64,000 nucleotides of DNA from contig NZ_LXWK01000001.1 of NCBI RefSeq assembly GCF_001669775.1, positions 1-64,000 on the forward strand, written 5' to 3'. The translations under genes and the position numbers were made by a program. Positions 1-64,000 of this stretch are shown here, piece after piece. Positions within the stretch are counted from its first letter, which is position 1. Each line of letters begins with the position of its first letter. The notes under the pieces were generated by a model, which had not been told where the DNA came from, did not search any database, and saw only the letters and a list, made by a program, of their open reading frames with translations. This stretch comes from Rheinheimera sp. SA_1. GTDB lineage: Bacteria > Pseudomonadota > Gammaproteobacteria > Enterobacterales > Alteromonadaceae.

Positions 1-118
1 GGGATTTAAGAACGCAACCAATGTTGCGTTCTTCCGGCGGAACAATCCCGAGCTCTGCGAAGGGCATGAAGGCTCCCAATAAAGCCAGAAAGGCCCAGTC
101 TAACGACTGGGCCTTTTT
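1..118 (+). ncRNA. Structured RNA element, copy 1 of 2 (left end may be cut)
   Basis: An 11-bp perfect hairpin (8-18 with 23-33, loop CAAT) is enclosed by a possible GGGA/TCCC helix (1-4 with 46-49). A conserved 3' core follows (47-81, GAGCTCTGCGAAGGGCAT then AAGGCTCCCAATA), then an intrinsic terminator. The same architecture recurs at 169-281 with a different stem sequence but the same loop and core. That means the stem pairing is kept while its bases change, which indicates a functional RNA. I do not recognise the family. It could be a small RNA or an attenuator, and the true 5' end may lie left of the window. A reading frame ending at 79-81 also exists, so a C-terminal coding tail is a weaker alternative. 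Confidence 0.6.
89..118 (+). terminator. Intrinsic terminator of RNA copy 1
   Basis: A 10-bp GC-rich stem (91-100 with 105-114, loop TAAC) is followed by a run of T residues at 114-118. Confidence 0.85.
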
Positions 119-168
119 GCTTTATGGAATTTGGCGGTGGATTGCTTGGAGAGTAGTACAGTGAAGAC

Positions 169-281
169 GGGAATTAGAGAAGCCAACAATTTGGCTGCTC
201 TCCGGCTGAACGCCCTGAGCTCTGCGAAGGGCATCAAGGCTCCCAATAAGTCAACAAGCCCGCTCACTGAGCGGGCTTTTT
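169..281 (+). ncRNA. Structured RNA element, copy 2 of 2
   Basis: Complete second copy. GGG (169-171) can pair with CCC (213-215). An 11-bp hairpin with one mismatch (176-186 with 191-201) again has the loop CAAT. The 3' core at 213-247 is nearly identical to copy 1, and a terminator follows directly. Almost every stem base differs from copy 1 while the pairing holds. No open reading frame spans both copies in the same frame, which argues against coding. The tandem arrangement with separate terminators suggests two independently terminated small RNAs, and more copies may lie upstream. No close promoter consensus was found between the copies. The family is not recognised. Confidence 0.65.
256..281 (+). 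terminator. Intrinsic terminator of RNA copy 2
   Basis: A 10-bp stem (256-265 with 269-278, loop ACT) ends in a T5 run. Confidence 0.85.
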
Positions 282-483
282 GCATTTTAAATCGGAAAAA
301 ATAGCGTATTTAAGCCATTTTGGTAGGTTTTGAATCGTACCCCAAATGCTCACCCGCCATAGGCCATTGCCGCTAACAACAAACTCACCCCAATAATCGC
401 TGTGTTAACCGCAACTTGCTAGCCAGCAATCGTAAGCAGACCCTAGTATCTGGTGAAAATAATAATCACCAGAGAGATCGACC
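282..483. other. Intergenic region before the S9 peptidase
   Basis: About 200 bp with no convincing ORF. It should hold the promoter of the peptidase, but I see no clear -35/-10 pair. A purine-rich AGAGAG at about 471-476 serves as ribosome binding site. Confidence 0.4.
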
Positions 484-2520
484 GTGCATTCTTTCATCCA
501 GGGTTTACTACTGACAGCTGTATCAGGTGCCAGTTTTGCGGTTCATGCCAATCAGCCGCTGCAATATGAAGATGTGTTCCAGCTAGAATTTGTCTCACAG
601 CCGCAGCTGAATAAAGCTGGCAGTGAAGTGGTGTTTGTGCGCAATCGTTTTGATCAGACTCTTGATAAAAGAGTCGGCTCATTATGGCTGAGCAATACGA
701 AAACCGGCCAATTACAGCCGTTAGTGGCAGAGCAAGCTGACATCAGCTCACCGCAATGGTCCCCAGATGGTAAGAAATTACTGTTTGTATCTGCGGCATC
801 CGGCAAACCACAAATCCATTTGCGCTGGTTGGACAGTGGTACCAGCGGTCAAATCAGCCATTTACCGCACCCACCGGCCGATATCAGCTGGTCGCCTGAT
901 GGCAAGTGGCTGGCATTTTCGATGTTTACACCGGTCAAAGCGAAAAACCCGGTGACTTTACCAGGTAAACCTGAGCAAAACGACTGGGCTAAAGCACCGG
1001 TTTATATTGATACCATGCAATATCGGGCGGATGGCCGTGGTTACTTGCCGTCTGGTTATCGCCAAATTTACCTAATGGCCGCTGATGGCGGCACGCCAAT
1101 CCAGTTAACTAGCGGCGATTTTGATCATGCCGGTGAAATTAGCTGGCAAGCCGATGGCAAAGCGTTTTACTTTTCCGCCAATCGTCAGGCTGATAAACGG
1201 GCCCAGGCACAAAACAGTGATATTTATCTGCTGACCCTAGCCGACAAAAAACTGACCCAAATCACTGATCGTTTTGGTCCGGACCAATCACCTTCATTAT
1301 CTGACGACGGCAAATGGCTAGCCTATCTTGGATACGATGATAAAAAACTCGCCCACCAAGCCAGTCAGCTGTACGTCAAAAACTTAAAATCCGGTGAAGT
1401 GCGTAGCTTGACCGCTGATCTTGACCGCAATATCGATAGTTTTGAATGGGATGCCGACGGTGATGCCCTTTACATCCAATACGATGATCAAGGTCAGGGC
1501 AAAATTGCGCTGCAGCCATTAAACGGCAAAGCCAAAGTAGTGGTGGAACAAGTTGGTGGTGGTTCATACAGCCGTCCTTACACCGGCGGCAGCTTTAGTG
1601 TGTCGGACAACGACAAAATCGCCTTTACCCAAATGTCGAGCCAGGCACCTGCAGAGTTGGGGTTATGGCAAAGCGGTAAAGTCACGGCGTTAACCGCGCT
1701 GAATGAAGATCTGCAACTGGCGCGTGATATCGGCAAAGTTGAAGAGTTTTGGGTCACGTCGTCCGTTGATCAGCGCAAATTACAAAGCTGGTTGATTTAT
1801 CCACCTCAATTTGACCCGAGTAAAAAGTATCCGCTGATTCTGGAAATCCATGGTGGCCCACATACGGCTTATGGTCCGGTATTCGCGATGGAACTGCAGT
1901 TGATGGCGGCGCATGGTTATGTGGTGCTCTATACCAACCCACGGGGCAGTACCAGTTATGGTATGGAGTTCGCGAATTTGATTCACCACAATTTCCCAAG
2001 TCAGGATTACAACGATCTGATGGATGCAGTGGACGCGACAGTGGCTAAAGGATTTATTGCACCTGATCAGCTATTTGTCACCGGTGGTAGTGGCGGCGGT
2101 TTGTTGACGAGCTGGATTGTTGGCCATACCGATCGTTTTAAAGCTGCGGTGGCGGTGAACCCGGTGATTAACTGGTTTAGCTTTGTATTAAACGCTGATA
2201 TGTATAACTATTTCAGTCAATATTGGTTCCCGGGTATGCCGTGGGAAAAGCCGGAGCATTATTTAAAACATTCGCCGATCAGTTATGTTGGCAATGTCAA
2301 AACTCCAACGATGTTGATGACTGGCGAATCTGATCATCGCACGCCGATTTCTGAGACCGAGCAATTTTATCAGGCGCTGCAGCTTCGTGGTGTCGACACG
2401 GCTATGGTCCGGATCCCAGGCGCATCGCATTCAATCCATGCAAGGCCCAGCAATATGATGGCGAAGCCTGCCTACATTGTGTATTGGTTTGACAAGTATC
2501 GATTGAAAAAGGCTGAATAA
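484..2520 (+). CDS. Secreted S9 family (prolyl oligopeptidase-type) peptidase
   Basis: A 678-residue serine peptidase of the prolyl oligopeptidase/acylaminoacyl-peptidase clan, which cleaves short peptides. A GTG start is followed by an N-terminal signal peptide ending near the AHA at residues 20-22, so the enzyme is probably periplasmic. Residues about 30-430 carry WD40-like PD40 blades (SPDGKKL, SPDGKWL, SDDGKWL) forming the beta-propeller. The C-terminal alpha/beta-hydrolase domain shows the catalytic triad: Ser536 in GGSGGG, Asp617 in GESDHRTP and His649 in GASHSIHA. Length fits the family. It is a single gene with its own terminator. Exact substrate (dipeptidyl versus acylaminoacyl) cannot be told. 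Confidence 0.93.
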   Translation: MHSFIQGLLLTAVSGASFAVHANQPLQYEDVFQLEFVSQPQLNKAGSEVVFVRNRFDQTLDKRVGSLWLSNTKTGQLQPLVAEQADISSPQWSPDGKKLLFVSAASGKPQIHLRWLDSGTSGQISHLPHPPADISWSPDGKWLAFSMFTPVKAKNPVTLPGKPEQNDWAKAPVYIDTMQYRADGRGYLPSGYRQIYLMAADGGTPIQLTSGDFDHAGEISWQADGKAFYFSANRQADKRAQAQNSDIYLLTLADKKLTQITDRFGPDQSPSLSDDGKWLAYLGYDDKKLAHQASQLYVKNLKSGEVRSLTADLDRNIDSFEWDADGDALYIQYDDQGQGKIALQPLNGKAKVVVEQVGGGSYSRPYTGGSFSVSDNDKIAFTQMSSQAPAELGLWQSGKVTALTALNEDLQLARDIGKVEEFWVTSSVDQRKLQSWLIYPPQFDPSKKYPLILEIHGGPHTAYGPVFAMELQLMAAHGYVVLYTNPRGSTSYGMEFANLIHHNFPSQDYNDLMDAVDATVAKGFIAPDQLFVTGGSGGGLLTSWIVGHTDRFKAAVAVNPVINWFSFVLNADMYNYFSQYWFPGMPWEKPEHYLKHSPISYVGNVKTPTMLMTGESDHRTPISETEQFYQALQLRGVDTAMVRIPGASHSIHARPSNMMAKPAYIVYWFDKYRLKKAE

Positions 2521-2539
2521 TCAGTTTCTTAGCACTATA

Positions 2540-2567
2540 AAAAATCCCCGAATAATCGGGGATTTTT
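2540..2567. terminator. Bidirectional intrinsic terminator
   Basis: A 12-bp stem (2540-2551 with 2556-2567, loop ATAA) is flanked by A and T runs. It sits between the convergent S9 peptidase and DUF3010 genes and can serve both. Confidence 0.9.
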
Positions 2568-2590
2568 TCACTGACCGACGACATTCGGTA

Positions 2591-3013
2591 TTAGTGAATT
2601 AAGTAGGCATAAGCGGTAGTAAATGCGGTTTCCTGGAAGGCTTTCAGGCCGGTATCTTTAAACACCACCGGAATTGGATGGGCTGCCAGCTTGTCTTTAA
2701 TCGCCGCGTTGGTGCAAATGACGGTATCGACGCTGGTGATCAGCTGCAGAGCTGCTTCGATTTTGAAACCGATGGCCGAACCAGCAAACTTGCCTTTTTG
2801 CGCCCGCTCGCGGATCACGAATTTAGAAATCTTGTAATCTTCTGCCAGTTTTGCCATCGAAAACTGAAACTTACGCATTTGTTCGGTATCTTGATCTTTT
2901 AACAGCGGGAAACGCACCTGGCGGCAGTCTGGTAAATCAAACAGGCCATCTTGCATTTCCATTAAACATAAAATGATTTCACTGCCTTTAATATCTACGC
3001 CACATACCCGCAT
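2591..3013 (-). CDS. DUF3010 family protein
   Basis: A 140-residue cytoplasmic protein matching the DUF3010 family found in Vibrio, Shewanella and relatives. The N terminus RVCGVDIKGSEIIL resembles the first strands of an RNase H-like fold, but no function is established. I chose the ATG at 3013 because GGGTGG lies six bases upstream; an in-frame GTG nine bases earlier is possible. No signal peptide or membrane segment. It converges on the S9 peptidase and shares its terminator. Confidence 0.8.
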   Translation of the reverse strand: MRVCGVDIKGSEIILCLMEMQDGLFDLPDCRQVRFPLLKDQDTEQMRKFQFSMAKLAEDYKISKFVIRERAQKGKFAGSAIGFKIEAALQLITSVDTVICTNAAIKDKLAAHPIPVVFKDTGLKAFQETAFTTAYAYLIH

Positions 3014-3094
3014 GTTTGCCACCCACTAAAAAATTTCAACGGGCGCTATTATGCCATGTAAAGCGGTAGACAGCGGTATTTATTGCGGAAAAGC

Positions 3095-3138
3095 CACCTG
3101 AGCTGAGCCTGCAGTATCACAAGCTTTCAACTCAGGTG
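3095..3138 (-). terminator. Possible terminator after the 48-aa small gene
   Basis: An 8-bp inverted repeat (CACCTGAG 3095-3102, CTCAGGTG 3131-3138) is followed on the minus strand by GCTTTT. The loop is long, so support is modest. Confidence 0.35.
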
Positions 3139-3146
3139 AGCAGGGT

Positions 3147-3293
3147 TTATTGATCATCATCGAGGTCCCACTGACTAATCGCCAGGTCCCGATAGAAAGA
3201 CCAACTTTCTTGCAGTGACAACAGGCAATGCTCAAAAAGCGACTGCAAGTTGCTGGTTTGACTAGGTAATATGCTATTAAAACTTTTCATCAT
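3147..3293 (-). CDS. Small protein of 48 residues, unknown
   Basis: An open frame of 48 codons starting MMKSFNSILPSQ and ending in the acidic tail WDLDDDQ. It is preceded by AGGAG five to six bases before the ATG, a clear Shine-Dalgarno sequence. The middle (LFEHCLLSLQESWSFYRDLA) could form an amphipathic helix. There is no signal peptide or obvious membrane segment. It sits alone between DUF3010 and a small TPR-like gene, both on the same strand, with a weak hairpin behind it. No family recognised. Support rests on the ribosome binding site, protein-like composition and lack of any competing frame. Confidence 0.5.
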   Translation of the reverse strand: MMKSFNSILPSQTSNLQSLFEHCLLSLQESWSFYRDLAISQWDLDDDQ

Positions 3294-3400
3294 TGGCTCC
3301 TGATGGAATATTTCCAGAAACATCAGAGGCCACAGCCATTTTAAGCTGTCCCTCTGATGCCGGCGTTGCCGAAGATTTGCACTCTGCTTTGCATCTGCAG

Positions 3401-3913
3401 TTATTCCGGAGAACTGGTTTGCAGCATGGCGGTGCGGCCTTCGACCGGACCATTTAATTGCGCTACCAATTTACTCAGGTTGTGCTGACTGACGGCGCTG
3501 CTTTCAATTTCATCCGCTCGCTGGAAATCGGCCAGAGCGCCAATATTGTCGCCGGTCAGCATTTTGGCAACGCCGCGGTTGCTGTAAGCATAAGATTTAA
3601 GCTCACGGTCTACTTCGGTTGGACGCGTCGCATTCTGACGGCTGACGATGACTGCTTTATGACAGGCCTTGGCGGCTAAATCGAATTGTTCGGTTTTAGC
3701 GTAAGCAACGCAGAGGCTCATTTGACGCGCAAACACATCATCGGTTTTTGCCAACGCTGGGTCGGCCAGCACGCTGCCAATATTGCCTGCACTGATTGCT
3801 CCGGCAATCAGGTCTTCTTCAATCACCACCATCTTATAACCATTGCTGCCAGCGATACTGGCGAAGCTGGCCAACAACAAAGAGGTGGCCCATAAGGTAT
3901 GACGTGTTTTCAT
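3401..3913 (-). CDS. Exported TPR-like protein of 170 residues
   Basis: Start taken at the ATG at 3913, with GGGAG upstream; a longer in-frame extension exists but lacks a signal-like start. The first 22 residues form a signal peptide (MKTRHTLWATSLLLASFASIAG), so the product is likely periplasmic. Residues about 80-150 hold two degenerate TPR-like helical pairs (CVAYAKTEQFDLAAKACHKA, SNRGVAKMLTGDNIGALADF). No enzyme motif. Such proteins usually mediate protein contacts; the partner is unknown. Confidence 0.7.
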   Translation of the reverse strand: MKTRHTLWATSLLLASFASIAGSNGYKMVVIEEDLIAGAISAGNIGSVLADPALAKTDDVFARQMSLCVAYAKTEQFDLAAKACHKAVIVSRQNATRPTEVDRELKSYAYSNRGVAKMLTGDNIGALADFQRADEIESSAVSQHNLSKLVAQLNGPVEGRTAMLQTSSPE

Positions 3914-4043
3914 GGTCGAACTCCCGGTTGGTACACAGCAATCCGGTTGATTGCTGTTGAACCAACTGTAGAGAATCTGACCCCGGGCTGACAAACGAGA
4001 AAATTACACTCGACGGCTGAATTGTATTCAACTGTGCTCAAAT

Positions 4044-4940
4044 TCAACTGTGGTTATGCGCACAAAACCGCGCCAGCACCCAGTCGATCAACAACTGAAT
4101 TTCCGGCCGGCCTTCGCTGCTATCGTGTTGCACCAGATAATAATGGTCGCGGGTATGTAACTCTTCGGCAAATAACCGCACCAGACTGCCGCTGTCGAAC
4201 CAGGCCTGACTGATCGGTAGCGGAATAAGGGCCACCCCAAGCCCTTGCTGCGCAGCACGAGCGACGCTGAACATACTGTCGAGCTGGATCATCTGTTTTG
4301 GCCGAAAATCTTCATAACCGGCCTGATCGGCCCATTGATGCCAACACCAGGGGCGCGCCTGATGGACAATCAACGGCACGGTTTCCAGCGCAGGTAACTC
4401 GAGCGGGTCGACCATCAAGCGTTGATACCATTCGGCGCTGCACGCCGGCACATAGCTGATTGGAAACAGCTGGTGAGCTTTTTTGTCAGTCGGTTTGCTG
4501 CTGGCGAGGATAATCTGCAGATCGGTATGTTTGGTCACTTCCTGTCGCGACTTGACGGTTTCCAGGCGTAAATTAATCGCCGGATGTTGCGCTGACCAGC
4601 CGACTAAGCGCGGCACGAAAAACTCACTGGCGAAAAACTCCGGCAAGGTAATGCTGACCACTTGCTCACGTTTGGTCTGGCAAAATTCGGCAACAGTGGC
4701 GGATAAACCCTGCATCAGCGGATTAATCGCCTGATAAAAACGGCGGCCTTCAGCCGTCAGAATCACCGCCCGGGTTTGCCGTTCGAACAAACTCATGCCC
4801 AGGCTTTCTTCTAACTGTTTGATTTGATGACTAACAGCAGATGGTGTCAGATACAGCTGACTGGCGGTTTCTTTAAAACTTAAACATTCGGCGGCAACGC
4901 AGAAACAACGTAAGCCGCGCAACGGGGTGTGAACTGGCAT
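4044..4940 (-). CDS. LysR-type transcriptional regulator (GcvA-like)
   Basis: About 298 residues. The N-terminal winged helix-turn-helix (residues 7-65) shows the family pattern RCFCVAAECLSFKETA, LTPSAVSHQIKQLEESLG and LFERQ. A periplasmic-binding-protein-like effector domain follows. I start at the ATG at 4940, which places the HTH at the usual position and has GGAG ten bases upstream; a TTG at 4994 would add 18 unusual residues. Adjacent genes are an mtnB homologue (upstream, same strand) and the TPR-like gene. The target is unknown. Confidence 0.88.
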   Translation of the reverse strand: MPVHTPLRGLRCFCVAAECLSFKETASQLYLTPSAVSHQIKQLEESLGMSLFERQTRAVILTAEGRRFYQAINPLMQGLSATVAEFCQTKREQVVSITLPEFFASEFFVPRLVGWSAQHPAINLRLETVKSRQEVTKHTDLQIILASSKPTDKKAHQLFPISYVPACSAEWYQRLMVDPLELPALETVPLIVHQARPWCWHQWADQAGYEDFRPKQMIQLDSMFSVARAAQQGLGVALIPLPISQAWFDSGSLVRLFAEELHTRDHYYLVQHDSSEGRPEIQLLIDWVLARFCAHNHS

Positions 4941-5093
4941 TTCAGAATGCTCCGTGCTCGGTTTGATCCCAAGTGAAAGCAATTGCTGAACCAAGTTTTA
5001 ACTGATTGAAATGTATGAATATTAATATGTGTGAAGTTGTCGCGATGCCCACGATGGTCGCAGATTTGCACCAAAATGGCGCGTAGGCTGCCG

Positions 5094-5723
5094 CTATAGC
5101 AGCCCGCTGATTTTCATCCGTTCCAGTTCACAGCTGATCAAAAACTCCCAGGCTTCGAGCTGCCGTTTGGTGTGTTCCAGGCTCTCGCCCCAGACATACA
5201 AACCATGACCCCGGATTAGCAGACCACTGGCAAGTTCGCCAGCGCGGCGATTGATTTCGGCAGCTTGCAGCTGCATTGGCTGGAGCGGATCAATAATGGC
5301 CAGACTACAACTATGGCGGTGCGCTGGTTGCTGGCTGATGACCGATTGCAGCTCATAACCATTGAACAGATAGTGATCGGCTTTAATCAACCGCGACCAG
5401 ACATTCGCCGCCACCGACTGCGTTTGCAGTACCACTTTGGCCGCTGGAAACGTTTGATATAAAGCCACATGTAACAACACGCTGTCTGCCGCTTCGGTAC
5501 TGAATTCCACTTCACCACGACTCCAGCTGATTTGCACCAAGTCATGTGGACTCAGTTCGCCTTTGTCTTTATGGGCTCTGGTGATCAAACAACTTTGCTC
5601 GCTGCTACGAATGGAAAAGTTACCGCTGCCAGCGGGCGCCCATTGTTTAGCGCTGATCCAGCGGCTTAAAGTGCATAGCTGAATGGCATAAGGATTTAAT
5701 TGGTGGTTGGCTGTCGTGTTCAT
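5094..5723 (-). CDS. mtnB: Methylthioribulose-1-phosphate dehydratase homologue with altered zinc site
   Basis: A 209-residue class II aldolase-fold protein. The nearest family is MtnB, which dehydrates methylthioribulose-1-phosphate in methionine salvage. Family landmarks present are APAGSGNFSIR (29-39), KDKGELSPHDL (52-62), the GYELQ segment with candidate catalytic Glu124, and IRGHGLYVWGE with His173. The usual HTH zinc-ligand pair is replaced by Gln100-Thr-Gln102; the DNA clearly reads CAA ACG CAG. Only one of three expected zinc ligands remains, so activity is doubtful or uses another chemistry. The start at 5723 removes a 22-residue extension. ybdL and yafV lie divergently upstream, supporting a sulfur-salvage role; mtnA, mtnC and mtnD are not in the window. 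Confidence 0.72.
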   Translation of the reverse strand: MNTTANHQLNPYAIQLCTLSRWISAKQWAPAGSGNFSIRSSEQSCLITRAHKDKGELSPHDLVQISWSRGEVEFSTEAADSVLLHVALYQTFPAAKVVLQTQSVAANVWSRLIKADHYLFNGYELQSVISQQPAHRHSCSLAIIDPLQPMQLQAAEINRRAGELASGLLIRGHGLYVWGESLEHTKRQLEAWEFLISCELERMKISGLL

Positions 5724-5882
5724 CTTTATGTTTAGACGTCTATACGTGAAACTGTCTGAATGATAGCATCGCCGTCCTGCTGCGGCCAAGACGTTTTTTG
5801 TTATTGGGGCAGACTGTCAGCTCGAAAAAAATGCTAGCATCAGAGCTAACCGCCCGCAAAAATCCAGTCAGCAAGGAGCATT

Positions 5883-7034
5883 ATGGAACTGCGCAGTAAA
5901 TTACCCTGGGTGGGTACTACCATTTTCACCCAGATGTCTCAGTTAGCGACTGAGCATCAAGCGATTAATTTGTCTCAAGGTTTTCCCGATTTCCCAGCAT
6001 CTTCACTGTTGTTAGACGAACTGAATCGTCAGGTGTTCGCTGGCAATAATCAATATGCGCCGATGACTGGGGTTGCGGTATTACGCCAGCAAATTGCCGC
6101 TTTGACCGCCCGTTGTTATGGCCGTCAGGTTGATGCTGACACTGAAACTACAGTGACATCCGGTGCCACTGAAGCCCTGTTTGTCGCTATTCAAGCCGTG
6201 GTGCGACCCGGTGATGAAGTGATAGTGTTTGATCCGGCCTACGACAGCTATCAACCAGCGGTGGAACTGGCTGGCGGCAAAACCATTCATATTCAACTGG
6301 CGGCGCCCGATTATCAGATTGACTGGCAAGCGGTGAATCGACGGGTCACCGATCAAACCAAACTGATTATTGTAAATAGTCCGCATAATCCGACCGGCAT
6401 GGTGTTCAGTGCCGCTGACTGGCGGGCTTTGGCCGATTTAGTACAGCAACACGGCTTATTTTGTATCAGCGATGAAGTATATGAGCACATGGTGTTTGAT
6501 GGTGCGGCGCAGCTGAGTGCCCATCAGCAGGCGGCGATGTTGGACCGCACTTTTGTGGTGAGTTCATTTGGCAAAACTTTTCACGTCACTGGCTGGAAAT
6601 TGGGTTATTGCATTGCGCCGGCCAATTTAAGTCTGGAATTTCGGAAAATCCATCAATATGTAACCTTCTCCAGTTTCACGCCGGCGCAATTTGCCATTGC
6701 GTCGGTGCTGGAGCAAACACCGGATTTAATCTCGGAACTGGCTGGCTTTTACCAGCAAAAACGTGACCAGTTTGCCGGTTTGTTGCAAGGCAGTGCATTC
6801 AAACTACTGCCGTGCAAGGGGACTTATTTTCAGCTGGCCGATTACAGTGCGGTAAGTACTTTAAATGATGTGGAATTTTGTCATTGGCTGACGGTTCAGC
6901 ACGGTGTCGCTGCGATACCCTTGTCGGTGTTTTCGCGCCAGGAGCAGGACAGTAAAATTATCCGGTTTTGTTTTGCCAAACAACCTTCAACACTGGAACA
7001 AGCGGCGGAGCGTTTATGTCGATTAAATCCGTAA
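5883..7034 (+). CDS. ybdL: Methionine aminotransferase, PLP-dependent
   Basis: A 383-residue fold-type I aminotransferase very close to E. coli YbdL along its length: TTIFTQMSQLA near the start, INLSQGFPDFP, and AIPLSVFSRQ near the end. YbdL transaminates methionine, phenylalanine and similar amino acids, and can make methionine from its keto acid at the end of methionine salvage. The PLP lysine is Lys231 in SSFGKTFHVTGWK. It is cytoplasmic. Start ATG at 5883 follows AAGGAGCA. Its last 19 bases overlap the next gene, yafV, so the two are translationally linked. This pairing matches the known cooperation of glutamine transaminases with omega-amidases. Confidence 0.93.
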   Translation: MELRSKLPWVGTTIFTQMSQLATEHQAINLSQGFPDFPASSLLLDELNRQVFAGNNQYAPMTGVAVLRQQIAALTARCYGRQVDADTETTVTSGATEALFVAIQAVVRPGDEVIVFDPAYDSYQPAVELAGGKTIHIQLAAPDYQIDWQAVNRRVTDQTKLIIVNSPHNPTGMVFSAADWRALADLVQQHGLFCISDEVYEHMVFDGAAQLSAHQQAAMLDRTFVVSSFGKTFHVTGWKLGYCIAPANLSLEFRKIHQYVTFSSFTPAQFAIASVLEQTPDLISELAGFYQQKRDQFAGLLQGSAFKLLPCKGTYFQLADYSAVSTLNDVEFCHWLTVQHGVAAIPLSVFSRQEQDSKIIRFCFAKQPSTLEQAAERLCRLNP

Positions 7035-7819
7035 CAGCAGAACTTAAAATCGCCATTATTCAGAGTGAACTGGTGTGGCAGGATGCGAAGGCCAATTGTG
7101 ATAATTTTGCCAGTTGTTTTGCACAGCTGCGAGACGTTGATTTGGTGATTTTACCTGAAATGTTTAACAGCGGCTTTTCGATGCAAAGTGCCCAGATAGC
7201 AGAGCCGATGACCGGACCGACAGTGCTGTGGTTGCAGCAACAAGCGCAGTTTTATCAAGTTGCGATTGCCGGATCGCTCGCCATCAGCACTGAACTTGGG
7301 GTGGTCAACCGGCTGATGTTTGTTCATCCTGATGGTAGCTTAGAGTATTACGACAAAAAACACCTGTTCCGGATGGCCGGTGAACATCAACATTATGCGG
7401 CGGGTTCGGCGCGTAGTGTGGTGTTGTATAAAGGTTTCCGGCTGAATTTGCAGATTTGTTATGACTTACGCTTTCCGGTGTTTGCCAGAAATCAGGGCGA
7501 TTATGATGTATTGATTTATGTTGCGAATTGGCCGGAACCACGGCGCCGCATTTGGTCGACATTACTGGCCGCCAGAGCGATGGAAAATCAGGCTTTTGTG
7601 CTTGGTTGCAACAGGGTCGGGCAGGATGGCAATCAATTCAGCTACAGTGGTGACTCGGTGGCACTGAATTATCTGGGGGAGCCAATGGCAGAATTTCCTG
7701 CCGGGCAAGCCGGGATCCTGATCGCAACTTTGCGTCTTGACGATCTGCTGAAGTTTAGACAGCAGTTTCCGGCGGCGCTGGATGCTGATGCTTTTGTGTT
7801 ACTCGACAAAGAAAGCTAA
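7016..7819 (+). CDS. yafV: Omega-amidase (nitrilase family)
   Basis: A 267-residue carbon-nitrogen hydrolase like E. coli YafV. The family hydrolyses alpha-ketoglutaramate left by glutamine transaminases. The catalytic triad is visible: Glu48 in ILPEMF, Lys115 in DKKHLF and Cys148 in QICYDLRFP. I use the ATG at 7016 with GGAG upstream, inside the end of ybdL; a longer frame begins at 6968. The 19-base overlap with ybdL suggests coupled expression. Placed next to a methionine aminotransferase, it probably pulls transamination of the salvage keto acid forward. Confidence 0.9.
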   Translation: MSIKSVTAELKIAIIQSELVWQDAKANCDNFASCFAQLRDVDLVILPEMFNSGFSMQSAQIAEPMTGPTVLWLQQQAQFYQVAIAGSLAISTELGVVNRLMFVHPDGSLEYYDKKHLFRMAGEHQHYAAGSARSVVLYKGFRLNLQICYDLRFPVFARNQGDYDVLIYVANWPEPRRRIWSTLLAARAMENQAFVLGCNRVGQDGNQFSYSGDSVALNYLGEPMAEFPAGQAGILIATLRLDDLLKFRQQFPAALDADAFVLLDKES

Positions 7820-7907
7820 ATCCAGCGTTGAGGTTTAGGTCTAGTACCAGACATTTTCGGCCAATCATTGCACTTTTCGTAATTTAATTTCACCTTTTCT
7901 AAAAAGT

Positions 7908-7917
7908 TAAGCGCTTA
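7908..7917. promoter_or_regulatory. LacI-type operator overlapping the MFS gene promoter
   Basis: A perfect 10-bp palindrome TAAGCGCTTA with the central CG typical of LacI-family operators. It lies 55-64 bp before the MFS start codon and overlaps where the -35 element must be, which suits repression. The cognate regulator is not in the window. Confidence 0.5.
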
Positions 7918-7941
7918 CTTGGCGAAATGATCGGGTATAAT
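7913..7941 (+). promoter_or_regulatory. Promoter of the MFS transporter gene
   Basis: A consensus -10 TATAAT (7936-7941) with a weak -35 (GCTTAC, 7913-7918, 17-bp spacer) that overlaps the operator palindrome. Confidence 0.55.
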
Positions 7942-7971
7942 GTAATTTAATTACCAAATTGAGTCTGAACC

Positions 7972-9147
7972 ATGTCCCGCTTCCACCCAACCGCGTTAAT
8001 TTTTTCCGGATTCTTCTTATTGGGGATCCTGATTATTTTATGGGGCGTGTTGCTGCCGGATTTAGCCAAATCGTTGCAAATGACCTCAGCGCAGAGTGGC
8101 TGGTTTTTCCTGGTGATGGCGCTTGGTACTGTTTCCGGCGCCTACCTTGGCGGCAAATATGTACAGAAATTCAATTTCCTAAAATTGTTTGCCGGCTTGG
8201 CGCTGACCGAAACTGTGTTGTTAACCTGCTTGTCGTTGGTCACCAGTGTGACGCAGCTGCTGGTCGGCATTTATCTATTTGGTTTGTTCTGCTCAGTGAT
8301 GTTCACCATTGGTCATACCCTGATTGCCCGTTTACATGCCAATAAAAGGGCGCAAATGATGGGGTTAATGGACTTTATGTTCAGCCTCGGCACTTTAGCG
8401 GCGCCGTTTTTGGTGGTGATGTTGTACTGGTGGCAGGAAGACTGGCGCTGGCCGCTGCGGATTCTAGCGGTATCGCTGATTGGTCTGGCGGCCTATGCCT
8501 TGGTGATAGCCCGCGCTATTAAAGCCGGTCCTGCGCAGGCTGAACCGCCACGCAAAAGCCTTTCTTACACCGCAGTACTGAAACAACCGGCTTTTGTCGC
8601 TTTGGCCTTGGCGATGTTTGGGTATGGTGCGGTCGAGTGGGGTAACGGCAACTGGTTTGTCAGTTATGCCAGCACCGCTTTGGAATACCCGACCGAGCAA
8701 GCCCGGCTGGTGTTCGCCTGGTTTACCGGCGGCATGGTGATTAGCCGGTTATGTTTTTCCTGGTTAATTCCGGTGTTTGGTGCGCGGCATTTGTTGCGGA
8801 TTCTCGCTAGTTGTATGCTAATCGGCGCTTTATTGCTGAAGTTAGCCGACAGTACTCTACTGCTCGGCGGCGGTAATTTCTTGCTGGGCTTAGGTCTTGG
8901 TGGTTTGTTCCCGTTATTATTAGCCACGGCGATGGATTTAGATCCACAAAACGGTGCTGTGCTGTCGGGCTTGTCGAATATCGGCGGTTCTTTAGGCTGC
9001 CAGGTGGCGGGTTTAGGCACCGGATTATGGGCGAATAGTGCAGGTATTGGCACGGCGTTTTGGCTAATGCCACTGTCTGCGTGCTGGTTATTTGCGACGG
9101 TGTGGCTGTTTAGCCGCCGCGCCACGCCCAGAGCTGTTGTGGCATAA
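7972..9147 (+). CDS. MFS transporter, probably sugar permease-like
   Basis: A 391-residue inner-membrane protein with about 12 hydrophobic helices and a central loop near residues 180-200 (RAIKAGPAQAEPPRKS). The first half has FFLLGILIILWGVLLPDLAK and a GAYLGGKYVQK loop like motif A of the major facilitator superfamily. The second half has YGAVEWGNGNWFVSY, seen in FucP/fucose permease-like MFS proteins. The substrate is not certain; a LacI-type operator upstream supports a sugar. Start at ATG 7972; an overlapping frame from 7959 is spurious. Confidence 0.8.
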   Translation: MSRFHPTALIFSGFFLLGILIILWGVLLPDLAKSLQMTSAQSGWFFLVMALGTVSGAYLGGKYVQKFNFLKLFAGLALTETVLLTCLSLVTSVTQLLVGIYLFGLFCSVMFTIGHTLIARLHANKRAQMMGLMDFMFSLGTLAAPFLVVMLYWWQEDWRWPLRILAVSLIGLAAYALVIARAIKAGPAQAEPPRKSLSYTAVLKQPAFVALALAMFGYGAVEWGNGNWFVSYASTALEYPTEQARLVFAWFTGGMVISRLCFSWLIPVFGARHLLRILASCMLIGALLLKLADSTLLLGGGNFLLGLGLGGLFPLLLATAMDLDPQNGAVLSGLSNIGGSLGCQVAGLGTGLWANSAGIGTAFWLMPLSACWLFATVWLFSRRATPRAVVA

Positions 9148-9176
9148 CTGCGGATGTTTGTCTGATCAAGGTGAAC

Positions 9177-9200
9177 GATGGCTAAGCCGATTTAGCCATC
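9177..9200. terminator. Hairpin after the MFS gene
   Basis: A 9-bp perfect stem (GATGGCTAA 9177-9185, TTAGCCATC 9192-9200) with no T run, so it is either a weak terminator or an RNA-stabilising hairpin. Confidence 0.35.
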
Positions 9201-9316
9201 TGGCAGTGTAAATGTTGCTGCCTCTTGGCAATTAGCCACAAAATATTAGCAATTTCTGCATTAACACCCCGTCAGATCTTGATTCTGTCATCAAATCAGG
9301 GCATAACAGGCTGCCC

Positions 9317-9820
9317 ATGGTCACTATGAGTTTTCACTTGATGAACACATCAATTGATTGGGCTTTACTGCAACAACAAGCCCGTGCTGCCTCTGAGCAA
9401 GCCTATGCCCCTTACAGTCATTTTCCGGTTGGTGTCGCCATTCAGGCTGGCAGTGGCAAAATTTATACCGGTTGTAATGTCGAAAACGCCTCTTATGGCG
9501 GCACTATTTGCGCAGAACGTAATGCGATTGCTGCGGCAATCGTTGCCGGTGAACGCGAGTTTCAGGCGTTGGTAGTATTTACGCCACAAGAACGCCTGAC
9601 GCCACCTTGTGGCATGTGCCGTCAGGTCATCGCCGAATTTTTTACCCCCGAAAGCCCGGTTGCCAGCTGCAATCATCTGGCGCAAATCCAACAATGGTCG
9701 GTTGGTGAATTATTGCCAAGTGCTTTTACGCCGCTCTATCTGGCACAAAGCGCCAAAGTCGAAACCCGTAAGCTATTTGACGCAACCGAAGCAACTGGTC
9801 CAACTGAATCATCGAATTAA
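9317..9820 (+). CDS. cdd: Cytidine deaminase
   Basis: A 167-residue zinc enzyme that deaminates cytidine and deoxycytidine to uridine forms in nucleoside salvage. It belongs to the short, homotetrameric class rather than the long E. coli dimer. Zinc and catalytic residues are visible in TICAERNA (Cys ligand and proton-shuttling Glu) and PPCGMCRQ (two Cys ligands). VENASYGG is the substrate-contacting segment. The C terminus runs about 30 residues longer than usual with a Ser/Thr-rich tail. Start is uncertain among ATGs at 9317, 9326 and 9341. It precedes deoA by 12 bp, forming a pyrimidine nucleoside catabolic operon. Confidence 0.93.
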   Translation: MVTMSFHLMNTSIDWALLQQQARAASEQAYAPYSHFPVGVAIQAGSGKIYTGCNVENASYGGTICAERNAIAAAIVAGEREFQALVVFTPQERLTPPCGMCRQVIAEFFTPESPVASCNHLAQIQQWSVGELLPSAFTPLYLAQSAKVETRKLFDATEATGPTESSN

Positions 9821-9832
9821 TCGGAGTCTGTT

Positions 9833-11149
9833 TTGTATTTACCTCAGGAAATTATCAAATTAAAACGTAACGGCGGTCAGCTGCCAGAAGCCGCAATTCA
9901 GCAATTTGTCAGCGGCATTACCGACAACAGCTTCAGTGAAGGTCAAACTGCGGCACTGGCGATGGCGATTTATTTAAACGGCATGGCGACTGAAGAAACC
10001 GTGGCGCTGACTCGTGCGATGCGTGACTCCGGTGCAGTACTGAACTGGGCTGGCAAACTGAATGGTCCGGTGGTCGACAAACATTCCACCGGCGGTGTGG
10101 GTGATAAAGTCAGTCTGATGCTGGCGCCGATGATTGCCGCTTGTGGTGGTTATGTACCAATGATCGCAGGCCGTGGTCTGGGTCATACCGGCGGTACTGT
10201 CGATAAACTGGAAACAATTCCGGGTTATAGCTGTACCCAGCCGCTGGCAAAAATTCAGGCCGAAGTGGCGCGGTTAGGCTGTGTCATTGTCGGCCAAAGT
10301 GCTGAATTAGCGCCGGCCGATCGTCGTTTGTATTTAATCCGCGATGTAACGGCGACGGTTGAATCCATTCCACTCATTACCGCCTCAATATTGTCGAAAA
10401 AACTGGCCGCTGGTTTAGATGTACTGACGATGGACGTGAAAATCGGCTCCGGCGCCATTATGAAAAATGTCGCCGATGCTTCAGCTTTAGCGACCAGCAT
10501 TGTTAATACTGCTAAAGGCGCTGGTGTCAAAACGCAGGCACTGCTGACCGATATGAACGAATGTCTGGGCGCAACCGCCGGTAACGTACTGGAAGTCATT
10601 GAAACGCTGGATTACCTGACTGGTAAATACCGCGAACCTCGCTTGCATCAGGTCACGTTAGAACTTGGTGCCAGCATGCTGCAATTGTCCGGTTTATTTG
10701 CTGATAAAAGCAGTGCAATCGCGGCACTGGAACGCAGTTTAACCTCAGGCAAAGCCGCCGAAATTTTCGCGCAGATGGTCAGTAGTCTGGGTGGTCCGGC
10801 AGATTTATTTGAAAAACCAGCACAGTATTTGGCTGCAGCACCAGTCGTGGTGGATATTCAGGCGCCACAAGCGGGTTATTTGGCGGCGAGCGATACTACG
10901 GCTGTTGGTATGGCAGTGGTCCGCTTGGGTGGTGGTCGGGCGCACCCGGCGCAAGTTATTGATCCAGCTGTTGGTTTTAGCGATATCGTTGCGCTTGGCG
11001 GCAAAGTCAGTCAAGGTGATGTGATAGCGCGGGTGCATGCTGCGTCGGTGGAAGCCGCGCAAAAGGCCACTTCGGAATATCTGGCGGCTTTAAGCTGGTC
11101 TGAATCTGCACCGCAGCTGCATCCAATTGTGCATAAAATTATTGATTAA
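9833..11149 (+). CDS. deoA: Thymidine phosphorylase
   Basis: A 438-residue enzyme that splits thymidine or deoxyuridine with phosphate to the base and deoxyribose-1-phosphate. It matches E. coli DeoA (440 aa) throughout. The signature KHSTGGVGDKVSLMLAP holds the phosphate-binding loop, followed by GRGLGHTGGTVDKLE, the family motif, and DVKIGSGAIM. Start is TTG at 9833 with GGAG six to seven bases upstream. It follows cdd closely, so deaminated deoxycytidine passes on to cleavage. No deoC, deoB or deoD is present nearby. Confidence 0.95.
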   Translation: MYLPQEIIKLKRNGGQLPEAAIQQFVSGITDNSFSEGQTAALAMAIYLNGMATEETVALTRAMRDSGAVLNWAGKLNGPVVDKHSTGGVGDKVSLMLAPMIAACGGYVPMIAGRGLGHTGGTVDKLETIPGYSCTQPLAKIQAEVARLGCVIVGQSAELAPADRRLYLIRDVTATVESIPLITASILSKKLAAGLDVLTMDVKIGSGAIMKNVADASALATSIVNTAKGAGVKTQALLTDMNECLGATAGNVLEVIETLDYLTGKYREPRLHQVTLELGASMLQLSGLFADKSSAIAALERSLTSGKAAEIFAQMVSSLGGPADLFEKPAQYLAAAPVVVDIQAPQAGYLAASDTTAVGMAVVRLGGGRAHPAQVIDPAVGFSDIVALGGKVSQGDVIARVHAASVEAAQKATSEYLAALSWSESAPQLHPIVHKIID

Positions 11150-11180
11150 GCAGGAAGCATAATGAGTATCGGGAAAATGC

Positions 11181-11651
11181 ATGAAAGCTACCCATAACCC
11201 ATGGCTGGTCTGGGGCGCTGTTGCGACTGCGCTCGCCGCCTTATTGCACTTGCTGATTATCGCCGGTGGGCCGGACTGGTTCCGGTTTTTTGGCGCCGGT
11301 GAAGGCATGGCGAAATTGGCGGAGCAGGGTGATTGGTATCCGACCGTGACGGCGGTTGCGATCTCGGCCATGTTGTGGGTGTGGGCGATCTATGCCTGGG
11401 CTGGCGCTGGTTTAATGCCAACCTTGCCATTGCAAAAAACCGTGTTAGCGCTGGTGACTGCGATCTTTTTTGGCCGGGCGTTAATGGGCTTTTGGTTGGT
11501 GCATGCGCCACAGATGCAAGCTTTTGCTGAATTGCAGCAACGGCCGATGTTTTTGTGGGTGACATCACTGATTTGTCTGGCGCTGGCGTGCTGTTATGGC
11601 ATTGGTCTTCGCAAGCTCTGGCGCTTACAGCAGATAGGCCGGCTGGCATGA
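11181..11651 (+). CDS. Small four-helix membrane protein, unknown
   Basis: A 156-residue protein with four predicted membrane helices (about 9-29, 56-78, 85-110 and 122-145). No motif or family recognised. Its stop codon overlaps the ATG of the lactate permease-like gene in an ATGA junction at 11648-11651, so the two are probably coupled in translation and may act together at the membrane. Start at ATG 11181. Confidence 0.65.
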
Positions 11652-13291
11652 CTTTCTGGCAGTGGCTGACCGCGTTGATGCCTCTGCTCAGTGTTTTTAG
11701 TTTGTTAGTTTTACTGCGTCTGCCTGCCCGTCAGGCCATGCCACTTAGTTTATTCGTCACGGCAATCCTGGCTTTTGTGGTTTGGCAGATGCCCGCACTG
11801 CAATTGGCCGGTGCTGTGGCCGAAGGGCTGGTGATTGCAGCTACGGTGTTGTGGATAGTGTTTGGCGCTTTGTTGCTACTCAATGTACTGACTGATACCG
11901 GCGCGATGGACAGCATCAAAGCAGGCTTTTCGGCCATTTCGCCGGACCGGCGGGTGCAACTATTATTGATTGGCTGGTTGTTTGTGGCTTTTCTGGAAGG
12001 TGCCGCTGGTTTTGGCACTCCGGCAGCGATTGCCGCACCGTTACTGGTGGCACTTGGGTTTCCTCCGGTCGCTGCGGTGGTGTTAGCGCTGATTGCCGAT
12101 TCCAGCGCGGTGTCGTTTGGCGCTATTGGTACGCCGGTATTAGTTGGCCTCGCGCAAGGTGTGCCGGGTTTAACCGAAGCTGATTTACGACAAACAGTAC
12201 TCTACGCCGTCGGCACCGATGTGCTGGTAGCCAGTTGGTTACCAGTCATGATGTGTGGGCTACTCAGCCGATATTTCAGTGAAGACAAAAGCTGGCGCCC
12301 AGGCTTGGCTATTGCACCTTTTGCCTTGTTGTGTGGTTTGTCTTTTACTTTGTCTGCTTATGCAGTGGCTTGGTTTTTTGGCCCTGAATTCCCCTCTGTG
12401 CTGGGGGCGCTGGTCGGCTTGATGCTGATGACGCTGCTGGCGCGATATCGGATTTTGTTGCCGGCCACGCCTTGGTACTTTTCGGCGGACGATCAGGCGC
12501 AATCTGATGTTTTTAAATCCAGATCTCCCACCACCAAAGCCATCAGTCTGAGCCGGGCCTGGCTGCCATACCTAATGCTGGCGGTGCTGCTGGTGCTTAG
12601 CCGTATTCCGGAACTGGGTTTAAAAGCGATGTTGCAGTCGGTGCAATGGCAATGGAGCGCGATTTTTGGCACAAAGCTACAAGTGGCGGTGCAACCCTTA
12701 TATTTGCCTGGCAGCATCTTTGTACTTTGTGCGGCCATTGCTTCAGTGTTGCTGTCACAACCACTATCACTATCACAATCACAGCCCGTCAGTCGCTGGC
12801 AACCTTTTACCGCCGCCTGGCGCCAGAGCGGCCGCATGTTGTTGCCGTCAATAATTGCACTGGGGGCTGCTGTGCCGATGGTGCGGATTTTTTTACATTC
12901 CGATGTCAATGCTGCAGATTTACCGGCGATGCCGCTGGCGCTGGCGGAGCAGGCTGCGCTTTATCTGACGAATAGCTGGGTGTGGTGCGCGCCTTTGGTT
13001 GGTGCTTTGGGCTCTTTTATCGCCGGCTCCGCGACTTTTTCAAATCTGATGTTTGGCTCCTTTCAACAGGCGATGGCGGATAGTTCGGGCATGCCAACGC
13101 CTATCGTGTTGGCGCTGCAGATGTTGGGCGCCAATGCCGGAAATATGATTTGTGTGGTGAATGTGGTCGCTGCGGCCAGTGTGGTGAATTTAGCCGGTCG
13201 CGAAGGTGAGATTATCCGGTACACCCTGGCGCCGATGTTGTTGTATTGTGTTGGCGTCAGCGCCGTGATGTGGCTGCGTGGTTTTGGTTGA
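11648..13291 (+). CDS. L-lactate permease family transporter
   Basis: A 547-residue polytopic inner-membrane protein of the LctP/LldP family (E. coli LldP 551 aa), which imports lactate or glycolate with protons. Typical segments are [34 protein letters not shown] and, near the C terminus, [16 protein letters not shown] and [18 protein letters not shown] start at the ATG at 11648, which forms an ATGA overlap with the preceding gene; a longer frame from 11555 runs through that gene. Substrate specificity is inferred from family only. Confidence 0.88.
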
Positions 13292-13317
13292 AGTTTTAAA
13301 GTGGAGCCTGATGCTAA

Positions 13318-14013
13318 ATGAAAACACTTGGCTTAATTGGTGGCATGAGCTGGCAATCGACCATTCCGTATTATCGTGAAATTAATACCCAGGTGCAGCT
13401 CCGTTTAGGCGGACTGCACAGCGCAAAAATCGTGCTGGCGAGTGTCGATTTTGCTGAAGTGGAACTGTTGCAGCGGCAGGGTGACTGGCAAGCTGCCGGC
13501 AATTTATTGGCGCAACAAGCTTTGGCATTACAAGCGGCCGGCGCCGAAGCGATCGTGCTTTGTACCAATACCATGCACAAAGTTGCTCCAGCGATCGAAG
13601 CTGCAGTACAAATTCCTCTGCTGCATATTGCCGATGCTACTGCGCAGCAAATTCGGGCACATGGTTTACAGCGAGTGGCGTTATTGGGTACGCGCTTTAC
13701 CATGGAGCAGGATTTTTACAAACAACGGCTGCAAGATCGCTTTGAGTTGCAGGTGTTGACGCCGAACGAAGCGGATCGGCAATTAGTGCACGACATCATT
13801 TACCAGCAGCTGTGCCATGGCATTATTCGTGATGATTCCCGCCAGGTGTATCGGCGGATCATGCAGCAACTGGTGCAGCAAGGCGCAGAGGCGATTATTC
13901 TGGGTTGCACCGAAATTTCGCTGTTGGTTGGTGCTGCCGATGCGCAGGTATTGTTATTTGATACCACGCAAATTCATGCGCAGGCTGCAGCGAACTGGGC
14001 ATTGGCTGGTTGA
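13318..14013 (+). CDS. Aspartate/glutamate racemase family protein (YgeA-like)
   Basis: A 231-residue cofactor-independent amino acid racemase. The two catalytic cysteines sit in VLCTNTMHK (about residue 82) and ILGCTEISLL (about residue 195). The opening LGLIGGMSWQST is typical of the YgeA/RacX branch, which acts on various amino acids. It is cytoplasmic. It starts 26 bp after the lactate permease-like gene and may share its transcript. Exact substrate is unknown. Confidence 0.9.
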   Translation: MKTLGLIGGMSWQSTIPYYREINTQVQLRLGGLHSAKIVLASVDFAEVELLQRQGDWQAAGNLLAQQALALQAAGAEAIVLCTNTMHKVAPAIEAAVQIPLLHIADATAQQIRAHGLQRVALLGTRFTMEQDFYKQRLQDRFELQVLTPNEADRQLVHDIIYQQLCHGIIRDDSRQVYRRIMQQLVQQGAEAIILGCTEISLLVGAADAQVLLFDTTQIHAQAAANWALAG

Positions 14014-14039
14014 TTAAAATAAGCTAAAGTTTCACCTCC

Positions 14040-14092
14040 TGCGACATTGGTCGCAAATAATTCTTGCCATACTGCGACCATTGTCGCAGTAT
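14040..14092. promoter_or_regulatory. Two dyad operators for the BlaI-like repressor
   Basis: Site 1 is TGCGAC-4-GTCGCA (14040-14055). Site 2 is a perfect 10+4+10 dyad, ATACTGCGAC-CATT-GTCGCAGTAT (14069-14092), containing the same core. Two related dyads just upstream of a BlaI/MecI-type gene are the usual layout for autorepression. A possible promoter is TTGCCA (14064-14069) and CAGTAT (14087-14092), which overlaps site 2. Confidence 0.75.
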
Positions 14093-14125
14093 GCGATTAA
14101 CTTCTTTCTGAACAGCCGTTCCGCT

Positions 14126-14530
14126 ATGCACCAACCCACCGCGCCTGAACTGGAAATTCTCAAACTACTTTGGCAAAAACAACCGTTAACTGCCCGCGAA
14201 TTGCATGACGAGCTGGAAACTGTGCTCGGCTGGGGTTATTCATCGACCCGCAAAACACTGGAGCGGATGGGCGAAAAAGGCTTTGTATCAGTGCAAGTGC
14301 AGGGCAACAAAAATATTTACCTCGCAACGTTGGACAAAATGACCACGCTGGCTGGTTTTGCTCAGGACTTTGCCAAACGGATCTTCGAAATCGATGGCCC
14401 ATTGCCGGTGGCGATGTTCGCCGATAGTAAACTGGTCAGCGCCGCTGAAATTGCTGATTTAGAACAGCTGTTACTGCAGCTTGCTGCCGCTCAGGCAGCA
14501 ACCAAACCGGCTGATTCTGAGGAGCCTTGA
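14126..14530 (+). CDS. BlaI/MecI-type transcriptional repressor
   Basis: A 134-residue winged-helix repressor of the penicillinase repressor family. PTAPELEILKLLW, TARELHDEL and GWGYSSTRKTLERMGEKG match the DNA-binding domain; the C-terminal helices dimerise and in relatives carry the cleavage site. I use the ATG at 14126; a TTG at 14081 would start inside operator site 2. It is followed at once by an M56-type peptidase gene, the usual sensor partner that inactivates BlaI. The double dyad upstream supports autoregulation of the pair. Confidence 0.9.
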   Translation: MHQPTAPELEILKLLWQKQPLTARELHDELETVLGWGYSSTRKTLERMGEKGFVSVQVQGNKNIYLATLDKMTTLAGFAQDFAKRIFEIDGPLPVAMFADSKLVSAAEIADLEQLLLQLAAAQAATKPADSEEP

Positions 14531-14531
14531 A

Positions 14532-15941
14532 TTGTTAAGCCTGCTACTCCTGAAATTATCAGCTTTTGTGCTGTGGACGACATTGCTGTCACTGGTTTTG
14601 GTGGTATTGCAACGTCGCAGCGCACCACTACTACAATGGCCGACTTTGTATTGGTGGCTATTGCTGCTGGCCTCGGTGCCGTTGTGGCCACAGTGGCAAT
14701 GGCCGGTTGTAATCCAGTTGCCGGAGACCTTTTTATTGGATGCTACCGAGCAGATCGGGCAACTGACGGTGACGGCGCAACACCCTGCACTCGTTAAATG
14801 GCAGCCGCTGGACTGGTTGCTACAAACACTGTTTGTGGTGGTTGTACTCGGCACATGCTGGCAGTTATGGCGGCTGACCCGGCAGTATTTGCAGCTTCGG
14901 GCTTTATATCATCTGGCGCAGCCCGTTTCACTTGCAGAGCTGTATACACTTGAGCCGATGACTCCAGAGCAAGCGATACCAAGCCTTGACTCGCGACTCC
15001 AGCATATTCAAATCCGGCAGCACGGCCTGGCGATATCACCTTTTATTTTTGGAGTCCGCCAGGCCGTGCTGATGTTGCCGGCTTATTACTGGCAATTTAA
15101 CAATCAGCAGCGTGCCTTGTTGCTGGCGCACGAATTACAACATTGGCAGCGTCGTGATCCCTGGCAGTTATTGGGCTGGCGGTTGGTGGTAGCTGTCTGT
15201 TGGTTTAATCCGGCGCTGCGGCATTTTGAGCGATGTTTTGGTCAGGCCATGGAACTGGCGGTAGATCGGCAAGTGCTGGCGGCACAACCGCAACAGGCAT
15301 TGTTATATGGCCTGACACTCGTCGGCAGTCTGAAACTTTGCCAGCAACAAGCGACTCCCGGACTTGCCAGTTTCACTCAGGCCAGTGGCGATGAAGCAAG
15401 TTACCGGCAGCGACTGGCGGCTTTGTTTCAAACCAACAATATCAATGCCCGATTGCTGCTCTGGTTGCCGCTTGTGCTATTGAGCCTGGCGTTACTGTTG
15501 AATATCGGTTGCAGCGTGCTGCAGGGGCAGCTTGGGCCTTCTGGTCAATGGCAATTACCGGTGGCGCAGGCGAAGGTGAATTCCGGCTACGGCACCGTCA
15601 GCCCCATCCGGCAGAATCGACCACATCAGGGTATAGATTTTGACGGTAGCACCGGTGATCCGGTGTTTGCCAGCGAAGATGGCGTGGTGCTGATTGCCGA
15701 TAGTCAAAGCTTGCATTCACGCTTCGGCAAAGTCGTACTGCTGGACCACGGTCAGGGTTACCAAACCTTGTATGCGCATCTGGACAACTTTTCGGTGCAA
15801 TCTGGTTCGCGGGTGAGCGCAGGTCAGCAGATTGGCGCTGTGGGTGCGAGTGGTATTGCGACTGGCCCACATTTACATTTTGAGTTGCTGCAACAGGGGC
15901 AGCAGCTTGATCCTACACCCTTGTTGCAATGGAACCGTTAG
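14532..15941 (+). CDS. BlaR1-like M56 peptidase fused to an M23 (LytM) domain
   Basis: A 469-residue membrane protein. Hydrophobic helices lie at about 1-25, 35-50, 95-115 and 305-325. The M56 zinc site is HELQH (His200, Glu201, His204) with a downstream Glu241 and Asp245 (MELAVD). The C-terminal part (about 345-465) is an M23 endopeptidase domain with His365, Asp369 and HLHFE (His447, His449), so it probably cuts or binds peptidoglycan in the periplasm. BlaR1 normally carries a penicillin-binding domain there instead. The start is TTG at 14532, with GAGGAG seven bases upstream inside the end of the repressor gene; the frame opens further left. It likely senses wall damage and inactivates the neighbouring repressor. 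Confidence 0.85.
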   Translation: MLSLLLLKLSAFVLWTTLLSLVLVVLQRRSAPLLQWPTLYWWLLLLASVPLWPQWQWPVVIQLPETFLLDATEQIGQLTVTAQHPALVKWQPLDWLLQTLFVVVVLGTCWQLWRLTRQYLQLRALYHLAQPVSLAELYTLEPMTPEQAIPSLDSRLQHIQIRQHGLAISPFIFGVRQAVLMLPAYYWQFNNQQRALLLAHELQHWQRRDPWQLLGWRLVVAVCWFNPALRHFERCFGQAMELAVDRQVLAAQPQQALLYGLTLVGSLKLCQQQATPGLASFTQASGDEASYRQRLAALFQTNNINARLLLWLPLVLLSLALLLNIGCSVLQGQLGPSGQWQLPVAQAKVNSGYGTVSPIRQNRPHQGIDFDGSTGDPVFASEDGVVLIADSQSLHSRFGKVVLLDHGQGYQTLYAHLDNFSVQSGSRVSAGQQIGAVGASGIATGPHLHFELLQQGQQLDPTPLLQWNR

Positions 15942-16033
15942 TTTTGTTCGTACTTGATTTTATTTGCTGACAATACGGCAAAGCACAGTACGGTAGCGTG
16001 CTGACAGACTTTTGATTGGATTGGAGTTTTTTG

Positions 16034-17242
16034 ATGGGCCTTTTTTGCTCGCGGTGTGTGTTGCTGATGTTGGTGTTGTGTTGTTTTCGAGTGTTTGCCA
16101 GTCCGGCGGGTCCATCAGAGCAGCAATTGGTGGCAGCTTTTGAACAGGAATTTCAGCAGAAGCTGCAAAAAGCCAAAGTGCCTGGCGGTGCTTATGCCAT
16201 TGTCAAAAACGATCGGATCATCAAAATTGGCAGTTATGGCGTGCGGGTGGTTGGCGAAAAAGCCAGGGTCAATGCGGATACCGTATTTCGGCTGGCCTCG
16301 GTTTCCAAAACCTTTGCCGGTGTGTCGCTGGTGCAGGCACAGGCACAACAGCAATTGCAGTTACAGCAACCCTTGACCCGCTATGTGCCCGAGCTGAAGT
16401 TACGCACACCACAGCTGTCGCAAAGTTTGACCATGGAGCAAGTGTTGTCTCACAGCAGTGGTTTTTGGGCGCACGCCTTTGAGGATTTGATCGAAGCCGA
16501 CAAAACGCCGGCGCAAATCTTACCAAGATTAAAAGAACTCAGTCCGGTATGCCCGCTGGGTCGTTGTTACAGTTATCAGAATGTGTTTTTTGGTTTGCTG
16601 GGTGATGCGTTGGAGCGCGCCACTGGTCTGAATTACGCTGATTTACTGCAGCAACGGGTGTTTAAACCGCTGGGGATGCAAACTGCATCGGTCGGACTGG
16701 CGCCGTTATTGGCGTCACGCAATAAAGCCATGCCGCATCAACGTGGTGGGAAAGGCTGGCGGGTGGTGAAGCCCAAAGCGAATTTTTACCGCTTTGGCGC
16801 TGCAGCAGGTGTAAATGCCAGTGCCCGTGATTTGGCGGTGTACCTACAAGCAATGTTAGGACAGCAACCAACGGTATTGCCTGAGTCTTTACTGAGTCAG
16901 TTGCAGCAACCTTTAACGAAAATGCCGGGCAAACCACGTTGGCCGGTGTGGCAACAATTTAAACAGGTCAGTGCCTGGTATGGTCGGGGCTGGCGGATGG
17001 TGCAATATGATGGTCAGTCGTTGTACTACCATGCCGGAGTGGTGGATGGTTATCGCCCCTATATCGCTTATTCGCCGCAAACAGGTTACGGTTTAGTGCT
17101 ACTGACCAACGCCGAAGCCGATGTCACCGGGCCTTTGGCCGGTTGGTTCTGGCAGCAATTGTTGCATCCGGTGAAACAGTCGGGTCGTTTGACGCAACAA
17201 GGCAGATCCGCAGTCAAAGCAACCGGCAAAGCCAGAAGCTAA
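16034..17242 (+). CDS. Serine hydrolase, beta-lactamase class C/PBP4-like family
   Basis: A 402-residue exported protein with a signal peptide (about 1-23, ending FASPA). The SxxK nucleophile motif is Ser89-Val-Ser-Lys92, the YxN motif is Tyr181-Gln-Asn183, and a HAG near residue 340 stands for the third motif (HxG in place of KTG). The family includes DD-peptidases, esterases and class C beta-lactamases. I start at the ATG at 16034, which has GGAG seven bases upstream. It follows the BlaI/M56-M23 pair on the same strand by 92 bp and may belong to its regulon, pointing to a cell-wall substrate. Confidence 0.85.
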   Translation: MGLFCSRCVLLMLVLCCFRVFASPAGPSEQQLVAAFEQEFQQKLQKAKVPGGAYAIVKNDRIIKIGSYGVRVVGEKARVNADTVFRLASVSKTFAGVSLVQAQAQQQLQLQQPLTRYVPELKLRTPQLSQSLTMEQVLSHSSGFWAHAFEDLIEADKTPAQILPRLKELSPVCPLGRCYSYQNVFFGLLGDALERATGLNYADLLQQRVFKPLGMQTASVGLAPLLASRNKAMPHQRGGKGWRVVKPKANFYRFGAAAGVNASARDLAVYLQAMLGQQPTVLPESLLSQLQQPLTKMPGKPRWPVWQQFKQVSAWYGRGWRMVQYDGQSLYYHAGVVDGYRPYIAYSPQTGYGLVLLTNAEADVTGPLAGWFWQQLLHPVKQSGRLTQQGRSAVKATGKARS

Positions 17243-17252
17243 GGACAACATA

Positions 17253-17282
17253 CCAAGGGCAGGTGATGAAACCTGCCCTTGG
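17253..17282 (+). terminator. Strong hairpin after the serine hydrolase gene
   Basis: A perfect 12-bp stem (17253-17264 with 17271-17282, loop GATGAA). No T run follows on either strand, so it may stabilise RNA ends or act as a factor-assisted terminator between converging units. Confidence 0.5.
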
Positions 17283-17319
17283 CGATATTCAGTGCAACGG
17301 CTATGGAAATTGTGGCTGG

Positions 17320-17604
17320 TTAACGCCCAAGATGGACACGTCTTCTGACTAAACCTTTTTGCTCGAAATCTTCCATATACTGCGCTAAATCATTCTTCCA
17401 GCGCTCGTTTTCGTCACTACCTTCCGGGCTTTGACTGGCTTCAATATGATCTTTGCGAATTAACAGTTCATGCGCCCGCTGATGTAACTCGAGGGCGACT
17501 TCGGCGTAAATTTGTGGTTCGCCAGCTAATGCGCAGAGCTTGGTATGAAAATGATACGAAATCATCAGTAATGAGAGTGAAATTAACACCAAAATAAATT
17601 CCAT
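17320..17604 (-). CDS. Single-pass membrane protein of 94 residues, unknown
   Basis: Start at ATG 17604 with GGGAG seven bases upstream. One N-terminal membrane helix (MEFILVLISLSLLMISYHF) is followed by a charged cytoplasmic tail rich in Glu, Asp, Lys and Arg and ending in RRRVHLGR. No family recognised. It is the last of three genes on this strand; the stop of the preceding gene is one base upstream of its ATG (TGACATG), so the two are almost certainly co-translated. Confidence 0.65.
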   Translation of the reverse strand: MEFILVLISLSLLMISYHFHTKLCALAGEPQIYAEVALELHQRAHELLIRKDHIEASQSPEGSDENERWKNDLAQYMEDFEQKGLVRRRVHLGR

Positions 17605-17605
17605 G

Positions 17606-18118
17606 TCAGGCTCCCGTTGCGGCGATATTGATGGTCTTTCTATATTCATACAGCCAGAGATAAGTGACGACTGGAATAATGGCGATATTCGCCGCAGGAA
17701 TAAATAATTGGTAAAAGTTTGCCATCAGCCCGCTATTGGTCGTTGCTCGGTCAATAAAGTCGACGGCTTGTACTACGCTGATTGCTAGGATTAACGTCGA
17801 CACCGCTATTGCAACTGAGGATGCGCGAAGTTTTTGTACCGAATGAAACTGATAGATCATCCAGATAAAAAACAAATTACTAATGATCCAAGTGCCATAC
17901 CACGAAAACTTATAAAGGATGCCTTCATTGGATGCGAGTTGGTACAAAAAAGGGGTGACTGCGATGGAAAATGCCTGCCAGCAACATAGGGCAAAGAATG
18001 CAGTGGTAACTGACGACATTTTTTTATACACAACAATTGAGAAACACAATAGTAAGATAAACCCAAAAAATAGGTGGTTATCAAAGCTAACCATCAGCGT
18101 AACAAATTCGTTTTGCAT
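17606..18118 (-). CDS. Multi-pass membrane protein of 170 residues, unknown
   Basis: Five predicted membrane helices: about 12-31, 36-57, 68-92, 99-118 and 134-157. No conserved catalytic or transport motif was recognised. The ATG at 18118 lies 17 bases after the stop of the upstream small gene, and its own stop touches the next start. The three genes appear to form an operon. Confidence 0.65.
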   Translation of the reverse strand: MQNEFVTLMVSFDNHLFFGFILLLCFSIVVYKKMSSVTTAFFALCCWQAFSIAVTPFLYQLASNEGILYKFSWYGTWIISNLFFIWMIYQFHSVQKLRASSVAIAVSTLILAISVVQAVDFIDRATTNSGLMANFYQLFIPAANIAIIPVVTYLWLYEYRKTINIAATGA

Positions 18119-18135
18119 ATTTTTCAGTGACTTAC

Positions 18136-18438
18136 TTAAGGGGTTAATGAGGGGCTAGTTGCCGTATCGCTGTCAACTGCCGGTGCTCCCGGTGGTCTGA
18201 TCCCCGTTCCTGAACCAAGTGGTGTCACGTCAATTGGAGGGGTTGGTTCTGATGTCTGTTGTGACAGAGCAATAGCCTCTGCACTTAGCGTTAAATTTTC
18301 ACCGCGGCCTGTAATATTAGCTGTGGTCTCTGCTGCAGCGCCCATATTAATGTTACGGGGCTGATTATTAGTTTGCGCCAGAGACGTGCTATACAACGCA
18401 GCATAACTATTCTGAATATTAAGATTAATTCCAGTCAT
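18136..18438 (-). CDS. Low-complexity 100-residue protein, unknown
   Basis: An open frame starting MTGINLNIQNSYAALYSTSL, with LTLSAEAIALSQQ in the middle and a Pro/Thr/Ser/Gly-rich C terminus. No signal peptide, membrane helix or known motif. AGAGGAAT precedes the ATG by several bases. It heads the membrane-protein cluster. The disordered composition suggests a binding or structural role, but nothing firm can be said. Confidence 0.55.
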   Translation of the reverse strand: MTGINLNIQNSYAALYSTSLAQTNNQPRNINMGAAAETTANITGRGENLTLSAEAIALSQQTSEPTPPIDVTPLGSGTGIRPPGAPAVDSDTATSPSLTP

Positions 18439-18697
18439 CGGGCTATTCCTCTTGGGTCGGTCGTGTCATTGCAGATGAATTACAGCTAAAAGTATGGCTG
18501 CAGCATCAATGTAAAAATGTGCCTGTTAACTCATCTAAATAGTTGATAATAATTTGATATTTGTTTGATATTTGTATTGTAGGTGGTTTTTTCTATTCAG
18601 CCTCAAGTCTTTGGCGCTGGTTGATATGAGTCATTTCAGGTAAAACTATTCAGTCGTGGTTCTTTCTGGGCATCAAATTTTTATTTTTGGAGAGCAT

Positions 18698-19162
18698 ATG
18701 CACACAGTGATTAAATCGGTTTTGGTGATGGTAAGCCTTGGGGTTAGCACAGTTTTAGCAGCACAAAATTTCGGAGGAAAAGTCGACCACACAGCATTAA
18801 CGCCCATTTCCAGTATCGTCGCAGCGCCGGACAAGTATCTGGCGAAGCCAGTGACAGTGCAGGGCGAAATTATCAGTGTCTGTAGCAACAAGGGCTGCTG
18901 GATGCAGTTGGCGTCCGATGCTGCAGAGCAACAATTCAAAATTAAAGTGCGGGATGGCGATATGGTATTTCCGGTGAGTTCCAAAGGAAAAAAAGCCTTT
19001 GCCACCGGTCAACTAGTGAAAACCGAACTTGATTTAGAGTCCAGCCGAGAACATCTGGCGGAAATTGCCGAGCGAAATAACACGGCTTTTGATGCTGCCT
19101 TGGTCACCAAACCGATTGTGTTATTGCAGTTAATGCCAACCGCTGTTGAAATCAGTGAGTAA
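18698..19162 (+). CDS. DUF4920 domain exported protein
   Basis: A 154-residue protein with a signal peptide (about 1-21, ending TVLAA) and a DUF4920 domain. The marker is the pair of cysteines in ISVCSNKGCWMQL (about residues 63-71), a site that could bind metal or form a disulfide, followed by a beta-rich OB-like region. The ATG at 18698 has GGAG six to seven bases upstream; a longer frame starts at 18656. The gene stands alone. Function of the family is not established. Confidence 0.8.
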   Translation: MHTVIKSVLVMVSLGVSTVLAAQNFGGKVDHTALTPISSIVAAPDKYLAKPVTVQGEIISVCSNKGCWMQLASDAAEQQFKIKVRDGDMVFPVSSKGKKAFATGQLVKTELDLESSREHLAEIAERNNTAFDAALVTKPIVLLQLMPTAVEISE

Positions 19163-19352
19163 AGTTTGACGGTGCCACATCTCTGTTGACGGGCAATGGA
19201 AAGTCATTGAAAGTTTATCTGACGATATTTGGCGCTTTAATATTGAATTAATGCCGATTTTGTGTTTCATTTGCTTTCGAACTTGTGGGTGTCACCCGAT
19301 AATTCTGGTGCTGCTGACAATAGTTAAAGCAACTTCTGACACAGGACCAGAC

Positions 19353-20726
19353 ATGACCGATTTTAACCGCCGCCATTTTATGAAAGCTTCGCTGGCTACA
19401 GCGGCGCTTGGCGTACTCGCCAATACCGTCGCTTGCAGTCAAACCCAAAAACCACAACCCAAAGCGCTGGGTAAATCGGTGATGGGTCTGGTGGTGCCCG
19501 CTATGCCGTTGGTGCGGATTGGTTTGATTGGTGTTGGTGAACGTGGTGTTGGTTACATCGGGCATTTTTCCAATATCGAAGGGGCGCTGATTACGGCGAT
19601 TTGTGATACCGACCCCATCACCATTGCCCGTGCCAAAGAAATGTTCCAACAAAACGGTAAGCCAATACCAGCCTGGTATGGTGATCATCCGCAATCCTAT
19701 CTGGAATTACTCAACCGCGAAGACGTCGACATTGTGGTGATCGCAACGCCATGGCAGTGGCATCATCCGATGGCAAAAGCGGCGATGCTGGCAGGGAAAC
19801 ACGCTTTTGTGGAAGTGCCGCTGGCGCTGACGCTAGAAGAGATGTGGGATCTGGTGGATACCGCCGAGCTGACCCAACGTAATTGCATGATGTTGGAAAA
19901 TGTCTGTTATGGTCGTGACGAACTGATGGTGCTGAATATGGTCCGACAGGGCGTATTTGGCGAGTTATTGCACGGCGAGGCAGCGTATATTCATGAATTA
20001 CGCTGGCAAATGAAAGAAATTGAGCGCAAAACCGGCTCCTGGCGTACCGCTTACCAAGCAAAGCTAAACGGAAATTTATACCCAACCCATGGCCTTGGGC
20101 CTATCGCGCAATATATGAATATCAATCGCGGCGACCGCTTTGATTATCTGAATTCAATGAGTTCACCAGCATTGGGCCGTGCTGCCTACGCCAAACGTGA
20201 GTTCCCGGCGGATCACCAACGTAATCAACTTAATTACATTTGTGGCGACATCAACACCAGTATCATTAAAACCGTGCAAGGCCGTACGATTATGCTGCAG
20301 CATGATACGACCACGCCAAGACCATACAGCCGGCATAATTTGATCCAGGGCACCAATGGCGTGTTTGCCGGTTTCCCAAACCGGATTGCGCTGGAGCAGG
20401 GCGGCAATGGTGATTATCACCATTGGCAAACCGATATGGAGCCTTGGTATCAGCAGTATGATCACCCGCTATGGCGGAGAATGGGCGCCGATGCCGAGCG
20501 CAATGGCGGGCACGGTGGCATGGACTTTCTGATGTGCTGGCGGTTGATTTATTGCCTGCGTAACGCCGAACCGCTGGATCAGGATGTATATGACGGTGCG
20601 GCATGGTCAGCGGTACTGCCGTTGTCGGTCGCATCTGTATCGGATCGTGGCAATAGCAAAGATTTTCCGGATTTTAGCCGGGGAGTCTGGCAAACCGCCA
20701 AACCATTACCGGTGATTGGCGGTTAA
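19353..20726 (+). CDS. GH109 glycosidase, alpha-N-acetylgalactosaminidase type
   Basis: A 457-residue protein of the Gfo/Idh/MocA fold and glycoside hydrolase family 109. The family uses tightly bound NAD+ in an oxidation-elimination mechanism to remove alpha-linked N-acetylgalactosamine. The N terminus has a twin-arginine signal (NRRHFMKA, Arg6-Arg7) followed by a hydrophobic stretch ending TVAC, so it is folded before export. The Rossmann loop is [11 protein letters not shown] (about 58-68). Tyr243 and His246 in NLYPTHGLG correspond to the active-site pair of characterised GH109 enzymes. The ATG at 19353 has AGGA upstream. It is a monocistronic gene; the glycan source is unknown. Confidence 0.87.
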
Positions 20727-20767
20727 CTTACTGTTCTTGCTGTTGTTCACCCGGTTGCGTGCATTGG

Positions 20768-21313
20768 CTAACGTAACCAACCACGGCTAATGTGGCGGAA
20801 CTGGTCGGTAGCGGCCTGTTCCAGCCATTCAAAAGCCAGCATTTCCTGACTGATGATCTGCGCGCCGGCCTGTTGCAACCGGCTGAGCGCTAATGCTTTA
20901 TTGGCTGGAGTTCTTGAACCAACCGCTTCTTCAACCACAAAGACTGAAAATCCAGCTTCGATTAAATCCATCGCCGTTTGCAGTACGCAGACATGCGCCT
21001 CGGTACCTAGCAACACGAGTTGTTGTTTTTTAAGCTGCTGTATTTTGTGTTGAATAGCCGGTTCGCGCCAGGCACTGAAATGGATTTTTTCCAGAACTGT
21101 TGCTTCGGCGAGCAAAGTCGCAACCTCTGGGACTGTTGGCCCCAGACCTTGCGGGTATTGCTCGGTGCAAAGTACGGGTATGCGCAGCTGATTGGCGATT
21201 TGCAGTACCCAGCAGGCAGATTTCATGACGGCTGCAAGCTGATGGATGGCTGGCGCCAATTTTTGTTGTAAATCAATCACCAGCAGTACAGAACGGTCTT
21301 TATGCACTAACAT
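20768..21313 (-). CDS. Isochorismatase-family cysteine hydrolase (YcaC-like)
   Basis: A 181-residue hydrolase. The catalytic triad is visible as Asp14 (LVIDLQQ), Lys76 (LEKIHFSAW) and Cys109 (GTEAHVCV). It is cytoplasmic, with no signal peptide. Family members cleave amide or vinyl-ether bonds; YcaC-type proteins have unknown substrates. I start at the ATG at 21313, preceded by AGGGGG; a longer frame to 21361 lacks a good site. It lies between GH109 (convergent) and the RIO kinase on the same strand. Confidence 0.88.
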   Translation of the reverse strand: MLVHKDRSVLLVIDLQQKLAPAIHQLAAVMKSACWVLQIANQLRIPVLCTEQYPQGLGPTVPEVATLLAEATVLEKIHFSAWREPAIQHKIQQLKKQQLVLLGTEAHVCVLQTAMDLIEAGFSVFVVEEAVGSRTPANKALALSRLQQAGAQIISQEMLAFEWLEQAATDQFRHISRGWLR

Positions 21314-21419
21314 CAATACCCCCTGACATTGCGTGGACTGCTTTAAGAGGCACGCAGGCATGATTCAACACAAAACCTGACGGCAGCATATTTGGTTTCA
21401 ACTGTGCTGCAATAACCGG

Positions 21420-22283
21420 CTAACGCTCATCCGGCTCGTCAGCAGCCTGCTTGCGTTCCTGGCGCTCGACCATTTCAGCAAAGGCGGCTTTGATTTCTTC
21501 CAGCACTGAGTCAACATCAGCCGCTTCGGTTGGATCGGTAAACTCACCGGTCAGTTCGGCTTCCGGATCAAAATCACCCGCCTGATATAGCGCCCAGATT
21601 TCTTTGGCAAAACGGGTTTGCAACAGTTCCGGTGCATACTGGCCGTAGTACTGGGTCATATTGTTAACGTCCCGTTCCAACATCCAGCCGGCATTGTTAT
21701 TGGCGGCGGCATCAACCGCCTGCGGCAAATCAATCACCACCGGGCCGTAGCTGTCGACCAACACGTTAAATTCGGATAAATCACCATGTACTAAACCTAC
21801 GCCCAGCATGCGCATAATGTAACGCATCATAATGGCGTGATCTTCAATGGCCTGTTCGGCTGACATGGCAACATCATTGAGTCTAGGTGCGACATCCCCG
21901 TCAGCATCGGTCACCAGCTCCATCAGCAACACGCCGTCGAAGCAGCCATAAGGTTCCGGCACCCGCACACCGGCATCGGCCAGTTTATACAGGGCACTGA
22001 CTTCGGCATTCTGCCAACTGTTTTCTTGTTGTTGCCGGCCGTATCTGGAGCCCTTTTCCATCGCGCGGGCACGACGGCTGCTGCGAACTTTACGGCCTTC
22101 CTGATATTGCACGGCTTGCTTGAAGCTGCGGTGATCGGCATCTTTATAGACTTTGGCGCAGCGAATATGCTCGCCACAACGCACGACAAATACGGCAGCT
22201 TCTTTGCCACTCATCAGCGGACGCAGCACTTCGTCGACCAGGCCTTCGTCGACCAGCGGTTGGATTCGTTTTGGAATTTTCAT
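21420..22283 (-). CDS. RIO1-family serine protein kinase
   Basis: A 287-residue atypical protein kinase. Lys44 in CAKVYKD anchors ATP, HGDLSEFN (His166-Asn173) is the catalytic loop with Asp168, and VIDLPQAVD holds the metal-binding Asp185. The N terminus (residues 1-25) and the basic stretch KVRSSRRARAMEKG are also typical of bacterial RIO proteins. The C-terminal 50 residues are acidic. Start at 22283 avoids a 26-residue extension that overlaps the divergent redoxin gene region. The bacterial role is unknown; archaeal and eukaryotic relatives act in ribosome maturation. Confidence 0.9.
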   Translation of the reverse strand: MKIPKRIQPLVDEGLVDEVLRPLMSGKEAAVFVVRCGEHIRCAKVYKDADHRSFKQAVQYQEGRKVRSSRRARAMEKGSRYGRQQQENSWQNAEVSALYKLADAGVRVPEPYGCFDGVLLMELVTDADGDVAPRLNDVAMSAEQAIEDHAIMMRYIMRMLGVGLVHGDLSEFNVLVDSYGPVVIDLPQAVDAAANNNAGWMLERDVNNMTQYYGQYAPELLQTRFAKEIWALYQAGDFDPEAELTGEFTDPTEAADVDSVLEEIKAAFAEMVERQERKQAADEPDER

Positions 22284-22477
22284 CAAGCCGTTATACCTTG
22301 TTTCGTGCGGTGTTGGAATATCCGGTTGCAGAAATCCCTGAGCCGGGAAGAAGGACGTCATCAGCTTGTCGAAACAGTTTGCACTGGCGAACCAGTTCGT
22401 TTAAAAAAGCTCTGCTGTTAACCTTTTCTTTGTACCGGCGGTCCAGGCTGGTTAAACATCTTCAACAGGAAGTTCGA

Positions 22478-23038
22478 ATGAATCTCAAAATTACATTATT
22501 AATAGGCTTGTTACCGCTGATCCCTGCCTGTGCCACTGTGGCAGAGGCGCCTGCAACGGTCACTCGTGCCGGAAAAGTTTCCCCGGCAACAACGCTACCA
22601 ACGGCTGCAGTTGCACCGGTTCGTCAGACAGAACAGCGATTAAAAGCTGGTGATTTAATGCCGCTGACCACCCTGACGTCGATTGAAAACCAGCAAGTTT
22701 CACTGACCCAGCCTAACCAGCGCAAACTGGTGATTTTCTTTGGCACCACTTGCCACGATTCACAACGTGCCTTTCAGAAAATTATCGCATCACCTTTGGT
22801 TCATCAAAAAGACCTGCAAATTGTTGGCATCGGCCGCGAAGAAAATGTGGCGAGTCTGCGCAAGTTTGCAGCTGATTATCAGGTGAAGTTTCCGCTAGTG
22901 GTTGACGCCGATCGGGCGATGTATCATCAGTTCACCAATGTCGGGATCCCACGAATTGTGCTGGTCGATGAAAACAATCGGATCGTGAAAAGCTTTTTGG
23001 GCGAGATCCCTGATGTGCTCACTGAAATTCATTGGTAA
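22478..23038 (+). CDS. Redoxin-domain lipoprotein with a single cysteine
   Basis: A 186-residue protein with a lipoprotein signal (LLPLIPAC, lipidated Cys18) and a thioredoxin/peroxiredoxin-like domain at about 55-180. The active-site region reads FFGTTCHDSQRAF with only one cysteine (Cys92); TlpA-type thioredoxins have CxxC. GIPRIVLVDENNRI supplies the cis-proline loop. A one-Cys peroxidase or a binding-only role is therefore more likely than disulfide reduction. The ATG at 22478 has CAGGAAG upstream; the longer frame to 22271 runs into the RIO kinase gene. Confidence 0.78.
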   Translation: MNLKITLLIGLLPLIPACATVAEAPATVTRAGKVSPATTLPTAAVAPVRQTEQRLKAGDLMPLTTLTSIENQQVSLTQPNQRKLVIFFGTTCHDSQRAFQKIIASPLVHQKDLQIVGIGREENVASLRKFAADYQVKFPLVVDADRAMYHQFTNVGIPRIVLVDENNRIVKSFLGEIPDVLTEIHW

Positions 23039-23050
23039 GTTCTGGCAAAT

Positions 23051-23075
23051 AAAAAGCCCGGTACAGAACCGGGCT
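23051..23075 (-). terminator. Intrinsic terminator of the dsbA operon
   Basis: An 8-bp stem (23055-23062 with 23068-23075, loop ACAGA). On the minus strand the T run of 23051-23055 follows, placing it just after the last dsbA gene. Confidence 0.85.
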
Positions 23076-23094
23076 CGTAGCTTCAGTGCTGGGT

Positions 23095-23739
23095 TTAGTC
23101 TTTCTTCGCCAGCAAATAACTGACCAGTTCCTTTAACTCGGCATCAAAGTTTTCCGGATCAAGTTTGTCGAATTTCAGCTTATATTTACCGTTGACCAGC
23201 AGCGTCGGTACGCCGGTTAATACTCTGTTTTGACTCCAGAATAGTTGATGCTCTTTCATTTTTGCCGCGGCAGACAACACCGGCATGCTGTTGAAGTTCT
23301 TATCAAAAGTAGCGGCGTCAAAATCGTTCACTAACAACAAGTTGCGGATATCGGAATCTGTTGTGAAAGTGGCTTGTTGGCGATGAATATAATTAAAAAT
23401 CATCGCCGCAACCTGTTCGCCCTGGCCAGCATTTTTGCCGACAACATAAGCGCGGGACAAGGCAGCTTGCATTTCCGGACTCGCGGCTGGCAGGAAATCG
23501 ACATGCACTTTTTCCAGCTCAACCCCTTGTGGCAGGTTTTTGCTTAATTTGTGGGCGAAAGGTTCGAACGCGAAACAATGGCCACAATAAAAAGAAAAGA
23601 ATTCTTTGATTTCCGGCTTGCTGGTGGACTTCTCTGCCACGACTTCGTAATGCTCGCCAGCAACAAACTTGTTGGCATTCGCATCACAAGCATACAGTGA
23701 CAACGCGGCAAGCAAACTGATAAAAGTACGATAGAACAT
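23095..23739 (-). CDS. DsbA-type thiol:disulfide interchange protein, paralogue 1 (CGHC)
   Basis: A 214-residue periplasmic oxidoreductase with a signal peptide (about 1-22). The active site is Cys52-Gly-His-Cys55 in FFSFYCGHCFAFEP and the cis-proline loop is GVPTLLVNG. It introduces disulfide bonds into exported proteins. It lies 16 bp after a second DsbA-like gene, with which it shares layout (HYEVV.EKS.SKPEIKEFFSF), so the two arose by duplication. GGAG precedes the ATG at 23739. It is the last gene before a terminator. Confidence 0.9.
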   Translation of the reverse strand: MFYRTFISLLAALSLYACDANANKFVAGEHYEVVAEKSTSKPEIKEFFSFYCGHCFAFEPFAHKLSKNLPQGVELEKVHVDFLPAASPEMQAALSRAYVVGKNAGQGEQVAAMIFNYIHRQQATFTTDSDIRNLLLVNDFDAATFDKNFNSMPVLSAAAKMKEHQLFWSQNRVLTGVPTLLVNGKYKLKFDKLDPENFDAELKELVSYLLAKKD

Positions 23740-23755
23740 AACGTCTCCGGCGCGA

Positions 23756-24391
23756 TTAAGGTTGTTGCAATAAGAAGTTGATCAGGTTTTTGAAGTCCTG
23801 TTCCTGATTGTTCCGGTCAAGTTTCGCGACGTTAATTTTGAAACGACCATTCACAATAAAAGTTGGTACGCTGTTTAACACTCTGGATTTGGTGAATGTA
23901 GCTTGCTCTTTCTGGATCAGATTCACCTGAGTTTTCACCATGAAATTATTCAGATGTTTATCATAAGCTGCGGCATCAACACCGGCTGCCACCACCACGT
24001 CACGGATTTCGGCGTCATTGGCAAAGGCTTTACGATCTTTATGAATATGGTTAAAAAAGGCTTTGTTTACTTCATCGCCTTTACCCTGAGTTTTAGCCAG
24101 CACCATGGCGGTGGTTAAGGTTTTTTGAATCTCCGGAGAAGCTGCACCCATAAAATCGACATGATATTTTTTAAAGGTGGTGCCTTCTGGCAATGATTTC
24201 ATCACAGTTTGCACCACCGGGTCGATCGCATTACAGGCTGGGCAATAATAAGAGAAGAACTCTTTCACTTCCGGTTTAGCGCTGCGCTGCTCAGAAATCA
24301 CTTCGTAGTGTTCACCTTCTTCGTAGGTCGTTTGCGCAACCAAAGCTGGTGCCATGAACAATGCCGCGACCAAAAACATCAATTTCTTCAT
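23756..24391 (-). CDS. DsbA-type thiol:disulfide interchange protein, paralogue 2 (CPAC)
   Basis: A 211-residue periplasmic protein with a signal peptide (1-19, ending ALVAQ). The active site is Cys50-Pro-Ala-Cys53 and the cis-proline loop SVPTFIVNG. The dipeptide between the cysteines differs from its neighbour (PA versus GH). That dipeptide sets redox potential, so the pair may divide substrates or oxidising power. It follows srkA as in E. coli, where srkA-dsbA form one Cpx-controlled operon. AGGTGG precedes the ATG. Confidence 0.9.
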   Translation of the reverse strand: MKKLMFLVAALFMAPALVAQTTYEEGEHYEVISEQRSAKPEVKEFFSYYCPACNAIDPVVQTVMKSLPEGTTFKKYHVDFMGAASPEIQKTLTTAMVLAKTQGKGDEVNKAFFNHIHKDRKAFANDAEIRDVVVAAGVDAAAYDKHLNNFMVKTQVNLIQKEQATFTKSRVLNSVPTFIVNGRFKINVAKLDRNNQEQDFKNLINFLLQQP

Positions 24392-24508
24392 CGTGTTATT
24401 CCACCTTTATCATCAAATCAGCTCAGGCCCACCTGCGGCGAACCCACAATTTAAAACTTGCGCACAGCTTACACCAGCAGAATTTACGCTGTACAGCAGC
24501 ACGACAAG

Positions 24509-25492
24509 TTAATAATCATATGGATGTAAGCGCAGCGGTGGTTGCTGCATGCGCAGGCACTGATCCTGCAACACTACCAACTGCTGCTGCCAATAAGCAT
24601 CGGTATTAAACCATGGGAAATGCAGCGGAAAAGCCGGATCCGACCAACGCCGTGCCAGCCACGCCATATAGTGCACCATCCGCATACTGCGCAGTGATTC
24701 AATCAGTTGTAGCTGGCTAAAATCAAAGTCACAAAATTGCTGGTACTCTTCGAGCAACAGTTCTAGTTTGTAGCGTTGTTCAATGGCATCCCCGCCCAAT
24801 AACATCCATAAATCCTGCATCGCTGGCGCTTGACGGCAGTCGTCTAAATCAACAAAAAACGGCTGCTGATTAAAAAACAAATTACCCAGGTGGCAGTCAC
24901 CATGGGTACGAATAAGCTGTTTTGGCCGGAATTGCTGGAGGCAAAGTTGGGTAAGCTGTTCAAGTACAGTGTTGAGTTGTTGTTCGATATTGCGGCTTAA
25001 CAGCCCACTCGACACTAAAAACTGCTGACTGTCGATAATAAATTCCTGTACCGATAAAGTTGGGCGTGCGGTAAAGGGTCGGGCACTGCCTAGTTGGTGC
25101 AACTGACCTAAAAATCGCCCGAGCTGGCAAAGTTGCTCGTCATCATCGGCTTCCAGGGCGCGTCCGCCACGGCTGGGGAATATTGCAAACTGATAACCCA
25201 GATAAGGTAATAACGACTCGCCTGCCACCTTCAGCGGCGCCACCACCGGGATTTCTGCCGCCTGTAGTTCAAAAGCAAACTGATGTTCTTCCTGGATTTG
25301 CGCCGCAGACCAACGCTGTGGCCGGTAAAATTTGACGACATAACGCTCGCCATCATCGGCTTTAAACTGGTAAACCCGGTTTTCGTAACTGTTTAAAGCC
25401 AATAAACCAGACTCGGCATAAAAGCCATAATGCTGGCAGGCATCAAGAATTATATCAGGGGATAATTCAGAAAAATCAAAGGCTGCAGCCAT
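24509..25492 (-). CDS. srkA: Stress response serine/threonine kinase SrkA (YihE)
   Basis: A 327-residue cytoplasmic kinase of the APH-like fold, close to E. coli SrkA: LNSYENRVYQF, VVKFYRPQRWSAAQIQEEHQ, PSRGGRALEAD, and near the end WLARRWSDPAFPLHFPW. RTHGDCHLGN is the catalytic loop and FVDLDDCRQAP binds metal. It counters envelope and oxidative stress death pathways in E. coli. I start at the ATG at 25492, seven bases after GAGG; a further 20 residues upstream run into an ERIC-flanking region. It heads the dsbA cluster. Confidence 0.93.
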   Translation of the reverse strand: MAAAFDFSELSPDIILDACQHYGFYAESGLLALNSYENRVYQFKADDGERYVVKFYRPQRWSAAQIQEEHQFAFELQAAEIPVVAPLKVAGESLLPYLGYQFAIFPSRGGRALEADDDEQLCQLGRFLGQLHQLGSARPFTARPTLSVQEFIIDSQQFLVSSGLLSRNIEQQLNTVLEQLTQLCLQQFRPKQLIRTHGDCHLGNLFFNQQPFFVDLDDCRQAPAMQDLWMLLGGDAIEQRYKLELLLEEYQQFCDFDFSQLQLIESLRSMRMVHYMAWLARRWSDPAFPLHFPWFNTDAYWQQQLVVLQDQCLRMQQPPLRLHPYDY

Positions 25493-25553
25493 GGTTGACC
25501 TCATATTCACAAGGCGCCAGTGTAACGGCTTCCCAGGGTTGCAGCTATCCATT

Positions 25554-25712
25554 TATACCCTGCATCCTTGAAGATGTGGGGTTGTTACCTTCGCTCGCTC
25601 GCTGGGGCGCCAGTCCGACCCAGTCACATAGGACAACTATGCTCCGGGCCGGGCTGGCGCTCCAGTCTCGCTCACTTGTCGCCTACCCACATCTCCAATG
25701 ATTTTGGGTATA
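25554..25712 (-). repeat. ERIC-type element, elongated variant (reverse)
   Basis: 159 bp bounded by TATACCC and GGGTATA, in the intergenic space between ccoG and srkA. In reverse orientation it follows the enterobacterial repetitive intergenic consensus: tails CATCCTTGAAG and CAATGATTTTGGG, and arms TCGCTCGC and TCGCTCACTTG around the central palindrome. About 35 extra bases lengthen the central hairpin (GCGCCAG / CTGGCGC). It is imperfectly palindromic throughout and would fold when transcribed. Confidence 0.85.
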
Positions 25713-25749
25713 CCGGGTCTGTTCGTTGCTGACAGACCCGTTCAGGTGG

Positions 25750-27168
25750 CTACCGCCCGGCGAAAAACTTGCTACCTTGGGTCAGTTCAATATCGGCATC
25801 AGCTTTATTTCGCACCTGAAACTCGATATCCAGCACCGGTTTGGTCGCGTCGGCCGGGTCCAGGGATAAGCTGATCGGAATACCAGCTGTGTCGCCGCCT
25901 TTAATGGTGACTTCCTGCTCGCCAATCCAGCTTGCTTTTTCAATTCCGGTGAAACTCAGCACAAAGGTTTGATCTTGTTGTGATTTATTAATAATTCGGA
26001 TGGTATAGGTGTTTTCAATCAGTCCTTCATCTGTTTCACGGAACAAGCTGCCCCGATCACGGACAATATCCAGTTCTGCCGGCACCCGCGTCCACAAAGT
26101 AACGCCAAAGGCTGCAGTCACCACCACCAACACCATAAAATAACCCAGCAGTTTTGGCCGCAATATTTTGCTTGGTTTACCTTGCAGGCTATGCTCGGTG
26201 GTGTAGCTGATTAAGCCTTTGGGGTAACCCATTTTGTCCATTGTATCGTCACAGGCGTCAATACAGGCGCCGCAGTTAATACATTCGTATTGCAAGCCGT
26301 TGCGAATGTCGATACCGGTAGGGCATACATGCACACACAGATTGCAGTCGATACAATCGCCAAGCCCTTTTTCCTTGTAAGCTGCATCTTTACGGGCACG
26401 TGGCCCACGATTTTCGCCCCTGGCACTGTCATAAGTGACGGTGAAGGTGTCTTTGTCAAACATCGCCGACTGAAAACGGGCGTAAGGGCAAATATGGGTG
26501 CACATAATTTCCCGCATCCAGCCCGCATTGCCATAGGTACACACCATAAAAGTAATGACACAAACCATGGCCCAGAAGCTGGCGTTACCGCTGAAGAAAT
26601 CAATAAACAAATGTTCAACTGGGGTGAAATAACCGACGAAAATCAGCGATGTCAGCAGCGAAATCAGCAACCAGCTGACATGCGTGAAGGTTTTTTTCGC
26701 GACTTTACTGAGCGACCAGGGTTCTTTATCCAGTTTCATCCGCTGATTGCGAGTGCCCTGGACTTTTTCTTCGACCCAAATAAAGAGGAAAGTCCAGACG
26801 GTTTGTGGACATAAATACCCACACCAGACCCGGCCATAAAAGGTGGTGACAAAAAACAATGCATAAGCGGAAATAACCAGGATCCACGCCATAATGGTGA
26901 AATCCTGCGGCCATAAGGTCATGCCGAAAATATGAAACTTCTGCTCGCCGATATCAAATAAAATGGCCTGATGCCCCTCAAACTGCAGCCAGGGCAACAG
27001 CATAAACAACCCTAAAAATACAAACCCCATATAACGTCGGAGTTGTTGATGTAAGCCTTTGACCGCTCTGACATAAATCCGATCACGAGCCGGGTAGGCC
27101 GCGGCATCTTTCGGATTGTACATGTCTACTTTAATCGGAATGGGTTGATGCTTGGGTTGTTCAGTCAC
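25750..27168 (-). CDS. ccoG: Cytochrome c oxidase accessory protein CcoG
   Basis: A 472-residue inner-membrane iron-sulfur protein (also RdxA/FixG). It helps assemble cbb3 oxidase, probably by reducing copper on the way to CcoN. Membrane helices occupy about 45-65, 90-112, 160-180, 190-215 and 335-355. Two ferredoxin-type clusters are visible: CIDCNLCVHVCP and CINCGACIDACD. GYLCPQTVW and CTHICPYARFQS are further family motifs. The C-terminal periplasmic Ig-like domain covers about 370-470. The start is GTG at 27168 with GAGG seven bases upstream. No cco oxidase genes lie in the window. Confidence 0.95.
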   Translation of the reverse strand: MTEQPKHQPIPIKVDMYNPKDAAAYPARDRIYVRAVKGLHQQLRRYMGFVFLGLFMLLPWLQFEGHQAILFDIGEQKFHIFGMTLWPQDFTIMAWILVISAYALFFVTTFYGRVWCGYLCPQTVWTFLFIWVEEKVQGTRNQRMKLDKEPWSLSKVAKKTFTHVSWLLISLLTSLIFVGYFTPVEHLFIDFFSGNASFWAMVCVITFMVCTYGNAGWMREIMCTHICPYARFQSAMFDKDTFTVTYDSARGENRGPRARKDAAYKEKGLGDCIDCNLCVHVCPTGIDIRNGLQYECINCGACIDACDDTMDKMGYPKGLISYTTEHSLQGKPSKILRPKLLGYFMVLVVVTAAFGVTLWTRVPAELDIVRDRGSLFRETDEGLIENTYTIRIINKSQQDQTFVLSFTGIEKASWIGEQEVTIKGGDTAGIPISLSLDPADATKPVLDIEFQVRNKADADIELTQGSKFFAGR

Positions 27169-27242
27169 TTGTTACCTCGGTTGCTGCAACGGTTGTCACT
27201 TCAGCAGGAAGCGTCAACTGTCGGCGATTATAGCAGTAAATG

Positions 27243-27285
27243 TTGACAGATCATGGTCTTGGCAACCTCATACTGGATCTGTCAA
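27243..27285. repeat. Inverted repeat upstream of ccoG
   Basis: TTGACAGATC (27243-27252) and GATCTGTCAA (27276-27285), 23 bp apart, 75-117 bp before the ccoG start. It could be an operator pair or hairpin. The rest of 27169-27542 shows only a second short repeat, CTGTCA/TGACAG (27416-27434), and the promoter at 27471. Confidence 0.4.
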
Positions 27286-27470
27286 TGTTATCTTTAGTCG
27301 AATACTCATGGATTATGCAAAAGCTGAACCAGAACGGAGGTTGTCTGTAATTCATTGAAATAGATAAAAATAATACTTTTCTACTAAGGTTGTTGCCATC
27401 TTTGTTGATAGCTCACTGTCAACGACGGTGACAGCCTGCAGCCAGGTTCATCCTCGTCTTGCCAGAAGAT

Positions 27471-27498
27471 TTGGTATTTAGTGGATTCGCTGTACAAT
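27471..27498 (+). promoter_or_regulatory. Promoter of the 118-aa protein gene
   Basis: TTGGTA (27471-27476) and TACAAT (27493-27498) with a 16-bp spacer, 45 bp before the ATG at 27543. Confidence 0.5.
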
Positions 27499-27542
27499 AA
27501 AGCCGTGCTGAATGATTGACTGAAAAGATGTAAGGTGTAGTC

Positions 27543-27899
27543 ATGAAAAAACTATTGTGGATTATAGTCGCTGTATTACTTCTGGCGACGTTTTCGGACC
27601 ATCCGGTGCTGCTGCCCTACAAGCAAAAGCTATATGCTAAATTTACCGACACTACCCATAACGCCAGTCAGGTAAAAGCCGAACAAGCATTACAAAAACT
27701 GGCGAATCGTTTACAGGAGTTTGGGGCTACCTTGGGTAAAGGCCAACAAACTGAACTGCAAAAAGTCGGAAGCAGTAAAGCTGCTGTGCTGGAATTTCAA
27801 CAAGCTTACTGCATCGACCGCCAGTTCCACCCGCTGTTTTACGGCGAGCCGATCGGTAAAGTTTGTACCATTATTCAGGATTCAAGCCACGGGCTGTAA
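27543..27899 (+). CDS. Membrane-anchored 118-residue protein, unknown
   Basis: One N-terminal hydrophobic segment (MKKLLWIIVAVLLLATFS) serves as signal or anchor. A helical region rich in Gln, Lys and Ala follows (about 38-85), then two cysteines (about 90 and 108) that could pair in the periplasm. No family recognised. AAGGTG lies six bases before the ATG and a plausible promoter lies upstream. It ends 13 bp before an ERIC element. Confidence 0.65.
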   Translation: MKKLLWIIVAVLLLATFSDHPVLLPYKQKLYAKFTDTTHNASQVKAEQALQKLANRLQEFGATLGKGQQTELQKVGSSKAAVLEFQQAYCIDRQFHPLFYGEPIGKVCTIIQDSSHGL

Positions 27900-27912
27900 C
27901 TTCAGCCCGTGT

Positions 27913-28087
27913 TATACCCGTCATCCTTGAAGTTGCGGGGGTGTTGACTTCGTTTACTCGCTGAAGCGTCAGTCCGACTGGAACGCCAGCGCGGCCAGTC
28001 ACATAGAACGGCGATGCTCTTGGGTCGGGCTGGCGTTCCAGTCTCGCTCACTCGTCGCCTACCCGCATCATCAATGCTTTTGGGTAT
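27913..28087 (-). repeat. ERIC-type element, longest variant (reverse)
   Basis: 175 bp bounded by TATACCC and GGGTAT, reverse orientation. The tails and arms match the copy at 25554. The central hairpin is expanded further with a perfect inverted repeat ACTGGAACGCCAGC / GCTGGCGTTCCAGT around 27967-28043. It fills the gap between the 118-aa gene and the RHH gene. Confidence 0.85.
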
Positions 28088-28090
28088 TTC

Positions 28091-28438
28091 TTATTCAACT
28101 TTCTTCACCACCACAGATTTAACCGAAGTGGCCGCCGAACTTTGGTTTTGTTCGTTAACGCTCAAAATAAGCTGGCGGATTAACTTAGATTTAGACACGC
28201 CGCTTTCTTTACTTAATTTATTCAACACTTCGATAGCTTCAGCACTTAAGGTGAAAGTGGCATGCCGCATCGGGCCGCGGCTCAACAGATGTGTTGAGTC
28301 TTCGGCTGGTGCCTGCCGGATACTAACGATTTGGGGAATACCCATCGCATAGTTTTCAGCATCGGCAATAAATTCTTCCACGGTAAAAGTACGTTTATTC
28401 GATCGTGTTGAATTTTTTTTCAGATCGGTCAATGCCAT
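28091..28438 (-). CDS. RHH-like DNA-binding partner of the ParA homologue
   Basis: A 115-residue protein. The C-terminal half (about 60-95: HATFTLSAEAIEVLNKLSKE, SKSKLIRQLILSV) has the strand-helix-helix pattern of ribbon-helix-helix/CopG regulators. The N terminus is basic and probably disordered, as in plasmid ParG-type partners. Its start overlaps the end of the ParA-like gene by 44 bp, so the two are co-expressed. It probably binds DNA and stimulates or localises the ATPase. The target site is unknown. Confidence 0.72.
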   Translation of the reverse strand: MALTDLKKNSTRSNKRTFTVEEFIADAENYAMGIPQIVSIRQAPAEDSTHLLSRGPMRHATFTLSAEAIEVLNKLSKESGVSKSKLIRQLILSVNEQNQSSAATSVKSVVVKKVE

Positions 28439-29093
28439 CTTCTTGAATTGCCTTCATTGCCATCAGTTCAATAATTATGTCTTTGATTTCTGTAGCGGCT
28501 TTGCCATCCGGCTCAGTATCCATCACAGACATACCTTTTTCTTCGCTGTCGTCGTAGATGTTGCGGCTGTAAGTGACACCGTTCAGTACTCTTAAAGTAA
28601 ATGAACGTACCACTTCTTTGGCGTCCAGGATCCGGCTCGCCTGATTTGGCAACGACGGACATTGCGTCATCACGCAAGCGACAATCATATCCGGGTTCAC
28701 CACATTACAATTGCTGACCAGATCTTCCAGGTGTTCCAGCGTTTTTAAATCCCGACGTTTCGGTCGCAGCGGCAACAGCACATGTGATGCAACTGACATA
28801 GCTGAGCGCAATGCAACGCTGTCCTGTCCACCGCAGTCGACAATGACATAGTCATAATGGTGTTCCAGACTTTTCAGCTCGTAGCGGATTTTGCCGTACA
28901 TCTGCACACAGTTAATCCATTGGACATTGGGTGACAAATGGCGTTCCTGTACCCAATCCGACGTTGTTCGCTGTGGATCACAATCGACCAGAATCACATT
29001 AGCGTTCTTCTGGGTTGAAAAATACACGGCGATATTTTGCGCCAGGCAACTTTTGCCACTGCCGCCTTTTTCCCCACCGACTAACAAAATCAT
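28395..29093 (-). CDS. Orphan ParA/MinD-family ATPase
   Basis: About 232 residues. The deviant Walker A motif GGEKGGSGKS has the signature Lys9 and P-loop Lys14, followed by LVDCDPQRTTSDW and VIVDCGGQDS. Such ATPases position plasmids, chromosomes, chemoreceptor arrays or other cargo. I start at the ATG at 29093, eight bases after GAGG; ATGs further upstream are less well placed. It pairs with an RHH protein rather than ParB, as in small plasmid partition modules. The pair stands alone between an ERIC element and purT, without replication genes. Confidence 0.85.
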   Translation of the reverse strand: MILLVGGEKGGSGKSCLAQNIAVYFSTQKNANVILVDCDPQRTTSDWVQERHLSPNVQWINCVQMYGKIRYELKSLEHHYDYVIVDCGGQDSVALRSAMSVASHVLLPLRPKRRDLKTLEHLEDLVSNCNVVNPDMIVACVMTQCPSLPNQASRILDAKEVVRSFTLRVLNGVTYSRNIYDDSEEKGMSVMDTEPDGKAATEIKDIIIELMAMKAIQEDGIDRSEKKFNTIE

Positions 29094-29283
29094 GTACATT
29101 TCCTCATTGTTGCGACCACGACAATTCAGCACTGCTGTTGCAGAACTGCAGGTTGAGCTGAGCATAAGACCGAATATTCAATGTTGCTTATGATCAGTTT
29201 TACAGTGTAGGAGACAACCGGGCAGACTGGCAAAGTTTGGTTTGCGCTTTCTTTCGTTGTTGTGTCCTGTTAAAGCTCCATTT

Positions 29284-30465
29284 TTATAGTTCGACTTCGA
29301 TGGCAGCAATCACCCGCAAAGCTTTATCTACCGCGGCCTGTACTGTGTCGGCCTGAGCCAAACCCACACCAAGCCTGCGTTCGCCCTGAATTTCGGGTTT
29401 ACCAAAAATACGAATTTCAGTATCCGGCTCGGCCAGTGCCTGCTGAATATTGTGGTACACCATTTGTTGCGATTGGCCGCTAGCCAGCAATACCGCCGAG
29501 GCCGTTGGACCTAATTGGCGAATAACCGGGATTGGCAGACCTAAAATAGCGCGGGCATGCAGCGCAAATTCTGACAGATTTTGCGACATCAGCGTCACCA
29601 TACCGGTATCGTGTGGCCGTGGTGACACTTCACTGAACCAGACGTCATCACCTTTAATAAACAGTTCTACGCCAAAAACACCAAACCCACCGAGTGCAGC
29701 GGTAATGCTGCGTGCATAGTCTTCTGCTTTGGTCAAAGCTGCCACTGACATGGCCTGCGGTTGCCACGACTCGCGGTAATCACCTTTTTCCTGCCGATGA
29801 CCAATTGGGGCGCAAAATTGGGTGCCGCTGATAGAACATACTGTCAGCAACGTGATTTCGTAATCAAAATCAATAAAACCTTCGACAATGACCCGGCCTT
29901 TGCCGGCCCGGCCGCCTTCTTGGGCATAAAGCCAGGCGGCAGCTAAGTCAGCGTCACTTTTCAGCACCGACTGGCCTTTACCTGACGACGACATGATAGG
30001 TTTGACCACGCAGGGATATCCGATGGCGGCAACTGCTGCCAAATAGCTGGCATGATCATCAGCAAACTGAAACGGCGATGTTGGCAGTTGTAGCTCTTCG
30101 GCGGCAAGGCGGCGGATGCCTTCACGGTTCATTGTTAGATTGGCGGCACGTGCACTTGGGATCACGTTGAAGCCTTCGAGCTCCAGTTCCAGCAAAGTTG
30201 CAGTCGCGATGGCTTCGAGCTCGGGTACAATCAGATCAGGTTTTTCTTTGATCACCAATTGCCGCAGGGCTGCGCCATTTAGCATTGAAATGACGTAGTG
30301 CCGATCCGCGACTTGCATCGCTGGCGCATTGACATAACGATCCACTGCGATAACTTCGCAGCCGTAACGTTTTAATTCAATACAGACTTCTTTTCCCAGC
30401 TCGCCGGCGCCTAATAACAGCACTTTCGTGCTCGTCTGGCTGGCAGGGGTGCCAATACGGGTCAT
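29284..30465 (-). CDS. purT: Formate-dependent phosphoribosylglycinamide formyltransferase
   Basis: A 393-residue ATP-grasp enzyme that formylates GAR with formate and ATP in purine synthesis, matching E. coli PurT (392 aa) end to end. [17 protein letters not shown] opens the preATP-grasp domain. [15 protein letters not shown] and [14 protein letters not shown] are ATP-grasp segments, and [14 protein letters not shown] is the metal and substrate site. GGAG precedes the ATG by six bases. It is a single gene. Confidence 0.96.
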
Positions 30466-30648
30466 AACAACTCCAAACGCAATTGATCTGTGGGTGATGT
30501 GATCCCACGCCTGAAAAGATAGATTACCAAGAAAACAGCATCTTGCATGCAGTTTTTTACGAGGGAACGGACTATGTTGAAGGGATAATTTTTAGAGGCA
30601 AGAACAAACGGGAATACGATTTTGATACAGAGTGAAATAAGCACGAAT

Positions 30649-30682
30649 TGCAGTCATCGAGATATAAACCTCAATGACTGCA
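30649..30682 (-). terminator. Hairpin after the choice-of-anchor A gene
   Basis: TGCAGTCAT (30649-30657) pairs with ATGACTGCA (30674-30682), with GAG/CTC extending the stem inside. Only a weak T run follows on the minus strand. Confidence 0.5.
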
Positions 30683-30695
30683 GAGGTAAATATAT

Positions 30696-31817
30696 TTAAG
30701 CAAATTGTGGCTGCACAATTGCTGTCGAAGGAAACAATTGGCGACGGCGGAACCATAACAAGCTGGCCAAGGCCGCGAGGAACAACGCGACCACAGGCGG
30801 TGCTGCGACGTCTGGCGTACCATCATCGCGTGGTGTCAGTCGACCGACGTTAATCTGCGCATTACCAACCCAGGAGTTCGCAATTACCTGGCCCCAAATC
30901 GGTGCGGTCGTTGAGTGGATAGCTGCTTTTGGCGCCAGCACAGTACCAAAGACGTTTGATGCCAGTTTTACATTGCTTAAATCATTAAAATTAAACAGTA
31001 CTTGCTTGGCAAGTGGCGATGCATTGCGATCTTTACTGGTATCACCCGCAGTATTTACCCCGTTAAATTTAACGGTTTCTAATTTCAGCACAGCACAGCC
31101 GGTGTCACCGGTTTTACAAAAACCACCGTTGCTGTAATTTTTCATGGCGTATCCAGTGGTATTGCTGACATTAAATACCACCAACGCATCGGATTCGACA
31201 CCTTCGATATTAATGCCGTAAGAGCTGTCTAACATTTCTTGAGTTAATTCAAAGACGTAAACTTTATCAGCGCTTGGAACTGCCGGCCGGAAAGTTAAAG
31301 AAGCATTGGCACCCGGTGTGGTGGTGGCCGATGCGGTCATTGCGGCAAGCTGATCTGAGAGTGAATTTAAATGTTTAAATGCGGCGTCAAAATCGACCGG
31401 TAACTCAGACTTATTCACTTTGCTGGCGGTGCCGCTGCCAATCTTGTGGCCGTTGACCAAGGTGCCGCTATAAACGGCGGTGCCATGGTCGATGCCGGTA
31501 TTATGGATTTGCAGTCCGCCGCCTTGTGCATGCAGTTCGATATTGCCACCCACCACTAACGACGGGGTGCCTGGAGCATGCACCATATCGCCAACACTGT
31601 ATCCGGCATTGGTTTTATCGTGACTGTACTGATGAGGTTTCACGATAAAATTGCCACCGACCGCAATTCGACCCTGAGTGTCAGAAGACGACACCTGGAA
31701 GTTGTTCTGTACAAAAGCGTTATATTCGGCAGCCTGACCCAGATTGATCTGGGCAGCGAAACCTAAAGGGCTTAATAACAGGCTGAATACGGCGCTTAAC
31801 AGCGACAATTTTTTCAT
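30696..31817 (-). CDS. Choice-of-anchor A family protein with PEP-CTERM-like tail
   Basis: A 373-residue secreted protein: signal peptide (about 1-21), a beta-rich choice-of-anchor A domain (GRIAVGGNFIV, LVVGGNIELH, VFGTVLAPKAAI) and a C-terminal sorting tail. The tail has VAAPP, a hydrophobic helix (VVALFLAALASLLWF) and RRRQ, which resembles PEP-CTERM signals with AAPP in place of VPEP, plus about 14 residues more. Exosortases cut such tails and release the protein to the surface. The next gene upstream encodes PrsT of the same system. A NagR-like dyad lies 57 bp before the start codon. Confidence 0.82.
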   Translation of the reverse strand: MKKLSLLSAVFSLLLSPLGFAAQINLGQAAEYNAFVQNNFQVSSSDTQGRIAVGGNFIVKPHQYSHDKTNAGYSVGDMVHAPGTPSLVVGGNIELHAQGGGLQIHNTGIDHGTAVYSGTLVNGHKIGSGTASKVNKSELPVDFDAAFKHLNSLSDQLAAMTASATTTPGANASLTFRPAVPSADKVYVFELTQEMLDSSYGINIEGVESDALVVFNVSNTTGYAMKNYSNGGFCKTGDTGCAVLKLETVKFNGVNTAGDTSKDRNASPLAKQVLFNFNDLSNVKLASNVFGTVLAPKAAIHSTTAPIWGQVIANSWVGNAQINVGRLTPRDDGTPDVAAPPVVALFLAALASLLWFRRRQLFPSTAIVQPQFA

Positions 31818-31873
31818 AGCAGGACGTCCGGAATTGCTGAAATATTGCGCAATGATAACTGATCAAATAACTA

Positions 31874-31891
31874 AATGACAACGTTGTCTTT
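31874..31891. promoter_or_regulatory. NagR-like LacI-family operator
   Basis: An 18-bp site containing the perfect 12-bp palindrome GACAACGTTGTC (31877-31888). From memory the NagR consensus of marine gammaproteobacteria is AATGACARCGYTGTCATT; this site would differ at one position. It lies 57 bp before the choice-of-anchor A gene. Confidence 0.5.
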
Positions 31892-32044
31892 ATTAAATAT
31901 TTGCGAATGCCACGCTGTGGCTAACTACTGCGACAGTTATTAATTAAATCAATTAATTAGAGTTTCAACTAAATTAGATAAATACATAAAATTAAGAAAA
32001 TTATGTATTTAACGTAGCTGTTTTCGCGATGTTAGCGCTTACGG

Positions 32045-34819
32045 TCAGTCCAAGTTGGCATTTATCTTGTCTGCCAGCCGCTGTTCCGCTGGCTGCAGCG
32101 TTTTGGATTGAATTTTCTGCATTAAAGTCTTTGCTTCAGCCACCCGATTGAGCAGGCGTAAAGTCTCGACTAAGTGTAATTGAATCATCTGGTTATCCGG
32201 TGAGCGAATCTCCGCGTCCCGTAATACACCCAAGGCTTGTTCTGGTTTTCCTGAACTCGTTAATGCCCAGCCATAGGTATCAATAATTTGTGGATGTTGT
32301 GGCAGTAACTGATAAGCCTGGCTGGCAAATTTTAAGGCAGACTCTGGTTGTTGCGGTAGTAGCAAAAAAGCCAAATTATTCAGTAGGATCGGTTGTTTTT
32401 CTAAATCAGGTGCCTGTTGATACAGCTGCTGAGCTTGCGCCAGGTCACCTTGTTGGGTCATTAAATCTGCCAATTCCAACCTTGCCGCAAGGTCTGAGGG
32501 GTTTTGCTGCAGATAATCGGCCAATAGCTGTTGTAAGGCTTTGAGATCGCCGGCGGCACGATAGGCGGTGATTAACATGGCAAAATAACGTCGATCAGGA
32601 GTTTGTTGATATAACCCGCTTAGCAAATGGATCGCAGCCGGGTATTTGGCGGTTGCCAATAACAGATGTGCGGTCAGTTCCTGAAACTGTGCGGTTTCGC
32701 CGCTGTGTTGTTTCAGTTGAGCAAGCTGTTGTTTTGCCTGGTCGAATTTACCTTGTTGCAGCGATAGTCTGGTTTTCAGACTGAACAAATCACCGGCAGG
32801 GGCGGCCAGTTCCATCAGCCGTTGAATAGATTTTTCTGCCGCTTGATACTCGTTATTACGTAATTGTAAATCAGTCAGCGTTACCAGTTTTTGTGGATTG
32901 TCGTACCACAACCCAAACAAAATTTCTGTGTTGTGGCGCGCAAGTGCAGTGTTTTTCTGCAGCATCGCCAGCTTCACTTTCGCCTGGTAGATTTCTGGTT
33001 GCAAATCAGATTGTTGCTCCAGTTGCTGCAGTAACAACATGGCTTTTTCGGTCTGATGATCAGCGAAATACAGCTCGAGCAGTGCCAACCGTGCCGGGAA
33101 CAAACGGTTGTCTTGTGCCGATAATTGCTCCAGCGCTGTGATAGCGCTACTGACATCTCCTGATTTTAATGCCGCATCGGCCAGTAACTGCAAGGTCAGG
33201 CTGTCGTTTGGGACATTTTCCAGAATTTGTTGGTAATAACCGATGGCTTGTGTCCATAACTGTTGATTAAGTGCGATACCAGCCAGCGACAATAATGCCG
33301 GTTTAAAGGTTTTATCCAGTACCAGTGCTTGCTGAAAAAACTTGCTGGCTGCAGCGGAGTCGCCGCTGCGAAGTGTGACGTCACCGGCAAACTGGAAAAT
33401 TTCCACTTTTGACTGATCCAACTCCAGCAGTTTGCTGGCATTCGTTGAGGCTTCATTGATGCGGCCTGCTTCCAGTTGCAGATAACCCAACTGTAGTAAT
33501 TCAGCCAGTGGATTGTCGCTGGAAGTAGCGCTGGCCAGTACTTGTTGCGCCTGGGTCGATTGGCCGGCACGCACCAGTGCCTGGGCGTAAGACTGACGCA
33601 GTAAATCATCGCCGGGTGCTTGCTGATACGCTTTTGCTAGCAGCTGCAGTGCTTCGTCGTGTTTGTTTGCTGCTTGTAAAATTGTCGCGCCAATGAGCAC
33701 CAGATTTTCATCATCCGGGGTCAATGCTAACGCCAGTTTTACCTGGGTTTCGGCTTCACTCAACGACTGTAAAAAGAAATGACTTTGTGCCAGCAACTGA
33801 TGCACGCGGGCATTGGCCGGATACAACGTCAGATATTGTTTGAGTTTGCGGATAACCTGCGCAAATTGACCTTCGCTAAAGTCAAGAATGGCCGTAAGCA
33901 TTAACAGTTCCTGCTGCTCTTTTTGCTCGTTGGACAGTCCAGACAGCTGCTGTTGCACCTGTTTGATCATCCGGTCGCGCTCAGTACTATTGCCTTGCTG
34001 TCCGACTAAAGCGGCGTGGATCAATTGGCCATAAGGATTATTCGGATATTGTTCACGGAAATTTAAAACCAGCTGTAAGGAAGCGTCGATCTGACCGGTC
34101 TGTAGCAACAACTGAGCTTTGGCCAGCAAGGCAGCGGCGTCTTTTGGGTCTTTTTTCAGCAGTTGATCATAAATCTGCAAAGCTGCGGCGGGTTGTTGTT
34201 TCTGTTGCAACTGCGCCAATAAGTATTGCGCTTGACGGAAATAACCAGAAGCGGCGGGGACTTTGCGCAGACTATCGCTGGCTGCAACAGATTGTTGTTT
34301 AAACTGCAATTCTCCCAGTTCAAACCACACTTCGTCGGCGAGGGCGGCAAGCTGGGGATGTTGTAAAGCCTGTTGGAAAAACTGGTTCGCTTCGTTGAAC
34401 CGGCCGTTGGCTTTTTCGACTTTGCCTTGCATGATGAGATAAGCTGGCTGATTAGCAAACTGCTGATATTGTTTTAATAAGTCGTTGGTTTCGGCAGTTT
34501 TTTGTTGTGCCAGCAGCGCCCGCATTAAATCAAATACCAGTGGATCGGCTGCCGCACCACCCTGAAGTGCCAGTTGCAGCTCTTTTTCTGCGGCTGGCCA
34601 TTGCGCTGATTGCAATAATACCTGGCCGAGCAGTAATCTGGCTGGCAGGTAATCTGGTTGTTGTTGCAGGCTGTTACGAAGTTCCAGTTCTGCTTCCCGG
34701 AATGCTTGTTGCTGCATGTGTTGCAGCGCCTTTTCATAGGCACTGGCGGCGGTATTCGCGAGCAGCGGATGACTTTGCAAACTTAACCAGCAAACCAGCG
34801 GCAATAGATAAATTTTCAT
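32045..34819 (-). CDS. prsT: PEP-CTERM/XrtA system TPR-repeat protein PrsT
   Basis: A 924-residue exported protein made almost entirely of tetratricopeptide repeats (about 20), after a signal peptide (1-22, ending PLLA). The size, the opening AYEKALQHMQQQAFREAELE and ARLLLGQVLLQSAQWPAAEKE fit the PrsT family tied to exosortase XrtA and PEP-CTERM proteins, where it is thought to help exopolysaccharide or protein export. The ATG at 34819 has AAGGAGCC upstream. No exosortase or polysaccharide genes lie nearby. The next gene downstream encodes a PEP-CTERM-like protein, and both have similar operators. Confidence 0.83.
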   Translation of the reverse strand: MKIYLLPLVCWLSLQSHPLLANTAASAYEKALQHMQQQAFREAELELRNSLQQQPDYLPARLLLGQVLLQSAQWPAAEKELQLALQGGAAADPLVFDLMRALLAQQKTAETNDLLKQYQQFANQPAYLIMQGKVEKANGRFNEANQFFQQALQHPQLAALADEVWFELGELQFKQQSVAASDSLRKVPAASGYFRQAQYLLAQLQQKQQPAAALQIYDQLLKKDPKDAAALLAKAQLLLQTGQIDASLQLVLNFREQYPNNPYGQLIHAALVGQQGNSTERDRMIKQVQQQLSGLSNEQKEQQELLMLTAILDFSEGQFAQVIRKLKQYLTLYPANARVHQLLAQSHFFLQSLSEAETQVKLALALTPDDENLVLIGATILQAANKHDEALQLLAKAYQQAPGDDLLRQSYAQALVRAGQSTQAQQVLASATSSDNPLAELLQLGYLQLEAGRINEASTNASKLLELDQSKVEIFQFAGDVTLRSGDSAAASKFFQQALVLDKTFKPALLSLAGIALNQQLWTQAIGYYQQILENVPNDSLTLQLLADAALKSGDVSSAITALEQLSAQDNRLFPARLALLELYFADHQTEKAMLLLQQLEQQSDLQPEIYQAKVKLAMLQKNTALARHNTEILFGLWYDNPQKLVTLTDLQLRNNEYQAAEKSIQRLMELAAPAGDLFSLKTRLSLQQGKFDQAKQQLAQLKQHSGETAQFQELTAHLLLATAKYPAAIHLLSGLYQQTPDRRYFAMLITAYRAAGDLKALQQLLADYLQQNPSDLAARLELADLMTQQGDLAQAQQLYQQAPDLEKQPILLNNLAFLLLPQQPESALKFASQAYQLLPQHPQIIDTYGWALTSSGKPEQALGVLRDAEIRSPDNQMIQLHLVETLRLLNRVAEAKTLMQKIQSKTLQPAEQRLADKINANLD

Positions 34820-34852
34820 CAGCGGCTCCTTTCTCAGCAGGCGCACACTTTA

Positions 34853-34870
34853 AATGATAGCGTTGTCATA
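34853..34870. promoter_or_regulatory. Second NagR-like operator, upstream of prsT
   Basis: AATGATAGC-GTTGTCATA, an 18-bp imperfect dyad similar to the site at 31874-31891, 34 bp before the prsT start. It would differ from the remembered NagR consensus at two positions. Confidence 0.4.
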
Positions 34871-35053
34871 CGTAAAGTAGTGTTTCCGGCAGGTGAATGG
34901 ATGGTAGGACGTCCAGACAAGGATAAGATACATTTTATCGTTATCTGGGTATTAAGTGTGACATGAAGTGCCAGCAAGGTTTTGCCGGTGCAAGATCAGC
35001 GCTGCAGGCGTTAACTCAGTTCCCTGACAACTTAGACCAGTGGAGTATTTATC

Positions 35054-35383
35054 GTGACAACAGCCGCCATCGTTCATCATCCGGACGACCAATGTTTTGT
35101 TCTGGAATGGCAAGGCCAACAAGCCCGGCTTGATTATCAATTGCTGAGCGCGAGGGGTTTATCACCAGCGTCGCTGGATTTTACGCACACCTTTGTGCCC
35201 CCTGAATTTCGTGGCCAAGGGCTGGCGGCACAGCTGGTGCAATACGGTCTTCGCTGGGCGGCGCAGCAACAGCTGCAGGTGCAGGCCAGTTGCTGGTATG
35301 TGGCGAAAGTGATGCGGGACAATGCAGCTGCTACTGTGGAAAAGCAAGCTGACGAAGTCAATCACAACAAGGATTTGGGATAA
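35054..35383 (+). CDS. Small GNAT-fold N-acetyltransferase
   Basis: A 109-residue protein of the short GCN5-related family (NATD1/YjdJ type). LDFTHTFVPPEFRGQGLAAQLV carries the acetyl-CoA-binding R/Q-x-x-G-x-A loop, and ASCWYVAKVM is the family's C-terminal strand. It is cytoplasmic. The GTG start at 35054 follows GGAG. Six bases separate it from the BenE-like gene, so they share a transcript. The acceptor is unknown. Confidence 0.82.
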   Translation: MTTAAIVHHPDDQCFVLEWQGQQARLDYQLLSARGLSPASLDFTHTFVPPEFRGQGLAAQLVQYGLRWAAQQQLQVQASCWYVAKVMRDNAAATVEKQADEVNHNKDLG

Positions 35384-35389
35384 TACCGC

Positions 35390-36559
35390 ATGCAAAAAAA
35401 TGATTGGAGTCTGTCTGCGATTGTCGCCGGTTTTGTCGCGGTGTTGGTTGGATTTGCCAGCTCGGTTGCCATCGTGTTTCAGGCCGCGGCTGCTGCGGGC
35501 GCCAGTGCAGAAATCACCGCCTCCTGGGTTGGAGTGTTGGGCTTTGCGATGGGGATCAGTTGTATTGGTTTTTCCTGGTACTACAAAGCGCCAATCCTGA
35601 CCGCCTGGTCAACGCCTGGTGCGGCGCTGCTGGCGACCAGTTTGCAAGGCATTAGTCTGGCCGAAGCAGTTGGGGTATTTATATTCAGCGCAGTGCTGAC
35701 TACCGCACTGGGGCTCAGTGGCTGGTTTGACAAACTGACCCGGCGCATTCCGTTGCCGATAGCGGCTGCGATGCTGGCAGGTATTATGTTGAAGTTTGGG
35801 CTGGATATTTTCACCAGCATGCAGACTTCGCCGATACTGGTATTGCTGATGATAGGTGTTTTTTTGCTGGCAAAACGGTTTTGGCCTCGTTACGCGGTGC
35901 CACTGGTTCTGCTTACAGGCGTATTGTTTTGCTTTAGCCAGCAACAGCTCGATTTTAGCAGCGTTGAGCTGAGTTTGGTGCAGTTGGTGTGGGTGTCGCC
36001 TGCCTGGTCCTGGTCCGCTATTTTGGGGGTTGGGGTGCCACTTTTTGTGGTGACGATGACGTCGCAGAATATTCCTGGATTGGCGGTTTTACGCTCGAGC
36101 GGCTATCAGACGCCGGTATCGCCGATGTTAAGCTGGACCGGTTTGATCACGCTAGTCAGTGCACCTTTTGGCAATTTTTCAATTAATTTGGCGGCTATTA
36201 CTGCCGCCATCTGTAGCGGGCCGGAAGCGCATCCGGATCCAGACAAACGGTACACTGCCGGTATTGCGGCCGGGGTATTTTATTTACTGACCGGGTTGGC
36301 TGGTGCCACTGTGGTTGCGCTGTTTGCAGCCTTTCCAAAAGAATTGATTGCTACTGTGGCCGGATTGGCGCTGCTTGGTACCATTGCCGCGAATCTGGCA
36401 ACGGCCACTGTTGAAACCAAACATCGGGACGCGGCGATCCTGACCTTGTTGATCACCGCTTCTGGTGTGAGCTTTTTTGGTATTGCTTCGGCGTTTTGGG
36501 GCTTGGTGGCAGGGTTAGTCACCACTGGCTGGTTTAGCTGGCGCCGGAGTCAGGCATGA
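35390..36559 (+). CDS. BenE family benzoate/proton symporter-like protein
   Basis: A 389-residue inner-membrane protein of the BenE/YdcO family with about 12 hydrophobic segments. Typical stretches are GFASSVAIVFQAAAAAGAS, TAWSTPGAALL, PIAAAMLAGIMLKFGL, TSQNIPGLAVLRSSGY and FGNFSINLAAITAAICSG. No aromatic degradation genes are nearby, so benzoate is only the family's named substrate. Its last four bases overlap the next gene in an ATGA junction. Confidence 0.88.
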   Translation: MQKNDWSLSAIVAGFVAVLVGFASSVAIVFQAAAAAGASAEITASWVGVLGFAMGISCIGFSWYYKAPILTAWSTPGAALLATSLQGISLAEAVGVFIFSAVLTTALGLSGWFDKLTRRIPLPIAAAMLAGIMLKFGLDIFTSMQTSPILVLLMIGVFLLAKRFWPRYAVPLVLLTGVLFCFSQQQLDFSSVELSLVQLVWVSPAWSWSAILGVGVPLFVVTMTSQNIPGLAVLRSSGYQTPVSPMLSWTGLITLVSAPFGNFSINLAAITAAICSGPEAHPDPDKRYTAGIAAGVFYLLTGLAGATVVALFAAFPKELIATVAGLALLGTIAANLATATVETKHRDAAILTLLITASGVSFFGIASAFWGLVAGLVTTGWFSWRRSQA

Positions 36560-36777
36560 GTTGCCCGCGCTGTGGTGCTGATAATCAATGTCAGGTGGCG
36601 TCAGCGACAAACGCCGGCACCAGTGTCAATGCCAAGACCGCCGTCTGCGCCGGAGATCTAAGTTGCTGGTGTTTTCAGGTGCCGATAACGGCGGAACAAC
36701 GTTTGTTGTTACCAAAAAGCGACAGCTGTTATTGCGCTGCCTGCCTGGATGCGTTGGTGCGGGAAATAAAAACTTAA
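36556..36777 (+). CDS. Cysteine-rich CWC family protein
   Basis: A 73-residue protein with seven to eight cysteines: CPRCGADNQC near the start, the CWCF signature that names the family, and CYCAACLDAL near the end. This implies one or more zinc or iron-sulfur sites. The ATG overlaps the benE-like stop (ATGA, 36556-36559). The function of the family is unknown; it often trails transporter or dehydrogenase genes. Confidence 0.8.
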   Translation: MSCPRCGADNQCQVASATNAGTSVNAKTAVCAGDLSCWCFQVPITAEQRLLLPKSDSCYCAACLDALVREIKT

Positions 36778-36824
36778 AAAAACGGTGGCAACAATGGCAT
36801 CCAAAAATGCTGTTGTTGCCACCG
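36776..36824 (-). terminator. Intrinsic terminator of the cyclophilin gene
   Basis: A 12-bp stem (36783-36794 with 36813-36824), with an inner GCAT/ATGC helix, is followed by a T run on the minus strand (A run 36776-36782). It may also slow the plus-strand operon. Confidence 0.85.
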
Positions 36825-36832
36825 CCGCAGAA

Positions 36833-37627
36833 CTAAATCTTGTTTTTACGTTGGGCGCGACGGCCAGTCCATAACAACAAACCAGCCAGTAAACTCAGCA
36901 CACCCAAGCTGCCGCCTGAGGATGAATCGTTATTGGCGACTGGTGCCGTGATCAGTGTGTTTGGCTTCGGTTGTAAGCTGGCAGCGCTGTTCACATCGTT
37001 GTTGATGACGGTAATACTTTCAATCACCACCAGATGGGCTGCAGTTACCGGCACCTTGGCTTGCGCATCGGCCGCCGAGTAATTACGCAAAGGCAGACTG
37101 GTAAAATTAGCGATGGTTGATAATTGGTTCGGCAGCGCGGCGATGGCATCGACGACTTCCATGCCGGTTCCGGTAACCTGACCGAAGACAGTGAAACCGC
37201 TGTTTTGTAAATCGAGATTACTGCTGTTATCAGCAAGGTTGATAAACCATTGATTGGTGGCGCTATTGGCATTTCCTGAGACTTTTGCCATGGCAATGGT
37301 GCCACGCACATTAGACCATTTGGGTTCGTTTTTAACCGCGGCTTGAGTGGCTACTGCGGTAAAAGGCGCCGCGTTATTACCGCTGAAACGAAAACCACCA
37401 GCCTGAGCGACAAAGCCTTTTTCGGTGCGGTGGAAAATAGTGTTCTGATAACTACCGTTGTTGACGTAACTTAAAAAGTTAGCCACATTCGCCGGTGTAG
37501 TCTGGTCATAAAGATTGACTTCAAAATTACCCAGGCTGGTTTTAACCAGTACCACGGTGGCATTGGCAGACAAGGCGGTGAACGACAACAAACTGGTGAC
37601 TACTAAACTGCGGAAAATCGACTTCAT
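36833..37627 (-). CDS. Secreted cyclophilin-type peptidylprolyl isomerase with GlyGly-CTERM tail
   Basis: A 264-residue protein with a signal peptide (1-23, ending ANA) and a cyclophilin domain at about 25-195: TSLGNFEVNLYDQTTPANVANF, FHRTEKGFVAQAGGF and GTIAMAKVSGNANSATNQWFIN. It isomerises prolyl bonds in the envelope. The C terminus has SSGGSLG, a hydrophobic stretch and RRAQRK, a GlyGly-CTERM sorting signal that rhombosortase cleaves for surface delivery by type II secretion. Start at ATG 37627; 31 upstream residues in frame look spurious. It is a single gene with its own terminator. Confidence 0.88.
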   Translation of the reverse strand: MKSIFRSLVVTSLLSFTALSANATVVLVKTSLGNFEVNLYDQTTPANVANFLSYVNNGSYQNTIFHRTEKGFVAQAGGFRFSGNNAAPFTAVATQAAVKNEPKWSNVRGTIAMAKVSGNANSATNQWFINLADNSSNLDLQNSGFTVFGQVTGTGMEVVDAIAALPNQLSTIANFTSLPLRNYSAADAQAKVPVTAAHLVVIESITVINNDVNSAASLQPKPNTLITAPVANNDSSSGGSLGVLSLLAGLLLWTGRRAQRKNKI

Positions 37628-37743
37628 AGGTTTACCGGATCCTGAAAATTTGATATCCGGCAGCTTAAACCAGGCTGATAGACCTGCGCCAGCATCATTA
37701 CAAATAGTCACTAAACTCATACAGATGGTTGTAAAAACTCACG

Positions 37744-39696
37744 CTATTGATGATGTTCCGTACTTTGTCCTGGCTGCGTGTTACTGGTTGGGGCTGTTAA
37801 TTCGGGCCATTGCTCCAGAAAACGTTGGGCGTTTGGATGCTGCCGGGCTTTTTCAAAATAGCCTTTGGCTTTTGGGTAATCCTGCGGCACCATTTTACCT
37901 TCAAAATACAATAAACCCAGGTAATAGTTGGCGCTGGTGCTGCCTTTGGCGGCGGCTTCTGTAAACAACGCGATGGCTTTGGCGGGATCAGCTGCGACGC
38001 CTTTGCCAAATAAATATAACAATGCCAGTCGGTTGATTGCCGGTGCATAACCACGTTCGGCGGCATAACTGAAAAAACGAAAGGCATTTTCATGGTTTTT
38101 CGGTACGCCATCGCCATCATCCAGCATCACACCGGCGTTAAAAGCACAACTGCTGTTTCCTTGTTTGCTGCAGAGTAAATACCAACGATGAGCCCGTTGT
38201 AAGTCTTTGGGAAGCAGGGTTCCTTCTTGATGAATTGCCCCCATTCGTAACATCGCCCTTGGATAAAACCGTTCGGCAGCACGCCGGAAATTTGCCAGTG
38301 CCAATCCGGTTTTTTCAGCGCCGAACAGACCATCTTCATAGCCGTAAGCCAGCAAGTAAAAGGCTTCGGGGTGATAATTTTGTACCGACTGTAATAAATA
38401 TCGTTCGACTTCCATTGCCTGCAGTGGCGTTATGTCCTGCTGCATCATTTGTGAGGCATAGAGGTATGCTGCTGCCGAGCCGCCCTGATCAGCCAGCTTT
38501 TGCAGTTGTTGATTGAGTTCTTTTTCGGTAAGTTTTTCTTTTTCATGGGCCGATAACGCCCAAAAAGCGCTGGCATCAGCAAAACCGGCTGCAGCAGACT
38601 GCTGTAACCAATAATCACCCTGCATGGCATCTGCATTTTGATAACTTTGATTGTAGTAATATCGGGACAGTTGCAGTTCAGCCTGGCCTGGCTCGGTCAT
38701 CGCTGCGATATATTTTCTGATTTCAGCGACTTTGGCTGGATCAGCTTTCCCGAATTGCCCGTTGTGATGCAAAAAGTGCAATAAGTGCAGTGCCGGTACG
38801 TAATCGCTGTCTGCCGCTTGCAATAACTGATGTTCACATTCTTTTTTTGGCAGCACATGCTGACTAATGGTGCGATAACACATCTCGGCGAATTTTACTT
38901 TTGCCTGCAGCGAACCACCGGCAATTGCCTGTTGATACAAGGATACAGCCTCTTCCATCCTATTGCCGGCCAAGGCTTCGGCGGCGCGTGGTAACAACAA
39001 AATGTGATTGGAACGGGTATTTTTGGTCAGCAACAATTCTTTCCAACCATCGACTAACCCCATAAAAGGGAAGGGGATTTGATCAATTGCATGCAAATAA
39101 CGCTGATTTTCAAAGTACAAGGTACGGAATTTTTGTTGAGTCGGGTCGTAGACCTGAAATACGTAGTGCAATGCATTATTGTCAGATGAAAGTTCAGTGT
39201 AAAAATCGACGGTTTGCACTTCCAGTAACCGGACTATTTCATGCGCGTCGAAATAACTGTTCAGCTGATAGGCACTGTAGTTCGCTTTGCCATTGCCGCT
39301 TTGCAGGATACCGTTGGTGACATATTGCTGATACTCGCGAAAGCGTTTGATTTCTGCTGACGCCGGATGTGCGGTAAAACACTGCTGAAATTGTTGGTAA
39401 AAAGTAAGATTCCAGAACTGTGTCGGTAGTTGCTGTTGCCATGGCAACTGCTGGCAATTTTCCGGATCTGCGGCCAACAACTGTTGAAAACTCAACCAGG
39501 CGGCGGATGTTTCGAGGACTTTCGGGCTTTGCAAATAACTCTGATACAGCTTGGCATAAGGCGGTAACTTTGCTGCTTCAGGCAAAGCTGCCAGTTGTTG
39601 CAGGTACAAATTATCAGTAGTTGAGGTTGCAGGCCGGTTTTGACAGGCAGCTAACATCAACAGAAAAAAACAACTGCAAAGTACGCGAAATATCAC
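37744..39696 (-). CDS. Sel1-repeat lipoprotein, 650 residues
   Basis: A lipoprotein signal (LMLAACQN, Cys18) is followed by an N-terminal helical region without recognised motif (about 25-235) and then Sel1-like repeats to the C terminus. Clear examples are AGVMLDDGDGVPKNHENAFR, ALLYLFGKGVAADPAKAIAL and LLYFEGKMVPQDYPKAKGYF. Sel1 repeats mediate protein-protein contacts; the partner is unknown. The start is GTG at 39696 with AGGA upstream. It faces the cyclophilin gene on the same strand, 116 bp away. Confidence 0.8.
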   Translation of the reverse strand: MIFRVLCSCFFLLMLAACQNRPATSTTDNLYLQQLAALPEAAKLPPYAKLYQSYLQSPKVLETSAAWLSFQQLLAADPENCQQLPWQQQLPTQFWNLTFYQQFQQCFTAHPASAEIKRFREYQQYVTNGILQSGNGKANYSAYQLNSYFDAHEIVRLLEVQTVDFYTELSSDNNALHYVFQVYDPTQQKFRTLYFENQRYLHAIDQIPFPFMGLVDGWKELLLTKNTRSNHILLLPRAAEALAGNRMEEAVSLYQQAIAGGSLQAKVKFAEMCYRTISQHVLPKKECEHQLLQAADSDYVPALHLLHFLHHNGQFGKADPAKVAEIRKYIAAMTEPGQAELQLSRYYYNQSYQNADAMQGDYWLQQSAAAGFADASAFWALSAHEKEKLTEKELNQQLQKLADQGGSAAAYLYASQMMQQDITPLQAMEVERYLLQSVQNYHPEAFYLLAYGYEDGLFGAEKTGLALANFRRAAERFYPRAMLRMGAIHQEGTLLPKDLQRAHRWYLLCSKQGNSSCAFNAGVMLDDGDGVPKNHENAFRFFSYAAERGYAPAINRLALLYLFGKGVAADPAKAIALFTEAAAKGSTSANYYLGLLYFEGKMVPQDYPKAKGYFEKARQHPNAQRFLEQWPELTAPTSNTQPGQSTEHHQ

Positions 39697-39763
39697 AAGG
39701 TGTGTCCTGCTACAACGATAGAAGTGACCACGATTTGCATCATGGTAGTTAGCAGCGTCAGCT

Positions 39764-39872
39764 TATACTTTTCACCCTTGAAGACGCGGGGTTGTTGGTC
39801 GCGCGTTCCAGTCTCGCTCACTTGCCGCGGTTCCAATGTGGCCATTTCGCATCTTCAATGATTTTGAGTTTA
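39764..39872 (-). repeat. Degenerate ERIC-type element (reverse)
   Basis: About 109 bp with recognisable tails (CACCCTTGAAG at left, CTTCAATGATTTTGAG at right) and the arm TCTCGCTCACTTGCCGC, but the central palindrome is largely deleted. Its right edge supplies the stop codon of the next minus-strand gene. Confidence 0.7.
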
Positions 39873-40142
39873 TTCTTCGCCGAGCCACGGTGTTTGTGGC
39901 AGTAATTCCAAATGCTGCTGATAACGCGCCAGATTAAACTTTTGTTCCTGTTCAATGACCGCCACCATTTCTGGGGCGAGGGCGCACGCCATTAGTTCCA
40001 GCGCATCTTCGCGGCTATGACCGGTCATACAAAGTCGTAACAAGGTTGCTTTGACGAACGCGGGTTCACCATCGGCCAGCTGATTTTCAATCACTTCAAA
40101 TAACAAACTCTGGTCGATCAAATCCTGTTCAGGTGCAGACAT
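39870..40142 (-). CDS. Conserved-looking 90-residue cytoplasmic protein, unknown
   Basis: An acidic, helical protein (MSAPEQDLIDQSLLFEVIEN at the start, LLPQTPWLGEE at the end) with no signal peptide or motif. The ATG at 40142 has GGAG eight bases upstream. SREDALELMACALAPEM suggests a helical bundle. The stop codon lies inside the degenerate ERIC element, so the insertion may have trimmed or altered the C terminus. Confidence 0.6.
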   Translation of the reverse strand: MSAPEQDLIDQSLLFEVIENQLADGEPAFVKATLLRLCMTGHSREDALELMACALAPEMVAVIEQEQKFNLARYQQHLELLPQTPWLGEE

Positions 40143-40354
40143 TTCTAGGCTCCGGCAGAAAAGTTGCAGCATGCCAGAATTGGCAGACCTTGCCTAGTTC
40201 CTGAATAGGTTCTAAAACTGGTTTGGTCGATAATAACTGTCAGTTTTGCAGCTGAATCTGCAACTCTCGATAAAAATGCCAAAGGCCAGTAGCCCGCTGC
40301 TGAAGGGATCGGCTAGAGTGAGCACCAGGCATTCACAACCACAACTATAAACCT

Positions 40355-41614
40355 ATGTCACATTCCGATTTATCCTCAACCGGCCTTCGCGCCAAACTGG
40401 CGGCTTTAGGGCCAGGCATTCTACTGGCAACTGCTGCCATTGGCGGTTCTCATATTGTCGCTTCAACTCAGGCCGGCGCCTTGTTTGGCTGGCAACTGGC
40501 CTGGCTGATTTTGCTGGTCAACGTACTGAAGTACCCGTTTTTCCGCTTCGCAGTGGAGTACACGCTCAATCATGGCGAAAACCTGTTGGTTGGCTATCAG
40601 CGCAAAGGGCGTTGGTATCTGCGCGGTTTTGTGCTGTTAAATCTGATTGCGGCGGTGGTGAATACTGCCGGTGTCTTGCTGTTGACCGCCAGTTTACTGA
40701 AATACTTTTTGCCCTGGTCATTATCGTTGCCGGTGCTTTGTTTGTTATTACTGGCGGTTTGTTTAGCTATTTTGCTGGCAGGCCAGTACAAATTGCTGGA
40801 TCAGGTATCGAAGTGGATCATGGTGCTGCTGACCATCACCACTTTGGTTGCGGCCTTTATTGCCTGGCAAAACGGCCCGGCAGCGCCGGTTGATTACGTA
40901 GGCCCATCGCCCTGGACTTTAGCGGCTTTGGGTTTTCTGGTGGCCTTAATGGGCTGGATGCCAGCGCCGATTGAGGTGTCGGCGATTAACTCGTTATGGT
41001 TACAGCAAAAGCAGCAACAAGGGAGCATCAGCAAAGCCAATGGTTTGTTTGATTTAAACCTCGGTTACTGGAGTACCACAGTGTTAGCCTTGGTGTTTCT
41101 GGCTCTGGGAGCGCTGGTGCAATTTGGTTCAGGCCAGCCAATCGAACTGGCAGGTGCAGCTTATACCGAACAGTTTGTCGGTATGTATGCCAGCACTATT
41201 GGCGATTGGTCGACCTTGCTGGTGGCCGGCGTGGCATTTTTATGTATGTTTGGGACAACCATCACAGTGTTGGATGGATATGCCCGTACCTTAAACGAAT
41301 CGATGACATTGCTCGGGGTGCAAAAAAATGCTAACCAGCGCAGTTACAGTTATTGGTTGATGGCACAAGCCGCCGCTGGTTTTGCCGTGATCCTGTTTTT
41401 TAAATCGGCGTTAGGGCCAATGTTGACCTTCGCCATGAGTCTGGCGTTTGTGACCACGCCGGTGTTTGCCTGGTTGAATTTCAGTCTGATGCAGCAATAC
41501 AAAGGCACCGCTCATGGCATCAGTAAAGCCATGCAATGGTGGTCGTGGCTGGGGCTGACTTATCTGTTTGGTTTTGCCTTATTATTTGTGATCTGGTGGT
41601 TTATTGGCCGTTAA
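40355..41614 (+). CDS. Nramp-family transporter lacking the canonical metal-site residues
   Basis: A 419-residue inner-membrane protein with 11-12 helices related to divalent metal transporters of the Nramp/MntH family. In helix 1 the classical DPGN metal motif is replaced by Gly19-Pro-Gly-Ile22 (GPGILLATAAIGGSH), so the usual Asp and Asn ligands are missing. Helix 6 reads GWMPAPIEVSA, with a Met-Pro-Ala sequence instead of the classical Ala-x-x-Met order. The substrate may therefore differ from Mn2+/Fe2+. No strong ribosome binding site was seen before the ATG. It is a single gene. Confidence 0.78.
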   Translation: MSHSDLSSTGLRAKLAALGPGILLATAAIGGSHIVASTQAGALFGWQLAWLILLVNVLKYPFFRFAVEYTLNHGENLLVGYQRKGRWYLRGFVLLNLIAAVVNTAGVLLLTASLLKYFLPWSLSLPVLCLLLLAVCLAILLAGQYKLLDQVSKWIMVLLTITTLVAAFIAWQNGPAAPVDYVGPSPWTLAALGFLVALMGWMPAPIEVSAINSLWLQQKQQQGSISKANGLFDLNLGYWSTTVLALVFLALGALVQFGSGQPIELAGAAYTEQFVGMYASTIGDWSTLLVAGVAFLCMFGTTITVLDGYARTLNESMTLLGVQKNANQRSYSYWLMAQAAAGFAVILFFKSALGPMLTFAMSLAFVTTPVFAWLNFSLMQQYKGTAHGISKAMQWWSWLGLTYLFGFALLFVIWWFIGR

Positions 41615-41684
41615 TTGCTGCAGAATCGTCTGGTAACGCCCTGATTGCGGTGATTGGAAAGATCGGTCAATAGAGAGGTCATCA

Positions 41685-41762
41685 ATGCGGTTCACCGAGC
41701 AATGTAACCGCTTACTTAAATTGCACTTGCCAGCCGCCTCTACTGCAGATAAGGTGGAATGA
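41685..41762 (+). CDS. Possible 25-residue small ORF upstream of the antiporter
   Basis: ATG preceded by GAGAGG at six bases; the product begins MRFTEQCNRLLKLHL. It lies in the otherwise empty 41615-41878 gap and could be a leader peptide. Support is only the ribosome binding site. Confidence 0.22.
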   Translation: MRFTEQCNRLLKLHLPAASTADKVE

Positions 41763-41878
41763 TAATTCTACGAACCGGTAAAAGCTGGTCGCGCCTGAGC
41801 CTCTTCAGGTGAATCAAACAAAGTTGCCACTGCCTTACTTTGTCGCTTCTAAAAATTAATCAACAGCGAGACAGATCT

Positions 41879-43171
41879 ATGACAAATATGGAGCTGGCCT
41901 GGGCTTTTACCCAGCAGTTAGTGCTTATTCTGGTGGCCGCACAGCTATTCGGTTATCTGGCGAAATTTATTGGTCAACCCAGAGTGGTTGGCGAAATGAT
42001 CGCCGGCGTGGTGCTTGGCCCTTCCTTGTTCGGCTTGTTTATGCCGGAACTGCAAAAAAGTATCTTTGTCGCTGACACCATGCCGATTTTGTATATCGGT
42101 GCCCAGATTGGTGTAGGTCTATATATGTTTCTGGTCGGTCTCGAATTTAACACCCAGTTATTTAAGCAACAAGCACGCAGCGCCATCGGCGTATCGCTGG
42201 CGGGCATGATCGTGCCTTTTATTGTTGGCGCCTTGTTATGTCTGTGGTTATTAGATCAACCAGGTTTATTTGCTCCGAATATTTCATACGCCAACGCCGC
42301 GCTGTTTATGGGAGCAGCCATTGCCATTACCGCCTTTCCAATGCTGGCGCGGATCATTTATGAACGTAAACTGGCAGGAACAGCTTTAGGAACTTTGGCG
42401 CTGGCGGCGGGTGCGATTGACGATGCGGCTGCCTGGATAGTACTGGCGGTGGTGCTGGCGAGTTTTGGCGGCGGGACTATTTTGGCGATTAAAGCGGTGA
42501 TCGGCGGCACTATTTACGCCTCGTTTATGTTGATCAAAGCGCGAGCCTGGTTACAGCCATTAGCGGATAAAGTCGAGACCAGTGGCGTGCTGACTGCACC
42601 GCAGCTAGCGTTAGTGTTGGTGCTCTGGGCCGCATCAGCTTATTCGATGGAATGGGTGGGGTTGCACGCTGTGTTCGGTGGTTTCCTGTTAGGGATTGCC
42701 ATGCCACGTGGCAAGTTAACCGAACTTATCAACACTAAGCTGAATAAAATCACCGTGTTTTTGCTACTGCCAATGTTCTTTACTTATTCCGGCCTGAAAA
42801 CCCAGCTCGATGTTTTGGGCTCGTGGCAGGTACTATCGATTGCGCTGGTTATTTTAGCGGCATCGATTTTCGCCAAAGGCATTGCCTGCTGGGCCGCCGC
42901 TCGAATGGGCGGAGCTGATAACCGTACTGCGATGGCCGTTGGCGCTTTGATGAACTCGCGTGGCCTGATGGAACTGATTATTATCAATATTGCGCTGAGT
43001 TACGGCGTGATCCAGCAAGGATTGTTCTCGATTATGGTACTGATGGCTATTGTGACGACGTTGATGGCCACACCATTGTTTCAGCTGGTTTATGGCCGGC
43101 ATATGCCAAAACCACAGCAGCCGGATCAGCAAGACCCGCCGTTGGATGCCACAGCACTAAAAGTCAGCTGA
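41879..43171 (+). CDS. CPA2-type cation:proton antiporter
   Basis: A 430-residue inner-membrane Na+(K+)/H+ exchanger with about 12 helices. GQPRVVGEMIAGVVLGPSL, FLVGLEFN and GAIDDAAAWIVLA show the family; the adjacent Asp-Asp pair is the ion-binding site. There is no C-terminal TrkA-N domain. Start taken at ATG 41879, with a second ATG nine bases on. Its last 15 bases overlap the 3' end of the convergent binding-protein gene. Confidence 0.88.
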   Translation: MTNMELAWAFTQQLVLILVAAQLFGYLAKFIGQPRVVGEMIAGVVLGPSLFGLFMPELQKSIFVADTMPILYIGAQIGVGLYMFLVGLEFNTQLFKQQARSAIGVSLAGMIVPFIVGALLCLWLLDQPGLFAPNISYANAALFMGAAIAITAFPMLARIIYERKLAGTALGTLALAAGAIDDAAAWIVLAVVLASFGGGTILAIKAVIGGTIYASFMLIKARAWLQPLADKVETSGVLTAPQLALVLVLWAASAYSMEWVGLHAVFGGFLLGIAMPRGKLTELINTKLNKITVFLLLPMFFTYSGLKTQLDVLGSWQVLSIALVILAASIFAKGIACWAAARMGGADNRTAMAVGALMNSRGLMELIIINIALSYGVIQQGLFSIMVLMAIVTTLMATPLFQLVYGRHMPKPQQPDQQDPPLDATALKVS

Positions 43172-44077
43172 AGTATTTTGCGGCTTTGCCACCGGACTGT
43201 TGACTGACTCAGGTCGCAGCACAGTCCAGTGGGTTATTTCAGGATTAAAAAAACCACATTCCTGATAAGCGCTGGTCAGCTTGCCTTGTCGACGTAGAAT
43301 AGCCAGCCCTTGTTGCAGAGCCGCAAAAACCGGCTCAGCCAGCGGATGTTTTTTCGCGACAATAAAATGCCGGCTATCGTCTAATAACACTTTGACCCCT
43401 TCGACCGCCACCAGCTCGATGCCGGGCGCCTGATAACCAAAAGGCCGGTGTTGCGGGAATGGTGCCAGCATAAAATCGACCCAGCCCCGACTCACCAACA
43501 TTGCCATCGACGACCAGTTATATTCATCCCGCAGTTCTCGTAACGGCAATTGTTCTAATAAATGCCAATCTTCTGCAAAAGCGCGGGAACTAACCGCCGT
43601 TAAGCCACTAAAATCGCTGAGCTGGCGGATGGATTTGGTTTTTTGATTATTCGGTGAAGTGAAAATGGCAGCAACATAATCGCCACGTTCAATCACCGCT
43701 GAACTTATGTAGACATGCGGTTTGAGGCTATGGGCGGTCTTGCCCCACACCGAATCAACGCTGATTAACACTTCGCCGCGGACAAATAACTGCACGCTAC
43801 GTGCACTGCTGTCAGATGGAACAAAGTTAAATTGCAGTGGATAACCACCCAGTTGTAATGCTTGTTGCACCAGCACCATATCCACCACATCACGACGGGT
43901 ACCTGCGTGGTCAAAGCTCTGAATATCGTACACTGAACCTGAACCAATAAAACGGCGGTAATCGTCGTAAACGGTACTTTCGATGGGAATATCGACCACA
44001 GCGACAGGCTCGAAAGCCAAAGCGCTATTCAAATTCAGACTGCCATATATCGCCAACCAGCAACAAAAACGAAGCAT
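43157..44077 (-). CDS. Periplasmic solute-binding protein, SBP family 3-like
   Basis: A 306-residue exported protein with a signal peptide (1-21, ending ALA). The layout matches the two-lobe binding proteins (DDYRRFIGSGSVYDIQSF, VLVQQALQLGGYPLQF, VYISSAVIERGDYVAAIFTS, SFDHAGTRRD). No ABC permease or ATPase lies nearby, so it may be a sensor-type protein rather than part of an importer. The 3' end overlaps the antiporter gene by 15 bp in convergent orientation. Confidence 0.7.
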   Translation of the reverse strand: MLRFCCWLAIYGSLNLNSALAFEPVAVVDIPIESTVYDDYRRFIGSGSVYDIQSFDHAGTRRDVVDMVLVQQALQLGGYPLQFNFVPSDSSARSVQLFVRGEVLISVDSVWGKTAHSLKPHVYISSAVIERGDYVAAIFTSPNNQKTKSIRQLSDFSGLTAVSSRAFAEDWHLLEQLPLRELRDEYNWSSMAMLVSRGWVDFMLAPFPQHRPFGYQAPGIELVAVEGVKVLLDDSRHFIVAKKHPLAEPVFAALQQGLAILRRQGKLTSAYQECGFFNPEITHWTVLRPESVNSPVAKPQNTSADF

Positions 44078-44157
44078 ACCGGAACTCCTGAAAAACTATT
44101 TTCAAGCTTAGTTCAGTTGACCGTGTTCAGACAGTGGGAAGGCGGTGCAGTTTTGGT

Positions 44158-44196
44158 AAAACCGGTTGCCAGATAACTCAGGGATCTGACAACCGG
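44158..44196 (-). terminator. Intrinsic terminator of ilvIH
   Basis: CCGGTTG (44162-44168) and CAGAT pair with ATCTG and CAACCGG (44184-44196), followed on the minus strand by four T. Confidence 0.85.
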
Positions 44197-44210
44197 CAAT
44201 TAGGATTTGG

Positions 44211-44702
44211 CTATAGCGCCAGAGATCGCTCACCCCGTGAAATTCCGGACACGCCAGTGCGAACCACTTCCAGAATTTGCGTGTTACACAGCGCCTGAAT
44301 AAAAGCTTCCAGCTTGTCCGAAGTACCGACCACCTGAATAGTGTAAGTGGTCGGCGAGACATCGATAATCTGCGCGCGGAAGATATCGGCGCAGCGTTTT
44401 ACTTCTTCACGCTGATCGCCGCTGGCTTTGACTTTCACCATCATCAGTTCGCGTTCGATATGCGCGTTGTCGCTTAAATCGACCAACTTCACCACTTCAA
44501 TCAGCTTGTGCAGCTGCTTGGTGATTTGCTCTATCACCTGATCATCACCGCGCGTCACCAAAGTTAACCGTGATAAGGTTGGATCTTCAGTGGCGGCAAC
44601 GGTTAAAGAATCGATGTTATAACCACGCTGGGCGAATAATCCAACCACGCGGGCCAGGGCGCCGGACTCGTTTTCCAGCAAGACTGCGATAATATGCCGC
44701 AT
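44211..44702 (-). CDS. ilvH: Acetolactate synthase small (regulatory) subunit
   Basis: A 163-residue protein, equal in length to E. coli IlvH. The N-terminal ACT domain (RHIIAVLLENESGALARVVGLF, GYNIDSLTVA) binds valine for feedback inhibition. The C-terminal half (RCADIFRAQIIDVS) contacts the catalytic subunit. It starts just after the ilvI stop, one base away, and a terminator follows it. Confidence 0.96.
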   Translation of the reverse strand: MRHIIAVLLENESGALARVVGLFAQRGYNIDSLTVAATEDPTLSRLTLVTRGDDQVIEQITKQLHKLIEVVKLVDLSDNAHIERELMMVKVKASGDQREEVKRCADIFRAQIIDVSPTTYTIQVVGTSDKLEAFIQALCNTQILEVVRTGVSGISRGERSLAL

Positions 44703-44703
44703 A

Positions 44704-46452
44704 TTAAGTCCGCTCCGTTTTGCTTAAAAACATTTCATTCATTGCGCCGCCAGGTACCTGCATCGGGTAAACGTGTTCTTTTGGATCAATATGAATATCC
44801 AGGAATACTAAGCGGTCTTTTAAGGCAAAAGCACGTTCCAGCGCCGGCTCTAATTCTTCCGGTGTGGTGACGCGAATACCGACATGGCCATAAGCTTCAG
44901 CCAGTTTGACAAAGTCTGGCAGCGAATCCATATAGGAGCTGGAGTAGCGCGAGTCATAATTCATATCCTGCCACTGTTTTACCATGCCCAAATAACCGTT
45001 ATTGAGGTTAATGATTTTCACCCCCAGGCCATATTGTTTACAGGTCGACAGCTCCTGAATATTCATCTGGATCGAACCTTCGCCGGTAACGCAAACCACT
45101 TCAGCGTCAGGGTAATGCAGTTTGACGCCCATCGCTGCCGGCAGACCAAAGCCCATGGTGCCAAGGCCGCCGGAGTTGATCCAACGGTTTGGTTTATCAA
45201 ATTTGTAATATTGCGCCGCAAACATCTGGTGCTGGCCAACGTCTGAAGTGACGTAAGCATCGCCTTTGGTGTGACGGTGCACTGCTTCAATGACCGCTTG
45301 GGGCATCAGCAATTCAGCACGCTGCTGATAACGGCCGCCATGCACTTCACGCCATTGATTAATCTGGTTCCACCAGTTGGCAAGCGCAACTTGATCCAGC
45401 TTACCTTCGGCTTTGCCTTGCAGTTTATCCAACTGGCTGAGCATTTCCTGCAGCACTGGTTTCACCAGACCGACAATCGGAATATGCGCATTAATGGTTT
45501 TGGAGATGCTGGCCGGGTCAATGTCGATATGGATAATGGTGGCATTGGGGCAGAATTTTTTGGTGGCGTTGGTGACCCGGTCATCAAAACGGGCGCCGAC
45601 AGCAAAAATCACATCAGCGTTATGCATCACCTGGTTAGCCTCAAAACTGCCGTGCATACCAAGCATGCCGATAAACTGCGGATCAGACGCCGGATAAGCA
45701 CCTAAGCCCATCAGCGTATTAGTGACCGGTAAATTCAGTCGTCGGGCAAGTTCGGTCAGCTCGTCTGAAGCACGGCCGAGAATGACGCCGCCGCCAGAAT
45801 AAAGCACCGGTTTTTTCGCCGCCAATAAGGTTTGCAGCGCTTTTTTAATCTGACCCGGATGGCCTTTGGCGTTCGGGTTATAAGAGCGCAGTTTGATATC
45901 TTTTGGATAATCGTACGGGAATTTCTGGCTCGGGATGGTCATGTCTTTTGGAATATCCAGCACCACCGGGCCCGGGCGGCCGCTTTGCGCGATATAAAAG
46001 GCTTTTTTCACCATCATCGGAATTTCAGCAGGATTACGCACCGACATATTGTGTTTCACGATAGGGCGGGAAATGCCCATCATATCGGTTTCCTGGAAAG
46101 CATCGTCGCCAATCAGATGACTCATCACCTGACCGCAGATCACCACCATTGGGATTGAATCCATATAAGCAGTCGCAATACCGGTGACGGCATTGGTCGC
46201 GCCAGGGCCTGAAGTGACGAGCACGACGCCAGCTTTGCCGCTGGCACGGGCATATGCGTCCGCCATATGGGTTGCTGCTTGTTCGTGGCGGACCAGCACA
46301 TGCTTCACATCATTTTGCTGAAACAGCGCATCATAGATATGTAACACGGCGCCGCCGGGGTAACCATATACATATTCCACGCCCTCATCGTGCAGGGCGC
46401 GAACTAGCATGGCACCGCCAGACAGCATTTCTGGTTGGTTTTGTTGGCTCAT
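44704..46452 (-). CDS. ilvI: Acetolactate synthase large (catalytic) subunit
   Basis: A 582-residue ThDP and FAD enzyme that condenses pyruvate to acetolactate, or with 2-ketobutyrate, for Val/Leu/Ile synthesis. Catalytic Glu lies in [19 protein letters not shown] contacts are in the middle domain ([15 protein letters not shown]). The ThDP motif reads [16 protein letters not shown], with GEG instead of the GDG of E. coli IlvI; I recall this variant from other gammaproteobacteria. The ATG at 46452 follows ACCTGAGTC, a weak site. It forms the ilvIH operon with the next gene. Confidence 0.96.
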
Positions 46453-46545
46453 GACTCAGGTCTCATAGTTTGCGTATGCAAAAATTACGGCGTCGCTTTT
46501 TGTTTTAAAAACTTGTTGTTTAAAAAACGGGCGGCGCCGGTTGGG

Positions 46546-46650
46546 TCTTGTCGAAACAAGAAATTCTTTTTTGCTACGTGGACAGGTTGGCAGTTAAGGG
46601 TACTGGCAACAAATTTTCAAACTAATCGAATCATGACGGCGCTGATTATA
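46546..46650 (-). promoter_or_regulatory. ilvIH promoter and leader
   Basis: A -10 TATAAT reads on the minus strand at 46645-46650; the -35 is weak. The leader of about 190 bases holds a UUCG-capped hairpin (TCTTGT/ACAAGA, 46546-46561) and a five-codon frame MIRLV (46617-46634). The divergent cnoX gene must have its promoter in the same 46453-46862 gap, but no clear one was seen. Confidence 0.4.
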
Positions 46651-46862
46651 GTGGCGACTTCTATCGGGAGAAGTTCATTCTGGAGGCTCGTCAGGCGTTA
46701 CTTTACGGGAAAATCCAGGTTATTGTCGACCCTTTTTTAGCGGAAACACCACAAGCAGCAAAATTGCGGAGAAAACCAGCACTGGTGCGGCCTGCGCTTG
46801 CAAAATCGACTTGCTGACCACATAGTAAGAACCATTCTGTTCGCCAACTCACAGGTGTTAAG

Positions 46863-47705
46863 TTGCTTAATCAGGTAGAAGTCAGTTTCGAAAATGTGCG
46901 TGAATTGCTCGATATGTCGCAGCATAAGCTGGTGGTGTTTGCGTTTTGGTCGGAACGCTCAGAGCCAAGCAAGCAACTGCTGCAGACATTAAGTACCATT
47001 TGCCAGGATCATCCGCAGCATTTTGTGCTGGCGAAGGTCAATTGTGACCTGGATCAGGAACTTGCGATGCAATTTGGCGTCAGAAGCCTGCCAACGACGA
47101 TGTTTATCCAAAATGGTCAACCGGTCGACGGTTTTGCCGGCGCTGAAAGTGATGCGCAGATCCGGCAGCTGTTACAGCCGTATTTACCTGCACCGGAAGA
47201 GCTGTTAATGCAACAAATTCAGCCGTTGTTGGAGAATCAGCAATGGGCAGAAGCTTATCCTTTGCTCAAACAAGCACAGCAACTGGCGCCAGCGCGGGTT
47301 GATATTTGCAAATTGTCGGCGCTTTGTGCCGCTACGCTCGGGCAAATTGAACAGGCGAAAACGCTGTTAAGCACGGTGTTGCTGGCGGATCAGGATAGTT
47401 TGTATCAACAAGTGCAATCAGTGATTGAACTGGCGGAACAAGCCGCTGACAGTCCGGAAATCCGTGCGCTTGAGGCAAAGCTCGCGGCGACACCGGACGA
47501 TTTACTACTGAAGCAGCAATTGGCGGTGCAGTATCAGCAAGTGCAGCGTTCCGGTGAGGCACTGGCGCTGTTGTTTAGTATTTTGCAGCAGGATTTAAAC
47601 TTCGGTGACAGTAAAAAGTTGTTTCTGGACATTCTTGCGGTATTACCCAAGGGCGATGCGCTGGCTGGCACTTATCGGCGGAAACTCTATAGTCTATTGT
47701 ATTGA
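46863..47705 (+). CDS. cnoX: CnoX/YbbN-type thioredoxin-fold chaperone
   Basis: A 280-residue protein: N-terminal thioredoxin domain (about 1-110) and C-terminal TPR-like helices. It resembles E. coli CnoX, a chaperedoxin that guards proteins from oxidation and hands them to GroEL. FAFWSERSEPSKQLL holds the active-site position with Ser-x-x-Ser, no CxxC, so redox activity is absent as expected for a holdase. QFGVRSLPTTMFIQNGQPVDGF supplies the cis-proline loop. The start is TTG at 46863 with AGGTG upstream. It precedes a serine protease gene by 30 bp. Confidence 0.88.
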   Translation: MLNQVEVSFENVRELLDMSQHKLVVFAFWSERSEPSKQLLQTLSTICQDHPQHFVLAKVNCDLDQELAMQFGVRSLPTTMFIQNGQPVDGFAGAESDAQIRQLLQPYLPAPEELLMQQIQPLLENQQWAEAYPLLKQAQQLAPARVDICKLSALCAATLGQIEQAKTLLSTVLLADQDSLYQQVQSVIELAEQAADSPEIRALEAKLAATPDDLLLKQQLAVQYQQVQRSGEALALLFSILQQDLNFGDSKKLFLDILAVLPKGDALAGTYRRKLYSLLY

Positions 47706-47735
47706 TTGAATGTTCGTGCAAAACAAGGAAAATTG

Positions 47736-48995
47736 ATGCGCGCTTTGTGGTGGTGGTGGTGTGGTTTGTTGTTGCTGGGCAGCGCAAATCCGGTAGCAGC
47801 TGATTCGGCGGAACAATTGTTCGCCCGATACGAGCCTGCGTTGTTACAGGTCAGGGTGCTGGAAAAAGCTTCAGGGGCCAAAGCCTCCATCGGCACCGGT
47901 TTTGTGCTGGAGCAGCCCAATCTGCTGGTGACGAATTACCATGTGGTGTCCGAAGCCGTATTATTTCCGGACAAATATCAGCTGGAATATCTGGCGGTTG
48001 GTCAGAAAAAAGGCCAGTTAAAAGTGGTTGCCGTTGATGTGATCAATGACTTGGCTTTGGTCAGCACCGACTACCAACCCGAGCAACGCTTTAGTATTCA
48101 AAATGAGCGTCCGGTGCAAGGTGCCACCATTTACTCATTGGGCAACCCGCATGATTTGGGAATGATCCTAGTGCCTGGTACCTACAATGGCCTGCAAAAA
48201 TACAGCTTTTACCCACGGATCCATTTTACCGGCGCAGTCAATGCCGGGATGAGCGGCGGCCCGACGGTTGATGCTGCCGGCAAAGTGGTGGGCGTGAATG
48301 TTGCCTCTGCTGGCAATCAGTTGGGTTTTCTGGTGCCGGCCGACGCGCTGCAAGCTTTATTGCAACGCTTTATCAAAGATGGCGAAGTGGCTGACTTTAA
48401 ACAACAAATCGACCAACAACTGGTGAGCAGTCAGCAAAAAATGTTCGAACAGATCCTCAGTGCCGATTGGCAACTGAAAGATTTTGGCCCGGGCAAAGTA
48501 CCGGACGAAGTGGTGCCCTTTATCCGTTGTTGGGGCGAGTCGAATGTTGAGAAAAATAAAGATCAGCTGAAAAAAGTAGCGGCTTTCTGTAGTCAGTCGG
48601 AAGAAATTTTCCTGTCACAGCAGTTCACCACCGGTCGGATTGAAATGCAGTTTGAATGGCTGCATGCGCCGGATTTACACCCCCTACAGTTTTTCAGCCG
48701 TTATCAGCAAAATATCAGCAGCGCCAACCCTGATAATCAGGCAGGCAAAGAAGATGTCACCGCCTTTGAGTGTCAGCATAAAGTGGTACAGCAGCCCAAT
48801 GGCCAGCACGCCAAAACGGTGTTCTGTGTCCGGGCGTACCGCAATTTTGCCGGTTTATTTGATGCACTTTATTTATCGGCTTCGCTGGATCACGACAAAC
48901 AAGGTTTGATTAGCCATTTCACTTTGTCCGGCATCACTCAGCAAACAGCACAGGCCTTCAGCCGTAAATTCAGCGAGGCCGTGTTATGGCAGTAA
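47736..48995 (+). CDS. Exported trypsin-like serine protease
   Basis: A 419-residue protein with a Trp-rich signal peptide (1-22, ending PVAA). The S1-type domain (about 23-210) has His69 in VTNYHVVSE, Asp105 in DVINDLALVS and Ser173 in NAGMSGGPTV. This resembles DegP-type proteases, but there is no PDZ domain. The C-terminal 200 residues contain four cysteines and no recognised motif, possibly a substrate-binding module. The ATG at 47736 has AAGGA upstream. It overlaps the FHA gene by 10 bp, and cnoX precedes it, suggesting one operon for protein quality control. Confidence 0.85.
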   Translation: MRALWWWWCGLLLLGSANPVAADSAEQLFARYEPALLQVRVLEKASGAKASIGTGFVLEQPNLLVTNYHVVSEAVLFPDKYQLEYLAVGQKKGQLKVVAVDVINDLALVSTDYQPEQRFSIQNERPVQGATIYSLGNPHDLGMILVPGTYNGLQKYSFYPRIHFTGAVNAGMSGGPTVDAAGKVVGVNVASAGNQLGFLVPADALQALLQRFIKDGEVADFKQQIDQQLVSSQQKMFEQILSADWQLKDFGPGKVPDEVVPFIRCWGESNVEKNKDQLKKVAAFCSQSEEIFLSQQFTTGRIEMQFEWLHAPDLHPLQFFSRYQQNISSANPDNQAGKEDVTAFECQHKVVQQPNGQHAKTVFCVRAYRNFAGLFDALYLSASLDHDKQGLISHFTLSGITQQTAQAFSRKFSEAVLWQ

Positions 48996-49957
48996 TTATC
49001 GAAGTGCTTAATAAACAACACAAAGTAATTGAACGGCATAAGTTTGCGCAGCAACAAGTGGCCTTCGGCCGCGCCTACGATAACGACGTCATTTTGTACG
49101 ATAAACATGTTTGCCCACATCACGCCAGCTTACAGCAGGACGAAAACGGCCAGTGGTTGTTGCGTGATTTGTCATCGATGAACGGCAGTTTTATTGAGCC
49201 GCGTGAACAAGTACAACAGGCACAGGCGCTGCGCTCGGGGCAAATTTGCTGGTTGGGTGAGCAGGCACTGCGCATTTATGATGATCAGCATCAGGTGGCA
49301 CCAGCACAGCCGTTTAACCGGATTGAACAGAAGCTGCTGAAACTGGGACATCTTGGGCTGATAGCAACTTTATTGCTGTTGGTGTTGCTGGAAGAAGTGT
49401 TCAGTCTGTGGCTGGTGTTGCCGGATAAACAACAAGCGCAGTGGTCGCGTAGTCTGATTGATTTGCCGTTAATGCTGCTGGTTTTGACCTTATGGCCGGC
49501 GGCGCTCGCCATGTGGTCGAAGCTCAATCAACATGAAGCGCGGTTTTTACCGCAGTTGGGGATCACCTTTTGCGGTATTGCGGTGATGGCGTTGTGGCAA
49601 TTGCTGATGACCATCCTCAATTTCAGCCTCGATGGCGCAGAAACCGTAGCCTGGCTGCGTGAATCCGGTAGGTTGATCTTGATTGTGTTATTGCTAACGG
49701 CGAACTTCTATCTGGCACTACAACTGACGGTGCCGAAAAAAGTGATGCTGGCGACCGGTTTAGGTTTGATCCTGAGTCTGCAAAGTATGGGATTAAGCCT
49801 GTTGTTTGACGATATGCGCCGGATGGCACCTCGTTTTGACAGCAGCTTATTGCCGATGAGCTTTTATCTGAGTAAACCGGTTAGTGCCGACGAATTCGCC
49901 AAAGCCAGTGACGAGTTGTTTAGCTCCACCAGCGCTAAACGAGCCGACGAAGATTAA
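48986..49957 (+). CDS. FHA-domain membrane protein
   Basis: A 323-residue protein. The N-terminal forkhead-associated domain (about 1-95) binds phosphothreonine: FGRAYDNDVILYD with the key Gly-Arg, HHASL, and LSSMNGSFI. Five or six membrane helices follow at about 120-265 (LIATLLLLVLLEEV, LMLLVLTLWPAALAMW), then a short Ser/Asp-rich tail. Its first 10 bases overlap the protease gene. A cytoplasmic phospho-reader tied to a periplasmic protease is an unusual operon partner; no Ser/Thr kinase is adjacent. Confidence 0.85.
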   Translation: MAVIIEVLNKQHKVIERHKFAQQQVAFGRAYDNDVILYDKHVCPHHASLQQDENGQWLLRDLSSMNGSFIEPREQVQQAQALRSGQICWLGEQALRIYDDQHQVAPAQPFNRIEQKLLKLGHLGLIATLLLLVLLEEVFSLWLVLPDKQQAQWSRSLIDLPLMLLVLTLWPAALAMWSKLNQHEARFLPQLGITFCGIAVMALWQLLMTILNFSLDGAETVAWLRESGRLILIVLLLTANFYLALQLTVPKKVMLATGLGLILSLQSMGLSLLFDDMRRMAPRFDSSLLPMSFYLSKPVSADEFAKASDELFSSTSAKRADED

Positions 49958-49965
49958 TAGCAGCG

Positions 49966-50364
49966 CTAGCGACTACTCTGTGCCAAATTGTCGAGCCAGA
50001 TCTGCCGGATCTGGTTCGACAGCGTCATCGGGTCAAAGGGTTTGACCACCACATCCTGGGCGCCAAGCGCTTTGTAGGATTCGATTTCATTGGCCTGCAC
50101 TTTAGCGGTCATAAACACCACCGGTACTTGCCGTAAATCATATCGTTGTTGCAGTTGTTTGAGCGTGGTTGGCCCATCCATGCCGGGCATCATCACATCC
50201 AGCAGCACCAGCTGTGGCTGAAACTGGCTGAACTGGTCCAGCGCGTCCTGGCCACAACTGCAGGTATTGACCTGAAAACCGCCGACGATTTCCAGTGCCA
50301 CCCGCACTACGTCCTGGATCGAGCTGTCATCTTCGACGTGCATGATGCGTACTAAACTGTTCAT
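49966..50364 (-). CDS. Single-domain response regulator (CheY-like)
   Basis: A 132-residue receiver protein with no output domain. Acidic pocket Glu11-Asp12-Asp13 (HVEDD), phospho-acceptor Asp56 (LVLLDVMMPGMDG), Thr86 (VVFMTAK) and Lys108 (VVVKPFDP) are all present. It probably signals by protein contact. I start at the ATG at 50364, as the longer frame to 50487 is not protein-like. It converges on the FHA gene with eight bp between stops. No histidine kinase is nearby. Confidence 0.88.
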   Translation of the reverse strand: MNSLVRIMHVEDDSSIQDVVRVALEIVGGFQVNTCSCGQDALDQFSQFQPQLVLLDVMMPGMDGPTTLKQLQQRYDLRQVPVVFMTAKVQANEIESYKALGAQDVVVKPFDPMTLSNQIRQIWLDNLAQSSR

Positions 50365-50513
50365 ATCTGAGTCCTGTCGTCTGACTGAAATTAAAGTTTG
50401 GCATAACGTGCCCGGACAAGCCAGTCCGCCTATGGCGCGTGCAACAATACTGCAGCTTCCGGGAAGGCAGGTATATAATGCCGCCATTGCCAGCTTGTAT
50501 GAAAGCTAAACCC

Positions 50514-51713
50514 ATGTCTGAGTTGTTTGCATTTTTTGCCAGATTAGATCAGCTATTGACTGCGAATCAAGCGCTATGGCGATTACAACCGCTGCAACTG
50601 GCACAAATCCCCTGGGCCGAATCCAAGCTACTGAAACTGCTGGATAATTTATCGCTGAACGATTGCGAGCAAATTGACCAGTCACCCCAGCTGCAACAAC
50701 AAACCTTCGGTGGACTCTGGCCGGAGCTATTTGTTGACGAAATAGCTCCGCCTGCAATGTTTCAGCCGCAAGGGCTCAGTCCGCCATTCTGGTTGGCAAC
50801 CGATATTGGCGGCCGAAAATGGCAGCAAATCTTGCTGTTTGCCGAAGCGACTGCGCAAGCTAAGTTGCCGGTGTTGGAATGGTGTGCTGGCAAAGGCCAT
50901 TTAGGACGGGTGTTGGCACAACAGTATCAACACAAAGTGAGTTCGGTAGAGTGGCAGCAGCAACTTTGTCAGCAAGGTGAAATCATTGCTGAGAAATTAC
51001 AGCTCACACAGCGTTTTATTTGTCGTGATGTCCTCAATAATCCGATCAAGGATTTATTTGAACAGCAGCAACAAGTGGTGGCGTTACATGCCTGTGGCGA
51101 TTTGCACCGTAGTTTATTGGTGCAGGCAGCAGCGGCACAAAGTCAGCAGGTGGATATTTTGCCTTGTTGTTATCATTTGCAGCAGGCGATGGACTATCAG
51201 CCCATGTCAGCGCCAGCACAACAGAGTTTGTTGAAGTTGACCAAAACCGAGCTGAAGCTGGCGGTACAAGGCCAGGTGACAGGTGGTGAGCGGGTACGGC
51301 GTTTACGGCAGACGGAAATGTTGTGGCGGCGGGCTTATCAGCTTTGGCGTCTAGAAGTGACCGGCGATCCCCAGTATCAGCCATTAGCTTCGGTGCCAAA
51401 ACATTGGTTTAGTGGCGCGTTTCGGCCATTTGCTGAATGGGCTGCAGCGCAGCATCAGTTGGTATTGCCGTTTGACGATGATGGCAGCTGTTATCTGCAA
51501 CAGGCTGAGCCATTACTGCTCACCCAGCGCCGAATTGAACTGGTGCAACATCTGTTTCGTCGACCGCTGGAATTATGGCTGGTACTGGACCGGGCTTTGT
51601 ATTTGGCAGAACAAGGCTATCAGGTGCAATTGCAACAGCTGTGCGACACAGCACTGACCCCTCGTAATTTATTGATTAGCGCCCGTAAGTTGCCTGTAGC
51701 GGCTCCCTTATAA
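50514..51713 (+). CDS. Class I SAM-dependent methyltransferase (Methyltransf_32-like)
   Basis: A protein of about 399 residues. The SAM-binding motif I is VLEWCAGKGHLGRVLAQ (120-136) and VVALHACGDLHRSLL is the second characteristic stretch, as in METTL25-type enzymes. KWQQILLFAE precedes the domain. It is cytoplasmic. A -10 TATAAT lies at 50474-50479; start codons at 50499 or 50514 are both possible. The last six bases overlap the convergent acyltransferase gene. The substrate (RNA or protein) is unknown. Confidence 0.8.
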   Translation: MSELFAFFARLDQLLTANQALWRLQPLQLAQIPWAESKLLKLLDNLSLNDCEQIDQSPQLQQQTFGGLWPELFVDEIAPPAMFQPQGLSPPFWLATDIGGRKWQQILLFAEATAQAKLPVLEWCAGKGHLGRVLAQQYQHKVSSVEWQQQLCQQGEIIAEKLQLTQRFICRDVLNNPIKDLFEQQQQVVALHACGDLHRSLLVQAAAAQSQQVDILPCCYHLQQAMDYQPMSAPAQQSLLKLTKTELKLAVQGQVTGGERVRRLRQTEMLWRRAYQLWRLEVTGDPQYQPLASVPKHWFSGAFRPFAEWAAAQHQLVLPFDDDGSCYLQQAEPLLLTQRRIELVQHLFRRPLELWLVLDRALYLAEQGYQVQLQQLCDTALTPRNLLISARKLPVAAPL

Positions 51714-52652
51714 CGACGACGAACAATCCAGTTCGGTGCTCAGCGGGCTTTCGGCTGCGCCAAGATAAGCAGCAATTTGCTGATCTTTGGTGACCCAACG
51801 CTGGTTCAGCCACTGCTGAAAACGTTGGCGATAGGCCGGGTCGTTAAAATAATCACCGATAATACTGTCGTCGACCGGCAGCACTTCAACCTGAATCACC
51901 ACCCGTTTTAAGCGGCCGAGCAGCATATCCAGCGCCACATGGCCTGGGTTGTCAGGGTAGATCAAGGTCACATCCAGTACCGCATCAAATTGACTGCCCA
52001 TGCTTGCCAAAGTGAAGGCAATACCACCGGCTTTGGCTGGCAACAAATGCTGAAACGGACTGTTTTTGTGGCGTTTTTTCTGCGGCGTAAAACGGGTGCC
52101 TTCGACAAAATTGATAATAGTGGTTGGCTGATGGCGGAATTTCTCGCAGGATTTTTTGGTGGTTTCAATATCTTTGCCTTGCAGCGCCGGGTTTTTCGCC
52201 ACTTGCGCCTGGCTATAACGTTTCATAAAAGGCATATCGAGCGCCCAGGACGCCGAGCCAATAAACGGCACCCATTTCAGTTCTTCTTTTAAGAAAAACT
52301 TCGGCTCCGGAATACGCGCCAGCGCAAACTGACTTAACACCGGAATATCCAGCCAGCTTTTGTGGTTTGAAATCAGCAGGTACCAGCGGTCTTGTTTTAA
52401 CTCGCTCAGGCCACTCAGTTGCCATTCTACCGGGTTAAACAACTCAATTAACTGGCGATTATGCCAGGACCACCGGCGATAAGCCCAGTGTGCCAGGCGC
52501 GAACAAGCGCGTTGTAATGCCGGCAGCGGCAGAATTTTCAATGCACCGCAGAGCGTGACCACAACTCCCCACAGGCTCAGATTGAGACTGAATAAGGCAA
52601 ACGCGACAGGCGCCAACAAGGCGCGTGGTGAAAAAGCAGATGCAGCAGACAT
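51708..52652 (-). CDS. LPLAT-family acyltransferase, paralogue 1 (YihG-like)
   Basis: A 314-residue inner-membrane acyltransferase. The HX4D motif is NHKSWLD and the second motif is NFVEGTRFTPQKK; one or two hydrophobic segments occupy residues 10-40. The family adds acyl chains to lysophosphatidate, and E. coli YihG is the nearest match I recall. It directly follows its paralogue: the stop TAA and this ATG are adjacent (TAAATG). The two are therefore co-translated and may differ in chain preference. Confidence 0.85.
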   Translation of the reverse strand: MSAASAFSPRALLAPVAFALFSLNLSLWGVVVTLCGALKILPLPALQRACSRLAHWAYRRWSWHNRQLIELFNPVEWQLSGLSELKQDRWYLLISNHKSWLDIPVLSQFALARIPEPKFFLKEELKWVPFIGSASWALDMPFMKRYSQAQVAKNPALQGKDIETTKKSCEKFRHQPTTIINFVEGTRFTPQKKRHKNSPFQHLLPAKAGGIAFTLASMGSQFDAVLDVTLIYPDNPGHVALDMLLGRLKRVVIQVEVLPVDDSIIGDYFNDPAYRQRFQQWLNQRWVTKDQQIAAYLGAAESPLSTELDCSSSL

Positions 52653-53546
52653 TTAGCGCGACTCTCCTTGTTGCAGTTCCAGTAATTGCTGGTTTTTATC
52701 CAGCCATAACTGATTAACCCATTGCTGAAAACGGGCGCGATAGTGAGGATCTTCGTAATCACCAATCAGCTCTGCATCGATCGGCAATACCCGCACTCTG
52801 ACTTTAATCTCGCGAACTTTTCCCGAGATATAGTCCCAAAAGCTAGGCGCACCTTGTGGGTAATAAATCGTCACATCCAGCAGCTTGTCTAACCGTTGGC
52901 CCATGGCATTCAGCACAAAAGAAATGCCGCCGGCTTTGGGTTTAAGTAAATACGGAAACGGCGATTGTTGCTGTTGATGTTTTTCCGGGGTAAAGCGTGT
53001 GCCTTCGAGGAAATTCATTACCGATACCGGCTTAAACTGAAATTTTTCGCAGGCTTTACGGGTGGTAATAATGTCCTGGCCTTTCAGCTGTGGGTGTTTT
53101 TTCAGAAAAGCCGCGCTGTAGCGCTTCATAAAAGGGAAATCGAGCGCCCACCAGCACAAGCCAATCACCGGCACATACAGCAGTTCTTTCTTCAGGAAAA
53201 ATTTCAAAAACGGTACCTGCCGATGCATCACTTTTTGCAGCGCCAGAATATCGACCCAGGACTGATGGTTCGCGACTACCAGATACCAGTCTTTCACTGA
53301 TAACTGCTCCAGGCCTTTAACATCCCAGTGAATGTTGCTGAACAGACGGCTGGTCAGATTATTCAGCGCAATCCAGGCAGTAGCGCAATGATCAATCAGG
53401 TAAGTGATGCCAACCCGCCATGGTCGGATCGGTAGCAGCTTCAGTACCGCCAACAATAAAATCGGTATCGCCCAAAACAGGGTATTTAATAGATAAAGCA
53501 AAAAAGAAATAACGCCAATCAACGGTTTAGGTAAAAAATTCAACAT
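52653..53546 (-). CDS. LPLAT-family acyltransferase, paralogue 2 (YihG-like)
   Basis: A 297-residue sister of the next gene with the same block order: NHQSWVD (HX4D), PFLKFFLKKELLYVPVIGL and NFLEGTRFTPEKH. The N-terminal hydrophobic region is LLNTLFWAIPILLLAVLKLL. Membrane-bound glycerolipid acyltransferase activity is inferred. Its stop is immediately followed by the ATG of its paralogue. A terminator for speA lies upstream. Confidence 0.85.
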   Translation of the reverse strand: MLNFLPKPLIGVISFLLYLLNTLFWAIPILLLAVLKLLPIRPWRVGITYLIDHCATAWIALNNLTSRLFSNIHWDVKGLEQLSVKDWYLVVANHQSWVDILALQKVMHRQVPFLKFFLKKELLYVPVIGLCWWALDFPFMKRYSAAFLKKHPQLKGQDIITTRKACEKFQFKPVSVMNFLEGTRFTPEKHQQQQSPFPYLLKPKAGGISFVLNAMGQRLDKLLDVTIYYPQGAPSFWDYISGKVREIKVRVRVLPIDAELIGDYEDPHYRARFQQWVNQLWLDKNQQLLELQQGESR

Positions 53547-53615
53547 CGGACCGCGGCCTCCTTTTTACTTGCATCAATAGTTTGCATGGTAGCTATTACG
53601 GCTATTCCAGATACA

Positions 53616-53641
53616 AAAAGAGCAGGATAGCCTGCTCTTTT
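53616..53641. terminator. Bidirectional intrinsic terminator after speA
   Basis: An 11-bp stem (53616-53626 with 53631-53641, loop ATAG) is flanked by A and T runs. On the minus strand it terminates speA before the acyltransferase pair. Confidence 0.9.
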
Positions 53642-53689
53642 CTTTTTGATCACAGTTCGTTCGAACTGCTCTGACCTGTGCAGTCTACC

Positions 53690-55576
53690 TTAATCTTCGA
53701 AATAGGTATAACCATAAACACCGGCTTTTAATTCATCCAGCATCGATGCTTGTTGCGCGGCGCTGAACTTCGATTTGGCCAGTTGGTTCTGATATGACTG
53801 CAACAACTTATCAGCATCAAACTGCACATAACGCAGCACATCGGCCACGGTATCGCCTTTGATGGCGTTGGTCAGTTTGTAGCTGCCGTCGCTGTTCAGT
53901 TCAACGTGAACAGAATCGGTGTCACCAAACAGGTTATGTAAGTCGCCCAGGATTTCCTGATAAGCGCCGACCATAAACATGCCCAATAAATACTGCTCGT
54001 CTTCTTTGTAGATTGGCAGCGGCAAACTGGATTCAATCCCGTTACCGTCAGCGTAGCTTTTCAGCGCGCCATCTGAATCGCAAGTGATATCCTGAATAAT
54101 GGCACGATGTTCCAGCGACTCGTTCATCCGCTCCAACGGCATCACCGGGAACAACTGATCAATACCCCAGGCATCTGGCATCGACTGGAACAATGAAAAG
54201 TTCACGAACAACTTATCGGCCAGTTTTTCGTTCAGTTCGTCGTGAATTTCACGGTGCGAACGTGAAGATAAATCGAGTTTATCTTTCACTTTGTTGATGG
54301 TGGCAAAGTAAATCTGCTCCAGCAACGACCAGTCTTTAAGCGTCAGCAAACCATGCACATACTGTGCGTGCGCATCGGTGAAATAATGCACCGCATCGTG
54401 GTAAGCCTCAACCGCTGAGCGCGAGGTAACATTCTGGTACGAATCCCACAATGCCCAAACCACTTGTGGTGAATCTTCGCTTGGCTCTGGCAAATAACGC
54501 AGGCCAGGTGCGCGTTCAACGTCGATTGCATCGGTCACCAGTACGGCGTGGTGCGCAGTCATGGCGCGGCCAGATTCAGTGATGATGTTCGGATGTGGTA
54601 AGTCGTATTCGTCACAGACTTCTTTTAAACCATAAACCACGTTACGAGCATATTCGTACATGGTGTAGTTCATCGAACAGGCAGAACGGGAGTTTGAACC
54701 TTCGTAATCGACACCTAAACCACCACCCACGTCAACCGTGGTGATTGGCACGCCTAAAGTGCGCAGTTCAGCATAATGCCGGGCACATTCGCGGATGGCG
54801 TTGTGAATATCGCGGATATTGGCAATTTGCGAACCGATATGGAAATGCACCAGTTGCAGTAAATCTAATTTGCCAGCTTCTTTTAAAATATCAATGGCTT
54901 GTAGAACCTGAGTGGCGGTTAAACCAAACTTGCCTTTTTCGCCGCCGGTATTTTGCCATTTGCCTTTACCGACTGAGTTCAGCTTAATGCGGATACCGAT
55001 ATAAGGCGCTGCTTCCAGGCTGTCGATTTCACGTAATAAGGTTTTCAGTTCGGATAGTTTTTCTACCACCACGTAGACACTGTGGCCCATCATCTGGCCG
55101 ATAGTGGCTAAACGTAAGAATTCACTGTCTTTATAACCGTTACAGACGATACGCAGTGGTTTTTCGGTGACGCCTAAAATGGCCATCAGCTCAGGTTTGG
55201 AACCGGCTTCTAAACCGACTTTGCCACTGTGATGGCTAATCAGTTTACTCACGACGGAGAATTGCTGGTTTACTTTGATTGGATAAACCGCAGTGTATTC
55301 GCCCTGATACTCGCGCTCTTGCTTGGCTTTGGCAAAAGACGTGATCAGCGTATCAACACGGTGTTCCAGAATATCGGTGAAACGCACCAATACCGGCAGC
55401 GTTAATCCTTCTTCTTTAAAACGTGCAGTCAGCTCTGGAAAACTGATGCCTGGTTTGCTGTGATCCTGATCCGGATAAGCAACGAGGTCGCCCTGTGCGT
55501 TGACGTCAAAATAGCCTTCGCTCCAGACTGCTACGTTATAGATGGATCTTGCTTTGTCGATACCCCAATCTGCCAT
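53690..55576 (-). CDS. speA: Biosynthetic arginine decarboxylase
   Basis: A 628-residue PLP enzyme converting arginine to agmatine for polyamine synthesis. Lys101 in AVYPIKVNQQ binds PLP. HFHIGSQI, DVGGGLGVDYEGS and ESGRAMTAHHAVLV mark the alanine-racemase-like barrel; the C-terminal domain includes QYLLGMFMVGAYQEILGD. Length matches E. coli SpeA (about 630-658). It lies divergent from speE with 128 bp between, so putrescine and spermidine steps can be co-regulated. No speB was seen in the window. Confidence 0.96.
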   Translation of the reverse strand: MADWGIDKARSIYNVAVWSEGYFDVNAQGDLVAYPDQDHSKPGISFPELTARFKEEGLTLPVLVRFTDILEHRVDTLITSFAKAKQEREYQGEYTAVYPIKVNQQFSVVSKLISHHSGKVGLEAGSKPELMAILGVTEKPLRIVCNGYKDSEFLRLATIGQMMGHSVYVVVEKLSELKTLLREIDSLEAAPYIGIRIKLNSVGKGKWQNTGGEKGKFGLTATQVLQAIDILKEAGKLDLLQLVHFHIGSQIANIRDIHNAIRECARHYAELRTLGVPITTVDVGGGLGVDYEGSNSRSACSMNYTMYEYARNVVYGLKEVCDEYDLPHPNIITESGRAMTAHHAVLVTDAIDVERAPGLRYLPEPSEDSPQVVWALWDSYQNVTSRSAVEAYHDAVHYFTDAHAQYVHGLLTLKDWSLLEQIYFATINKVKDKLDLSSRSHREIHDELNEKLADKLFVNFSLFQSMPDAWGIDQLFPVMPLERMNESLEHRAIIQDITCDSDGALKSYADGNGIESSLPLPIYKEDEQYLLGMFMVGAYQEILGDLHNLFGDTDSVHVELNSDGSYKLTNAIKGDTVADVLRYVQFDADKLLQSYQNQLAKSKFSAAQQASMLDELKAGVYGYTYFED

Positions 55577-55704
55577 TGTCGTGCCCTTTAAAAAATCAGG
55601 CTGCTATTTTAAGTGCAATAGCAGCAAAAAAACATGAAAAGTTTGTCCCAAAGCTTAGTAGCTGGCAAAATAATTGCCCCCTTGGTGCGCATCAGGACCT
55701 GAAC

Positions 55705-56601
55705 ATGTCTGAACAAAACTCACATACGCCTTTACAGCAAAAATCACAACTCAATCCACAACAATGGTTTACTGAGATTTTCGCGCCAAGTGGCAGTGCT
55801 TTTTCCCTGGAAATCACTGAAAAATTAGCGGAAGTTCAATCGCCGTTTCAGCACATCGAAATCTATCAAACCACCCAGTTTGGCAAGCTGATGGTGATTG
55901 ATGGCGTGATTATGCTGAGCAGTCGCGACAATTTCCTGTATCACGAGATGTTAAGCCACCCGGTGCTGTTTACCCACCCGGATCCAAAAAACGTGGTGAT
56001 TATCGGTGGCGGTGACTGCGGTACCTTACGGGAAGTGTTGAAACACCGATCATTAGAATCCGTCACCCAGATTGATATTGATGAACAAGTGACCCGGATG
56101 GCGGAACAATATTTTCCGGAACTGTGCGCCAGTAACCAGGATCCACGCGCCACCTTACTGTTTGATGACGGTATCAAATATATGCGTGAAGCTGCGCCAG
56201 CCAGTCTGGACGTAGTGATTGTCGATTCCACCGATCCGATAGGCCCTGGCGAAGGTTTGTTTAACCGGGCTTTTTATCAGAGCTGCTTTGCGGCGCTCAA
56301 ACCAGGCGGCGTTTTAGTGCAACAAAGCGAATCACCGCTGATTCATCTGCAATTGTTAAATGACATGCGTCAGGCGATGAAAGATGCCGGTTTTGCTGCA
56401 CTACAAACACTGAATTTTCCGCAAATGGTTTACCCAAGTGGTTGGTGGACCTGCACTATGGCGCGTAAAGGACAGAATTTTGACGAGTTCCGTCATGATG
56501 ACGTGCAAAACGCCACTTTTGATACCGAATATTACAATGCGGCAATTCATCAGGCGGCGCTGGCGCTACCGAATTTTATGCTGCGACAGCTAGTCGGTTA
56601 A
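55705..56601 (+). CDS. speE: Polyamine aminopropyltransferase (spermidine synthase)
   Basis: A 298-residue enzyme transferring the aminopropyl group from decarboxylated SAM to putrescine. GGGDCGTLREVLKH (the family G-G-G-D motif), IDIDEQVTRMAEQYF, VIVDSTDPIGPGEGLF and YPSGWWTCTMA match SpeE. The ATG at 55705 follows AGGA by seven bases; the extra 52 residues of the longer frame cross the speA promoter region. It is a single gene divergent from speA. Confidence 0.95.
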   Translation: MSEQNSHTPLQQKSQLNPQQWFTEIFAPSGSAFSLEITEKLAEVQSPFQHIEIYQTTQFGKLMVIDGVIMLSSRDNFLYHEMLSHPVLFTHPDPKNVVIIGGGDCGTLREVLKHRSLESVTQIDIDEQVTRMAEQYFPELCASNQDPRATLLFDDGIKYMREAAPASLDVVIVDSTDPIGPGEGLFNRAFYQSCFAALKPGGVLVQQSESPLIHLQLLNDMRQAMKDAGFAALQTLNFPQMVYPSGWWTCTMARKGQNFDEFRHDDVQNATFDTEYYNAAIHQAALALPNFMLRQLVG

Positions 56602-56724
56602 GGTGAAAGCTACCGTAAATTATTGATTGCTAACAGATGTTGACCTTATATTAGATTTTTGGCTTGGAACTTGCGTAATTCTCATCTTTTCTGTACATTT
56701 AACAGCCAAGTTGAGGGTTTCCTA

Positions 56725-57177
56725 ATGAAGCATTTGATCATCATCGGCATCGCTTTGGCAAGTTTGCAGTTGCAAGCGAATGTTTATCAATGTGAACTCA
56801 ACGGTAAAGTCACCTTCAGCCAATTCCCTTGTGAAGATAACGCCACGCTGACGCAAGAAGTCAGCAGTGGCAATGTTGTACTCACCACCAGCAAAAAACC
56901 AGATCAACAAATGGAAACGTTGCGCAAAAAGTCGCGCTATCTGGAATATCAATTGGCGCAGCTGGAACAACAGCAAAAACAACAACTTCAACGCTACGAA
57001 GATGAAATTTATCTGGCCAAACGCCGCGGTGAAAAGTCTAATTTCGTGGCGATGATGAATCAGAAACTGCACAAAATGCAGCAGGATTTTGAGCAGGCGA
57101 AACTACAACGTCAGCAAGAGATCGCCGGATTACAGCAACAAATGACTAGCATGCAACGTCAGTATGCGGTGCAGTGA
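56725..57177 (+). CDS. DUF4124-domain exported coiled-coil protein
   Basis: A 150-residue protein with a signal peptide (1-18, ending LQLQA). A short DUF4124-like start follows (NVYQCELNGKVTFSQFPCED, two cysteines). Then comes a long Gln/Lys-rich coiled coil at about 65-148 that should oligomerise. The ATG at 56725 follows GAGGG; a longer frame to 56659 is rejected. It is a single gene of unknown role, probably an envelope structural protein. Confidence 0.75.
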   Translation: MKHLIIIGIALASLQLQANVYQCELNGKVTFSQFPCEDNATLTQEVSSGNVVLTTSKKPDQQMETLRKKSRYLEYQLAQLEQQQKQQLQRYEDEIYLAKRRGEKSNFVAMMNQKLHKMQQDFEQAKLQRQQEIAGLQQQMTSMQRQYAVQ

Positions 57178-57256
57178 TTGCTAGCGAAAGCTGAGCGTTG
57201 TCAATTTGCCTAAGCTAGCTACTTAGTCATTCAACTCTGTCATTAAATTCAGTCAT

Positions 57257-58099
57257 TTAACTCAGTCGTTTCGCCCAGATTAAACTCAGCACCATTAACA
57301 CAGTCCCGGCAGTAAACTGCCACCAATCGACAGCGTGTTGCCAGAGCACAAAATTAACCAATAAACCGGCGGGTATCAGCACATTGTTCATCACGGCCAA
57401 TTGATTGGCATTAACCTGTCTGGCACCTGCGTTCCACAGCCAATAACCTAAACCGGATGCGACCAATCCGAGCCACAGTAAAATCAGCCACTCGGTGGTG
57501 GTCGTTGGTGTCTTTTGCCAATTGGCGAATAACGCGCAACCAATCGTTGCGATGATGCTGGCTCCTACAAAAAACCAGCCAAAACTTTGGCTTTGTTGCA
57601 GGCTGCTGCCGAGTTGCAATTGACGGTAAGCGACCTGGCCAAAGGCAAAACATAAATTTGCACCTTGTACCAACGCCAGTCCCAGCCAAAAATCAGTGGT
57701 CGGCGCTTCAAACCGGATCACCAGCGCAGCTAATACCGCCAATACCGCTGGTCCAACCCACAATAAACTGATGCGACGATGGCGCAAGATTTGGTCAAAA
57801 ATGGTCACATAAACCGGCGTTAATATCGTAAAAAGCAGCACTTCAGCCACGGTAAGGTATAAAAAGCTGTGATAAAAAAGCAGATACATCAAACCAAGTT
57901 GGATAGCTCCAATCCCAGCCAGTGCCAACGCCTGTTTCACCGGTGTTGGTTTGAACACCAACAAGGGTGCAAACAACAACAACGCCAGCGCCATGCGGCT
58001 ACCAACTGCCACATAAGGGTCGACCTTGCCGGCCAAAAACTCGCCAATCAGTGAAAAGCTGAACGACCAAATCAAGGTGACCCAAAGCAACAATTGCAT
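57257..58099 (-). CDS. EamA/DMT-family exporter
   Basis: A 280-residue inner-membrane protein with ten helices from two EamA repeats. The first repeat runs LLLWVTLIWSFSFSLIGEFL to about 130, the second QGANLCFAFGQVAYRQLQ onward. Drug/metabolite transporters of this kind export amino acids, amines or similar solutes. AGGAAT precedes the ATG. It is a single gene; the substrate cannot be named. Confidence 0.85.
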   Translation of the reverse strand: MQLLLWVTLIWSFSFSLIGEFLAGKVDPYVAVGSRMALALLLFAPLLVFKPTPVKQALALAGIGAIQLGLMYLLFYHSFLYLTVAEVLLFTILTPVYVTIFDQILRHRRISLLWVGPAVLAVLAALVIRFEAPTTDFWLGLALVQGANLCFAFGQVAYRQLQLGSSLQQSQSFGWFFVGASIIATIGCALFANWQKTPTTTTEWLILLWLGLVASGLGYWLWNAGARQVNANQLAVMNNVLIPAGLLVNFVLWQHAVDWWQFTAGTVLMVLSLIWAKRLS

Positions 58100-58314
58100 C
58101 CGTTATTCCTATGTTGTTCCTATGATTGCCGGACAGGATCTGCCTGTCGCTGACTGAGCGCAGCATACCATTGCGGTTGGTCAGAGACCAGCAGACAACA
58201 ACATTCAAATAAGTTGTTTAACGACCATTAATTATCGAAAAGCAATAATTAATTACTCTTTACAGCCAATTTTTGCTGAGTTAATGTACGGTTTTACTTC
58301 AGCAGGGATTATTG

Positions 58315-59163
58315 ATGAAAAGTTTATTAGCGATGAAAGCTGCAGTACTCAGTCTGCTACTTCTGAGTGGTTGTACCGTCAAACTGCAGCAACAACATTT
58401 TATCCGGCCGGATCAGCCCGTGACGCAGCAGTGGCTGACTGAGCAGCAACAAGGTCAGACGTTGCATGCGTATCAGGTGACGACCGGCGATGGCGAAGTA
58501 TTACATGGCAAACTGATCCGACATCCGGATGCGCGGTTCACGATGATTTATTTTGGCGGCAATTTATTTGATAGTGGTCGCGACAGTTTGTCGGTGGTGA
58601 AAGCGCTTGGCCAATTCCAAAATAACATTCTGATGCTGGATTATCGCGGGTACAACGGCAATGGCGGCAAGCCAGATGTCACGAATCTGGCCAGTGATGG
58701 TGTGGCCATTTATGACGCAGTGGTGGCCGATGCGAGTTTGGGCCAAAAGCCGGTATTACTACACGGTTTTTCGCTCGGTAGTGTGGTTGCTGCGCATGTG
58801 GCCGGGCAACGTCCGGCCAAAGCGTTGGTATTACAAGGCAGTCTGACCAACGTCTCGGAAATGGCGAATGCCAGAGTGCCGTTGTTGATGCGACCTTTTG
58901 TAAGTTTCGAAATTGCCAAAGAGCTACAGCAAGTGGATAACAAAGCCGTGCTGGCGCGGATCCGGACGCCGGTGCTGATTTGTGTCGGCGCGGATGATAG
59001 TGAAACCCGGCCGGTGATGTCTGAAGATTTATTCGCCGTATCCGCCAGTCCAATCAAACAACTTTATATTGCCCGTGACGCCGGTCATGGAAATTTATTC
59101 GCTGCCGCTGAAGCTGTGGCAGAATATAAAACCTTCTTAGCCCGGGCAATGACAGGAAGCTGA
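58315..59163 (+). CDS. Lipoprotein alpha/beta hydrolase
   Basis: A 282-residue protein with a lipobox (LLLLSGC, lipidated Cys20). The hydrolase core has Ser153 in HGFSLGSVV, Asp227/228 in CVGADDSE and His258 in DAGHGN. LDYRGYNGNGGKP resembles the lid-proximal loop of YfhR/BEM46-type hydrolases. Substrate unknown. The ATG at 58315 follows CAGGGA. Two bases separate it from the DUF2975 gene, so the three genes to 59941 form an operon. Confidence 0.85.
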   Translation: MKSLLAMKAAVLSLLLLSGCTVKLQQQHFIRPDQPVTQQWLTEQQQGQTLHAYQVTTGDGEVLHGKLIRHPDARFTMIYFGGNLFDSGRDSLSVVKALGQFQNNILMLDYRGYNGNGGKPDVTNLASDGVAIYDAVVADASLGQKPVLLHGFSLGSVVAAHVAGQRPAKALVLQGSLTNVSEMANARVPLLMRPFVSFEIAKELQQVDNKAVLARIRTPVLICVGADDSETRPVMSEDLFAVSASPIKQLYIARDAGHGNLFAAAEAVAEYKTFLARAMTGS

Positions 59164-59165
59164 TA

Positions 59166-59708
59166 ATGCCAATAGTCCGACTCAGTCAAATTATTTGTGG
59201 CCTGTTACTGCTGGCGTTGTTGTTTCAACTCTGTTGTTTGGCAATCGGTGTGTTGCTGCAGAATCAACAGCTGGCGCTTGGCGGCGGCGACATGCAGATT
59301 GGCATTTACCCGCCGGATTACGGCCTGCAGGTGCTGCCGCTGTTGCAGCAATCCGGCTACAGTGAATTGTGGCTGAGTCTGCCGGAGCAGTGCTTTTTTC
59401 TGCTGCTGAATTTCTGGTTGTTCCGACTGTTTTGGCTGTACCGGCAAATGCAAATCTTCACCCGCCAAAATGTGCAGTATTTTCAGCTGATTGGGATCTT
59501 GTTGACGGTGTGGGCACTTTGGCAGGTGTTGTATCCACCGCTGTTGGTGGCAGTGGTCAATTGGCTGCAACATACTGATCAGACAAGGTATATTACGGTG
59601 CATGATTATCAGCTGTTATTGTTCATCGTCGGGTTAATTGTCTGGGCGATGGGCCGGGTCATGGCTTATGGCCTGCAGTTACAACAAGAACAGGATTTGG
59701 TGATCTGA
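59166..59708 (+). CDS. DUF2975 membrane protein
   Basis: A 180-residue protein with four helices (about 9-31, 76-92, 103-127 and 147-166) fitting DUF2975. Such genes typically sit beside a small XRE regulator, as here. The last base of its stop is the first base of the regulator's ATG (TGATG junction), so translation is coupled. The function is unknown; pairing with a regulator suggests membrane sensing. Confidence 0.8.
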   Translation: MPIVRLSQIICGLLLLALLFQLCCLAIGVLLQNQQLALGGGDMQIGIYPPDYGLQVLPLLQQSGYSELWLSLPEQCFFLLLNFWLFRLFWLYRQMQIFTRQNVQYFQLIGILLTVWALWQVLYPPLLVAVVNWLQHTDQTRYITVHDYQLLLFIVGLIVWAMGRVMAYGLQLQQEQDLVI

Positions 59709-59941
59709 TGCCGATCGTGGTGGAACTTGATGTGATGCTGGCCAGACGCAAAATGAAAGCCAATGATTTGGCGCAGGCCATAGGTATTACGCCGCAAAAT
59801 CTGTCGGTGCTCAAAGCCGGCCATGCCAAAGCTATCCGCTTTTCAACGTTGCAAAAAATTTGTCGGCATCTGGATTGTCAGCCTGGAGATCTGCTGGTGT
59901 ATCGGCCAGGGCCGGAAGATGATTTGGTGGAGCAGGAATAA
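59708..59941 (+). CDS. Small XRE-family regulator (YozG-like)
   Basis: A 77-residue helix-turn-helix protein with LDVMLARRKMKANDLAQAIG and ITPQNLSVLKAGHAKAIRF as the recognition unit, then LQKICRHLDCQPGDLLVY. It overlaps the DUF2975 stop by one base. It is probably a transcription factor controlled by its membrane partner. A terminator follows. Confidence 0.88.
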   Translation: MPIVVELDVMLARRKMKANDLAQAIGITPQNLSVLKAGHAKAIRFSTLQKICRHLDCQPGDLLVYRPGPEDDLVEQE

Positions 59942-59945
59942 CGCA

Positions 59946-59992
59946 GAAAAAAGGGCAGTTACGAAACATCAGTAAACTGCCCTGGGGACTAA
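59946..59992 (-). terminator. Intrinsic terminator of the OmpA-like lipoprotein gene
   Basis: GGGCAGTT (59953-59960) pairs with AACTGCCC (59985-59992), with AC/GT continuing around a bulge. On the minus strand a T6 run follows (A run 59947-59952). It lies between converging genes and may also serve the XRE operon. Confidence 0.8.
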
Positions 59993-60010
59993 AATCAAAT
60001 ATTCATTTGT

Positions 60011-60649
60011 TTATTGCGTGACCGGTTCGATATGAATTTCAACCCGGCGATTGGCCGCACGGTTGGCTTCATTGGTGTTCGGAACCGCCGGATAATTAGG
60101 GCCAACGCCGCGGGTTTCTAACCGAATCGGATTAACCTGCTGCGCAATTAAATACTGCTTGACGCTGTCGGCACGGCCTTGCGATAACTGCATATTCAGC
60201 GCCATCGGGCCGGTGTCGTCCGTATGACCGGTGATCACCAGCATGGTTTTTTCATATTCACTCAGCACTTTGGCAATGTCGTTTAATACTGGATATAAGT
60301 CGGCGCGAATGTCACTGCGACCTACCGCAAAAGTGACTTGCGCTGGAATATCCAGCCGCAGAATGTCACCATCTCGATAAACTTTGACGCCGGTGCCAGA
60401 CAGTTGCTCCCGCAATGCTTGTTCCTGATTATCCATATAACGGCCCACGGCAGCGCCAGTTAAAGCGCCGATTGCCGCACCAATCGCCAGACGTTTATTT
60501 TTGTGATTACCGGTGGCTTTGCCGGCAACCGCGCCAACCACAGCGCCAATAGCAGCACCCCGGTTGGTATTGTTGTTTTCAATGCTGGCACAACCACCAA
60601 GTGTCAGGGTGGTGGTTAATGCTGCAACCAACAAATGATTCGAGTTCAT
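60011..60649 (-). CDS. OmpA-family peptidoglycan-binding lipoprotein (YiaD-like)
   Basis: A 212-residue outer-membrane lipoprotein. Lipobox LGGC (Cys20), then a glycine-zipper region at about 31-72 (GAAIGAVVGAVAGK, GAAIGALTGAAVGR). The OmpA C-terminal domain (about 100-210) has TGHTDDTGPMALN and ANRAANRRVEIHI, the diaminopimelate-binding elements. This matches YiaD. AAGGAT precedes the ATG. It is a single gene with its own terminator. Confidence 0.9.
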   Translation of the reverse strand: MNSNHLLVAALTTTLTLGGCASIENNNTNRGAAIGAVVGAVAGKATGNHKNKRLAIGAAIGALTGAAVGRYMDNQEQALREQLSGTGVKVYRDGDILRLDIPAQVTFAVGRSDIRADLYPVLNDIAKVLSEYEKTMLVITGHTDDTGPMALNMQLSQGRADSVKQYLIAQQVNPIRLETRGVGPNYPAVPNTNEANRAANRRVEIHIEPVTQ

Positions 60650-60925
60650 CAGTAATCCTTCATAAAAGCTTTAGGGACAGACTAGGCAGCTGCAGCTGAA
60701 TTTTGGCTGAACTGACTGCTGGGTTCACTGCTGCACAATTTTGGTGCTGATCAACATGGCAACAGTGAATAAAGTAAAAAGCGGCAGTGTAGTCAGCTGT
60801 GGTCGACATAGCCAGCGATTGCGGTTAATGCGCAGCGGGCTCCGCCAAATGGTATGTGACATGCAAAGCTACTTATATTCAACTGGACATTCATACGGCT
60901 AAAAAGTAAGCTCCAAGGCCAGAAA
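60650..60925. other. Intergenic region between ompA-like gene and ERIC
   Basis: About 275 bp with no credible ORF or RNA structure seen. It should contain the promoter of the OmpA-like gene and perhaps of proBA; no clear -35/-10 pair was found. Confidence 0.4.
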
Positions 60926-61051
60926 TATACCCAAAATCATTGAAGTTTCGGGTAGGCGCCAAGTGAATGAGACCCCAGGAGCATAGCTGTCTATGTGACT
61001 GGGGCGAACGAACGAAGGCAACAACCCCGAATCTTCAAGGATGCCGGGTAA
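60926..61051 (+). repeat. ERIC element, standard length (forward)
   Basis: 126 bp matching the classic enterobacterial repetitive intergenic consensus: tail TATACCCAAAATCATTGAAG, AAGTGAATGAGACCCCAGGA, centre GCATAGCTGTCTATGTGACT, GGGGCGAACGAACG and end ATCTTCAAGGATGCCGGGTA. It is the best-preserved of four copies in the window and lies 38 bp before proB, where it would be transcribed into the leader. Confidence 0.92.
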
Positions 61052-61089
61052 ATCAGTCTCAGGCTTTATCGACAGAGGGTTTTACACGC

Positions 61090-62205
61090 ATGGCCGCGCT
61101 TCGCTGGAAACGTATTGTGATCAAAGTGGGCAGTGCTTTAATTGCGCCAGCCGGAAAAGGGTGCTCGACCCGCTATCTGTTGGCGATTGCCCGTTTCATC
61201 AGCGAGTGCAAGCTGCAGGGCACAGAAGTTGTGCTGGTTTCCAGCGGCAGTGTCGCGGCAGGTCGGGCGGCTATTCCTTTCAGTCATCAGCCGCTGCCAA
61301 TTAATGTGAAACAAGCGATGGCGGCGATTGGCCAAAGTCAGATGATGATGATGTGGAGTCAATTGCTGGATTGTCCGTGTGCGCAAATTCTGCTGACCCA
61401 CGACGATTTACGCGACCGCAAAAGATATCTGAATATCGACAACACCTTGCGCACCTTACTGAGCCATCAGGCTCTGCCGATCGTCAACGAAAACGACACC
61501 GTCGCCACTGCTGAATTAAAGGTGGGTGATAACGATAATTTAGCCGCCATGGTCGCTATTGTGGTCGACGCTGATGCGCTAATTATTTGCTCAGATATCG
61601 ATGGTTTATATACCGCGAACCCGCGAACGGATGCTAACGCCAGATTTATCCCCAGAGTCGATCAAATCAACGCTGACATTTATGCCATGGCTGGCGGTAG
61701 CCATCATGCCGTCGGCACCGGCGGGATGGTCACTAAATTACAGGCTGCTGCTAAGGCGTCAGCACAAGGTATTGAAACGCTGATTATTAACGGTCAGAAA
61801 GCCAGTAGCTTTGATGCCTTACTGAATGGCGAAAATGCCGGTACCTTATTTTGCGCCCAACCCGGTAAACAAAGCGCCAAAAAACACTGGTTATTGCACA
61901 GCAGCAAAGCCACGGCGCAGGTGATGCTGGATGAAGGTGCTGTGCAGGCACTGTTGCATAAAGGTGCGTCGTTGCTGGCCAAAGGCGTGACGCAAGTGAT
62001 CGGTGATTTTGACAAAGGCGACGCTATCTGGCTGGTTGATACCAACGGCGTCAAACTGGCCAAAGGGGTCAGCCAATACAGCGCACCGGAGCTGAATAAA
62101 ATTAAAGGTATCCATAGCAGCGGTATCGAAGCCGTGCTGGGCTATTGCCCAAGTGAAGTGGCGGTGCACCGCGATGATTTAGTGCTGATGGAGCAGGGAT
62201 TATGA
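61090..62205 (+). CDS. proB: Glutamate 5-kinase
   Basis: A 371-residue enzyme that phosphorylates glutamate for proline synthesis. The kinase domain has RIVIKVGSALIAP, VLVSSGSVAAGRA, QILLTHDDLRDRKRYLN and GTGGMVTKLQAA. The C-terminal PUA domain covers about 280-365. The ATG at 61090 is chosen; the longer frame begins inside the ERIC element. GAGGG lies ten bases upstream, a long spacing. The stop overlaps the proA start (ATGA), the usual proBA arrangement. Confidence 0.95.
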   Translation: MAALRWKRIVIKVGSALIAPAGKGCSTRYLLAIARFISECKLQGTEVVLVSSGSVAAGRAAIPFSHQPLPINVKQAMAAIGQSQMMMMWSQLLDCPCAQILLTHDDLRDRKRYLNIDNTLRTLLSHQALPIVNENDTVATAELKVGDNDNLAAMVAIVVDADALIICSDIDGLYTANPRTDANARFIPRVDQINADIYAMAGGSHHAVGTGGMVTKLQAAAKASAQGIETLIINGQKASSFDALLNGENAGTLFCAQPGKQSAKKHWLLHSSKATAQVMLDEGAVQALLHKGASLLAKGVTQVIGDFDKGDAIWLVDTNGVKLAKGVSQYSAPELNKIKGIHSSGIEAVLGYCPSEVAVHRDDLVLMEQGL

Positions 62206-63485
62206 GTCACAGCGAAACTATAAATACCGCAGCTGCAGCTTTTGATGTGGTTGCCTTGTGTCAGCAAGCCAGAATCGCCAGTCGGCAGTTGGCGCAAATG
62301 GGCGAAGGTGAAAAAAACCAGTTATTACTGGCAATGGCGGACGCTCTCGTTGCAGCTACTGCAGAAATTCTGCAGCAAAACCAGTTGGATATGCAAAATG
62401 CCATAGCAAATCAGCTTGCTGAAGCGATGCAAGACCGATTGTTGTTGACCAGCGAACGCATCCAATCTTTAGCCGCCGCTGTGCGACAAATTGCCAGTTT
62501 GCCGGATCCAGTCGGGCAAATCCGGCAGTTAGCGCCAAGGCCAAACGGCATTCAGGTCGGTAAAATGCGTATTCCGCTTGGCGTGATTGCGATGATTTAC
62601 GAAGCGCGGCCGAATGTCACCGCAGACGCTGGCGCCTTATGTTTAAAATCCGGTAATGCGGTGATTTTGCGTGGCGGTCGGGAAGCGCTGAATTCCAGTC
62701 TGGCAATTGCCAAAGTGCTGCAGCAAGTGTTGGTGGCGCATCAGGTGAATCCGGCGGCCATTAGCGTATTACCGGTGCCGGATCGCGATATTTTGTTGCA
62801 GTTGTTGCAGCAAGACAGCTATGTCGATTTGGTGATCCCGCGCGGTGGTGAAGGCCTGATCCGTTTTGTCAGCGATAACAGCCGTATCCCGGTGATCCAG
62901 CATTACAAAGGCATTTGCCATTTGTTTGTTGATAAAGCCGCCGACTTCGATAAAGCTTTGGCATTGCTGCTAAACGGCAAAACTCAGCGGCCTGGCGTCT
63001 GTAACGCACTGGAAACTTTGCTGGTGCATGCCGATATTGCCACTACGTTTTTACCACTGGCCGAAGCTGCGCTGAGCGCTAAACAGGTCGAAATTTACGG
63101 CTGTACCAAGACACTGCAACATCTGCCAGCAGCCAATGCCGCGGCTTCGGATCAGTTTGATATTGAATACCTGCGCCTGGCGCTGTCCGTCAAAGTAGTC
63201 GACAGTTTTGCCGCTGCCGTCGCCCATATCGAACAATATAGTTCCGGTCATACCGAAGTGATTTGTACCCAGGACATTAGCCGGGCACAACGTTTTATCA
63301 AACAGATCAATTCGGCAGTGGTGATGGTCAATGCTTCATCGCGGTTTTCCGATGGCGGTGAGTTGGGTTTAGGCGCCGAAATTGGCATTTCTACCAGTAA
63401 ACTGCATGCTTATGGCCCGATGGGGCTGGAATCTTTGACCACCGAAAAATACATTGTGATTGGCGATGGGCAGATACGAAGCTAA
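62202..63485 (+). CDS. proA: Gamma-glutamyl phosphate reductase
   Basis: A 427-residue NADPH-dependent aldehyde dehydrogenase-fold enzyme reducing glutamyl phosphate to the semialdehyde. PLGVIAMIYEARPNVTADAG is the family signature, CLKSGNAVILRGGREA binds cofactor, and RPGVCNALETLLVH contains the catalytic cysteine. The ATG overlaps the proB stop by four bases. It completes the first two steps of proline synthesis. Confidence 0.96.
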   Translation: MSHSETINTAAAAFDVVALCQQARIASRQLAQMGEGEKNQLLLAMADALVAATAEILQQNQLDMQNAIANQLAEAMQDRLLLTSERIQSLAAAVRQIASLPDPVGQIRQLAPRPNGIQVGKMRIPLGVIAMIYEARPNVTADAGALCLKSGNAVILRGGREALNSSLAIAKVLQQVLVAHQVNPAAISVLPVPDRDILLQLLQQDSYVDLVIPRGGEGLIRFVSDNSRIPVIQHYKGICHLFVDKAADFDKALALLLNGKTQRPGVCNALETLLVHADIATTFLPLAEAALSAKQVEIYGCTKTLQHLPAANAAASDQFDIEYLRLALSVKVVDSFAAAVAHIEQYSSGHTEVICTQDISRAQRFIKQINSAVVMVNASSRFSDGGELGLGAEIGISTSKLHAYGPMGLESLTTEKYIVIGDGQIRS

Positions 63486-63585
63486 GACGGATGTCTGAGG
63501 TTTATCGTGCGACCAGGGCAGCAGCGGAGACAAGCTATTTATTGAAAATGCAGACGTTATCGTGTGACAACGCCTGCTGCAAACA

Positions 63586-63841
63586 TCAACCGCGGTATGG
63601 ATCCGTTGCGTTCAAGTAGGCTTTTAAATCAGCCAGATTCGGTTGTTGCTCTAACCAAAGCCTGAATTCACGGACTTTTTGATATTGCTCGTCACCAAAT
63701 TTCTGCGCATAAATGCTGGCAAGGTGCTGCTTGCTGGCATCCCGGCGTAATTGATGTTGGTAATGATTGCTTTGCTTTTAACGAGTTATCGAGCGCCGTA
63801 GGTAACAGTTTTCCTAAGTTGCAACTGGTGCAGGCAGTCAT
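63586..63841 (-). pseudogene. Small gene with an apparent one-base frameshift
   Basis: On the minus strand, a frame opening MTACTSCNLGKLLPTALDN (ATG at 63841) continues, after removal of one A from a run of four near 63776, into a protein-like frame. That frame contains SIYAQKFGDEQYQKVREF and ends DPYRG at 63586. Without the shift the second frame has a TAA directly before it and no start codon. The joined product is about 85 residues with a CxxC pair, family not recognised. It may be a disabled gene, a homopolymer sequencing error or, less likely, programmed frameshifting. Confidence 0.5.
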
Positions 63842-63915
63842 GCGATCGTCATTTGAGATGTGTGATTCTATCCATAAAGAGTAACGGGATTTTATCTCTC
63901 AAATCAATAGCGAGC

Positions 63916-63935
63916 GGACCCGCTTTCGCGGATCC
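63916..63935 (-). terminator. Hairpin after the gene entering from the right
   Basis: An 8-bp stem with one G-U pair (GGATCCGC/GCGGGTCC on the minus strand) capped by a GAAA tetraloop. It lies 27 bp after the stop at 63962. The T content downstream is modest. Confidence 0.45.
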
Positions 63936-63961
63936 GTGCTGACAAACGGCATAAACCTAAA

Positions 63962-64000
63962 TTAACCCAACCAAGGCGTCGCTTGTTTACGCGCTGCTTC
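63962..64000 (-). CDS. C-terminal end of a gene entering from the right edge
   Basis: Twelve codons ending EAARKQATPWLG and a TAA stop (63962-63964), open to the window edge. A hairpin lies just downstream, consistent with the end of a transcription unit. Too short to identify. Confidence 0.4.
   Translation of the reverse strand, partial: EAARKQATPWLG

Follow-up and report, generated by a model that had tools for sequence, protein, structure and literature searches.

A candidate REP-like two-hairpin repeat in the rRNA operon trailers of Rheinheimera sp. SA_1

Two units at a contig edge and their rRNA operon context

We analyzed a 64,000-nucleotide stretch of the Rheinheimera sp. SA_1 genome (hereafter the window), the first base of which is the contig edge. 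Two related units occupy positions 1-118 and 153-281 (Table 1), and the contig edge truncates copy 1 at its 5' side. The gene behind the units (484-3022) encodes an S9 prolyl oligopeptidase family protein and is adjoined by a DUF3010 gene; at locus L025 of genome G007, an array is next to a gene whose protein ends in a similar way, as judged by eye.

An earlier note, made from the sequence alone, had described two real units with different stems, a common CAAT loop, a near-identical core and one terminator each, and this description held. The stem of copy 1 forms 11 pairs and that of copy 2 forms 10 of 11, with one A.G (loop at 187-190). The core, GAGCTCTGCGAAGGGCATSAAGGCTCCCAATAA, occurs at 50-82 and again at 217-249 with one difference and a spacing of 167 bases. 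The terminator of copy 2 (hairpin 256-278, followed by a T run) was retrieved by a consensus terminator scan, with 1 found and 0.7 expected in shuffled sequences. The terminator of copy 1 (stem 92-100/105-113 and a T run) was identified by eye, and the list from the same scan does not contain it (92-113). Helix P4 of copy 1 is a hybrid of two subtypes in which the pairs form only in part.

Table 1. Features of the two units in the window.
Feature	Position	Strand	Basis
Copy 1: 3' part of helix P2 and helix P3 (8-18/23-33, loop CAAT 19-22); 5' part cut by contig edge	1..49	+	sequence; model match 1-78
Copy 1: helix P4 region, loop GAGCTCTGCGA (50-60), two-subtype hybrid	45..67	+	sequence, alignment, model
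14 nt identical to own 5S 3' end and trailer (AGGCTCCCAATAAA)	70..83	+	word comparison
Copy 1: intrinsic-terminator-like hairpin and T run	92..118	+	by eye
12 nt identical to own 5S 3' half (GAGAGTAGTACA)	149..160	+	word comparison
Copy 2: GTGA..GAAC arm with tandem G.A, helix P2 and helix P3 (176-186/191-201, loop CAAT)	161..211	+	sequence, alignment, model
Copy 2: helix P4 GCCCT/AGGGC, loop GAGCTCTGCGA (217-227)	212..232	+	alignment, model
13 nt identical to 5S 3' end and trailer (AGGCTCCCAATAA)	237..249	+	word comparison
Copy 2: intrinsic-terminator-like hairpin and T run	256..281	+	consensus scan

A search of the same genome placed units on five contigs (C1, C2, C4, C7 and C12). On C12 and C1 they lie directly 3' of a 5S rRNA gene (5S, 87.3 bits), and those on C2, the contig of the window, and on C4 and C7 are located at the end of the contig or close to it. 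Because units of the same genome stand directly behind 5S, the two units of the window are the distal end of an rrn-operon trailer array. The earlier suggestion of a longer array was correct, as C12 carries three full units behind 5S and C1 carries two.

The units follow a common order: a 5S piece ending in GAGAGTAGTACA, GTGA, P2, P3 (loop CARU), GAAC, P4 (loop GAGCTCTGCGA), AGGCTCCCAATAA (the 5S 3' end and trailer) and a terminator. Copy 2 is flanked by a 12-mer and a 13-mer identical to the genome's own 5S; in 2000 shuffles of a 142-nt stretch, the longest word shared with 5S reached 12, with a mean of 6.9. Unit flanks also resemble the 5S of the respective genome in G187, in G122 and at L093, as read by eye. 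The arrays and modules stand behind the 5S terminator. Terminator-like hairpins go with the modules (by eye) and vary in sequence between them, and a consensus scan of a 749-base stretch of C12 found 2 terminators with 1.1 expected. No promoter-like sites were found in the two stretches scanned.

Several known identities were considered and rejected. The units resemble 5S rRNA (RF00001) in sharing words of 12-14 nt with the 3' end of their own 5S, but most of 5S is missing from them and a two-hairpin element lies inside the fragment. A plain 5S pseudogene was rejected, as only short 5S words occur at both ends and RF00001 has no match at the units or in the window. No Rfam 15 family was matched by any unit at or above its gathering score, in agreement with the earlier note, which had not recognized the class. 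The best sub-threshold match, Trp_leader (RF00513), shares the order of a hairpin followed by a terminator; it scored 24.9 bits, below the gathering score of 41, its best-aligned part was the terminator, and it was rejected. A protein-coding core, which the earlier note had named as a reading that would count against it, was rejected as well, as 24 aligned units are 89-95 nt long with gap lengths that are not multiples of three.

Covariation of the stems

With no structure supplied, RNAalifold predicted P2 and P3 from the 24 aligned units, with two-sided changes at 15 of 23 pairs. It did not predict P4 from these units and paired columns 1-4 with 72-75, in pairs that hardly vary; P4 was added to the structure by hand. 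With P4 included, 95.4% of 567 cells were paired and 107 cells carried double changes, compared to 1-10 when the structure was slid. P4 was the weakest helix, with 87.4% of its cells paired. A larger set came from 100 chosen loci, where 131 matches gave 124 distinct rows in an alignment that was itself fitted to the model. In this set 94% of 2749 cells were paired, 780 cells carried double changes (90-119 when slid) and the covariation score was 0.633, compared to at most 0.095. The covarying stems of the earlier note were therefore confirmed in 24 units and then in 124 distinct rows. The loops CARU and GAGCUCUGCGA are conserved, and a tandem G.A (GA/GA) lies at the base of P2 in 38 of 58 clusters. 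The P4 loop may be akin to a widespread GAGCTTGTCGA repeat.

Stem pairs change almost only between Watson-Crick types. Among 1351 cells in 58 clusters, G.U occurred 17 times (1.3%) and A.C 8 times (0.6%), a count made on 118 of the 131 rows after a row filter that favors G.U over A.C; in 119 distinct unfiltered rows there were 46 G.U and 29 A.C. This excess of G.U leans weakly to an RNA read from the plus strand. As a control we used 18 5S sequences from the same loci, and about 14% of their 630 cells were G.U in a structure predicted from their own alignment. A low share of G.U may also fit strong RNA stems, such as those of terminators. The covariation by itself is not proof of function as RNA.

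Distribution, orientation and joins to stable-RNA genes

A first covariance model was built from the 24 units. In the window it matched copy 2 (153-245, 105.1 bits, E 4.5e-26) and copy 1 (1-78, 78.9 bits, E 5.1e-19, 5' truncated), scores that are not independent, as copy 2 is in the training set and copy 1 is contained in another training sequence; up to E 1, the whole window holds no further match. A scan of relatives with a covariance model, which the earlier note had proposed, gave matches in all 22 genus genomes (own included, E<=0.01), with 2-24 matches per genome. Matches were also obtained in 25 of 196 family genomes, representing 12 of 52 genera (own genus included), in 8 of 295 order genomes and in 2 of 369 class genomes, the own genome among the latter (both at E<=0.001); scans of over 40 genomes were run with stricter filters, at the cost of weak matches. 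Named carriers with a model match are Arsukibacterium, Alishewanella, Alkalimonas, Alteromonas, Paraglaciecola, Bowmanella, Halopseudomonas and Burkholderiaceae, and eight genomes behind the named-carrier loci gave 1-12 matches each (E<=0.01). A scan of named genomes with a core pattern yielded 71 stretches, some of which look to be coding DNA matched by chance; the model was run on 39 of these 71 loci, whose selection by the core pattern flatters their scores. At four Halopseudomonas loci (L142, L163, L177 and L186), the element sits within an outer stem, CCCTCTCCCC...GGGGAGAGGG.

The position relative to 5S varies. In the complete genome G002, 4 of 15 model matches (E<=0.1) lie at most 400 nt downstream of 5S on the same strand, at 4 of the 6 5S genes and with two of the four being weak (E 0.031); the rest of the 15 lie elsewhere. 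A model match stands behind 1 of 4 5S genes in G187 and behind 1 of 5 in G019. Among 18 chosen loci tested, 12 hold 5S, with the element sense to it in 7 (L067, L070, L079, L080, L132, L159 and L190) and antisense in 5 (L088, L089, L092, L093 and L180). The antisense element of L180 is some 530 nt from 5S. A second copy of part of the 5S 3' tail, in antisense, forms the left flank of the element at both L092 and L093.

Several dispersed copies come after the T run of a terminator-like hairpin, as seen by eye. Among 98 non-redundant element places, 62 fall in no mechanical open frame of at least 100 codons and 89 in none of at least 200; the numbers inside such frames are 36, 18 and 9 at thresholds of 100, 150 and 200 codons. 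With 36 of 98 places within frames of at least 100 codons, not all are clearly intergenic. One dispersed site, L099, lies in a convergent gene pair, and of 22 genus loci only its own holds the element (model up to E 1; 20 of the 22 loci were compared by script, and the intergenic stretches were read in 18). The genome most similar at this site, G004, carries a different sequence there and is not a clean empty site.

Other repeats accompany the element at some loci. At L102, L103, L114 and L065, from genus genomes G002, G013 and G008, it is contained in a repeat of several hundred base pairs. In the SA_1 genome, terminator-like T runs at G000:C1:1186977-1187098 and 29842-30073 are followed by a conserved 20-nt head, ATGTCCATGGAYGGACGGTA. 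This head is partly tandem and sometimes occurs without the two-hairpin body; its pattern gave 7 matches in the genome and 0 for a reversed control.

The element is also joined to tRNA genes. In G507, a genome of another family, the region 1300-2900 of L327 contains seven tandem units, each with a tRNA-Met 5' fragment followed by the element, and the array ends at an intact tRNA-Met. Six of the units match the first 30 nt of tRNA-Met with 0-2 differences and the first matches only about 15; three of the seven were reported by the model itself. Behind the intact tRNA-Met, element-like copies in inverted orientation are fused to the 3' end of the tRNA, as judged by eye. At L090, 48-nt direct repeats (96% identical) enclose a copy; the repeats include the end of a tRNA-Ser gene together with a terminator-like hairpin. 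Genes for tRNA were found in the flanks of 8 of 41 scanned loci, a count that is weak by itself because five of the eight resemble one tRNA cluster in five genomes.

Direct repeats with the left copy abutting the element were found at 18 of 102 matches and at 2 of 137 control positions; 102 of 132 matches were used, after near-duplicates and short flanks were dropped, and the controls came from longer loci only. Many of the 18 are tandem arrays, reflecting array units rather than insertion. An earlier test for local repeats gave 36 of 104 matches and 44 of 390 controls, the control windows overlapping the same mosaics.

A dispersed hairpin repeat and competing readings

We consider it somewhat better than an even bet (about 0.55) that the modules of the array carry a REP-like, non-autonomous, dispersed palindromic repeat of two hairpins that sits at the ends of stable-RNA genes together with a copied gene tail and terminator. 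The 5S-trailing position, the modular make-up, the covariation, the dispersal, the two orientations, the absence at one site in relatives, and the joins to 5S and tRNA, some with direct repeats, are observations; that the element is mobile we infer. Dispersal, both orientations, the low share of G.U, the tRNA-fragment neighbors, the absence at L099 and the lack of promoter-like sites in the scanned stretches all argue for a hairpin repeat of DNA.

Each module consists of a 5S 3'-end fragment, the two-hairpin element (GTGA-P2/P3-GAAC, then P4), another piece of the 5S tail and a terminator. Under this proposal, the element would work like REP or BIME sequences, as a DNA-level hairpin that spreads between sites, often the ends of transcription units. 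Insertion or hairpin-driven duplication near the end of a stable-RNA gene would duplicate the tail and terminator and leave the gene intact, and recombination between operons would then amplify and shuffle the modules. Pairing in the stems would persist because the hairpin acts as folded single-stranded DNA or undergoes correction by hairpin-templated repair. As a side effect, the additional terminators may be fail-safe stops for rrn transcription, and the element may have a role at the RNA level. A tentative further reading, which we regard as unlikely, is that this is an unnamed small mobile hairpin element that targets stable-RNA gene ends (5S rRNA and tRNA), joins them at a G run (GGG followed by GTGA) and duplicates either the tail and terminator of the gene or its 5' part, always leaving an intact gene. 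Repeated rounds would give arrays of the element and RNA-gene fragments, which in layout would be a bacterial parallel to eukaryotic SINEs with 5S or tRNA heads.

In the earlier note, the pattern was read as directly showing that RNA structure is under selection, and an undescribed small RNA family was suggested. Here, the module would be a putative structured RNA processed from rrn read-through, with the 5S-like ends as processing signals. The strong covariation, the conserved CARU and GAGCUCUGCGA loops and the tandem G.A fit this reading, as do the modules of the own genome, which run in the transcribed direction behind 5S with a terminator each, and the slight excess of G.U over A.C. However, the element is dispersed, is antisense in 5 of the 12 chosen rrn trailers and has a G.U share roughly a tenth that of 5S, so that the claim of direct evidence is unsupported as it was stated. 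The small RNA family did not fare better in that form: the element is joined to tRNA fragments elsewhere and is absent from the relatives' loci at the one dispersed site tested, and the claim is also weakened by modules that lie behind a terminator and by the two scanned stretches without a promoter-like site. In addition, P4 of copy 1 is a half-broken hybrid. A dedicated small RNA is thus less likely than a REP-like repeat, and we consider it doubtful.

It is more improbable still that the modules persist because they serve as fail-safe terminators of rrn transcription, with the hairpin element hitch-hiking or strengthening termination. Terminator-like hairpins of differing sequence do go with the modules (by eye), and the arrays come after the 5S terminator. 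However, this leaves the covariation of P2, P3 and P4, the dispersed copies and the tRNA array unexplained, and it sits poorly with the rrn operons of G187 and G019 that have no model match and with a terminator count on C12 close to that expected.

REPs are palindromes of 20-50 nt that carry a conserved tetranucleotide, usually GTAG, on their 5' side, occur in hundreds of copies that are single or clustered and in many cases intergenic, and go with a Y1 transposase gene in the genome or next to the repeats. By published accounts (PMC8266576, PMC3733652), the element resembles REPs and BIMEs as a short palindromic repeat, both dispersed and clustered, with variable stems and sometimes within other palindromes. 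It differs from them in its core of about 72 nt with two hairpins, in its joins to 5S and tRNA gene fragments, and in having no consistent GTAG or CGTC tag. The GTAG of the rrn units belongs to the 5S-derived piece, and the dispersed copies inspected begin at GTGA-like bases. The 2-24 matches per genus genome are far below the hundreds of REPs, and 62 of the 98 places lie in no open frame of at least 100 codons.

A true REP family moved by a TnpA_REP/Y1 transposase is very unlikely, even with hairpin repeats that are clustered as well as dispersed and with the Y1 domain (PF01797) present in 17 of 22 genus genomes. Against it stand the larger element, dispersed copies that show no consistent tag and five unit-bearing genomes (own included) with no Y1 match. 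At E<=1e-5, PF01797 was not found in five genomes with 13-21 model matches each, namely SA_1, G009, G015, G016 and G021; this absence proves little, because the 17 genomes with the domain include G018, the richest in model matches (24). A Y1/RAYT partner is thus unsupported but may exist. Only 1 of 29 loci around Y1 matches holds the element, and we identified no mobilizing enzyme for it. Because two defining features of TnpA_REP-type repeats, size and tag, differ, we do not file the element as a REP.

In searches of open-access PMC papers, we found no description of this repeat. If the reading as a REP-like dispersed repeat is right, an undescribed hairpin repeat, together with copied pieces of RNA genes, shapes the flanks of rrn and tRNA genes in a range of Proteobacteria. 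Such repeats may explain broken assemblies in rrn trailers. They also call for caution, as strong covariation between paralogous copies need not signal a functional RNA, and scarce G.U together with two orientations points to DNA.
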